A stretch of DNA of 38,110 bases from the NCBI GenBank assembly GCA_018606725.1, contig JAGYID010000015.1, forward strand, positions 1 through 38,110. The letters are read 5' to 3'. A model generated the notes under the pieces. That model did not search any database, was not told the DNA's origin, and was given only the letters and a program-made list of their open reading frames with translations. Source of the DNA: Acidobacteriota bacterium. Lineage in GTDB: Bacteria; Acidobacteriota; Polarisedimenticolia; Gp22-AA2. Shown here piece after piece: positions 1-38,110 of this stretch (the stretch's first letter is position 1; every line of letters begins with the position of its first letter). The translations under genes and the position numbers were made by a program.

Positions 1-1
1 T

Positions 2-409
2 GTCCTGGTGCTGACGTCGCTGTGGGAGGGGCTGCCGCGGGTCATCCCGGAGGCGTTCGCCGCCGGCGTTCCGGTGGTCGCGACCTCGGTGGACGGATCG
101 GCCGACTTGGTGAACGACGGGGTCAACGGCTTCCGCTGTCCGCCGCGCGACGTCGAGTCGCTCGCCGATCGGGTGACGAGGCTCCTCGACGACGCGGCGC
201 TGCGCCGCTCGCTGGCCGACCGTGCGCGCGCCGTCCTGCCGGAGTTCGACATCGACGCCATGGTGCGGGCGCAGGAGGCGCTGTACCTGGAGCTGGTCGG
301 CGCCCGCGGGGGCGTCATGAGCCATCCCGGGGGCGTGCGCGACATTAATAATGATGCGGCGGAGGCGGGCGGGCGCCCGACCGCGCCCGTAACTCCTTGG
401 ACCCCATAG
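2..409 (+). CDS. Glycosyltransferase family 4 (GT1-like), C-terminal part
   Basis: The reading frame is open from the window edge, so the N-terminal half lies outside. The visible 135 residues are the C-terminal nucleotide-sugar-binding Rossmann half of a GT-B glycosyltransferase. The diagnostic stretch is WEGLPRVIPEAFAAGVPVVAT, in which the second Glu of the E-x7-E-type motif (here E-G-L-P...E-A) contacts the donor nucleotide sugar. It is followed by the usual G-S-A-D-L-V-x-D-G-x-N-G-F and the helical 'ESLADRVTRLLDD' tail. Members transfer sugars in capsule, exopolysaccharide or glycolipid assembly at the cytoplasmic membrane; the acceptor cannot be told from this fragment. The last 35 residues are low-complexity and probably disordered. 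A promoter begins right after its stop, so it belongs to an upstream transcription unit. Confidence 0.85.
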   Translation, partial: VLVLTSLWEGLPRVIPEAFAAGVPVVATSVDGSADLVNDGVNGFRCPPRDVESLADRVTRLLDDAALRRSLADRARAVLPEFDIDAMVRAQEALYLELVGARGGVMSHPGGVRDINNDAAEAGGRPTAPVTPWTP

Positions 410-411
410 GC

Positions 412-439
412 TTGACTCGAACATGCGGGCGGGTATATT
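412..439 (+). promoter_or_regulatory. Sigma-70-type promoter for the ABC/pilD/pilS unit
   Basis: TTGACT (412-417), a 16-nt spacer and TATATT (434-439) lie directly after the glycosyltransferase stop. The predicted transcription start near 446 falls only about 6 to 12 nt before the two candidate start codons (GTG 452, ATG 458), so the transcript would have almost no leader. Confidence 0.6.
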
Positions 440-457
440 GAGCGGCGGGTCGTGACC

Positions 458-1369
458 ATGGCAGTCCTCGAGCTGTCCGGTGTCTTCAAGAGCTTCCGCA
501 CCCACCTGTCGATCCGGCGGATCCAGGTGCTGCGCGACCTGTCCCTGTCGGTGCAGCAGGGGGAGATCTTCGGCTTCATCGGCACCAATGGCGCCGGCAA
601 GACGACGACCATCAAGCTGGCGCTGTCATTCATCTTCCCCGACCGCGGCGCGGTCCGGCTGTTCGGCGAGGACGCCTCGCGCACGGCCCTGCGCCGGCGC
701 ATCGGCTACCTGCCCGAGAATCCCTATTTCTACGATTACCTCACCGGCGAGGAGTTCCTCGACTTCCACGCCCGCCTGTTCGGTCTGGGCGTTTCTTTAC
801 GCCGGCACCGGGTGCGCGAGCTGCTCGACCGCGTCGGCCTCGGCAAGCGCGGCGATCGGCAGTTGCGCACCTACTCGAAGGGGATGCTGCAGCGCATCGG
901 CCTGGCGCAGGCGCTGGTCAACGATCCGGAGCTGGTGATCCTCGACGAGCCGATGTCCGGCCTCGATCCGATCGGCCGCCGGGAGGTGCGCGACATCATC
1001 CTCGATCTGAAGGCGCGCGGCCGCACGGTGTTCTTCTCGACCCACATCCTGTCGGACACCGAGATGATCTGCGACCGCGTCGGCATCCTGGTGCGCGGCT
1101 CGCTGAAGGCGGTCGGGACGATCGACGATCTGCTCGCCGGCGGCGACGTGCCGTTCTGGGAGGTGACGCTGCGGGGGGCGCCCGAGGACCGGCTGCCGTG
1201 CGGCCGCGTCGTGTCGCGGCGCCTGGACCAGCTGCTGATCCGGGTCGACACGCAGGCCGACGTGCACCGCCTGCTGGCGTCGCTCGACGGGACCGCCTCG
1301 GTGATTTCGGTCGTCCCGGCGCGCCAGTCGCTCGAGGACCTGTTCATCCGGGAGTCGCGCCATGATTGA
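458..1369 (+). CDS. ABC transporter ATP-binding protein (PilH-like by context)
   Basis: This is the ATPase subunit of an ABC-2 type transporter, powering the permease encoded next. The 303-residue protein has Walker A GTNGAGKTT (about residues 42-50), a signature-like YSKGMLQR (about 139), Walker B LVILDEP (about 159-165), a D-loop SGLDP and the switch histidine in FFSTHILSD, followed by a C-terminal regulatory extension of about 90 residues. An in-frame GTG at 452 is an alternative start; neither has a convincing Shine-Dalgarno because the promoter is so close. The 3' end overlaps the permease gene by 8 nt. Downstream lie a TPR-like membrane protein and prepilin peptidase, an order resembling pilG/H/I-pilD of Myxococcus, where an ABC transporter is needed for type IV pili. 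That functional link is inferred from context; the ATPase call itself is firm. Confidence 0.93.
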   Translation: MAVLELSGVFKSFRTHLSIRRIQVLRDLSLSVQQGEIFGFIGTNGAGKTTTIKLALSFIFPDRGAVRLFGEDASRTALRRRIGYLPENPYFYDYLTGEEFLDFHARLFGLGVSLRRHRVRELLDRVGLGKRGDRQLRTYSKGMLQRIGLAQALVNDPELVILDEPMSGLDPIGRREVRDIILDLKARGRTVFFSTHILSDTEMICDRVGILVRGSLKAVGTIDDLLAGGDVPFWEVTLRGAPEDRLPCGRVVSRRLDQLLIRVDTQADVHRLLASLDGTASVISVVPARQSLEDLFIRESRHD

Positions 1370-2129
1370 GCGGGTCGGCGCCATCGCGCTCAACACCTTC
1401 CGCGAGGCGATCCGCAACCGGATCCTCTACCTGCTGCTGGTCTTCGCGGTGACGATGATCACCTTCGCGCAGGTCCTGTCGCTGCTGACGGTCGGCAGCG
1501 AGGAGAAGATCATCAAGGATTTCGGCCTGGCCTCGATCGACGTCTTCGGGGTGCTGACCGCGGTGTTCATCGGCATCGGCCTGGTCAGCCGGGAGATCGA
1601 GCGGCGCACGGTGTACACGATTCTCGCCAAGCCGATCCACCGATTCGAGTTCGTGCTCGGCAAGTTCGCCGGGCTGGCGCTGACGCTTTTGGTCAACACC
1701 GCCGTGATGGCGGCCTGGTTTTTCCTGGTCCTGCTGCTCAAGGGGATGTTCGACCCGCGGCTCGGCCTGGCGATCCTGCTGCTGGTCTTCCAGTTCCTGC
1801 TGGTGACTGCGATCGCCGTGCTGTTCTCCTGCCTGTCGACGCCGATCCTGTCGAGTGTTTTGACCCTGGCGCTGTACGTCGTCGGCCACCTGCTGTGGAG
1901 CTTCGATCTGCTGCAGCGCCGCCTGCACAGTGTCGCGGCGACGGCGGTCTGCCAGACCCTATACTACCTGCTGCCGAACCTCGGCAACTTCGACATCAAG
2001 GGGGAGGTGGTGCACGGCCTGGCGATCGAGCCGTCGCGGATCGCCTGGGCGGCGGCGTATCTGCTGCTCTACGGCGCGGCGATCCTGGCGGCCGCCTGCG
2101 CCGCTTTCGAGCGCAAGGAGCTGCAGTGA
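1362..2129 (+). CDS. ABC-2 type transporter permease (PilI-like by context)
   Basis: A 255-residue integral membrane protein with about six predicted membrane segments: near residues 15-40, 60-80, 100-130, 135-165, 165-185 and a final one around 225-250. The N-terminal amphipathic stretch 'AIALNTFREAIRNRILYLLL' and the cytoplasmic 'SREIERRTVYTILAKPIHR' loop are typical of ABC-2/NosY-like permeases, the latter being the coupling region that contacts the ATPase. Its start overlaps the ATPase gene by 8 nt and its stop overlaps the next gene by 4 nt (GTGA), so the three are translationally coupled. The substrate is unknown. Its position before pilD suggests a role linked to pilus biogenesis, as proposed for PilGHI of myxobacteria, but the sequence alone does not show this. 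Confidence 0.88.
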   Translation: MIERVGAIALNTFREAIRNRILYLLLVFAVTMITFAQVLSLLTVGSEEKIIKDFGLASIDVFGVLTAVFIGIGLVSREIERRTVYTILAKPIHRFEFVLGKFAGLALTLLVNTAVMAAWFFLVLLLKGMFDPRLGLAILLLVFQFLLVTAIAVLFSCLSTPILSSVLTLALYVVGHLLWSFDLLQRRLHSVAATAVCQTLYYLLPNLGNFDIKGEVVHGLAIEPSRIAWAAAYLLLYGAAILAAACAAFERKELQ

Positions 2130-2992
2130 GGATCATCCGGGGCGCGCTCGCCGGCCGCCGCGGCCAGGCGCTCCTGGTCGTGGTGGCGCTGCTGCTGGCG
2201 GTGGCCGTCCAGGGCCGCATCGAGGCGGGCGCCGACCGGCGCCCGGCGGTGCACCCGCTGCTGTACCTGCCGTCCGGCAAGTATCTTCGGGTGGTCTCCC
2301 TCGGTTTCGACGGCCTGCTGGCCGACGTCCTCTATCTCTGGTCGATCCAGTACTACGGCAATTACGCGATCGCCGACCGCTATGACTACCTGGAGCATAT
2401 CTACGACACGGTGATCACCGAGCTCGACCCGCGCTACCTCGACCCGTACCTGGTGGGGGCGATGATCATGGATTTCGAGGCGCGCCGGCCGGAGGCGGCC
2501 CTGCGGTTGCTCGACAAGGGGATCGCCCGGAACCCGGACAAGTGGATCCTGGCGTTCGAGGCCGGCTTCACCTGCTACAACGAGCTGCGCGACTACCGGC
2601 GCGCCGCCGCCTACTTCGAGATGGCGCTGCGGGCGCCGGATGTCCACCCGGTGGTGCGGCGGCTGTACGCCAACATGCATGAGCGCGCCGGCGACCCGCG
2701 GACGTCCCTGCGGGAGTGGGCGGAAATCTACGACACGGCGGCGGACGAATACGTCAAGAGCGTCGCCTGGAATCACGTCCACGACCTCAAGGTGCGCGTC
2801 GATCTGCTGGATCTCGACGACGGTGTTGTGCGCTTTCGCGCCCTCCGGGGGCGGGCGCCGCGCGACCTGCGCGAGCTGGTCGCGGCCGGCATCCTGCCGG
2901 CGATCCCGCTCGACCCGGAGGAGCGGGAGTACCGCTACGCGCCGCGCGACGGGCGGGTGACCTACAGCGGTGGGCTGATCCTGGCCCGCTAG
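2126..2992 (+). CDS. Membrane-anchored TPR-like protein, possible partner of the ABC transporter
   Basis: A 288-residue protein with a single N-terminal membrane anchor (about residues 12-28) and an extracytoplasmic remainder. Helical repeat character is seen from about residue 60: 'DPRYLDPYLVGAMIMDFEARRPEAALRLLDKGIARNPDKW' followed by 'YNELRDYRRAAAYFEMALRAPD' reads as two degenerate TPRs, and the C-terminal part carries a short domain with a P-L-D-P motif and 'YRYAPRDGRV'. The GTG start at 2126 is chosen because it overlaps the permease stop (GTGA) and gives a proper anchor; a longer upstream frame is only overlap with the permease gene. I do not recognise a named family with certainty. By position it corresponds to the third component (PilG-like) of an ABC module beside pilD. 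Confidence 0.75.
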   Translation: MRIIRGALAGRRGQALLVVVALLLAVAVQGRIEAGADRRPAVHPLLYLPSGKYLRVVSLGFDGLLADVLYLWSIQYYGNYAIADRYDYLEHIYDTVITELDPRYLDPYLVGAMIMDFEARRPEAALRLLDKGIARNPDKWILAFEAGFTCYNELRDYRRAAAYFEMALRAPDVHPVVRRLYANMHERAGDPRTSLREWAEIYDTAADEYVKSVAWNHVHDLKVRVDLLDLDDGVVRFRALRGRAPRDLRELVAAGILPAIPLDPEEREYRYAPRDGRVTYSGGLILAR

Positions 2993-3076
2993 GGGCCGGT
3001 TCGGGTATTCGGCCGGGCCGCGTCCGGGAGCGCGGGCGGCGTCCCGGGCCGCGTCGCGACTTGGAAGGGAGTTGCC

Positions 3077-3895
3077 GTGCCGGAGATGTTCGCCTGGATC
3101 CTGGTCGGCCTGGTCGGCGCCTGCGTCGGCTCGTTCCTCAACGTCTGCATCCACCGCCTGCCGCTGCACCGTTCGATCGTGACGCCGCGCTCCGCCTGTC
3201 CGGGATGCGGCTCGCTGATCGCCTGGTACGACAACCTGCCGATCGTCAGCTACCTCCTCCTGCGGGCGCGTTGCCGCCGTTGCCGGGCGCCGATCTCGGC
3301 GCAGTACCCGGCGGTCGAGGCGGCGACGGCGGGACTTTTCATGATGTTGTTCGCGGCGCGCGGTCCGTCGGTCGCCTTCCTGCTGGACGCCTCCTTCGCG
3401 GCGGCGCTCGTCGCCCTGATGCTGATCGACGCCCGGCACCAGATTTTGCCGAACGCCATCACCCTGCCGGGGATCGCCGCCGGCCTGCTCACCAGCCCGT
3501 TGCGCGCCGACGCGCCGCTGCGCGGGGTGGCGGACGCCTGCCTCGGCGCCCTGCTCGGCTTCGCGATCCTGTGGGGGGTCAACGCGGCGTATCTGGTCTG
3601 GCAGGCGGCGCGGCGGGTGCCGGTGGCGGAGCGCCAGGACGGCATCGGGCAGGGCGATTTCAAGCTGCTGGCGATGATCGGCGCCTTCCAGGGCGTGCGG
3701 ATGGTGCTGTTTACCCTGTTCGTCGGCGCCCTGACCGGCGCCGTCTTCGGCCTGGTCATGATGAAGACGCGCGGCTACGGCTGGAAGTCGAAGCTGCCGT
3801 ACGGCGTGTTCCTCGGCGGCGCGGCGATCCTGGGGCTGTTCGTCGGGGAGCCGGCGATCCGCCTGTACCTCCGGGCCGCCGGGATCGAGCCGTGA
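3077..3895 (+). CDS. pilD: Prepilin peptidase / N-methyltransferase (leader peptidase PilD/GspO)
   Basis: This membrane aspartic protease cleaves type IV prepilin and pseudopilin leaders after Gly and N-methylates the new first residue. The 272 residues show the N-terminal 'GSFLNVCIHRLP' motif, the four-cysteine zinc site (CPGC near residues 42-45 and CRRC near 64-67), then about six more membrane segments with the two catalytic aspartates: one in LIDARHQILPN and one in the GxGD motif (GQGDFKLLAMIG). All hallmark residues are present, so it should be both peptidase and methylase. GTG 3077 is preceded by GGAAGGGAG with good spacing. An 84-nt gap separates it from the TPR gene, and its stop overlaps the kinase start by 4 nt. 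Eight potential substrates are encoded in the two pilin operons downstream. Confidence 0.95.
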   Translation: MPEMFAWILVGLVGACVGSFLNVCIHRLPLHRSIVTPRSACPGCGSLIAWYDNLPIVSYLLLRARCRRCRAPISAQYPAVEAATAGLFMMLFAARGPSVAFLLDASFAAALVALMLIDARHQILPNAITLPGIAAGLLTSPLRADAPLRGVADACLGALLGFAILWGVNAAYLVWQAARRVPVAERQDGIGQGDFKLLAMIGAFQGVRMVLFTLFVGALTGAVFGLVMMKTRGYGWKSKLPYGVFLGGAAILGLFVGEPAIRLYLRAAGIEP

Positions 3896-5838
3896 GCGGC
3901 GGCGGCCTGCTGAAGAGCTACGAGGGGCAGATCAAGGTCTTCCTGCTGCTGCTGGTGCTGTTCCTGGCGGTCGCCATCTACCTGAATTTCCACCTGCTGG
4001 TCGTGGCGCGGGACGCCATCCAGGACGAGACCTCGGCCGGCCTGCTGGCGCAGGCCGACGTGGTACGCGCCTCGCTCGAGCGCGACCAGATGCTGCGCGG
4101 CCTGCGCGGCGATCCGGGCGGCGTGCCGTACATCCCGCCCGCCTTCCTCGATCGCCTGACGCGCATCGAGGGTCTGCTGTCGATCGAGATCATCGGGCTC
4201 GACGGGCGGGTGATCTCGTCGTCGGACCCGGAGCGGGTCGGCGGCCCGGACGGTTTCCTGAACGAGGACGAAGAAGCGCGCAACCGCCTCGCCGGCGGCG
4301 GGCGGGTCGTGTCGCCGCTCGATCGCGCCGGACGCTCGGCCTGGGCCAGCCTGACCGCCTACCGCCCGATCCAGGACAGGACCCGCCGGGCGATCGCCGT
4401 CATCAGCGTGCGCCGCGAGGTGCCGGCGCTGGCGTCCGTCGACCTGAATCTCAAGCTGATCGCCGCCATCCAGACCGGCGGCCTGAGCTTCGTGCTGGTG
4501 CTGGTGGTCATCTTCGCCCGTTGGCTCCTGCAGCCGTATCGGCGTTTGCTGGCGGCGGCCGGCACGGCGCCCGGGGCGGTGACCGGCCTGGCCGCCGAAG
4601 CGGCCCGCGACGAGCCCGACTACCTGGTCGGCGCCTTCCAGGGGGTGCTCGACAAGCTGCGCGCCCAGGAGCAGGAGGTGCATCGTCTGAGGGAGGAGCG
4701 CGGCGCCGTCCTGCCGGGCGAGGCGCTGGTGCGCGGCATGACCAGCGCCGTGCTGGTGTTCGACCGTGACGGACGGCTGACCGTTCTCAACCCGTCCGCC
4801 GAGCGGCTGCTCGGCGCCGGGCGCGCCGAGGCGGTCGGCCGGAAATACGGCGACCTCCTCGGCGACTCGCCGCGCCTGGTCGAGCTGATCGAGCGCGGCC
4901 TGCGGTTCGGCGAGAGCGTGTCGCGCGAGGTGGTGCCGCTGGCGCCGGGCGGCGGCGCGGCGACGCATCTCGGGGCGATGATCGCGCCGATCCGTCCGCC
5001 GGGGTCCGGCCCGGGCGGCGAAGCGGTCGAGGGGGTCCTCTGCCTGCTCGCCGACCTGACCGAGATCAAGTCGCTGCGGGAGCGGGTCGGGCTTAAAGAG
5101 AATCTCGCGGCGCTGGGGGAGATGTCGGCCGGCATCGCCCATGAGTTCAGGAACGCCCTGGCGACCATCCAGGGGCTGGCGCGCCTGATCGTCCGGACCG
5201 GCGACGGCGGCGGCAGGTCGCTGGGCTCGGCGCGCGACCATGCCGAGGTGATCCTCCGCGAGGTCGGCGGGGTGCGCAAGATCGTCGACGACTTCCTGCG
5301 CTACGCCCGGCCGGCGGCGCTCGACCTCGCCGAGGTCGATCTCGAGGCGCTGCTCGCCGACCTGGTGCGCGAGTTCGGCGACGACCCGGCGCACCGCGGC
5401 ATCCGGGTGACGCTCGAGGGGCGCTTCCCGCCGCTGGTGGCGGACGAAACGCTGCTCCGGCAGGCGCTGCACAACTTGCTGGCGAACGCCGCCGAGTCGT
5501 TCCAGGATGATGATGTCGATCGCCCCATCGAGGCGCGCGCCGATCGACGCATCGTCCTGCGCGGTGTGGCGGAGGACGGCGGCATCCGGCTGGTCGTCGA
5601 GGACAACGGCGGCGGCATCCGGGACGAGGATCTGCCGCGCATTTTCACGCCGTTCTTCACCACCAAGGAGCGCGGCAGCGGTCTCGGCCTGGCGCTGGTC
5701 CAGAAGACCGCGGTCGTGCACGACGGCCGGGTCGAGGTGGAGAACGTCCCCGGCGGCGGCACGCGCTTCACCCTCGTCCTGCCGGCCCGCCCCGGCGGCG
5801 CCGCCTCCTCCCCGGCGGCCGCCGGCGGCGCGCTCTGA
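3892..5838 (+). CDS. Membrane sensor histidine kinase, NtrB/PilS type
   Basis: A 648-residue two-component kinase. Transmembrane segment 1 is at about residues 16-38 and segment 2 at about 192-212, enclosing an extracytoplasmic sensor domain of about 150 residues. Then come a PAS domain beginning near 281 (SAVLVFDRDGRLTVLNPSAERLLG), an HisKA domain with the phospho-accepting His417 in GIAHEFRNAL, and a HATPase domain with N box near 517-536, VEDNGGGI, FTPFFTTKERG and GSGLGLALV. H-E-F-R-N is the NtrB/ZraS-like form that usually pairs with sigma-54 activators. GTG 3892 overlaps the pilD stop (GTGA). The likely partner is the NtrC-family regulator at 13066-14253, and a sigma-54 promoter lies 160 nt downstream, so PilS-like control of pilin genes is a reasonable inference. 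The sensed signal is unknown. Confidence 0.92.
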   Translation: MSGGGLLKSYEGQIKVFLLLLVLFLAVAIYLNFHLLVVARDAIQDETSAGLLAQADVVRASLERDQMLRGLRGDPGGVPYIPPAFLDRLTRIEGLLSIEIIGLDGRVISSSDPERVGGPDGFLNEDEEARNRLAGGGRVVSPLDRAGRSAWASLTAYRPIQDRTRRAIAVISVRREVPALASVDLNLKLIAAIQTGGLSFVLVLVVIFARWLLQPYRRLLAAAGTAPGAVTGLAAEAARDEPDYLVGAFQGVLDKLRAQEQEVHRLREERGAVLPGEALVRGMTSAVLVFDRDGRLTVLNPSAERLLGAGRAEAVGRKYGDLLGDSPRLVELIERGLRFGESVSREVVPLAPGGGAATHLGAMIAPIRPPGSGPGGEAVEGVLCLLADLTEIKSLRERVGLKENLAALGEMSAGIAHEFRNALATIQGLARLIVRTGDGGGRSLGSARDHAEVILREVGGVRKIVDDFLRYARPAALDLAEVDLEALLADLVREFGDDPAHRGIRVTLEGRFPPLVADETLLRQALHNLLANAAESFQDDDVDRPIEARADRRIVLRGVAEDGGIRLVVEDNGGGIRDEDLPRIFTPFFTTKERGSGLGLALVQKTAVVHDGRVEVENVPGGGTRFTLVLPARPGGAASSPAAAGGAL

Positions 5839-5873
5839 GTCGTTCGCGCCGGCACGTTTTCGAAATCCCCCGG

Positions 5874-5890
5874 TGTTACATCTCGTAACA
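5874..5890. promoter_or_regulatory. Inverted repeat TGTTAC-N5-GTAACA, candidate activator site
   Basis: Perfect 6-bp arms separated by ATCTC, centred about 142 nt upstream of the start site predicted from the -24/-12 promoter at 5998-6013. That is the usual distance of enhancer-type sites for sigma-54 activators. It could instead be a weak transcription end for the kinase gene; there is no T-run. Confidence 0.4.
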
Positions 5891-5900
5891 GCGACCGCCC

Positions 5901-5920
5901 CGATCACGATCGCGTGATCG
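5901..5920. promoter_or_regulatory. 20-nt inverted repeat with 8-bp arms, candidate activator site
   Basis: CGATCACG and CGTGATCG flank ATCG. It is centred about 113 nt upstream of the predicted sigma-54 start site, one of two inverted repeats within 50 nt in an otherwise gene-free stretch (5839-6091). A role as binding site is inferred from position and symmetry only. Confidence 0.4.
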
Positions 5921-5997
5921 CCGCCTCCGCAGCGACACCGACTCCGGCCCCTTCGTTTTCATATGGTTCCGCACCAGTGCCAACCCCGGGCGAGGCG

Positions 5998-6013
5998 TGG
6001 CACATCGGTTGCT
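5998..6013 (+). promoter_or_regulatory. Sigma-54 (-24/-12) promoter of minor-pilin operon A
   Basis: TGGCAC (5998-6003), five bases, TTGCT (6009-6013). The GG and GC dinucleotides are exactly 12 nt apart as the sigma-54 consensus demands. Transcription would start near 6024, giving a leader of about 68 nt before the ATG at 6092. The regulator at 13066-14253 carries the GAFTGA sigma-54 contact motif, so an appropriate activator ATPase is encoded nearby. Confidence 0.8.
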
Positions 6014-6091
6014 GTCTCGAGGGAGCGTCACTCGAACCCGGCGGGCGGAGGGCTCGCGGGGCGACGGGGCGAGATGGAGAGGAAGACGAAC

Positions 6092-6586
6092 ATGAAGACC
6101 GGCGTGTTGATCGCGATGCGGGGACGGCAGGAGGCGCGCGGCTTCTCGGTGGCGGAGCTCGCCGTCGTCATCGCCATCATGGGCATCTTTGCAACCTTCG
6201 GGTTTCCGATCCTGTCCGAAGCGTTCCGTTCCTACCACGCCCGCGCCGCCGCGGACGACATCGTCAACTCGCTGCGGGCGGTGCGCTACAACGCCGTCGC
6301 CAACCGGATCCCGGCGACGCTCACGTTGAACGACGAGAACAACACCACCGCCCCGAACCAATACTCGTTCGTCAACATCAAGGGACGGACGATCACCATC
6401 CAGCTCGACGGGGTCAAGATCGAGTCGGGCACTCCCGCGACCATCACCTTCAACAACAACGGAGCGACCGGCACCGGCAGCCAGACGGTCCGGGTCAGCG
6501 CCCGGATCCACGATACCCGGAGCGATCGCTACACCATCACGGTGACGCCGACCGGCACGGTGTCGTCGGCGTACAGCACCTTCTAG
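6092..6586 (+). CDS. Type IV minor prepilin, FimT/GspH type (operon A)
   Basis: A 164-residue prepilin-like protein. The leader MKTGVLIAMRGRQEARG is followed by the cleavage site G|FSVAELAVVIAIMGIFA, with Glu at mature position 5 and the hydrophobic helix that anchors pilins in the membrane before assembly. The globular part is Thr/Asn-rich beta structure, with 'AADDIVNSLRAVRYNAVANR', the GspH/FimT type of post-helix segment. ATG 6092 is chosen because GGAGAGGAAG precedes it at good spacing; an ATG at 6074 and longer frames upstream lack a site and would run into the promoter region. It is the first gene behind the sigma-54 promoter and is followed after 6 nt by the PilV-like gene. It likely initiates or tips pilus assembly, as minor pilins do. 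Confidence 0.88.
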   Translation: MKTGVLIAMRGRQEARGFSVAELAVVIAIMGIFATFGFPILSEAFRSYHARAAADDIVNSLRAVRYNAVANRIPATLTLNDENNTTAPNQYSFVNIKGRTITIQLDGVKIESGTPATITFNNNGATGTGSQTVRVSARIHDTRSDRYTITVTPTGTVSSAYSTF

Positions 6587-6592
6587 GACGGG

Positions 6593-7144
6593 ATGACGAC
6601 GATGCAGATCATGGCGCAGGGCAACGGAGCGGTGGCGGTCGGGGTGGTGGCAGGCGCGGCGGACGCCGGCGTGGCGGGGCCGGGCCGGGAAGGCGAAAAG
6701 GAGCAGCACGGCTTCAGCCTGGTCGAGGTGATCATCGCCATGGGCATGCTCGCCGGCGTGCTCATCTCGATCGCCGGGATGTACATCCTGGGCGGGCGGC
6801 AGGTGAAGGCCGGCAAGACGATGACCGTCGCCACCAGCATGTGCCACGACATCATGGAGTCGTTCGACAACCAGTCGTTCGTCAGCCTGTACACCAACCT
6901 CGGGGCGACGACCAGCGACACGACCAAGACCAGGTTGAGCACCGACAGCACGAGCCCGATCTACCCGTGGAACACCGAGATCAGGCAGAAGCTGCAGAAC
7001 GGCGCGGCGTCGGTGACCATCGTGCCGCTGGGGTCCGGCACGCCGAACTTCGGCTCGGCGACCGCCATCCGAATGACCGTGACATTGACCTGGAACGAGC
7101 TGGGGCGGCCGCAGACCGTCTCGCTCTCGACGGTGAGGTTATGA
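6593..7144 (+). CDS. Type IV minor prepilin, PilV/GspI type (operon A)
   Basis: A 183-residue protein with an unusually long leader of about 39 residues ending in G, then FSLVEVIIAMGMLAGVLISI, the class III cleavage site with Glu5. The pattern 'SMCHDIMESFDNQSF' after the helix, and a C-terminal beta-rich part ending in 'VTLTWNELGRPQTVSLSTVRL', are typical of the PilV family, which normally closes with a strand such as VTVTW. Possible later starts are at 6602 and 6611; ATG 6593 is favoured by AGGACGGG just before it. It sits between the FimT-like and PilW-like genes, the standard minor-pilin order. Confidence 0.85.
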   Translation: MTTMQIMAQGNGAVAVGVVAGAADAGVAGPGREGEKEQHGFSLVEVIIAMGMLAGVLISIAGMYILGGRQVKAGKTMTVATSMCHDIMESFDNQSFVSLYTNLGATTSDTTKTRLSTDSTSPIYPWNTEIRQKLQNGAASVTIVPLGSGTPNFGSATAIRMTVTLTWNELGRPQTVSLSTVRL

Positions 7145-7200
7145 GTCTCAGGGGGGAGAAAGACCGGCCGACCCCGCAGGGCGGCGGACTGGAGGACAAG

Positions 7201-9948
7201 GTGACCGCACTTCCGAAGTCGACGCACGAGCACCGGGGGTTCAGCCTGATCGAAATGATGGTCGCCTCGGCCATCTTCGCCATCGCGGCGGCGATCGCGT
7301 TCATCATGTACAGCGCCGCGCAGAAGTCGTACAAGTCGGGGGAGAACCTCTCCGGCCAGCAGCAGTCGACCCGCGTCGCCTTCGACCGGATGATCTCCGA
7401 CCTCCGGCTGGCCGGGTTCAACACCAACCCGGACGGCGACACCAGCCGCGTCGACGAGCAGGTGGAAGGCGCCTGGGACACGGCGGTCAGCATCCGCGGC
7501 GACTTCGACTTCGAGGACGCCGCCGCCAACGCGACGCCCGAGGCGGCCCTGCCCGGCTCGGTCTACAGCGTCGTGTCGACCGGCAACGACGAGATCGTCA
7601 CCTACGTTCTGGCCAAGCCCGGCCCCACCGGGACGGCGTCGCTGGTCGTCACTCTCGACGCCAGCAAGCCGCGCACCAAGGCCAACTCCACGGTGACCAT
7701 CCCCAACATCGTGCTGGTCCAGGACAACCCGCCGTACACGCTGTACCGGGTGACCCTGGCCGACGTCACCGGCGCCTTCCCGACCTCGCCCCAGGCGTCC
7801 AGCAACTTCGTCTACGAGCCGGTGGCCGACAACATCAAGTCGATGACTTTCCGGTATTTCGATGACGGCGGGGCGGAGCGGGGCCCCAACACCCCCGCCA
7901 GCAGCGGCGACGACATCGGCGGCGCCGACAGCGCGTCGGTCACCCGCGCCAGCGTGCGCAAGATCCACGTCGACCTGGTCGGCATGACGGAAGACCCCGA
8001 CCTCGACTACGTCGACACCACCGACGCCTCGGCGACGACCCACTACCGCAAGTTCAGCCTCGACTCCGACGTCAACATGGAGAACATGGGCAAGGCCGGC
8101 ATCCGCGACCTCGACGTCACGCCGCCGCCCGCGCCGACCGGCGTGACTCCGGTCCCCGGCCACGCCAAGGGGATGCTGGTCAAGTGGACCGCCCCGGCCT
8201 CGACCGACGGCGTGTCGGGGTATGCCATCCGCTACTGGCCGAACGGCTCGCCCGGCTCGATCACCACGGTCAGCGTCGCCTATCCGCACATCGAGTACGG
8301 CACCATCGACTACGAGGGGCACGGCTACGTCCCCAACCTCAACAACGCGGCGGCGTACTGCTTCCAGGTGCAGTCCAAGGACGCCGCCGGCAACCAGAGC
8401 GGCTGGTCCCCCACGACGGCGCCGTGCGCCACCACCAGCAACACCACCACGCCGGCGACGCCCCTGAACGTGACCGCGACCGGCAACGGCACGCTGGCAC
8501 CGCTGGAGAGCTCCGTCAAGATCGACTGGGCCGACGTGCAGACCAACACCTCGGTCCTGACCGGCGACCCGGACACGATCGGCGGCAACACCATCCTGCG
8601 TGATGCGCTGCAGCACGACATCAAGCGGTGCGATGACTCGGCGATGAGCCTGAACTGCACCACCGTCACCCAGTCGCCCAGCACGTCCGAGTACACCGAC
8701 ACGACGGTGCAGAACTGCAAGACCTACTACTTCAAGGTCTGGATCGAGGACCAGTTGAACCTGGCCAGCGCCCAGAGCGCGATGGTTTACGGGCAGTCGA
8801 CGACCACCGTGCCGCCGGCGGCGCCGGCGAACCTGCAGGGGACCGCCACCAGCCCGACCTCGATCACCCTGACCTGGAACGCCGTGACGACGGACGCCAT
8901 GAGCCGCCCCACGACGATCACCACCTACAAGGTCTACCGCGCCCAGGTGGCCGCGACGACCAACCCGACCGACGTCCCGTCCGGGAGCTACGCCCTCCGA
9001 AGCAGCGCCACCGGACCGGCGACCGGCACGGTGACCTTCGTGGATTCGCTCACCAGCACCGATCACCAGGCGATCAACAGCGGCCAGATCTTCGTCTACG
9101 TGGTGACCGCCACCGACCTGTGCAACAACGAGGGCGCCCGGTCGCTGCCGGTCGGGGTCGACTGTCCGACCAACGTGACGTCAATCAGCACCAATCCGGC
9201 CGACTACACCAGCAACGGCGGCGTCGTGCCGATGTCGATGACGATCGTCGGCAGCGGCACCTACGTGCGCGGCAAGGTGCGGGTCGTCCGCGACAGCAAC
9301 CTGCAGGAGGTCTACAACCAGGAGGTCTTCACCACCGGCACGACCTACAGCTTCCCGGCGTGGGACACCACGTCGGCGGGGGCGGCCAACTACACGCTCT
9401 ACTGGGAGGTCGAGAACGCCAAGGGTTGCGTCAAGACGTATCTGTCGCACTTCACGGCCACCGCCAACCTGGCCTGCCAGATAAGCCCGACCAACCCGAA
9501 CCTGTCGCCGACGTCCGGCAAGCCGAGCAACCTGAACAAGAACATGGCCTGGGACATCATCAACAACTCCGGCAAGGATCTCGACATCACCCGGATCGAC
9601 GTCAGCTGGACGCAGAACGTCCTCGGCAACCACAAGCTGACGCTCATCCAGTACCCGACCGGCACGACGGTCAGCAACTTCGGAACCGGCGCGCAGTCGG
9701 TGGTGGCGCCGTCGACTTCCACCGTGGCGGCCGACTACTCGTTCTTCCCGCAGCTTCTGCCGATGACGGCCAACGGCCTCTGCGGCAACGCCTCGTGCAA
9801 GATCAACATGGCTCTGTCGTGGGACACGCAGATCGTCAACACCAGCAACATCGGCGAAACGATCACCATCAAGTACTACTTCCAGGACACCACCAGCGCC
9901 ACCGGCACCTGCCAGTTCAGCATCAGGCCGGACCTGACGATCCCCTGA
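7201..9948 (+). CDS. Giant PilW-like minor prepilin with fibronectin type III domains (operon A)
   Basis: About 915 residues, three to four times a normal PilW. It begins with a short leader and G|FSLIEMMVASAIFAIAAAIAF, a class III prepilin site with Glu5, then a PilW-like section ('STRVAFDRMISDLRLAGF'). From about residue 305 to 655 there are three regions that read as fibronectin type III domains (starts near 'PPPAPTGVTPV', 'PATPLNVTA', 'PPAAPANLQG', with T-x-x-x-L-x-W and Y-x-V/I-x-R patterns), followed by a further beta-rich domain of about 260 residues with several cysteines that could form disulfides. GTG 7201 has GGAGG five bases before it; ATG 7141, overlapping the previous stop, is the alternative and adds 20 residues. 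A role as pilus-tip adhesin is inferred. Confidence 0.85.
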   Translation: MTALPKSTHEHRGFSLIEMMVASAIFAIAAAIAFIMYSAAQKSYKSGENLSGQQQSTRVAFDRMISDLRLAGFNTNPDGDTSRVDEQVEGAWDTAVSIRGDFDFEDAAANATPEAALPGSVYSVVSTGNDEIVTYVLAKPGPTGTASLVVTLDASKPRTKANSTVTIPNIVLVQDNPPYTLYRVTLADVTGAFPTSPQASSNFVYEPVADNIKSMTFRYFDDGGAERGPNTPASSGDDIGGADSASVTRASVRKIHVDLVGMTEDPDLDYVDTTDASATTHYRKFSLDSDVNMENMGKAGIRDLDVTPPPAPTGVTPVPGHAKGMLVKWTAPASTDGVSGYAIRYWPNGSPGSITTVSVAYPHIEYGTIDYEGHGYVPNLNNAAAYCFQVQSKDAAGNQSGWSPTTAPCATTSNTTTPATPLNVTATGNGTLAPLESSVKIDWADVQTNTSVLTGDPDTIGGNTILRDALQHDIKRCDDSAMSLNCTTVTQSPSTSEYTDTTVQNCKTYYFKVWIEDQLNLASAQSAMVYGQSTTTVPPAAPANLQGTATSPTSITLTWNAVTTDAMSRPTTITTYKVYRAQVAATTNPTDVPSGSYALRSSATGPATGTVTFVDSLTSTDHQAINSGQIFVYVVTATDLCNNEGARSLPVGVDCPTNVTSISTNPADYTSNGGVVPMSMTIVGSGTYVRGKVRVVRDSNLQEVYNQEVFTTGTTYSFPAWDTTSAGAANYTLYWEVENAKGCVKTYLSHFTATANLACQISPTNPNLSPTSGKPSNLNKNMAWDIINNSGKDLDITRIDVSWTQNVLGNHKLTLIQYPTGTTVSNFGTGAQSVVAPSTSTVAADYSFFPQLLPMTANGLCGNASCKINMALSWDTQIVNTSNIGETITIKYYFQDTTSATGTCQFSIRPDLTIP

Positions 9949-9979
9949 GGACGGTGACGCGATGAACGAGGACAGGACC

Positions 9980-11860
9980 ATGAACGACACGAGAGACACC
10001 AACCGAAACGAGCGAGGCTCGGCCCTGATCATCGCCATCCTGATCACGGTGATCATGAGCCTCCTGGGCATCTCGTATCTGCTGATGGCGCAGACCGAGA
10101 GCACCATCGCCGAGAACGAGCGCAACGGGGCGATGGCGCTGTACGTCGCCGAGGCGGGGGCGCGGGTGGCGGTCAACTGGTTCAACGATCCGTCGACGAC
10201 CACCGGCTACCTGGTGCCGACGACGGGGCAGGTGACCCGGACGGTCCGCCTGCTCGATACGGACAACAACCCGGCGACGGCGCGCGTCCTGGGGACCTCG
10301 GGCGACCTGACCAAGCCGCTCTACAAGGACGCCGCCGCCACCCTCAGCCCGCTGTTCGACCGGCCGTACCGGTCGGCGCTCGGCGAGACCTTCCTCGGGA
10401 TCGAGACCGGCACCGACCCCGACTCGGCCAACGCCACCAAGGGGCCGGACATCGTGGTCAACCAGTCGCACCTCGACACGATCAACGCCGCCCTGTTCGG
10501 CGTATTCCCGGCCCCGACGCTGCGGGCCCGCATCCAGCGGATCGAGATCTATGCCCCGCCGATCGTCAGCATCGGCGGCGCCGCCACCCGCATGGGGATC
10601 GCCACCGTCAAGGTCATCGGCGGCGTGGTCCTCTACCCCGGCACCGCCGAGGAGCGCCAGATCGCCACGCGCGTCGTCAAGGCCGTCGTCAACGAGCTGC
10701 CGCTCCCCGGCCCGAGCGGCCCGCTGCAGTCGTGCGGCAGCGTCGACATCGGCGGGTCGCTCGACATCTACTGGGGAACCGCGACCTCCGCGGCTGGCTT
10801 CTCGTACAACACCGGCGCTCTCAACAACAAGGCCCCGACGGGGATCCCCTACGCCAACAACGACCCGTATTCCTACTACAACAGCGGGGGCAACACCCTG
10901 GCCACCTGGGCGGCGGCACACCCGGGTGAGTCCATGGAGGACCCGTGGTACCGGGCCATCGCCGGCGGGGCGGTCGATGTCGGCGGCGCCAGCGAGCCGC
11001 AGCCGCTCAAGTTCCTGACCGGCCCGCCGTCCGTTCCGTGGCCCGGAGAAATCGACAAGGATCATTCGAATATATTCCAGAACACCCCGTCGAACTGCCC
11101 GATCTTCGACTACAACCAGTGGAAGGCGATCGCCCAGAGCGGCGTCAAGAACACTTACTACTTCAAGCACTCCAGCGGGGTGAATTTCCTGCTGGACGGG
11201 GTCGGCACGGCGCAATCGTTCGAGACCTGGACGACCGGGCGGACCGGCGTCATGTTCTTCGACACCGCCAACGGTCGGGACCCGAACAACGGCGGCGGCG
11301 GCTCCCTGTCGCCGGCCATCAGCGCGGGGTCCAGCTGGAATTCGGAAGGGGTCATGTACCTGAACGCGGTCGATTTCTCCACCACCGGCAACAACGGCAG
11401 CGGCACCTCGAAATTCATCGTGCCGCCGGGCGAGCCGGGCGACGCCACCGGATTCGTGAACATCGACTATCCGAACGGCTTCGGACCCGGCTACCAGATC
11501 TCGAGCGTGGCCGAGTCGTACAGGGTCCTGAACACGACAACCGGGGAGTGGTGGTGCACCGATTACACCAATAACGCCGATTGCCAGACTGGAGCGGGCG
11601 CCAATACCATCGTCAAGGACACCTACGGCCGGCCGTTCTACGCCGACGTCGCCTGGAGCGGGGTCTTCTATACCAACGGCACCGTGCAGTTCCACGGGAA
11701 CGCCCAGTACTACGGCTCGTTGGTCGCCCAGGGGAACGTGTCTGCTTCGGCCGGTACGCCGCAGTTCTTTTTCGACGAGCGAATCATCAAGGGGAACTGG
11801 CCGCCCAAGGAGATGAAGCTGCCGAGGGTGGTGATCTCCTCCTGGCAGACCGACCTGTGA
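9980..11860 (+). CDS. Large PilX-like minor pilin (operon A)
   Basis: About 626 residues. The N-terminus has a short charged leader, then RGSALIIAILITVIMSLLG and 'STIAENERNGAMALYVAEAGARVAVNW', the signature of the PilX/GspK-like N-terminal region in which the Glu5 of other pilins is missing. The large remainder is Gly/Asn/Tyr-rich, secreted-type sequence without recognised domains. The last 80 residues ('SGVFYTNGTVQFHGNAQYYG') resemble the end of its operon B counterpart, suggesting a beta-solenoid-like tail. ATG 9980 has GAGGACAGG upstream; ATG 9962 is six codons earlier. It ends operon A and is followed by a strong hairpin. No PilY1-type gene accompanies the cluster. Confidence 0.82.
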   Translation: MNDTRDTNRNERGSALIIAILITVIMSLLGISYLLMAQTESTIAENERNGAMALYVAEAGARVAVNWFNDPSTTTGYLVPTTGQVTRTVRLLDTDNNPATARVLGTSGDLTKPLYKDAAATLSPLFDRPYRSALGETFLGIETGTDPDSANATKGPDIVVNQSHLDTINAALFGVFPAPTLRARIQRIEIYAPPIVSIGGAATRMGIATVKVIGGVVLYPGTAEERQIATRVVKAVVNELPLPGPSGPLQSCGSVDIGGSLDIYWGTATSAAGFSYNTGALNNKAPTGIPYANNDPYSYYNSGGNTLATWAAAHPGESMEDPWYRAIAGGAVDVGGASEPQPLKFLTGPPSVPWPGEIDKDHSNIFQNTPSNCPIFDYNQWKAIAQSGVKNTYYFKHSSGVNFLLDGVGTAQSFETWTTGRTGVMFFDTANGRDPNNGGGGSLSPAISAGSSWNSEGVMYLNAVDFSTTGNNGSGTSKFIVPPGEPGDATGFVNIDYPNGFGPGYQISSVAESYRVLNTTTGEWWCTDYTNNADCQTGAGANTIVKDTYGRPFYADVAWSGVFYTNGTVQFHGNAQYYGSLVAQGNVSASAGTPQFFFDERIIKGNWPPKEMKLPRVVISSWQTDL

Positions 11861-11905
11861 TCCCAGCGGGCCCGGCGGCCCGCCGCCCCCGGTCAATCTC
11901 AAAGA

Positions 11906-11934
11906 GGCACGGGGCCCCGCCGGGGCCCCGTGCC
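11906..11934 (+). terminator. 13-bp perfect GC-rich hairpin after operon A
   Basis: GGCACGGGGCCCC, loop GCC, GGGGCCCCGTGCC, 46 nt beyond the PilX-like stop. The stem is perfect and very stable, but no T-run follows, so it may act as a GC-only terminator or as a 3'-end barrier rather than a textbook intrinsic terminator. Confidence 0.6.
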
Positions 11935-11996
11935 GCTTGCCCCGCGCCCCGGCGGGACCTACATTTCTGTCATCGGAGAGGGTGCCCGGAGGGCGC

Positions 11997-13025
11997 ATGA
12001 GACCGGTGCCGGAGATCGGTTCAAGAGGGTCGGGTTCCCACGGCCGCCGGGCGGCGGCATCGACGACGATCGCGGTCGCCGCTCTCGGCCTGTTCATGGC
12101 GGCGTTGCTCGCGGGAGCGCCGGCTGCCGGCGAACCAGCCGCGCAGTCGTCGGAGGAGAGCGCCACGGCGCCGGCGAAGCGCCCGCCCGCGAGCAACGCC
12201 GCCGCAGCCCCTTTACCCTCCAGCGCCCCCCGACCCGCCGCCTTGCCGGCGACCGGCCCGGCGCGCTCCGTAGCCGCCACCGCGCCTGCCTCTGCGCCGG
12301 CCGAGCCCATCCGCGCGACGGCCCCGCGAGCGGCGCCGACACCAACCCCGCCGACCCTCAGCTTCAGCGACGATGACCTCGCGAAATACCACAAGCCGGC
12401 GCCAGGCGAGGACGAAGCCGATGCGCTCGGAGAAGAGACAGTGGGCGCGGCGGCACCGACCGGATGGCCAGCAACCGCCCCGGCCATCCCCGGGGCGACC
12501 GCCCCGGGCGCGCCCGGCTCCACCGGCCCGGCCGCGGCCAAGCCGCCGGCACCCGCGAAGCCGCCGGCCGCCGCCAAGCCGCCGGCGCCCGCCAAGCCAC
12601 AGGCGACCACGACGCCACGCCCCACGCCGCCGCCCGCCGGGTTCGTGCCGGAGCACGCGCCCTTGGTCCGGACGCCGATGAACATCGCGCCACCGCCCGG
12701 CGGCGACCCGCTGAAGGCGAGCCGCGACCGGCAGGCGCGTGAGCAATTCCGCGCCGATCAGCTGAAGGCGCTGCGTGATCGAATCGCCCCGCTGCAGACG
12801 CGGCTCGATTATCTCAACGCCCGGCGTGCCGCCGTCCTGAACCCGCTGCAGATCCCCCCCCAGCCGCAGTCCGACGACGACAAGAGCCGCGAGGCGACCC
12901 TCAAGCCGAAGGATCTGCTCGATCAGATCGACGCCGAGATCAAGTCGGTCGAGACCGAGCTGAAGGCGGCACAGGACGATCTCGTCGAGCTGGAAACCCG
13001 CTTCGGCGGCGCCGAGGGGCCGTGA
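11997..13025 (+). CDS. Secreted or anchored Pro/Ala-rich protein with C-terminal coiled coil, unknown function
   Basis: Not recognised as a named family. The 342 residues begin with a basic stretch and a hydrophobic segment (about residues 24-46, ending in LLAGAPAAGEPAA) that reads as a signal peptide or anchor. Residues about 50-240 are Pro/Ala/Thr-rich and disordered, including KPPAPAKPPAAAKPP-type repeats like those that span the periplasm in TonB-type proteins. The last 100 residues are charged, with heptad-like coiled coil ('REQFRADQLKALRDRIAPLQTRLDYLNARR' and the final 'IDAEIKSVETELKAAQDDLVELETRF', written here as separate helices). GGAGGG precedes ATG 11997. It lies between pilin operon A and the sigma-54 activator (40-nt gap to the latter), so a link to the pilus or its regulation is possible but unproven. 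Confidence 0.6.
   Translation: MRPVPEIGSRGSGSHGRRAAASTTIAVAALGLFMAALLAGAPAAGEPAAQSSEESATAPAKRPPASNAAAAPLPSSAPRPAALPATGPARSVAATAPASAPAEPIRATAPRAAPTPTPPTLSFSDDDLAKYHKPAPGEDEADALGEETVGAAAPTGWPATAPAIPGATAPGAPGSTGPAAAKPPAPAKPPAAAKPPAPAKPQATTTPRPTPPPAGFVPEHAPLVRTPMNIAPPPGGDPLKASRDRQAREQFRADQLKALRDRIAPLQTRLDYLNARRAAVLNPLQIPPQPQSDDDKSREATLKPKDLLDQIDAEIKSVETELKAAQDDLVELETRFGGAEGP
12535..12603 (+). repeat. Tandem coding repeat, AKPPAP/AKPPAA units
   Basis: Degenerate 18-nt and 21-nt units encode successive A-K-P-P-A-P, A-K-P-P-A-A-A and A-K-P-P-A-P-A-K-P blocks in the secreted Pro-rich protein. Such tracts form extended spacers and can vary in copy number. Confidence 0.6.
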
Positions 13026-13065
13026 CGCGCCCCGGCACGACTGCCATGAATCCCCGGCGGACCGC

Positions 13066-14253
13066 ATGAAAAAGCCCGACCGGATCCTGATCGTCGAGGA
13101 CCGCGACAACCTGCGCGCCGTCCTGCGCAAGACTCTGGAAGCCGAGGGCTACGCGGTCGACGAGGCGCCGGACGGCCGGACGGCGCTCGAGGCGATCCGC
13201 CGCGACCGGTTCGCCGTCGTCCTGACCGACCTGCGCCTGCCGAAGGGGGACGGCCACGAGGTCCTGAAGGCCGCCATGCAGGCCGACCCGGAGATGCCGG
13301 TGATCTTGATGACCGCCTACGGCACCATCAAGGACGCCGTGACGGCGATGCGCGAGGGGGCGTACGACTATCTCGAGAAGCCGGTCGACAACGACCACCT
13401 GCTGGCGCTGATCCGGCGGGCCCTCGACCACGGCCGGGTCCTGCGCGAGAACCTCGAGCTCAAGGAACGCTTCTCGCGCGAGATCGACGGCCCGCGGATT
13501 TTGGGTGACAGCCCGGCGCTGCGGCGGGCGCTCGACCAGGTGCGCCGGGTGGCGCCGACCGACGCGACCGTCCTGCTGGAAGGGGAGAGCGGCTCCGGCA
13601 AGGAGCTGTTCGCGCACGCCGTCCACGCGCAGAGCGGCCGCCGCAAGGCGTCGTTCTTCGCGATCAACTGCGCGGCCATCCCGGAGAACCTCCTGGAGAG
13701 CGAGTTGTTCGGCTACGAGAAGGGGGCGTTCACCGGGGCCGCCGCCACCAAGCGCGGCAAGTTCGAGATCGCCGACCGCGGGACGCTGTTCCTCGACGAG
13801 ATCGGCGACCTGTCGCCGGCCCTGCAGGGCAAGGTCCTGCGGGTGATCGAGCACAAGCAGTTCGAGCGGGTCGGGGGGACCGAGACGCGCACCGTCGACA
13901 TCCGCCTGGTCGCCGCCACCAACAAGGACCTCAAGGCGCTGGTCGCCTCCGGGGCGTTCCGCCAGGACCTGTTCTTCCGGCTGTCGGTGTTCCCGATCGC
14001 CGTGCCGCCGCTGCGCGACCGGCGCGACGACATCCCGGTCCTGGCGCGGCACTTCGTGACCGCGTTCGCCGCCGAGCAGAAGAAGAAGGCGCCGGCGCTG
14101 CCGCCCGAGACCCTCGAGGCGCTGCAGCGCTACGACTGGCCGGGCAACGTCCGCGAGCTGGAGAACACCATCGAGCGGGCCCTCATCCTCGGCGAGGGGG
14201 ACCGGCTCCTGCCGGCCGACCTCGGCCTGCCGGCGGCACTGAAGACGGCCTGA
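13066..14253 (+). CDS. NtrC-family sigma-54 activator lacking a C-terminal DNA-binding domain (PilR-like)
   Basis: A 395-residue response regulator. The receiver domain (1-120) has D55 as phospho-acceptor, acidic E11/D12, T83 and K105. The central AAA+ domain has Walker A GESGSGKE (173-180), the sigma-54-contact loop GAFTGA (220-225), Walker B LFLDEI (241-246) and the closing WPGNVRELENTIERALIL. The protein ends about 25 residues after this motif, where relatives such as PilR and NtrC continue for 50 or more residues with a Fis-type helix-turn-helix. Only 86 nt follow before the next gene and no HTH is encoded there in another frame, so the domain appears truly absent. It likely partners the kinase at 3892-5838 and acts at the sigma-54 promoter at 5998, possibly without specific DNA binding, as known for a few activators. 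Confidence 0.93.
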   Translation: MKKPDRILIVEDRDNLRAVLRKTLEAEGYAVDEAPDGRTALEAIRRDRFAVVLTDLRLPKGDGHEVLKAAMQADPEMPVILMTAYGTIKDAVTAMREGAYDYLEKPVDNDHLLALIRRALDHGRVLRENLELKERFSREIDGPRILGDSPALRRALDQVRRVAPTDATVLLEGESGSGKELFAHAVHAQSGRRKASFFAINCAAIPENLLESELFGYEKGAFTGAAATKRGKFEIADRGTLFLDEIGDLSPALQGKVLRVIEHKQFERVGGTETRTVDIRLVAATNKDLKALVASGAFRQDLFFRLSVFPIAVPPLRDRRDDIPVLARHFVTAFAAEQKKKAPALPPETLEALQRYDWPGNVRELENTIERALILGEGDRLLPADLGLPAALKTA

Positions 14254-14286
14254 CCGGCACGCCGACCCGTTACCCCTGCCCCCTCA

Positions 14287-14315
14287 TTGACTTGAGTCAG
14301 TGACGACCCTAGATT
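14287..14315 (+). promoter_or_regulatory. Sigma-70-type promoter of minor-pilin operon B
   Basis: TTGACT (14287-14292), 17-nt spacer, TAGATT (14310-14315), 24 nt before the ATG at 14340. The -35 overlaps an imperfect inverted repeat (TGACT-TG-AGTCA, 14288-14299) that could be an operator. No -24/-12 element is present, in contrast with operon A. Confidence 0.6.
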
Positions 14316-14339
14316 TCATCGACGATCGGAGCGCTCTCG

Positions 14340-14858
14340 ATGATCGACGAACGGGGAATGAGCCTGGCCGAGGTGGTCATCGTCCTCCTGCTCGCGTCGA
14401 TGGTGATCACGGTGGCCGTGACCTACGCGCTGCCGTGGCTCGGGCGGGAGGAGATGCGCAGCGCCGTCTACCAGATCCAAACTCATTTCCAGCTGGCGCG
14501 CGTGCACGCCATCAGCCGCAACCGCTCGTGCCGGTTCACGGTGGACGGCGCGACCGGACGGGTGCAGGTCCTCGACCTGAACGACCCGGCGGTCTCGACC
14601 GACGACATCGTCCTGGCCGACTACACGCTGCCCTCGACCGTCAAGTTCGAGAGCCCCGATGCGAGCACGCCGATCACCCTGACGACGCTCTCCGGGTCGT
14701 CCTACGGCGCCACCTTCGCCTCCGACGGCCGGGTGACCGCCGGCGCCGGCCAGGTGGTGCTGCACGGCGGCGAGCGCTACGACCGGGTCCTGCTGTACGG
14801 CGCCGGAGGCGTCCGCACCGAGCACTGGGACGGCGGGACATGGAGCGCCGGGTCGTGA
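14340..14858 (+). CDS. Type IV minor prepilin / pseudopilin, FimT/GspH type (operon B)
   Basis: A 172-residue protein with the very short leader MIDERG and cleavage before MSLAEVVIVLLLASMVITV, with Glu at position 5. 'EMRSAVYQIQTHFQLARVHAISRN' after the helix is the standard GspH/FimT segment, and the C-terminal part shows the expected small beta-rich domain ('SYGATFASDGRV', 'VLLYGAGGVR'). It is paralogous in type to the protein at 6092-6586. ATG 14340 lies 24 nt behind a sigma-70-like promoter, with GGA about ten bases upstream. The stop overlaps the next start by 4 nt (GTGA). It is the first gene of operon B. Confidence 0.88.
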   Translation: MIDERGMSLAEVVIVLLLASMVITVAVTYALPWLGREEMRSAVYQIQTHFQLARVHAISRNRSCRFTVDGATGRVQVLDLNDPAVSTDDIVLADYTLPSTVKFESPDASTPITLTTLSGSSYGATFASDGRVTAGAGQVVLHGGERYDRVLLYGAGGVRTEHWDGGTWSAGS

Positions 14859-15268
14859 GCGGCGCGCGGGTGGCTGTGGTGGATGGCGCGCGAGGCTTCA
14901 CCCTCGTCGAGGTCCTGCTGGCGCTGTTCCTGATGGGGCTGACCCTGATGGCCGCGGCGCCGATGTTCATCCACGCCATGAAGGAGACGGCGGCCGGCGC
15001 CGACCTCGGCTCGGTTGGGGCGCTCGCCGTTCAGCGGATGGAGCTGCTCCGCGCCACCGACTTCTATGGCCTGACGGCGGGCGGCGGTCTGTCGACCAAC
15101 ATCTCGGGGTACTCGGACACGTCGGATCCGGACTTCACGGTGCGCTGGCAGATCGTCGACAACGCCAGCCCGGCGACGCTGAAGACGGTGAGCGTCCGGG
15201 TGATCGCCACGCGCACCGCGATCGGCCGGCAGAAGGAGACCACCCTGACGACCGTGAGGGCCCGATGA
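14855..15268 (+). CDS. Type IV minor prepilin, PilV/GspI type (operon B)
   Basis: A 137-residue protein with a leader of about 14 residues, then G|FTLVEVLLALFLMGLTLMAAAP with Glu5. 'ALAVQRMELLRATDFYGL' after the helix and the closing strands 'TLKTVSVRVIAT' and 'QKETTLTTVRAR' match the PilV family. GTG 14855 overlaps the previous stop and has GGAG nine bases upstream; an ATG at 14840 is five codons earlier and equally possible. It is followed with a 4-nt overlap by the PilW-like gene. Confidence 0.85.
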   Translation: MSGARVAVVDGARGFTLVEVLLALFLMGLTLMAAAPMFIHAMKETAAGADLGSVGALAVQRMELLRATDFYGLTAGGGLSTNISGYSDTSDPDFTVRWQIVDNASPATLKTVSVRVIATRTAIGRQKETTLTTVRAR

Positions 15269-15858
15269 CGACGCCGGCGCGCCAGGAGGGGTTCAGCCTG
15301 CTGGAGATGCTGGTCAGCCTGGCGCTGATGGGGATGGCCTTCGGCGGGCTGGCGGGGCTGCTGATCCAGAACTCGCAGATCAACCGGGCCGAGCAGATGA
15401 CCGCCGAAGTGCAGTCCACGGCGCGCAACTGCCTGACGATGATCGTCCAGGTGCTGCGGACCGCCGGCTGGGACCCGCGCAACTCCGGGTTCCAGACACT
15501 GGTCCTCGACCCGACGCTCACCAACACCGCCAACTACATCGAGGCGCTCGCCGATCTCAACGAGGACGGCGACACGCTCGACGCCGACGAGGACGTCACC
15601 ATCCGCTGGGTTGGCGACCGGATCGAATGGCGCAAGTCGAGCGACACGTCGGAGCCGTTCGTCATCCTGGCCGACACGATCACCAACGATGCCGACGGCG
15701 ACGGCGTCGCCGAGACCATGTTCGTTCCCGACGCGACCGTCAACCCGACCCGGATCACCGTGCGGATCACCGCGCGCTCGCCGGTCACCGATCCGCGCTC
15801 GGGCAACTACATCCGCTACACCGTGAGCAGCGATATCGTGCTGAGGAAGGCTCTATGA
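15265..15858 (+). CDS. Type IV minor prepilin, PilW type (operon B)
   Basis: A 197-residue protein with leader MTTPARQEG, cleavage before FSLLEMLVSLALMGMAFGGL with Glu5, and the PilW-like segment 'STARNCLTMIVQVLRTAGWDPRN'. Unlike its operon A counterpart it has the normal short length and no FN3 domains. Two acidic stretches, DLNEDGDTLDADED and DADGDG, look like D-x-D/N-x-D-G calcium-binding loops. Both ends overlap neighbours by 4 nt (ATGA), indicating tight coupling. Confidence 0.85.
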   Translation: MTTPARQEGFSLLEMLVSLALMGMAFGGLAGLLIQNSQINRAEQMTAEVQSTARNCLTMIVQVLRTAGWDPRNSGFQTLVLDPTLTNTANYIEALADLNEDGDTLDADEDVTIRWVGDRIEWRKSSDTSEPFVILADTITNDADGDGVAETMFVPDATVNPTRITVRITARSPVTDPRSGNYIRYTVSSDIVLRKAL

Positions 15859-17201
15859 CGATGCGAGGCGATCTGGAAGCGGGCGCCGCCGCGCGCTGCG
15901 GCGGCGCGCCGGAGCGGGGTTCGGCGCTGGTGATGGCGATTTTCGTCATGGCGCTCCTAGCCGGCATGGGGATCGTCCTGCTGTTCGTCAGCGAGACCGA
16001 GGTGAAGTCGAGCCAGGTCGATCTCCGCTCGAAGACGGTGTTCTACAACGCCGAGGCGGGCCTGGAGGACGGCCGCGAGCAGCTGCGCGTCACCAACCTG
16101 TCGGCGGCAACGCGCGCCAGCCGCCAGAGCTTCGACGACGAGCTGACGACCGCCGCCGGCCCCGATGGCGTGATCGATCTCGACCCGGCGAGCCTGAAGG
16201 CCGCCTATGATGCGAGCGGCAACGTCACCGGCTTCACCGGCTATGACGACGACGTGCCTCTGCGGGCTGTGACGGCGTTCAACGGTGCCAAGTACTCCGC
16301 GTTCCTGTCCAACGACGCGATCGACGGATCGGCCAGCATCGACGACACCAACGATCGGGTCATGGTGACGGCGATCGGGACCGGCAGCGGCACGGCGCTC
16401 GAGATCGTCCAGGCGATCGTCGAGCGCGACGCCTTTCCCGACATGCCGGCGACGATCACCATCGTCGGTCCGTCGGCCAACTTCGACGGCGGCAACAGCA
16501 ACGCCAAGGACTACACCGGCAACGACTGCGCAAGCGGCATCCCGGGGTTGACGGTGCCGGTGGTCGGCGTGGTCGGCACCGCCTCGGAGAGCACCGCCGA
16601 GGCCGGCGTCCAGAAGCCGAACAGCTACACCTCCGGCAGCGCGACCGGCCTCGATACCGTCGACAACGTCTCGTCGACGATCGATTCGTCCTGGAGCGAC
16701 TGCGACTACCTGCACGATCTGGCGCGGCAGATGCGAGCCGCCGCCGACGTGGTCGGCACCAGCGCCACCTCGAACGGTCTGCTCGGGACTTCCGGCGCCC
16801 CGAAGATCGTCTACATCGAGGGGGATTACACGGTCGGGGGCGGCTTCGACGGCGCCGGGACGCTGTGGGTCACGGGGACGCTGACCTTCAACGGCAACGC
16901 CGGCTGGTCCGGGGTGATCTTCACGGTCGGCAAGGGGAACTTTCAGCGCAGCGGCGGCGGCAACGGCGTCATCTCCGGCGCCAACCTGGTCGCCAACATC
17001 GCCGGCCCCGACGGCTTGATGTGGACCGCCGACGACTGCGCCGGCCCGGACGGCGTCCTCAACACCGCCGACGACGGTCTCGCCACCGGCACCTACAACA
17101 ACTCCGGCGGCGGCACCGGGCTGACCGGCTACTGCAGCAGCGCCATCTCGGATGCCCAGGATGAGTTCCCCTTCGTCATCACCGGCTTCCGGCAGCGCTG
17201 A
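15855..17201 (+). CDS. PilX-like minor pilin (operon B)
   Basis: A 448-residue protein. After a leader of about 21 residues comes RGSALVMAIFVMALLAGMGIVLLFVSETE, the PilX/GspK-like helix lacking Glu5, then 'SKTVFYNAEAGLEDGREQL'. The middle and C-terminal region is Gly/Asn/Thr-rich. Around residues 315-375 a run of short beta-strand units ('YIEGDYTVGGGFDGAGTLWVTG', 'LTFNGNAGWSGVIFTVG') suggests a beta-solenoid, comparable with the tail of the operon A PilX. Near the end, GPDGLMWTADDCAGPDGV and LNTADDG are acidic D-G repeats that may bind calcium. The stop lies only 4 nt before the deacetylase start, so transcription probably continues into the glycan genes. Confidence 0.82.
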   Translation: MTMRGDLEAGAAARCGGAPERGSALVMAIFVMALLAGMGIVLLFVSETEVKSSQVDLRSKTVFYNAEAGLEDGREQLRVTNLSAATRASRQSFDDELTTAAGPDGVIDLDPASLKAAYDASGNVTGFTGYDDDVPLRAVTAFNGAKYSAFLSNDAIDGSASIDDTNDRVMVTAIGTGSGTALEIVQAIVERDAFPDMPATITIVGPSANFDGGNSNAKDYTGNDCASGIPGLTVPVVGVVGTASESTAEAGVQKPNSYTSGSATGLDTVDNVSSTIDSSWSDCDYLHDLARQMRAAADVVGTSATSNGLLGTSGAPKIVYIEGDYTVGGGFDGAGTLWVTGTLTFNGNAGWSGVIFTVGKGNFQRSGGGNGVISGANLVANIAGPDGLMWTADDCAGPDGVLNTADDGLATGTYNNSGGGTGLTGYCSSAISDAQDEFPFVITGFRQR

Positions 17202-17205
17202 GCCG

Positions 17206-18027
17206 GTGCGCCCGCGCTGTCTGCTGAGCGTCGATCTCGAGGAATGGTCGGACGCCAGGCTGGCGCGCGTGCCGCCGCGCCAGCGCGACCGGCTGCCCCC
17301 GTCCCTGGATGAACCGGTGGAAATGCTCCTGACGATGTTCGAGGCGCACCGGGCGCGCGCCACCTTCTTCGTCCTCGGACGGGTGGCGCGGCGCTACCCG
17401 GCGCTGCTGCGCCGGATCGCCGCCGCGCACGAGATCGGCACGCACGGCGAGGCGCACGCCGACCTGCGGGATCTCGGGCCGGATCGCTTCGCGGCCGACC
17501 TGGCCCGCTCGCGCGCCGTTCTCGAGGACCTGACCGGCCGCGCCGTGGCCGGCTTCCGGGCCCCCAACTGGTCGCTGGGCGCCTGCCTCGGGTGGGGGCT
17601 GCCGATCCTGGCCGCGCAGCGGTTCGGCTACGACTCGAGCCTGGTCCCCGGGCGCGGGCTCCTGTTCGTGAGAGGCGGACGCGATCTGCCGGCGCGCCCG
17701 CACCGTCTCGCCGGCACCGGGCTGTGGGAGTTCCCGCCGACGATCGTCCGCCTGCCGGGCGCCACCGTCCCGGCCGGCGGCGCATTCATGAGACTGCTGC
17801 CGGGAGACGCGACGCTCCGGATCCTGGAGCGGGTCGCGGCGGGGGGCGCGACGCCGCACCTGCACGTGCATCCCTGGGAGATCGGCGGCCGGCCGCGCGG
17901 CGCGCCGCGCTCCTTCCTGCTCCGCGCCGGCGCGGGCGGGGTGGCCCGCAAGCTTGTCCGCATCATGCAGCGCTTCACCATCATGGCGATCGACGACCTG
18001 TGGCGCGAATTGCGGGTGGCGGCATGA
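17206..18027 (+). CDS. Polysaccharide deacetylase with DUF3473-like C-terminus
   Basis: A 273-residue carbohydrate esterase 4 family enzyme that would remove N-acetyl groups from a surface glycan. It shows the metal/catalytic Asp in LLSVDLEEW, FFVLGRV, the metal-binding EIGTHGEAHADL (H-x3-H type) and GFRAPNWSLG. The C-terminal LHVHPWEI stretch and following basic helix resemble the DUF3473 region of deacetylases linked to exosortase-type (XrtA) exopolysaccharide loci, though no exosortase is visible here. GTG 17206 gives the N-terminus usual for the family; ATGs at 17152 and 17161 would overlap the pilin gene by about 50 nt and add a low-complexity extension. The next gene overlaps by 4 nt. 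Confidence 0.88.
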   Translation: MRPRCLLSVDLEEWSDARLARVPPRQRDRLPPSLDEPVEMLLTMFEAHRARATFFVLGRVARRYPALLRRIAAAHEIGTHGEAHADLRDLGPDRFAADLARSRAVLEDLTGRAVAGFRAPNWSLGACLGWGLPILAAQRFGYDSSLVPGRGLLFVRGGRDLPARPHRLAGTGLWEFPPTIVRLPGATVPAGGAFMRLLPGDATLRILERVAAGGATPHLHVHPWEIGGRPRGAPRSFLLRAGAGGVARKLVRIMQRFTIMAIDDLWRELRVAA

Positions 18028-19367
18028 AGGCCGTCGTGCTGGGGGGCGGGATCGCCGGCTTGAGCGCCGGCTGCGCGCTGGCGGCGGCCGGTGTCGAGAC
18101 GACCATCGTGGAGGCGGCGGCGTCGCCGGGCGGGCTGGCCTACGGCTTTCGCGATCGCGGCTACACGTTCGACTTCTTCTCCCACCGCCTGTGGAGCCGC
18201 GATGCCGACATTCTCCGCCGGGTCGAGGCGTGGACCGGCGCGCCGCTCCAGACGCGCCGCAAGGTGAGCCGCATCCTGCTCGACGGCCGCCTGTACAACT
18301 ATCCGATCGATCTGCGCGACCTCCTGTCGGTGCGCTCGACCGGCTTGGCGTTGCGCGCCCTGGCCGGCTACGCCTCGGCGCGCCTCGCGGGGCCCCCTGG
18401 GGGCGATGACTTCCGGACCTTCCTGCGGGGGCGGTACGGCGCGCCGCTCTATGACACCTTCTTCGGGCCGTACACCGAGAAGCTGACCGGCTGCCGGGCT
18501 TCGGAACTGTCGATCGACCTGGCGCTGGGGGCGGTGCCGTCACCCGGCCTGCTGACACAGCTGGTGCACCGGCTGGTCGGACGGATCGATCCGTGGGACG
18601 ACTTCCACTATCCGCCGGGCGGGTTCATGGACCTGCCGGATGGCATGGCGCGCGCCTTCACGGTGGATGGCGGCCGCCTGCTCCTGTCCCACCGTTTGCA
18701 GCGCCTGCGCTGCGATGGTGACCGGGTCACGCACGTCGAGGTCGAATCGACCACCGGCACGGTCGCGCTGGCGACCGACCTGGTGGTGTCGACGGTGCCG
18801 CTGGGGGCGCTGCTCGCCGGTCTGGATCCGGCTCCTGGCTCGGCCGTGCTGCGCGCCGCCGCGGCGCTCAGGAGCCGGGCCATGGTGGCCGTCTATCTCG
18901 GCATCCGGCGGCCGCGTCTCAGCCCCGATCACTGGATCTACGTGCCGGATCCGACCGTTCGGTTCAACCGACTCAGCGAGACGACCAACTACTCCGAGCG
19001 CATGGCGCCGCCCGGGAGGACCGGGCTGTGCGTCGAGATCGCCTGCGACGCCGGTGACGAAGTCTGGTCCGACGCTCCGGAACGGCAGATCCGGCGCGCC
19101 GTCGACGACCTGGTGCGCCTCGGCCTGCTGCGGAGCGCCGCGGAGGTCGAAGCGGGCTGGACCCGCCGGTTCCCCGCGGCGTACCCGGTCTATCGCGTCG
19201 GTTTCCGGGAGCATCTGCAATCAATTGAAGCGGCGCTGGCGCCGATCGGCAACTTGAAGCTGGCCGGGCGCCAGGGGGCCTTCTGGTACGCCAGCACGGC
19301 CGAGGGGATCCGCCAGGGGCTGGACCTGGTCGCCGGAGCCGGCCTGGCGCTGCCGCTGGCGGCCTGA
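18024..19367 (+). CDS. FAD-dependent oxidoreductase, amine oxidase / UDP-galactopyranose mutase-like
   Basis: A 447-residue flavoprotein. The N-terminus holds the dinucleotide-binding VVLGGGIAGLSAG with the acidic end of strand 2 (TIVEAAASPGG) and a downstream GGLAYGFRDRGYTFDFFSHRLW. The latter is the form seen in UDP-galactopyranose mutase-like and protoporphyrinogen oxidase-like proteins found in polysaccharide clusters. 'YGAPLYDTFFGPYTEKLTGC' and the C-terminal 'GNLKLAGRQGAFWYASTAEGIRQG' (second FAD contact, G-R-x-G...N/S-x-x-x-A) complete the fold. The exact reaction is uncertain: sugar ring contraction or oxidation of a sugar or polyprenol-linked substrate are options. Coupled by ATGA to the deacetylase and 10 nt before the GT-C-like gene. 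Confidence 0.82.
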   Translation: MKAVVLGGGIAGLSAGCALAAAGVETTIVEAAASPGGLAYGFRDRGYTFDFFSHRLWSRDADILRRVEAWTGAPLQTRRKVSRILLDGRLYNYPIDLRDLLSVRSTGLALRALAGYASARLAGPPGGDDFRTFLRGRYGAPLYDTFFGPYTEKLTGCRASELSIDLALGAVPSPGLLTQLVHRLVGRIDPWDDFHYPPGGFMDLPDGMARAFTVDGGRLLLSHRLQRLRCDGDRVTHVEVESTTGTVALATDLVVSTVPLGALLAGLDPAPGSAVLRAAAALRSRAMVAVYLGIRRPRLSPDHWIYVPDPTVRFNRLSETTNYSERMAPPGRTGLCVEIACDAGDEVWSDAPERQIRRAVDDLVRLGLLRSAAEVEAGWTRRFPAAYPVYRVGFREHLQSIEAALAPIGNLKLAGRQGAFWYASTAEGIRQGLDLVAGAGLALPLAA

Positions 19368-19377
19368 GGAGCGCGCC

Positions 19378-21573
19378 GTGTCCTTCATTCTCGGCCTGCT
19401 CGTCGCGATGGTCGGCGCCGCAATCGGCCTCGCCGCGGCCCGCCTCTTCGTCACCGTCCGGCCGGCGGAGCGCGACGCGGCGCCGGCGGCGGCGATCGGG
19501 CTGGCCGGGGCGATCGGTTTCCTTCTCCTGTTCCAGAATGTCCTGGTCCACGACGCGCTCTGGTATTACGGCTACCTGCGCTCGGCGATCGTGCAGGGCG
19601 ATCTCGATCTCTATGATGAATTCGTCCTGCGCAATCCCCACGGCATGTACCTGCCGCCGCCGGAGGCGCCGCTGTTCCACCTCGGCACGTCGATCCTGCA
19701 GGCGCCTCTGGCGCTCCTGGTCCGGCCGCTCGCCCTGCTCCTGGGACGCGCCGGGATCGTCCCCGGCGGTGACGGCTACGGCCCCCTGGAGACGTTCGCC
19801 GCGGCCTTCGCGTCGATGCTGCTGGCGATCGGTGGCATCGCCCTGACCCACCGCCTGGCGTGCCGCGTCACCACCGCCGGCGCCTCCGCCGTGGCGCAGG
19901 TGACGCTGCTGTTCGCCAGCCCGCTCGCCTTCTTCGCCTTCGTCTGGCCCGGGTACCCGCACCCGGCCACCGTCTTCCTCGCCGCGCTGTTCCTGCTGCT
20001 GTGGTCGGTGGAGGGGGAGCGGCGACCGTTCCTGCTGGGGCTCATCGGCGGCGCCCTGGCGCTGGTGCATCCGCAAGATATCGTCTACCTGGCGCTGCCG
20101 GCGCTCGATGCGATCAATGACGCCACGGTGCGCGCGCGCGGGGGCGGCGGCCGGGCGGCGCTGGGGTCTCTTCTGCGGTCGGGAGCCCGCCTCGCCGCCG
20201 GCGCGCTGCTGGGATTCGCGCCCCAGCTGGCCGCCTGGCGGGCGACCTCCGGCCGATTTCTGCCGCACGTGTACGGCGAGATCGGTGATCCGTTCCGCTG
20301 GGGGCAACCGGCCTTCGTCGAGGTGCTGCTCTCCGCTTACAACGGCCTGCTCACCTGGACGCCGCTCTGCGGCCTGGCGCTCGCCGGGTTGTTCCTGCTC
20401 CGTCGCGGGCAGGCACGGCTGTTCCGCGGTCTGGCGATCGTTTTCGCGCTCGAGTGGTGGGCGATCGCCTCGTATGGCTACTGGTGGGGCGGCGCCTCGT
20501 TCGGGGCGCGCTACTTTCTGAGCGCCTGGCCGGTCCTCGGCGTCGGGCTCGCCGCCGCCGCCGGGTGGCTGCAGCGCCGGATCGGCCTGCGCGCCGCCGG
20601 CGTCCTGGCGGCGCCGTTCGTCTACTGGAATCTCCTCCTCATGGCGCAGTTCCGGCTCGAATGGATCCCCCACAACCATCCTCCCGACCTGGGCGAAGTG
20701 CTGCGACGGCAGCTGCTCGACGCGCCGCGCGCGCTGATCAGCGGTCTGTGCGGGCCGTTCCGCTGGAACCGCGTATCGTTCCTGGAGAACCTGCGCGCCG
20801 CGGCCCAGTCGGGCGACGGGTGGCGCGCCGTTGGCACGTTGTGTCTGTTCGGCACGCTGGCGCTCGTGATCATTCTCTGGGCCATGGCGCTGGCGGGTGT
20901 TGCGCCCGCCGGTGCCGCGGTGGCGCACGGCTTCGTCGCCCGCTTGCGAGTGGCGGCAGCCCGGAATGCGACCCTGGCGGCGGCGACGGCAGCGGTGGTG
21001 GCAACGATCGCCATCCTGTCCGTGGCGCATGGTCTCGGAAGCGAGCGGGTGATCCGGGCCGCCGGCTCGCTGCCGCTCCACCTGCCTTCCAGCCGGGTCG
21101 CGACGCTTCTCGTCGGTCCGCCCGGCGAAGAATCGGGCCCCGCCGGTCCCACCGCGGTGGCGGCGCGCCTCCCGACGCGCCCGCCGGAGGGGTCGCCGAA
21201 GCATCTCGATCTCGTCTCCTTCCTGCACAACGGCGAAACCCGACGCCAGGGCGAGACGGTCGCATGGCTGAGGGCGCTCGGTCCGGGCTGCGGCGACGCG
21301 GCATTCCCGGTGCGCGCCGGGATCGAGACGGCGGAGACCGCCCCCGGGCGGTTCGAAATCGATGGTGCGATGCGGCACGAGATGCCGCCGCCCCTGCAGT
21401 CGTGGTGGCAGGACGACCGATCGGCGCGCCACTACTGGGGGCATGCCTACCTCGCCTCGTGGAGTCTGCCGGCCGCCTGCGAGCCGCAACGCATCGTCCT
21501 CAACGCCGGCAGCGGGGCGGGTGAGCTGGAAGTTCGCAGCCTCGTGGTGGCCGCGGCGGAGCCGCGACCATGA
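19378..21573 (+). CDS. Multi-spanning membrane protein, GT-C glycosyltransferase-like
   Basis: 731 residues with roughly ten to twelve hydrophobic segments over the first 500 residues and a C-terminal extracytoplasmic beta-rich domain after a last membrane segment near residue 540. The first external loop contains 'VLVHDALWYYGYLRSAIVQGD' (21 residues if complete; key features are H-D, W-Y-Y and the following D-L-D-L-Y-D-E-F), placed where GT-C enzymes carry their catalytic acidic residue. Such enzymes move sugars from polyprenyl carriers onto lipids or proteins on the outer face of the membrane. No specific family could be assigned. GTG 19378 follows 'GAGGAGCGC' closely, and the stop overlaps the methyltransferase by 4 nt. 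Donor and acceptor are unknown. Confidence 0.7.
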   Translation: MSFILGLLVAMVGAAIGLAAARLFVTVRPAERDAAPAAAIGLAGAIGFLLLFQNVLVHDALWYYGYLRSAIVQGDLDLYDEFVLRNPHGMYLPPPEAPLFHLGTSILQAPLALLVRPLALLLGRAGIVPGGDGYGPLETFAAAFASMLLAIGGIALTHRLACRVTTAGASAVAQVTLLFASPLAFFAFVWPGYPHPATVFLAALFLLLWSVEGERRPFLLGLIGGALALVHPQDIVYLALPALDAINDATVRARGGGGRAALGSLLRSGARLAAGALLGFAPQLAAWRATSGRFLPHVYGEIGDPFRWGQPAFVEVLLSAYNGLLTWTPLCGLALAGLFLLRRGQARLFRGLAIVFALEWWAIASYGYWWGGASFGARYFLSAWPVLGVGLAAAAGWLQRRIGLRAAGVLAAPFVYWNLLLMAQFRLEWIPHNHPPDLGEVLRRQLLDAPRALISGLCGPFRWNRVSFLENLRAAAQSGDGWRAVGTLCLFGTLALVIILWAMALAGVAPAGAAVAHGFVARLRVAAARNATLAAATAAVVATIAILSVAHGLGSERVIRAAGSLPLHLPSSRVATLLVGPPGEESGPAGPTAVAARLPTRPPEGSPKHLDLVSFLHNGETRRQGETVAWLRALGPGCGDAAFPVRAGIETAETAPGRFEIDGAMRHEMPPPLQSWWQDDRSARHYWGHAYLASWSLPAACEPQRIVLNAGSGAGELEVRSLVVAAAEPRP

Positions 21574-22325
21574 CGCCACGCGCGGCCTCGGCGGGGCTTC
21601 TTTCGATGCCGTCCGCGAGCGCCTCGGAGCGCGTGTCGACGCTCCGCTGGATCGGCCGGTTCGCGCGGGTCTCACCGGCGGCCGGGGCGCACCTGCTCGC
21701 CCGCGTCGCGGGGTTCCGCCACTTCGACCTGCTGGAGGCGGCGTTGCCGCCGGGCGGGCCGATCCTGGACCTCGGCTGCGGCCACGGGCTCCTTGCGATC
21801 CTCGCCGCCGCTCGGGCGCCGGAGCGCCGGGTGCTCGGCATCGACATCCTCGAAGCCCGCGTCGCCGTCGGCCGGGCTGTCGTGGCGCGCTACGGCGGGC
21901 CGGGGAACGTCGCCCTTCGCCGCGGCGACGGCAGGGATCTCCCCGACGGGCCGTTCGCGGCGATTTGTTTCGCGCACACGCTCATGTACCTGCCGCTCCG
22001 GGAGCAGGCGAGCCTGCTGGAGCGCTGCCGGGAGCGGCTGCGGTCGGGCGGGCTCCTGCTGATCGCGGAGCAGGTCGGGGAGCCGGCGTGGAAGGCGAGA
22101 CTGGTGCGCTTTCAAGAAAGCCTGGTGGTGGGGGCCCGGGCGCGCCTGCGCGGCCGGGGCGAGTGGGGGCGGTTCGCCCGGGAGGGCGTTCACCTCTGGA
22201 GCGAGCCGGCCCTTCTGGACCACCTGCGCGGTTTGGGGCTGCACCCGGCGAGCGAGCGGCTGGACCGGTGGAGCCATCTGTCCCACCGATTGATCACCGC
22301 GTCGGCGACCCGGCGGCCGCGATGA
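21570..22325 (+). CDS. Class I SAM-dependent methyltransferase
   Basis: A 251-residue methyltransferase. Motif I is ILDLGCGHGLLAIL (about residues 66-79), motif II is VLGIDILEARV with the ribose-binding Asp, and 'RRGDGRDLPDGPFAAICFAHTLMYLP' followed by 'SGGLLLIAEQ' supply motifs III to V. An N-terminal helical stretch of about 60 residues precedes the fold. It is the last gene of the deacetylase operon, coupled by ATGA to the GT-C-like gene, so methylation of a sugar or lipid in the same pathway is the likeliest role (inference). Its 3' end overlaps the convergent minus-strand gene by 32 nt. Confidence 0.85.
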   Translation: MTPRAASAGLLSMPSASASERVSTLRWIGRFARVSPAAGAHLLARVAGFRHFDLLEAALPPGGPILDLGCGHGLLAILAAARAPERRVLGIDILEARVAVGRAVVARYGGPGNVALRRGDGRDLPDGPFAAICFAHTLMYLPLREQASLLERCRERLRSGGLLLIAEQVGEPAWKARLVRFQESLVVGARARLRGRGEWGRFAREGVHLWSEPALLDHLRGLGLHPASERLDRWSHLSHRLITASATRRPR

Positions 22326-24138
22326 CCTGCCGCGCGGCGTCGTCGAACGGTCCTTCCTCCTCCCAGAGCGACAAGAACCGGCGCATCGCCTCCGCCGCCG
22401 CCACCCGCTCACCGCGCTCGAACAGAATCTTGCCGCGCAGGTAATAGGCGTTGGGATAGGCGGGGTCGATCGCCAGTGCCTCGTCGAGGCGCGCCAGGGC
22501 GTCGTCCGGCCGCCCCGTGCGGGAGCGGGCGTCGGCGAGCGCGTACAAACCCGGAACGTAACGCGGCGCGCGCCGCACGGCGTCCGTCAGGATGGCGAGG
22601 CCCTCGATCGGCCGGCCGAGCCGCACCAGGACGCTGCCGGCGTTGACGCGGCTCTCGAGCTGCAGGGGGGCGAGGCGCAGCGCCTCGAGATATTCGGCGA
22701 GGGCCGCCTCGAGCTTTCCCTCGCGCTCCAGCGCCGCCGCCAGGTTGTTGTGCGCCAGCGCGTAGCTCGGGACCAGCCGGATCGATTCACGGAATTCGTC
22801 CTTGGCCGGGCCGTAGTCGCCGTTGCGATACAGCGCGAGGCCGAGGTTGCACCGGACCATCGCCGAGGCGGGGGAGCTGCGGGCCATGACGGTGAACAAG
22901 GTCCGTTCATCCCGCCAGACGGCGGCGCGTGCCACCGTCAGCCCTGCCAGGATCACGACGATCGCCACGCCGGCGGCCGGCAGCAGACGCGCCGGGCGCC
23001 ATGCCAAGAGCGAACGCCACGGCGACGCCGCCCCGGCGGTGGCGGGGGCAGCTTCATCAAGTTGCGCCGCGATCAGCCGCGCCAGCAGGACCGCAAGGCC
23101 GGCGGTCGGCAGGTAGAGGAAGCGGTCGGCCAGCAGGACGTCGCCGAACGATCCGAAGGCGAACACCGGCAGGAGCGCGATCGGAAACCAGGCGAGCCAG
23201 AACGCATCGCGCCGACTCCAGCGCGCCAGGCGTGCCGCTGTGATCAGCAGGATCGCCGTCATCGCCGCCCCGACCAGGACGCCCGGCGACGCGAAATATC
23301 TGAGCGGGGCGTAAGGGTAATGCGCATCCAGTCCCACGGGCAGCAGGACCAGGGTGAGATAGCGCCCCATCACGAAGAGTGCGGTGCCGAGGAACGCCGC
23401 CGGGCTCAGGTGGTAGAGCGGTTCGGCCCCGCCTCCCAGCACCAGGTGTCGCGCCACGAGGTACAACCCCAGAGCCACGCCATGCGGCCAGGCCGCCATC
23501 GCGGCCCGTCGCAGCCGGCCGGCGGCGGAGAGATCGGCGGCGAGCAGGAGGAGCGGCAGGGTCGCCGCGACCTCCTTGGCGAGCAGCCCGAGGAGGAAGC
23601 AGGCAACCGACAACATGACGGCGCGCGCGGGGGCCGGGGCCGCGGCGACGCGGTCGCGCGCAAGGAACGCCAGGAGCACGAACAGCGTCGCCAGGAGGTC
23701 GGTCCGGCCGGAGATCCAGGCGACCGACTCGACGTGCACCGGGTGGACGGCGAACAGGAGCGAGCCGGCGAGCGCCGCCGCCGGCGAGCCGGTCTCCCGC
23801 CGCGCCAGGGCGAAGACCGCCAGGCAGCAGGCCAGGTGGAGCAGGAGGTTGGTGAGGTGAAATCCGAACGGCCGTAAACCCCACAAGAAATAGTCGAGCG
23901 CATAGGTGGCGGTCGTCAGCGGGCGGAAGAAGGAGCGGAAGCGGTCGTGGCGATCGCCGGTTTGCCAGAAACTGCTGGTCAGGGCCGGGCCGAGAGCGGC
24001 GGGGTCCCTGATCAGCCGATTTTCGACGATCAGCGGCCGGTCATCCCAGACGAAATCGCCGCGCAACGACCAGCCGAAGCAGGCGAGAACCGCAGCGGCC
24101 AGCAGGATGTGGGGGAGGAAGCGGCGCGGCCGGGGCAT
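22294..24138 (-). CDS. TMTC-like membrane protein with C-terminal TPR repeats
   Basis: 614 residues. The N-terminal two thirds is a multi-spanning membrane region with 'GDFVWDDRPLIVENRLI' in the first external loop (Asp32-Asp33), then 'LTNLLLHLACCLAVFALARR' and 'HPVHVESVAWISGRTDLLATLF', the pattern of TMTC-type GT-C proteins, which in animals transfer mannose to protein Ser/Thr. Residues about 428-600 are about five TPRs ('GLALYRNGDYGPAKDEFRES', 'NNLAAALEREGKLEAALAEY', and so on). ATG 24138 is chosen because it begins right before the first hydrophobic helix and 13 nt after the upstream stop; an earlier frame would overlap that gene. Bacterial members are common but uncharacterised. A role in protein O-glycosylation, perhaps of pilins, is an inference. 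Confidence 0.8.
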   Translation of the reverse strand: MPRPRRFLPHILLAAAVLACFGWSLRGDFVWDDRPLIVENRLIRDPAALGPALTSSFWQTGDRHDRFRSFFRPLTTATYALDYFLWGLRPFGFHLTNLLLHLACCLAVFALARRETGSPAAALAGSLLFAVHPVHVESVAWISGRTDLLATLFVLLAFLARDRVAAAPAPARAVMLSVACFLLGLLAKEVAATLPLLLLAADLSAAGRLRRAAMAAWPHGVALGLYLVARHLVLGGGAEPLYHLSPAAFLGTALFVMGRYLTLVLLPVGLDAHYPYAPLRYFASPGVLVGAAMTAILLITAARLARWSRRDAFWLAWFPIALLPVFAFGSFGDVLLADRFLYLPTAGLAVLLARLIAAQLDEAAPATAGAASPWRSLLAWRPARLLPAAGVAIVVILAGLTVARAAVWRDERTLFTVMARSSPASAMVRCNLGLALYRNGDYGPAKDEFRESIRLVPSYALAHNNLAAALEREGKLEAALAEYLEALRLAPLQLESRVNAGSVLVRLGRPIEGLAILTDAVRRAPRYVPGLYALADARSRTGRPDDALARLDEALAIDPAYPNAYYLRGKILFERGERVAAAEAMRRFLSLWEEEGPFDDAARQVIAAAGSPTR

Positions 24139-24151
24139 CCCCGGGGCGCTC

Positions 24152-24712
24152 TCAGGCGCGGTCGTCGCCAGCGTCGGCGGCGACCTCTTCGGCCACCGCG
24201 TCGACCCGGTAGAGCTCCTGGGCCGACAGGATGAAGTGGCGGCTGACCGCGACGAACGGCGTGGCAAAGTCGAGCGCGCCGCCGCGAACGGTGGCTGACA
24301 CCAGCGCCATGAAGGTTTGCGCCAGGTTGTTCAGGCGGAGCAAGGAGTTGCCGCCCGGCCCGGTATGCACGAACCCCTCCACCGAATAGGCACCGACGCG
24401 CAGCCGCACGGCGGCGCGGCCGTAGTTGCGGATTTCGGGCTCCTCGGTCGCCTTGTCGAGCGCGATCCCGAGATCGGGGATCTCCAGCGCCAGCTGGATC
24501 GCCGAGCGGTTCACCGCGATCGGCGCGTCATCGACCGGGCCGGCACCGGACACCACGACGGGCGAAGAGAGCGTCATGAAAGGTTTGCTGTTCTGGTTCA
24601 GCTCGTCGAGGGTGCGCGCTCCGAGGCCGATGTTCAGCAGGCCGTCGAGGATCAGATCCTGGGTGATGATGCGGATCGGCCTGACGGCCCGGTTCTCGTA
24701 AACATTCGACAC
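24152..24712 (-). CDS. Unrecognised protein with an internal duplication
   Basis: A 186-residue soluble protein that I do not recognise. It contains two copies of a beta-rich unit: residues about 22-53 (ILDGLLNIGLGARTLDELN then FMTLSSPVV) and about 109-142 (YSVEGFVHTGPGGNSLLRLN then FMALVSATV). They share G, G, L-x-x-L-N, F-M-x-L and a final V, and each is followed by a strand of form (I/F)-x-A-V-(N/S)-R. No signal peptide, membrane segment or catalytic motif is seen. GTG 24712 has GGAGGAG six to seven bases upstream. It is the first gene of a minus-strand pair with the TMTC-like gene and is read from one side of a bidirectional promoter. Confidence 0.75.
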   Translation of the reverse strand: MSNVYENRAVRPIRIITQDLILDGLLNIGLGARTLDELNQNSKPFMTLSSPVVVSGAGPVDDAPIAVNRSAIQLALEIPDLGIALDKATEEPEIRNYGRAAVRLRVGAYSVEGFVHTGPGGNSLLRLNNLAQTFMALVSATVRGGALDFATPFVAVSRHFILSAQELYRVDAVAEEVAADAGDDRA

Positions 24713-24745
24713 GCGGTCTCCTCCGGCGCGGACCGGATCACAGAT

Positions 24746-24785
24746 TTGACAGGAGTAACTTAGGGCCCTAGATTCCCGACGTCAA
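24746..24785. promoter_or_regulatory. Symmetric, interlocked divergent promoter pair
   Basis: Plus strand: TTGACA (24746-24751), 17 nt, TAGATT (24769-24774), reading toward 24833. Minus strand: TTGACG (24785-24780), 17 nt, TAAGTT (24762-24757), reading toward 24712. Each -10 lies within the other's spacer, and TTGAC/GTCAA are exactly symmetric about the palindrome TAGGGCCCTA (24761-24770), so only one polymerase could be bound at a time. Confidence 0.75.
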
Positions 24786-24832
24786 CTCCGCGCCGGTCCG
24801 TCCCGGGAGGCCGCCGGCCCGACGAGGTGTCG

Positions 24833-26092
24833 ATGCGGTTCCGCTGCAAGCAGTGCCGGGCCCTGACCCAGGTACAGATCCCCGCCTCCGTCGCCTCCTC
24901 GTTCGTGGCGTCCTGCTCGGGTTGCGGCCGCGGCTACCGCTTCGCAGTCGACCGGCGGCACGGCGCCACCGACCAGGAGCGCTACCGGCGCGCCAAGGAG
25001 TTCGCCGAGGTGAACGGGATCGACCTGGCGGGAGCGTACTCGGTCCTCGAAGGGGTCATGACCCTGGAAGAGGCACGGGGCCTCGCCCGGGTGATCCCGC
25101 AGAGTCCATCAGCGGGACTGGAATCGCCTGCCGCGACGACAGCGGTTGCGAAATTGCCGGCCGCGACCGCGACGCCACCCGCGAACCTGCCGGCCGCGCC
25201 GCGCGCAGTGGCCGGCCCCGCGGCCGCAGATCGGTCGCGCGCCGCTGCCGGAATTCAGGCCTCCGCCCCCACTCGTGTCGCCGTCGCTTCGGGTTCGGCC
25301 TCCGGACCGCGCTCCGGCAGAGGTCCGGGGCTCGCGGAGGCGGAGGTCCCGTACGACCCGGCCTTTTCCGAGGCGGTGCGGGACGGCTGCCTGAGCATCC
25401 AGCAGGCGGTCGAGCGCGGCGACCGGCGCGCACTCGCGGCCCGCCTCGCGCAGCGGCACCGCCTGTCGATGAACCTGGCCTGCAAGGTGGCCGACAACCG
25501 CATCACCATCCATCAGGCGCTGCAGCAGAAGGCCGCCATCGAGAGCCGCGAGCCGCCGCGACCGCAGACGTCGATCTCGCACGGGGTCTGGAATTTCATG
25601 ATCACCAGCATCGGGCTGATGGTGGCGTCCGCCTTCGCGTTCCGGGCGTATCAGGAGTGGGAGGGATACTTCGCGCAGCGCGGCATGCTGTCGCTTGGCC
25701 CGCGCATGGCGAACGCCGCCGTGCGGCCGGTGGCCCGCCCTGCCCCCGCGCCGCCAGTCCCCCAGCCACCTCCGCCCCTGACGGTGCCGAAGACCGACGC
25801 CACCGGCCAGCTCGTGGAGGTGGTCGGCCCCGACCCGAAGAGCGTCCTGATCGCCTTCTGCAGCACCGGCCGGCAGGGCGGGCTTCGGGAGCCGATGGAC
25901 GTCGTCACGGGGGTCCCGCCGAATGCGGCGCTCCGTTTCGGGTTGTTCCGGCACCTTGATCAACCGGGGATGGCCGTCCGGGCGATCCGGATCCGGCGCG
26001 ACGCGAACAGCGGTCGCTGGGTGTCCGGCGATGGCCGCAACCCGATCATGACCGAGCGGGCGCCGGGTGCCGTTTCACCATCCGAACCTTGA
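24833..26092 (+). CDS. Zinc-ribbon protein with membrane segment and short helical repeats, unknown function
   Basis: A 419-residue protein that I do not recognise. The N-terminus is a zinc ribbon (C5, C8, C28, C31). Residues about 85-175 are Ala/Pro-rich linker, one hydrophobic segment lies near 257-275 (FMITSIGLMVASAFAF), then a Pro-rich linker and a C-terminal domain of about 90 residues ('LVEVVGPDPKSVLIAFCSTG'). Three copies of a short helix-turn unit of form V-x-(D/E)-(G/N)-x-(L/I/M)-(T/S)-(I/L)-x-x-A occur near residues 71, 183 and 220, the first and third preceded by a matching helix. ATG 24833 has CGAGG five bases upstream; GTG 24827 is the alternative. Expressed from the rightward half of the bidirectional promoter. 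Orientation suggests a cytoplasmic ribbon and an external C-terminus. Confidence 0.7.
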   Translation: MRFRCKQCRALTQVQIPASVASSFVASCSGCGRGYRFAVDRRHGATDQERYRRAKEFAEVNGIDLAGAYSVLEGVMTLEEARGLARVIPQSPSAGLESPAATTAVAKLPAATATPPANLPAAPRAVAGPAAADRSRAAAGIQASAPTRVAVASGSASGPRSGRGPGLAEAEVPYDPAFSEAVRDGCLSIQQAVERGDRRALAARLAQRHRLSMNLACKVADNRITIHQALQQKAAIESREPPRPQTSISHGVWNFMITSIGLMVASAFAFRAYQEWEGYFAQRGMLSLGPRMANAAVRPVARPAPAPPVPQPPPPLTVPKTDATGQLVEVVGPDPKSVLIAFCSTGRQGGLREPMDVVTGVPPNAALRFGLFRHLDQPGMAVRAIRIRRDANSGRWVSGDGRNPIMTERAPGAVSPSEP

Positions 26093-26116
26093 CAATACCC
26101 CCGCCTCTGCTATAGT
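26089..26116 (+). promoter_or_regulatory. Sigma-70-type promoter of the COG2403-arcC-argF operon
   Basis: TTGACA (26089-26094), 16 nt, TATAGT (26111-26116), overlapping the end of the preceding gene. A leader of about 87 nt follows before ATG 26210. Confidence 0.7.
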
Positions 26117-26209
26117 TCCGCCGCTTCCGCGAAGGTTGGCCTGCCGTCCGGCATTCCCGGCAGCTTTCGGGTGTCCTCGAATGTTCCCTCGCTTCTGACA
26201 AGAGGTCTT

Positions 26210-27523
26210 ATGGCGGCGCGACGTGTCCTGATCATGGGTGCGGCTGGAAGGGACTTCCACAACTTCAATGTCTATTACCGTGACAACCCGGCGTACGAAG
26301 TGGTCGGCTTCACCGCCACCCAGATCCCGAACATCACCGACCGGCGGTACCCGGCCCAGCTCGCCGGCAAGCGCTACCCCGACGGCATCCCGATCTACGA
26401 CGAGGAGGAGATCGGCGACCTGATCGGGCGGCTGCGGGTTCAGGACGTCATCTTCGCCTACTCGGACGTGTCGCATCCGTATGTCATGCACCGCGGCTCG
26501 CAGGTGATCGCCGCCGGCGCGAATTTCTCCCTCCTCGGGTTCAACGAGACCGCGCTCAAGTCGAAGAAGCCGGTGGTGTCGGTGTGCGCCGTGCGCACCG
26601 GCGCCGGCAAGAGCCAGACGACGCGGCGGGTCTGCCGCAAGCTGCTCGACGCCGGGAAGAAAGTCGTCGCCATCCGCCATCCGATGCCGTACGGCGACCT
26701 GGTCAAGCAGCGGGTGCAGCGTTTCGCGACCCTCGAGGACCTCGATCGCTACGAGTGCACCATCGAGGAGCGGGAGGAATACGAGCCGCACATCAAGAAC
26801 GGCACCGTGGTCTATGCCGGCGTCGACTACGCCGCCATCCTGGCGGAGGCGGAGAAGGAGGCCGACGTCATCGTCTGGGACGGCGGCAATAATGATTTGC
26901 CTTTTTACGTCCCGGACGTCGAGATCGTCGTCGCCGACCCGCATCGGCCCGGCCACGAGCTGAAGTACCACCCGGGCGAGGCGAATTTCCGGCGCGCCTC
27001 CTGCATCGTCATCAACAAGATCGACACCGCCGACAAGAAGGGGATCGAAGAGGTCAAGGCGAACATCCTCAAATACAACCCCAAGGCGACGGTCATCGAG
27101 GCCGCCTCGCCGGTGACCGTCGAGGACCCGGCCGCCATCCGCGGCAAACGGGTCCTGGTGGTCGAGGACGGGCCGACGCTGACGCACGGCGAGATGGGGT
27201 ATGGGGCGGGGGTGATCGCCGCGCAGCGCTTCGGCGCCGCCTCGCTCGTCGACCCGCGGCCGTACGCCGTCGGCTCCATCGCCCGCACCTTCCAGAAGTA
27301 CCCCGGCATCGGCACGCTGCTGCCGGCGGTCGGCTACGGAGAGACGCAGATGGACGAGCTGCGCCAGACGATCGAGAAGGTCGACTGCGACCTGGTGCTG
27401 ATCGCCACGCCGATCGATCTGCGCCGCACCATCCGCTTCGAGCGGCCGGCGCTGCGGGTCAGCTACGAGCTCCAGGAGATCGGCAAGCCGGATCTCGACG
27501 ACGTGCTCGCGAAGCTCCTCTGA
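26210..27523 (+). CDS. COG2403 P-loop protein, cyclic 2,3-diphosphoglycerate synthase family
   Basis: A 437-residue protein. The N-terminal Rossmann-like part begins RRVLIMGAAGRDFHNFN with 'FTATQIPNI' and 'FAYSDVSHPYVMH'. A P-loop follows at about 129-137 (RTGAGKSQT), with 'RHPMPYGDL', 'CTIEEREEYEPH', 'DVIVWDGGNND', 'ADPHRPGHEL' and a G4-like NKID (269-272), ending in 'RYELQEIG'-type sequence (here VSYELQEIGKPDL). This matches COG2403, often annotated as cyclic 2,3-diphosphoglycerate synthase from the archaeal enzyme that forms the intramolecular phosphoanhydride with ATP. That activity is unproven in bacteria. AGAGGT precedes ATG 26210; a GTG at 26171 would add an unconserved tail. Carbamate kinase starts 24 nt downstream, so a carbamoyl phosphate-related role is possible. 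Confidence 0.85.
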   Translation: MAARRVLIMGAAGRDFHNFNVYYRDNPAYEVVGFTATQIPNITDRRYPAQLAGKRYPDGIPIYDEEEIGDLIGRLRVQDVIFAYSDVSHPYVMHRGSQVIAAGANFSLLGFNETALKSKKPVVSVCAVRTGAGKSQTTRRVCRKLLDAGKKVVAIRHPMPYGDLVKQRVQRFATLEDLDRYECTIEEREEYEPHIKNGTVVYAGVDYAAILAEAEKEADVIVWDGGNNDLPFYVPDVEIVVADPHRPGHELKYHPGEANFRRASCIVINKIDTADKKGIEEVKANILKYNPKATVIEAASPVTVEDPAAIRGKRVLVVEDGPTLTHGEMGYGAGVIAAQRFGAASLVDPRPYAVGSIARTFQKYPGIGTLLPAVGYGETQMDELRQTIEKVDCDLVLIATPIDLRRTIRFERPALRVSYELQEIGKPDLDDVLAKLL

Positions 27524-27546
27524 GCCCGCCGCGGATCGCCCGTCCC

Positions 27547-28656
27547 ATGTCGCGCCGCCCGCTCGCCGTCGTCGCCTTCGGCGGCAACGCCCTGATCAAG
27601 AAGGATCAGGAGGGCACCCAGTGGGAGCAGCTGGAAAACGCCGGCGAGACGGCGAAGGCGCTGCTGCCGATCCTCCGCGACGGCTATGACCTGGTCCTGG
27701 TGCACGGCAACGGGCCTCAGGTTGGAAACATCCTGATCCAGGTCGAGGAGGCGGTGACCAAGGTGCCGCCGTCGTCGCTCGATGTCTGCGTCGCGCAATC
27801 GGAGGGGAGTATCGGCACCATGCTGGAGATCGCCCTGCTCAACGAGATGCGCCGGCAGCGCTTCCGCGGCCGCGGCGTCGTCACCCTGATCACCGAGGTG
27901 GTGGTCGACCAAAAAGATAAGGGGTTCCGCCGGCCGACCAAGCCGATCGGTCCGTTCTACACGCGGTTCCGGGCCGAGGACCTGATGCACAAGCACGGCT
28001 GGAGCATGGTCGAGGACGCCGGGCGCGGCTGGCGCAAGGTGGTGCCGTCCCCGCGGCCGCTGTCGGTCGTGCAGATGGGGGCGATTCGGCGCGCCGTCGC
28101 CGGCGGCGACGTCGTGATCGCCGGCGGCGGGGGCGGCGTGCCCGTCTACCGGACGAAGCAGGGTGACCTGCGCGGCGTCGAGGCGGTTATCGACAAGGAT
28201 TACACCGCCGGCCTGATCGCGCAGCAGCTGCGCGCCGACCTGTTCGTCATCCTGACCGGGGTCGATCAGGTGTCGCTGAACTATGGCCGCCCGGATCAGG
28301 TGAAGCTGAAGACGCTGACCGTCACCGAAGCGCGCGCCCGCCAGGCGGAGGGGCAGTTCCCCGAGGGCAGCATGGGGCCGAAGATCCGCGCGGCGGTTGA
28401 GTTCATCGAGACGACCGGCCGGGAGGTCCTGATCACCTCGGCGGCGCGGATGGTCGAGGCGGTGCGGGGCCGCGCCGGAACGCGGATCGTCCCCGATGCC
28501 GCCGCGACGGACGGCGCGGCGGCCGGGCCGCCCCGGGCGGCGCGACCGGCGCGGCGAGCTCCACGCTCCCGTCCGGCGACGCACGCCCGGCCTGCCCGGC
28601 GGGCCGGGGGCGCCCGGCGGGGCCGCATGACCACACGGGGGAGCCGGACACCATGA
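27547..28656 (+). CDS. arcC: Carbamate kinase with C-terminal extension
   Basis: Reversibly transfers phosphate between carbamoyl phosphate and ADP, giving ATP, ammonia and CO2. The amino-acid kinase fold is clear: AFGGNALI (10-17), LVHGNGPQVGN (51-61), 'SEGSIGTMLE', 'VIAGGGGGVPV', 'VIDKDYTAGLIA', 'LTGVDQVSLNYG' and 'GSMGPKIRAAVEFIE'. The catalytic domain ends at about residue 314 (TRIVPD), where family members stop. This frame runs on for about 55 residues of Arg/Ala/Pro-rich low complexity and overlaps the argF start by 4 nt (ATGA). The tail could be real or come from a lost stop. It lies 24 nt after the COG2403 gene. No arginine deiminase gene is nearby. Confidence 0.93.
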   Translation: MSRRPLAVVAFGGNALIKKDQEGTQWEQLENAGETAKALLPILRDGYDLVLVHGNGPQVGNILIQVEEAVTKVPPSSLDVCVAQSEGSIGTMLEIALLNEMRRQRFRGRGVVTLITEVVVDQKDKGFRRPTKPIGPFYTRFRAEDLMHKHGWSMVEDAGRGWRKVVPSPRPLSVVQMGAIRRAVAGGDVVIAGGGGGVPVYRTKQGDLRGVEAVIDKDYTAGLIAQQLRADLFVILTGVDQVSLNYGRPDQVKLKTLTVTEARARQAEGQFPEGSMGPKIRAAVEFIETTGREVLITSAARMVEAVRGRAGTRIVPDAAATDGAAAGPPRAARPARRAPRSRPATHARPARRAGGARRGRMTTRGSRTP

Positions 28657-29663
28657 CGCAGACCGACCTGATCTCGATTCACGATCTGTCGCCGGACGAG
28701 GTGGAGGAGATCCTCGCCCTGGCGGTGCGCATCAAGCAGGACCCGGCGCGGCATCGCACAGCACTGGCGCATCAGACGCTGGCGATGATCTTCGAGAAGC
28801 CGTCGCTGCGGACCCGCGTCAGCTTCGAGGCCGGCATGACGCAGCTCGGCGGGCACGCCATCTATCTCGGGCCGTCCGACATCTCGATGGGCAAGCGCGA
28901 GAGCGTGCCGGACATCGCCCGGACTCTCGAGGGGATGGCCGACGGGATCATGGCGCGCACCTTCAGCCACCGGGCGATCGTCGACCTGGCGCGGCACGCC
29001 TCGATCCCGGTGATTAACGGCCTGTCGGACTTCCTGCACCCGTGCCAGGCGCTTGCCGATTTCCTGACCATCCGCGAGCGTCTCGGCAGGACGAAGGGGG
29101 TCACGGTGGCCTACGTCGGCGACGGCAACAATGTGGCCCATTCGCTGATGTACGCCGGCGCCAAGCTCGGGGCGCGGGTGCGGGTGGCGACGCCTGAGAA
29201 GTACGAACCGAGCGCCGAGGTGGTCGCCAACGCCCGCCAGGACGCCCGGCTCACCGGAGGTTCGATCGAGGTCGGGCGCGATCTCCAGGCGGCGGTGGCC
29301 GGCGCCGACGTCATCTATACCGACACCTGGGCGAGCATGGGCCAGGAGGCGGAGCACGACGCCCGCGTCGCGGTGTTCCGGCCCTTTCAGGTCAACGCCG
29401 CGGTCATGCGCCAGGCCGCGAAGGGGGCGCTGTTCATGCACTGCCTGCCGGCGCACCGGGGCGAGGAGGTGACCGGGGAGGTCATCGAGTCGGCGGCCTC
29501 GGTCGTCTTCCCGCAGGCGACCAACCGCCTGCACGCCCAGAAAGCCGTCCTGGTCCTGCTGATGGGCGAGCGCCGTCCGGCCCGACGGACGCGCCCGGCG
29601 GCGGGCAGGGGCCGGTCCGCGGCGGGGCGGCGAAAGCGTTCCGGCGGCCGATCGCGGAGATAG
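28653..29663 (+). CDS. argF: Ornithine carbamoyltransferase with basic C-terminal tail
   Basis: Catalyses carbamoyl phosphate + ornithine to citrulline (or the reverse, when paired with carbamate kinase). The carbamoyl phosphate site is FEKPSLRTR (47-55) and HPCQ (129-132). The ornithine-binding parts are DTWASMGQE (224-232) and the catalytic MHCLPAHRGEEV with Cys264. The SMG form points to ornithine rather than N-acetyl- or N-succinylornithine. The catalytic domain ends near residue 306 (LLMGE); about 30 more residues are Arg/Gly-rich, highly basic. ATG 28653 overlaps the carbamate kinase stop, so the two are coupled. It could serve arginine synthesis or citrulline catabolism; the arcC partnership favours the latter, or a reversible carbamoyl phosphate buffer. 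Confidence 0.95.
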   Translation: MTQTDLISIHDLSPDEVEEILALAVRIKQDPARHRTALAHQTLAMIFEKPSLRTRVSFEAGMTQLGGHAIYLGPSDISMGKRESVPDIARTLEGMADGIMARTFSHRAIVDLARHASIPVINGLSDFLHPCQALADFLTIRERLGRTKGVTVAYVGDGNNVAHSLMYAGAKLGARVRVATPEKYEPSAEVVANARQDARLTGGSIEVGRDLQAAVAGADVIYTDTWASMGQEAEHDARVAVFRPFQVNAAVMRQAAKGALFMHCLPAHRGEEVTGEVIESAASVVFPQATNRLHAQKAVLVLLMGERRPARRTRPAAGRGRSAAGRRKRSGGRSRR

Positions 29664-29666
29664 GGC

Positions 29667-29696
29667 TTGACAGTTCAGGCGACCTCTTGGGAAAAT
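29667..29696 (+). promoter_or_regulatory. Probable promoter of the rplM-rpsI ribosomal unit
   Basis: TTGACA (29667-29672), 18-nt spacer and GAAAAT (29691-29696), starting 3 nt after the argF stop and 52 nt before rplM. The -35 is perfect; the -10 matches 4 of 6. Confidence 0.5.
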
Positions 29697-29747
29697 GACC
29701 GGCCCGCAAACAAGGACAAGTCTGACCACGTCAGCGGCGGAGACTGA

Positions 29748-30182
29748 ATGGACACGTACGTTTGCAAGCCCGGCACGGCCGACAGGAAATGGATTGTGGT
29801 GGATGCCGAGGGGAAGACCCTCGGCCGGCTGTCGACCTGGGTGGCGCGCGCCATCATGGGCAAGCATCGCCCCACCTACACGCCGTTCGCCGACACCGGC
29901 GATTTCGTCGTGGTCGTCAACGCCGACAAGGTCCGCCTGACCGGGGCCAAGCTCGACAAGAAGATGTACCGCTGGTACACCGGCTACCCCGGTGGCCTGC
30001 GGGAGATGACGGCCCGCCGCATGCTGCAGCACAAGCCCGAGCGGGTGATCGAGTGGGCGGTCAAGGGAATGCTCCCGAAGGGGCGTCTCGGCCGGAAGCT
30101 CGGCATGAAGCTGAAGGTCTATGCCGGGCCCGAGCACCCGCACCAGGCGCAGCAACCCGAGAAGGTGAACCCGCCGGTCTGA
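29748..30182 (+). CDS. rplM: 50S ribosomal protein L13
   Basis: A 144-residue early-assembly protein of the large subunit that binds 23S rRNA. It has the family patterns [18 protein letters not shown], '[22 protein letters not shown]', '[15 protein letters not shown]' and '[15 protein letters not shown]', and full family length. ATG 29748 has GGAG about nine bases upstream. It is followed after 28 nt by rpsI, the order conserved across bacteria. Upstream lies a probable promoter that separates it from argF. Confidence 0.97.
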
Positions 30183-30210
30183 CCGGACGTCCGAGGGAGA
30201 GCGAGCACGC

Positions 30211-30603
30211 ATGGAGATCGTCCAGTACACGGCCACGGGGAGGCGGAAGACCAGCACGGCGCGCGTCTACCTGCGCCCCGGCAACGGCCAGGTCGTCATC
30301 AACCGCCGCCCGTTCGAGCAGTACTTCCACACCGACGCTCTGCGCCGCACGGCGCGTGAGCCTCTCGCGCTGACCGAGATGGTCGAAAAGTTCGACGTGC
30401 TGGTGAATGTCGCCGGCGGCGGCGAGGTCGGCCAGGCGGGGGCGGTGCGTCACGGCATCGCCCGGGCGCTGGTGCAGTTCGACGCGGCGCTGCGACCGAA
30501 GCTGAAGGATGCCGGTTTCCTGACCCGCGATTCGCGGGTCAAGGAGCGGAAGAAGTACGGGCAGAAGGGGGCCCGCGCCCGCTTCCAGTATTCGAAGCGT
30601 TAG
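30211..30603 (+). CDS. rpsI: 30S ribosomal protein S9
   Basis: A 130-residue small-subunit protein whose C-terminal tail reaches the P-site tRNA. It begins [19 protein letters not shown] and contains '[23 protein letters not shown]', '[25 protein letters not shown]' (read as two parts: [11 protein letters not shown] and [12 protein letters not shown]), with the invariant S-K-R end that contacts tRNA. GAGGGAGA lies about ten bases before ATG 30211. Forms a unit with rplM. A 9-bp hairpin follows in the gap before rpsB. Confidence 0.97.
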
Positions 30604-30607
30604 ACCG

Positions 30608-30629
30608 CGCCCGGGGGCGACCCCGGGCG
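30608..30629 (+). terminator. 9-bp hairpin with GNRA-type loop between rpsI and rpsB
   Basis: CGCCCGGGG, loop GCGA, CCCCGGGCG, five nt after the rpsI stop and 51 nt before rpsB. There is no T-run. It may be a weak terminator or processing site, or part of an rpsB leader structure, since rpsB leaders are autoregulated in several bacteria. Confidence 0.45.
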
Positions 30630-30680
30630 ATCATCACCGGACCGGCGTCAAGGCGTCGGCCCGCAGATAAGGAGGGTGCG

Positions 30681-31661
30681 TTGGCGGAAGTCACGATGAA
30701 GGAGCTTCTGGAGGCCGGAGTCCACTTCGGGCACCAGACCAAGCGGTGGAACCCGAAGATGCGCGAGTTCATCTTCGGCCAGCGGAACGGCATCTACATC
30801 ATCAACCTCCAGAAGACCCTCATCCGGTTCCGCGACGCACTGGCCTTCGTGCAGCGGGCGGCCCAGCACGGCAATGTCCTGTTCGTCGGCACCAAGCGGC
30901 AGGCCCAGGATGCCATCGCCGAGGAGGCGATGCGCGCCGGCGTGCCGTACGTCAACCAGCGCTGGCTGGGCGGCACCCTCACCAACTTCCGCACCATCAA
31001 GAAGCGCATCGAGCGGTTGCGGTGGCTGGAGAATTTCCTCGAGAACCCCGTCGAGGGGCGCTACTCGAAGAAAGAGCTCCTGCAGCTCGAGAAGGAGCGC
31101 GTCAAGCTGTCAAAGGTCCTGCTCGGGATCCGCACGCTCGATCGCCTGCCGGACGCTCTGTTCATCATCGATCCGAAGAAGGAGCACATCGCCGTCCAGG
31201 AGGCCTGCAAGCTCGACATCCCGGTCGTCGCTGTGGTCGACACCAACTGCGATCCGGACGACATCGATTACCCGATTCCGGGGAACGACGACGCCATCCG
31301 GGCGATCAAGCTGTTCGCGTCGCGCATCGCGGACGCCATCCTGGAGGGGCGCAGCATCTCGGAGAAGCATCAAGGGGAGCAGGTGACCGAAGAGGCGCTG
31401 GCGGCGGCCGGCGGCGGTGGCGTCGTGGCCGCAGGCATGCCGCCGCTCGGCGCCGACGCCGACGCCAAGGCGGGCGCGCGGCGCGCCCCGGCGGGCGACG
31501 CGCGGCGGGCTCCGGCCCGGCGCAAGCCCGCCACGCGCACCGAAGGGCGCCCGACTCCGCCGGCCGAGGCGGCGCCGGAGGGGGACGCCGAGACGGCCCT
31601 GCAGGTCGAGGGCAGTCCGAAGCGCGAGGCCGCCCCGTCCGGCGACCGGATCCTCGAATAG
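30681..31661 (+). CDS. rpsB: 30S ribosomal protein S2 with long C-terminal extension
   Basis: Small-subunit protein that joins late in assembly. The 326 residues start [19 protein letters not shown] and contain '[22 protein letters not shown]', 'FVGTKRQAQ', '[14 protein letters not shown]', '[12 protein letters not shown]' and '[19 protein letters not shown]', all diagnostic. The core ends near residue 225; about 95 further residues are Ala/Pro/Arg-rich low complexity, making the protein 70 to 100 residues longer than typical. TTG 30681 is the start, with AAGGAGGG just upstream. tsf follows after 131 nt, the universal rpsB-tsf pair, with a palindrome in the gap. Confidence 0.96.
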
Positions 31662-31662
31662 G

Positions 31663-31680
31663 CGGGCGGGATCCCGCCCG
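31663..31680. repeat. 18-nt perfect palindrome between rpsB and tsf
   Basis: CGGGCGGGATCCCGCCCG begins two bases after the rpsB stop. As RNA it would form a 7-bp stem with a GATC loop. An attenuator between rpsB and tsf is known in other bacteria; a similar role here is inferred. The rest of the 131-nt gap is GC-rich without further signals apart from the tsf ribosome binding site (AGGAGG, 31783-31788). Confidence 0.45.
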
Positions 31681-31792
31681 GCCGCACGCCCGCTCTCAGA
31701 ATGCCATCCGCCATGCCGCCCGGTCCGGCGGCCCGCGGCCCGGCCGCGCCGGTCCCGGACGCCCGGGCGGCGCGTGAAAGACAGGAGGAGTG

Positions 31793-32422
31793 ATGGAAAT
31801 CAACGCAGCGCTGGTCAAGGAGCTCCGCGACCGCAGCGGCGCCCCGATGATGGACTGCAAGACGGCCCTGGTCGAATCGAAGGGCGATCTCGAGCAGGCC
31901 CACAAGCTGCTGCGCCAGAAGGGGCAGGCGACCGCCGCCAAGCGCGCCGCCAAGACCACCAGCGAGGGCGCGGTCGGCGCCTACATCCACGGCGGCGGCC
32001 GCATCGGCGTGCTCGTCGAGGTCAACTGCGAGACTGACTTCGTGGCGCGGACCGCCGACTTCCAGCAGCTCCTCAAGGACATCGCCATGCATATCGCCGC
32101 CTCGGAGCCGCGCTTCGTCGATCGCGACGAAGTCACCGAGGCGGTCCTTCTCGACGAGAAGGAGATCTACCGCCAGCAGGCGCGCGCCACCGGCAAACCG
32201 GACCCGGTCGTCGAGAAGATCGTCGCCGGCAAGATGGAGAAGTTCTATCAGGAGTTCTGCCTGATGGAGCAGCCGTTCGTGCGCGACCCGAACCTGACGG
32301 TCAAGGATGTCATCGGCGCGATCATCGCCAAGTGCGGCGAGAACATCCGGGTGAAGCGCTTCACGCGCTTCGTCCTCGGACAGGACGACCCGCGCCGGGT
32401 GGCCGGCGCGACGACGCGCTAG
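31793..32422 (+). CDS. tsf: Translation elongation factor Ts, short form
   Basis: Nucleotide exchange factor for EF-Tu. The 209 residues comprise the N-terminal UBA-like domain ('[20 protein letters not shown]') and a core with the EF-Tu-contacting motif ETDFVAR (about 80-86). The protein is much shorter than the 280-residue E. coli type and has a single core subdomain, as in Thermus, cyanobacteria and several other phyla. ATG 31793 has AGGAGG four bases upstream; the in-frame GTG immediately before it is less likely. '[23 protein letters not shown]' (key residues K-I-V-x-G-K-x-x-K-F) is standard. pyrH follows after 38 nt. Confidence 0.95.
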
Positions 32423-32460
32423 GAAGGCAGCGCCTGCGGGGCCGGGGGGGGCCACCCAGA

Positions 32461-33180
32461 GTGTCCAAGGGACCGAAGTACCGCAGGATCCTCCTGAAGC
32501 TGTCCGGCGAGGCCCTCATGGGTCCGCGGCAGTTCGGCCTCGATCCGGACGTCATCCGCTCCATCGCCGGGCAGATTTCCGAGGTGCACCGGCTCGGCGT
32601 CCAGGTCGCCATGGTCATCGGCGGCGGCAACATCTACCGCGGCTCCAACGGCTCGTCCGCCGGCATCGACCGGGTCACCGGCGATCACATGGGGATGCTG
32701 GCGACCGTGATCAACGCGCTGGCGGTGCAGGACGCCCTCGAGAAGCTCGAGGTGCACACCCGGGTCCTGTCGGCGATCGAGATCCGACAGGTTGCCGAGC
32801 CGTACATCCGGCGCCGCGCCATCCGCCACCTGGAGAAGGGGCGGATCATCATCATCGCCGCCGGCACCGGCAACCCCTACTTCACCACCGACAGCGCCGC
32901 GGCGCTGCGCGCCATGGAAGTCCGGGCGGAGGTCATCCTGAAGGCGACCCAGGTCGACGGGGTCTACTCGGCCGATCCGAAGAAGGACCCGTCGGCGCGC
33001 AAGTTCGATTCGATCACCTACCTCGAGGTGCTGGAGAAGGGCCTCAAGGTGATGGACGCGACGGCCATCTCCCTGTGCATGGACAACCATATGCCGATCA
33101 TCGTGTTCAACCTGGGCCGGCGCGGCAACATCATGCGGGTTATCATGGGTGAGACGATCGGATCGGTCGTCAAGGAGTAG
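32461..33180 (+). CDS. pyrH: Uridylate (UMP) kinase
   Basis: Phosphorylates UMP to UDP with ATP, the bacterial hexameric amino-acid-kinase-fold enzyme. The 239 residues show [11 protein letters not shown], '[10 protein letters not shown]', '[14 protein letters not shown]', '[19 protein letters not shown]', '[13 protein letters not shown]' and the MDATAISLC segment near the C-terminus. GTG 32461 is chosen because it starts right at the family N-terminus; the upstream spacer has only a G-run as ribosome binding site. Its stop is 3 nt before frr, and AAGGAG for frr lies within its last codons, so the two are coupled, the classic pyrH-frr pair. Confidence 0.96.
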
Positions 33181-33183
33181 CCG

Positions 33184-33744
33184 ATGGAGACGAACGGCAT
33201 CATCCAGAACGCCCAGAAGAAGATGAACGACACGGTGGAGCACACCCGCAAGGAGCTGGCGGCGGTGCGCACCGGGCGGGCCTCGCTGCAGCTCCTCGAC
33301 GGCATCACGGTCGAGTATTACGGCACCCCGACGCCGCTGAACCAGGTGGCGAGCCTGACGGTCCCCGACCCGACGCTGATCGTGGCGCAGCCGTGGGACG
33401 CGACGCTGATCCCCAAGATCGAGAAGGCGATCCGCGCCTCCGACCTGGGGCTCAATCCGGCGAACGACGGCAAGGTCGTGCGCGTGCCGATCCCGGCCCT
33501 GACCGAGGAGCGCCGCAAGCAGCTCGCGAAGAAAGTGCACGAGATTGCCGAGCACGGCCGGACGGCCATCCGCACCGAGCGCCGCGACGCCAACGAGGCG
33601 CTCAAGAAGATGCTCAAGGACAAGACGATCTCCGAGGACGACGAAAAGCGCGGCCTCGAACTGGTCCAGAAGCACACCGATCTGCACACCAAGCAGATCG
33701 ACGATCTGGCGAAGCACAAAGAGCAGGAAATCCTCAAGATTTGA
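33184..33744 (+). CDS. frr: Ribosome recycling factor
   Basis: Splits post-termination ribosomes with EF-G. The 186 residues are full length and match family landmarks: 'MNDTVEHTRKELAAVRTGRAS', 'VEYYGTPTPLNQVASLTVPDP', 'PWDATLIPKIEKAIRASDLGLNP' (as P-W-D...I-E-K-A-I-x-x-S-D-L-G-L-N-P), 'VRVPIPALTEERRKQLAKKVH' and 'KEQEILKI'. ATG 33184 is preceded by AAGGAG inside the end of pyrH. The stop overlaps the TTG start of ispD (TTGA). Confidence 0.97.
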   Translation: METNGIIQNAQKKMNDTVEHTRKELAAVRTGRASLQLLDGITVEYYGTPTPLNQVASLTVPDPTLIVAQPWDATLIPKIEKAIRASDLGLNPANDGKVVRVPIPALTEERRKQLAKKVHEIAEHGRTAIRTERRDANEALKKMLKDKTISEDDEKRGLELVQKHTDLHTKQIDDLAKHKEQEILKI

Positions 33745-34430
33745 CCGTCGCCGCCATCATCGTCGCCGCCGGTCGCGGTCGCCGCATGGGCGCCGACCGG
33801 CCGAAGCCGTTCCTGCCGCTGGGCGGCCGGACGGTGCTGGCGCGCGCCGTCGCGGCGTTCGCCTCGCACCCCCGCATCGCTGCGATCGTCGTGCCGGTCG
33901 CCGACCTTGACGGGGCCCGGGTGGCGCTCGGCGACCTGGCCGGCCGGGTGCGGCTGGTCGCCGGCGGGGCGGAGCGGCAGGATTCGGTGCGCCGCGGGCT
34001 GGAGGCGCTGGGCGCATCGGACATCATCCTGGTCCACGACGCCGCCCGGCCGCTGGTGCCGGCCTGGCTCATCGACGCGGTGATCGACGCCGCGGCGGCC
34101 CACGGCGCCGCCGTCCCCGGTCTGGCGATCTCCGACACGGTCAAGCGGGTCGCGCCCGACGGCGCCATCACCGGCACGGTGCCGCGCGATGACCTGCGCC
34201 TGGCGCAGACGCCGCAGGGATTCCGCGCCGGCATCCTGCGCGCCGCCTACGACGCGGCGGCGCTCTCCGCGGCGCGCGGCACCGACGATGCCGGTCTGGT
34301 GGAAGCTTGCGGCGGCGCGGTGCGGCTGATCCCCGGCTCGTCCCGGAACATCAAGATCACCCTGCCGGAGGATCTCGCCCTGGCCGAGGCGCTGCTGGCC
34401 CTGCCGCCGAAGGAGGGAGGACGTGGCTGA
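33741..34430 (+). CDS. ispD: 2-C-methyl-D-erythritol 4-phosphate cytidylyltransferase
   Basis: Third step of the MEP isoprenoid pathway: MEP + CTP to CDP-ME. The 229 residues start TVAAIIVAAGRGRRMGADRPKPF, the CTP-binding loop with its Arg and Lys, followed by 'GGAERQDSVRRGLEAL', VHDAARPLV, 'RLAQTPQGF', 'DDAGLVE' and 'RNIKITLPEDL', all family hallmarks. The TTG start is nested in the frr stop (TTGA); it gives exactly the conserved N-terminus, and no ATG or GTG is available there. Overlaps ispF by 8 nt, so the two enzymes, which act at steps three and five, are made together. Confidence 0.94.
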   Translation: MTVAAIIVAAGRGRRMGADRPKPFLPLGGRTVLARAVAAFASHPRIAAIVVPVADLDGARVALGDLAGRVRLVAGGAERQDSVRRGLEALGASDIILVHDAARPLVPAWLIDAVIDAAAAHGAAVPGLAISDTVKRVAPDGAITGTVPRDDLRLAQTPQGFRAGILRAAYDAAALSAARGTDDAGLVEACGGAVRLIPGSSRNIKITLPEDLALAEALLALPPKEGGRG

Positions 34431-35040
34431 AACAGGCCGCCGGAAGGTCCGCACCGGGAGCCGCCCCGCCGGCGCAGGTCGCCGCCGTGCCGGGACGGGT
34501 CCGGGCGCGCCGATCCCGTTCCGCGTCGGCTGCGGGACCGATGCGCACCCCCTCGGCCCCGGGCGGCGCCTGGTGCTGGGCGGCGTGACCATCGACCATG
34601 ATCGCGGCCTGGTCGGACACTCGGACGCCGACGTGCTGGCGCATGCCGTCTGCGACGCCGTGCTCGGAGCGCTCGGCCTGCCCGACCTCGGGACGCGTTT
34701 CCCCGACAGCGACCCGCGCAACCGTGACCGCTCGAGCCTGACCTTTCTCGAGGCGACCGGGCGGGAGATGCGACGGCTCGGCTTCGCGGTGGCCAACATC
34801 GACGCTGTCGTGCTGGCGGAAGCGCCGGTTCTCGCGCCGCACCTGGCGGCGATGCGCGGCCGGCTCGCCGGGGCGCTCGGCTGCCCGCCGTCGGCGATCG
34901 GCGTCAAGGCGAAACGCTGCGAGGGACTCGGGGCGATTGGCCGGCGGGAAGGGATGGTGGCGCAGGCGGTGGCACTCCTGGCCCGCGTCGGGGCGGCGCC
35001 GCGGCGGCGGACGGTCGCGACGCGCCGGGGAAACCGATGA
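34423..35040 (+). CDS. ispF: 2-C-methyl-D-erythritol 2,4-cyclodiphosphate synthase
   Basis: Cyclises CDP-ME 2-phosphate to MEcPP with release of CMP in the MEP pathway. The 205 residues contain the metal site GTDAHPL, 'GHSDADVLAHAVCDA', 'GLPDLGTRFPDSDP' and 'NIDAVVLAEAP'. An N-terminal extension of about 33 basic residues precedes the family start (FRVGCGTDAHPL). The C-terminal motif, usually KATTxExLGFxGR, reads KAKRCEGLGAIGR here; the Glu is kept but the Thr pair is replaced. GTG 34423 has AAGGAGGGAGG upstream. ATGA overlap with gltX. Confidence 0.92.
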   Translation: MAETGRRKVRTGSRPAGAGRRRAGTGPGAPIPFRVGCGTDAHPLGPGRRLVLGGVTIDHDRGLVGHSDADVLAHAVCDAVLGALGLPDLGTRFPDSDPRNRDRSSLTFLEATGREMRRLGFAVANIDAVVLAEAPVLAPHLAAMRGRLAGALGCPPSAIGVKAKRCEGLGAIGRREGMVAQAVALLARVGAAPRRRTVATRRGNR

Positions 35041-36554
35041 GCCCGGTGCGCGTCCGCTTCGCGCCTTCTCCCACCGGCGAGCTGCACGTCGGCAATGCCC
35101 GGACTGCTTTGTTCAACTGGCTGTTCGCCCGCGGCCGCGGCGGCACGTTGATCCTGAGAATCGAGGACACCGACGCCGTGCGCTCCTCGCCCGGGCACGA
35201 GGCGGCGCTGATCGAGGATCTCGCCTGGCTCGGTCTGGGCTGGGACGAGGGGCTCGGCGAGGGGGGCGAGGCGGGACCGTACCGCCAGTCGGAGCGGCTG
35301 CCGACCTACCGCCGGCGGGCCGAGGAGCTGATGGAAGCCGGGCTGGCCTATCCGTGCTTCTGCTCCCTGGAGCTGCTGGAGCAGGAGCGCACGGCGCAAC
35401 GCGACGCCGGCCGGGCGTCCCTGTATTCGGGGCGTTGCCGCCGGCTGCCGCGCGATGAGGCAAGGCGCCGCATGCAGGCCGAGCCGGCGGCGATCCGCTT
35501 CGATATCACCGGCGCCGCCCGGGGCGAACCGCTGGTCGTCTTCGAGGACCGGGTGCACGGCACGGTCCGCTTCCCGGTGGCGCAGATCGGGGATTTCGTC
35601 CTGCTGCGGCGCGACGGCTGGCCGTCGTACAACTTCGCCGTCGTCGTCGACGACGTGGCGATGCGGATCACCGATGTCATCCGCGGCGACGATCACCTGT
35701 CCAACACGCCGCGGCAGATCCTCGTGTACCGGGCGCTCGGGGCCCCGACGCTCCCCGCGTTCGCCCACCTGCCGCTGATCCTCGGGCAGGGAGGGGCGCC
35801 TCTCAGCAAGCGCGAGGGAGCGACCTCGGTCGGCTGGTTCCGGACCCAGGGTTACCCACCGGAGGCGCTGCTCAACTACCTGGCGCTGCTCGGCTGGTCG
35901 CCCGCCTCCGGGCAGGAGCTCCTGACGCCGGAGGAGCTGATCCAGGCGTTCGATCTGGCGCGCGCGTCGCGCGCCCCGGCCCATTTCGATCTCGACAAGC
36001 TCGACGCCCTGGCGGCGCGCCACATGGCGCGGCTGCCGGCGGGGCGTCTCGCCGACCTGGCGGTGCAGGCCCTCGCCGGGGCCGGCTTCGTCGCGCCGGG
36101 ACCGCCGGGAGCGGTCTCCGACTGGGTCGGCCGGCTGGCGATGTTGTTCGCCGATCGGTTGCCGAAGATGGCCGATCTGCCGGGCCAGGCGGCGCTCCTG
36201 TTCGATTTCTCCGCGGCCCGCACCCTGTCCGACCCCGGGATCGACGCCGAGCTCCGGCAACCGCGCGCCCGCTCCGTCGTCGAGGCGCTCGCCCGCCGTC
36301 TCGGCGACGAACCCCTGACGGCGCCGCGCTTCCAGGCGATCGCCGACGAGGTCCGCCGCGAGCTGGGTGTCAAGGGGCGCGACCTGTTTCACCCGATCCG
36401 GATCGCGCTCACCGGCGCGGCTTCGGGTCCCGAGCTGGTGAAGCTCCTGCCGATCATCGAGGAGGGGAGCCGGCTGCCTCTCGCCCGGCCGGTCGCCGGC
36501 TGCGCGGTCCGCGCCCGGGAGCTGTTGCGGGCGATCTCCGGGACGGGCGCGTGA
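35037..36554 (+). CDS. gltX: Glutamyl-tRNA synthetase
   Basis: Class I aminoacyl-tRNA synthetase charging tRNA-Glu (and possibly tRNA-Gln). The 505 residues start VRFAPSPTGELHVGNARTAL, with HVGN as the HIGH motif, then 'LRIEDTD', a zinc-type cluster (YPCFCS and later SGRC), 'NFAVVVDDVAMRITDVIRGDDH', 'LSKREGATSV' as the KMSKS motif, and a full helical anticodon-binding C-terminus. Whether it is discriminating cannot be settled by eye. ATG 35037 overlaps ispF (ATGA) and the stop overlaps rlmB (GTGA), continuing the chain from frr to rlmB without a gap. Confidence 0.96.
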   Translation: MSPVRVRFAPSPTGELHVGNARTALFNWLFARGRGGTLILRIEDTDAVRSSPGHEAALIEDLAWLGLGWDEGLGEGGEAGPYRQSERLPTYRRRAEELMEAGLAYPCFCSLELLEQERTAQRDAGRASLYSGRCRRLPRDEARRRMQAEPAAIRFDITGAARGEPLVVFEDRVHGTVRFPVAQIGDFVLLRRDGWPSYNFAVVVDDVAMRITDVIRGDDHLSNTPRQILVYRALGAPTLPAFAHLPLILGQGGAPLSKREGATSVGWFRTQGYPPEALLNYLALLGWSPASGQELLTPEELIQAFDLARASRAPAHFDLDKLDALAARHMARLPAGRLADLAVQALAGAGFVAPGPPGAVSDWVGRLAMLFADRLPKMADLPGQAALLFDFSAARTLSDPGIDAELRQPRARSVVEALARRLGDEPLTAPRFQAIADEVRRELGVKGRDLFHPIRIALTGAASGPELVKLLPIIEEGSRLPLARPVAGCAVRARELLRAISGTGA

Positions 36555-37300
36555 GCGACGTGGTGTTCGGCACGCACCCGGTGCTGGAACTGCTGCGCCT
36601 GCGGCAGCGGAGCGTCATCCGGGTGGTGCTGGCCGAGGGACGGGGCGGGGCGGTCGTCGAGCGGATCGCCGCCGCGGCCCGCGACGCCGGAGTGACGGTG
36701 CAGCGGCAACCGGAGAAGGCCCTCGACCGAATCGCCGAGGGGGGCGCCCACCAGGGGGTGGTCGCCTTCGTCGCCGCGGCCCATTACGCGGACGCGGCGG
36801 AGGTGCTGGAGCGGGTCCGGAGCGGCCCGGCTCCGGCGCTGCTGGTCGTTCTCGACGGCGTGCAGGACCCGCGCAACCTCGGAGCCGTGATCCGGACCGC
36901 CGCCGCCGCCGGCGCCGGCGGGCTGTTTCTCCCCGAGCGGGGGGCGGCGGGGCTGACCGCTGCCGCCGTCAAGGTCTCGGAAGGGGCCGCCGAGCGGCTC
37001 CCGGTGTGCCGCGTCGGGAACATCGTCCAGTTCATCAAGTTATTAAAAGAGAATGAGATATGGGTGGTCGGCCTCGAGCCAGGCGCCCCCAAGCCGTGGA
37101 CCGGGTTCGACCTGACCATGCCGGTCGCCGTGGTTCTTGGGGGGGAAGAAGGCCTCCGGCGGCTGGCCCGCGAAACCTGCGACGAAGTGGTGTCGATTCC
37201 GCTGGCGGCCGGTGTCGAATCGCTCAATCTGTCGGTGGCGGCGGGGGTGATCCTGTTCGAGGCGGTCCGGCAGCGAAGGGCGGCCGGAGCTCCCGGGTAG
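36551..37300 (+). CDS. rlmB: SpoU-family rRNA 2'-O-ribose methyltransferase (RlmB type)
   Basis: Probable 23S rRNA Gm2251-type methyltransferase. The 249 residues have an N-terminal substrate-binding domain ('VVFGTHPVLELLR', 'GAHQGVVAFVA') and a C-terminal trefoil-knot SPOUT domain with LDGVQDPRNLGAVIRTAAAAG (motif 1, N-x-G...R), 'VAVVLGGEEGL' (motif 2) and IPLAAGVESLNLSVAAGV (motif 3). Length is normal for RlmB. GTG 36551 overlaps the gltX stop. It is the last protein gene before the tRNA block; the 81-nt gap to the first tRNA likely holds the tRNA promoter. Confidence 0.92.
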   Translation: MSDVVFGTHPVLELLRLRQRSVIRVVLAEGRGGAVVERIAAAARDAGVTVQRQPEKALDRIAEGGAHQGVVAFVAAAHYADAAEVLERVRSGPAPALLVVLDGVQDPRNLGAVIRTAAAAGAGGLFLPERGAAGLTAAAVKVSEGAAERLPVCRVGNIVQFIKLLKENEIWVVGLEPGAPKPWTGFDLTMPVAVVLGGEEGLRRLARETCDEVVSIPLAAGVESLNLSVAAGVILFEAVRQRRAAGAPG

Positions 37301-37337
37301 AACCCCGGCCGGCCAGAAAATTTATTGGCATGACATC

Positions 37338-37367
37338 TTGCAGGAGCTGAAACCGCTGTGTTAGCAT
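37338..37367 (+). promoter_or_regulatory. Tentative promoter of the tRNA-tuf block
   Basis: TTGCAG (37338-37343) and TAGCAT (37362-37367) with 18-nt spacing, 15 nt before the first tRNA; the AT-rich stretch AAAATTTATT at about 37317-37326 precedes the -35. The match is modest, so transcription might also come from upstream. Confidence 0.3.
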
Positions 37368-37381
37368 GCCGCGTTTACCAA

Positions 37382-37457
37382 GCTGGCGTAGCTCAGCGGG
37401 TAGAGCAGCTGATTTGTAATCAGCCGGTCGGGGGTTCAAATCCCTTCGCCAGCTCCA
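37382..37457 (+). tRNA. tRNA-Thr (anticodon TGT)
   Basis: A 76-nt cloverleaf: acceptor GCTGGCG/CGCCAGC, D arm with GCTCAGCGGG, anticodon arm CTGAT-TTGTAAT-CAG type loop with TGT, T arm GGGTTCAAATCCC, encoded CCA end. First of four tRNAs before tuf. Confidence 0.95.
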
Positions 37458-37558
37458 TGCCCGCCTGAGCGGCAGTCTGTATTGGGGCGTGTTTTCTTGT
37501 CTCTAGCGACGGATGCGGCGGCAGGCTCCGGGCAGTCCGACGCGCGGGGTCGATTCGT

Positions 37559-37644
37559 GGGGAGATTCCCGAGCGGTCAAAGGGAGCAGACTGTAAATCT
37601 GCCGCCTCAGTGCTTCGGAGGTTCGAATCCTCCTCTCCCCACCA
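37559..37644 (+). tRNA. tRNA-Tyr (anticodon GTA)
   Basis: An 86-nt class II tRNA: acceptor GGGGAGA/TCTCCCC, anticodon loop CTGTAAA with GTA, long variable arm (CCGCCTCAGTGCTTCGGAGG region), T arm GGTTCGAATCC, encoded CCA. Confidence 0.95.
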
Positions 37645-37728
37645 TTCACGCGGGATACTTTGGATGAGCAGGTCCGGCTGAGGCGAAGGGCCGTTGTCGG
37701 TCCCTCGCCCCAGCCGGTCGGGGTCGGC

Positions 37729-38110
<382 letters not shown>

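Follow-up and report, generated by a model that had tools for sequence, protein, structure and literature searches.

RESULTS

Two candidate promoters interlock between divergent genes

Can one short stretch of intergenic DNA serve as a promoter in both directions, and what would this mean for the genes on either side? The question is raised by a 40-nt element (TTGACAGGAGTAACTTAGGGCCCTAGATTCCCGACGTCAA on the + strand, positions 24746 to 24785) in a 38,110-nucleotide stretch of a soil acidobacterial genome (contig JAGYID010000015.1; here, the window). On the + strand, the rightward candidate promoter has the -35 hexamer TTGACA (24746 to 24751) and the -10 hexamer TAGATT (24769 to 24774). On the - strand, the leftward candidate has TTGACG (24785 to 24780; CGTCAA on the + strand) and TAAGTT (24762 to 24757; AACTTA on the + strand). 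Direct reading of the sequence confirmed what the sequence-only reading had described: both spacers are 17 nt long, each -10 lies inside the spacer of the opposite promoter, and TTGAC (24746 to 24750) and GTCAA (24781 to 24785) are exact mirror images around TAGGGCCCTA (24761 to 24770), with the axis at 24765.5. This central sequence occurs once in the 3.7-Mb genome. The self-complementary hexamer GGGCCC (24763 to 24768) sits exactly between the two -10s, at positions -18 to -13 of both promoters. Start sites predicted 7 nt past each -10 would fall at approximately 24781 on the + strand and 24750 on the - strand, giving a start-to-start distance of 31 bp, with the back-to-back -10s separated by 6 bp. 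In a generic sigma70 scan, the rightward promoter matched the consensus at 10 of 12 positions and was among only three matches in 19 kb, while the leftward promoter was missed because TAAGTT agrees with the Escherichia coli TATAAT at only 3 of 6 positions. No Rfam RNA was found at the 40-nt element.

The element occupies the gap (24713 to 24832) between two genes that both have a Shine-Dalgarno sequence. The leftward gene (24152 to 24712, - strand) encodes a 186-aa DUF6812 (PF20660) protein from a GTG start at 24712, preceded by GGAGGAGA at 24717 to 24724 on the - strand. The rightward gene (24833 to 26092, + strand) encodes a 419-aa zinc-ribbon (CxxC..CxxC) protein from an ATG at 24833, preceded by GAGGTG at 24824 to 24829 on the + strand; a GTG at 24827 falls inside this Shine-Dalgarno sequence. 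The predicted leaders are approximately 38 nt (leftward) and 52 nt (rightward). The zinc-ribbon protein consists of the N-terminal ribbon, a helical part, one predicted long hydrophobic helix (residues 248 to 282), and a C-terminal domain that was confidently folded in the model but had no match in the PDB. Overall, the structure model was poor for the DUF6812 protein (pLDDT 39) and partial for the zinc-ribbon protein (pLDDT 65, pTM 0.31), with no significant fold matches in the PDB. Neither protein belonged to a family of DNA-binding regulators in Pfam, NCBIfam, or PHROGs, and neither resembles a transcription factor.

The element is conserved with the gene pair

We compared the locus with those of related genomes. 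The divergent gene pair was found in four relatives (G001, G004, G005, and G006), with protein identities of 50 to 59%; three of the four are Acidobacteria "gp22" metagenome-assembled genomes in public records. The conservation sample thus comprised five genomes from three genera of one family. In all five, the element lies between the same two genes with zero or one mismatch, and it forms the only alignable intergenic block, TTTGAC-N5-TAACTTAGGGCCCTAGATTC-N4-CGTCAAC. Invariant columns accounted for 29 of 40 positions in the element versus 5 of 48 in the flanks, and pairwise identity was 32 to 38 of 40 within the element versus 7 to 17 of 25 just outside. The symmetry was retained as well, with 13 or 14 of 20 dyad pairs matching in each genome, so that a check proposed in the sequence-only reading, conservation of the element and its symmetry in relatives, came out in its favor.

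This alignment showed that the -35, -10, and 17-nt spacing predicted for each promoter, together with the GGGCCC at the center, are kept in five genomes amid diverged surroundings. Specifically, TTGAC of the rightward -35 and all of CGTCAA and AACTTA of the leftward promoter were invariant; the rightward -10 is TAAATT in G004. Five of the six GGGCCC positions were invariant, with GAGCCC in G006. The N5 and N4 segments, which lie outside any hexamer, varied freely, and extra conservation beyond the hexamers was confined to GGGCCC and single bases at 24756, 24775, and 24780. Retention of both -35s and both -10s against a diverged background points to selection on both directions. Each genome contained a single copy of the element, it was not found elsewhere in 149 relatives, and no regulon sharing the whole 40-mer was detected.

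As a control, we used the promoter of a CobW/HypB-like GTPase gene (TTGACA-N16-TATAGT, window 26089 to 26116). Across six genomes, its -35 and extended -10, TCTG(C/T)TATA(G/A)T, were kept while the upstream part of the spacer varied. At this locus, purifying selection acting on a promoter thus shows itself in conserved hexamers and not in the spacer, and the element, with its variable N5 and N4 segments, fits the same pattern. The GTPase gene is located downstream of the element and upstream of genes for carbamate kinase and ornithine carbamoyltransferase.

Both halves follow the promoter grammar of the lineage

To describe the promoters of the lineage, we counted TTGAC-Nk-TAnnnT by spacer length. 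In G005 (1.12 Mb), there were 40 occurrences at spacer 17, 23 at 18, 13 at 16, and 0 to 7 elsewhere; in G000 (0.72 Mb), the corresponding counts were 38, 15, 6, and 0 to 4. With the element itself excluded, TAGATT was the commonest -10 at spacer 17 (6 of 74) and TAAATT was among the next; TAAGTT was rarer, yet present at other promoters of the family. When preceded by TTGAC, these three hexamers occurred 15 times at spacer 17 and at most once at any other spacer per genome. The -10s of the lineage are loose (TA[ATG]nnT), and both strands of the element fit TTGAC-N17-TARRTT. Both halves of the element thus obey the lineage's own promoter rules. The earlier description of two "good" promoters stands by this local measure; by E. 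coli standards it was generous, since the leftward -10 TAAGTT is weak on that scale.

The 1.85-Mb sample contained 135 strict promoters, and this element was the only one with an opposing promoter 60 bp away or less. Across 396 genomes of the phylum, the 31-bp geometry gave 33 matches outside the family with at most one mismatch, versus 6 for the reversed pattern; some of the 33 were clearly not promoters. Another candidate for an interlocked element of this geometry, TTGAC..TAACAGA(C/T)TA..GTCAA, was seen in three genomes from two other Acidobacteriota families (G087:C147:16865, G098:C14:22486, and G347:C91:140726). Exact matches to the interlocked pattern were also present in AT-rich sequence from other members of the phylum (G291:C323:1894 and G278:C23:38499).

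The two genes are linked beyond their shared intergenic region

In the relatives, the gene pair adjoins a minor pseudopilin cluster that includes a sigma54 response regulator; this neighborhood suggests that the setting is type IV pili or secretion. In the window, the pseudopilin cluster is separated from the DUF6812 gene by genes for a membrane protein, a methyltransferase, and a TMTC/TPR-like protein (19378 to 24138). For the methyltransferase and TMTC genes, the locus gave no match in any of the four relatives. The sequence-only reading had placed the TMTC-like gene in the coupled unit, and this part of it fails: of the five genomes, this one alone has the TMTC-like gene next to that for DUF6812, so that conserved coupling concerns the DUF6812 and zinc-ribbon genes alone.

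Homologs of DUF6812 are sparse in the class. In G034 (L049, 6346 to 8108), DUF6812 and zinc-ribbon homologs are adjacent but convergent, which indicates that linkage of the genes is independent of a shared promoter. This genome also carries many more zinc-ribbon paralogs (16 to 17 matching stretches). In G003 (L048, 8345 to 8783), a deletion fused the N-terminal part of a GspH/FimT-like pseudopilin (residues 1 to 84) to the C-terminal part of the zinc-ribbon protein. The deletion took out the DUF6812 gene and the bidirectional element, and the hybrid gene retains the pseudopilin promoter. A half-element at this locus, TTTGAC..AGGGCCCTAAGTTC (L048, 8345), was considered as a copy of the element whose leftward half had decayed; this reading was rejected, as the site is the ortholog of the pseudopilin promoter. 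In other families of the class, promoter-like sites of a similar kind, each directed one way, are found separately at homologs of DUF6812 (G034, G021, and G038) and of the zinc-ribbon protein (G015 and G038), for example TTGAC..GGGAACCTAAATT and TTGAC..GAGGACCCTAGATT.

GGGCCC resembles a sequence found in one-way promoters

We asked whether the central hexamer has counterparts at promoters that work in one direction. GGnnCC at -18 to -13 was present in 8 of 131 other strict promoters, versus none in a control of the same size taken seven bases farther upstream and approximately 1.8 predicted from composition, an enrichment that is exploratory given the small numbers and the several patterns tried before it was found. 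The promoters with GGnnCC in this register include those of mreB (several genomes) and a PAS-domain kinase gene (two genomes), whose spacers are otherwise different. Among promoters with a TARRTT -10 (n = 14), G at -18/-17 and C at -15/-14 were commoner than in the rest. Furthermore, the one-way sites at the class level show GGGAACC, GGACCC, GGGACC, or related sequences at that position, and of the GG[AG][AC]CC variants present at these genes, GGGCCC alone is self-complementary. The idea that GGGCCC is a universal promoter motif was rejected (2 of 74 exact at spacer 17), and the hexamer was retained as a minor recurrent sub-element. The recurrences of GGnnCC just upstream of the -10 at unrelated promoters (mreB and the PAS-domain kinase gene) were seen in L062, L073, L075, L083, and the window (14288 to 14316), and the pseudopilin promoters have a related (G/C)GACCC; this may be a spacer element specific to the lineage.

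DISCUSSION

The element probably constitutes a conserved, interlocked pair of sigma70-type promoters that fire in opposite directions, driving the zinc-ribbon membrane-protein gene to the right and the DUF6812 gene to the left. With footprints of about -40 to +20, polymerase would cover 24741 to 24801 on the + strand and 24730 to 24790 on the - strand. Each predicted start site would fall in the opposite -35 and each -10 in the opposite spacer, so the two footprints would coincide almost completely. One holoenzyme would thus exclude the other, and both genes would share one polymerase-loading site. That overlapping promoters admit only one polymerase is established (PMC4207663), and steric exclusion between the two directions, which had been proposed earlier for this DNA, follows soundly from the overlapping core elements.

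Could the leftward half, or even the whole element, be something else? We consider it very unlikely that only the rightward promoter works for a gene and that the leftward half is a by-product of symmetry yielding a low-level divergent transcript. Symmetric -10s do commonly fire both ways, often producing noncoding antisense RNA (PMC10268837), and the leftward -10 is the weaker of the two. However, neither the leftward GTCAA nor any base of the leftward -10 varied among the five genomes, and a by-product would not have kept its -35 perfect at the 17-nt distance. In addition, a conserved gene preceded by a Shine-Dalgarno sequence begins 38 nt past the predicted leftward start, with equivalents in each relative. 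Far less probable still is a chance inverted repeat or an element other than a promoter. Patterns of the same symmetric geometry do turn up sporadically in the phylum, but here the element was present in each genome with the divergent genes, the hexamers and spacers of both halves fit the genome-wide grammar, and no other interlocked pair was seen among the 135 strict promoters. On these sequence comparisons, the element is not a chance arrangement.

If the promoters are interlocked, their output could take several forms. The sequence-only reading had proposed a see-saw. In a true switch of this kind, expression of the two genes would be anticorrelated, owing to a regulator or to unequal strength. 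The geometry allows it, and the conjugation switch of pLS20, Pc/Pr, is built from overlapping, divergent, unequal promoters and a regulator (PMC4207663). Yet there is no regulator gene within the pair, and the two behave as companions: they are kept together, stand side by side in another orientation in G034, and were lost together by one deletion in G003. Opposite expression of such genes makes little sense, and we regard a true see-saw as improbable. Because the two are companion genes, the likely outcome is instead a fixed, competition-set ratio of two functionally linked genes, unless a regulator biases one side. Exclusive occupancy per event does not alone give anticorrelated output; expression depends on loading rates, and unless the loading of polymerase is limiting, exclusion could operate at each event and still yield no coupling that could be measured.

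The central palindrome admits two readings. The sequence-only reading had suggested an operator controlling both genes, which we consider rather unlikely. In such a model, the 18-bp imperfect palindrome AAYYTAGGGCCCTARRTT would be the site of a dimeric regulator over both -10s that switches both genes together, as in many divergent tet-type control regions. In Tn10 tetA/tetR, palindromic sequence lies between and over the core elements of divergent promoters, and one of the two gene products itself binds the tet operators; a regulator of that sort is not apparent for the element. The constraint on GGGCCC beyond sigma contacts, the placement of the palindrome center exactly between the -10s, and the single exact copy, as expected of a locus-specific operator, favor this model. 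Against it, neither flanking protein matches a known family of DNA-binding regulators, the palindrome is broken in G006, the two -10s account for most of the dyad outside GGGCCC, and GGnnCC stands in the same register at unrelated one-way promoters, including those of mreB and the PAS-domain kinase gene. The earlier suggestion therefore holds insofar as the hexamer is constrained, and a promoter sub-element explains that constraint at least as well. Instead of acting as a dedicated operator, GGGCCC may thus represent a shared, palindromic sub-element of promoters. We suspect, with some reservation, that GGnnCC just upstream of the -10 is a directional spacer element of this sort: in its self-complementary form GGGCCC, one hexamer could serve both directions, and sharing it would fix the geometry and lend the region its operator-like look. 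It is a possible but speculative extension that, in this lineage, GGnnCC at -18 to -13 genuinely determines promoter activity and that GGGCCC has been selected to serve two opposed promoters, hard-wiring a fixed ratio of companion genes without a regulator.

How does the element compare with known systems? In the accounts given in PMC10268837 and PMC12340889, the bidirectional promoters with symmetric -10s described by Warman et al. (2021) resemble this element in that one short region binds polymerase either way, with symmetry underlying divergence. In those accounts, the -10s coincide, starts are usually 18 bp apart, and the partner transcript is often noncoding. This is the commonest class in the description in PMC10268837, where other spacings are acknowledged. 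In contrast, the element described here has distinct -10s 6 bp apart, predicted starts approximately 31 bp apart, two strong -35s, and conserved genes on both sides; with nonoverlapping -10s and a predicted distance of 31 bp, it falls outside the 18-bp class, in which -7 and -11 are reciprocally paired. Like pLS20 Pc/Pr (PMC4207663), it overlays two sigma70-type promoters of opposite direction on shared DNA, with room for one polymerase only. However, the pLS20 promoters are unequal and are controlled by a dedicated tetrameric regulator and DNA looping, whereas here the promoters are nearly symmetric and neither gene encodes a regulator. With a lineage-spaced -35 and -10 on each strand, colliding cores, and selection in both directions, the element is a case of the already known overlapping divergent promoters, different in geometry rather than new in kind.

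Bidirectional promoters are often reported with noncoding antisense RNA on one side. The element offers an evolutionarily tested, clean example of divergent promoters that interlock and that would each drive a conserved gene. Its 6-bp/31-bp geometry and palindromic spacer hexamer would permit a direct test of whether polymerase competition sets the ratio of two genes. Furthermore, the analysis provides a first picture of sigma70 promoters for this uncultured family of Acidobacteriota.
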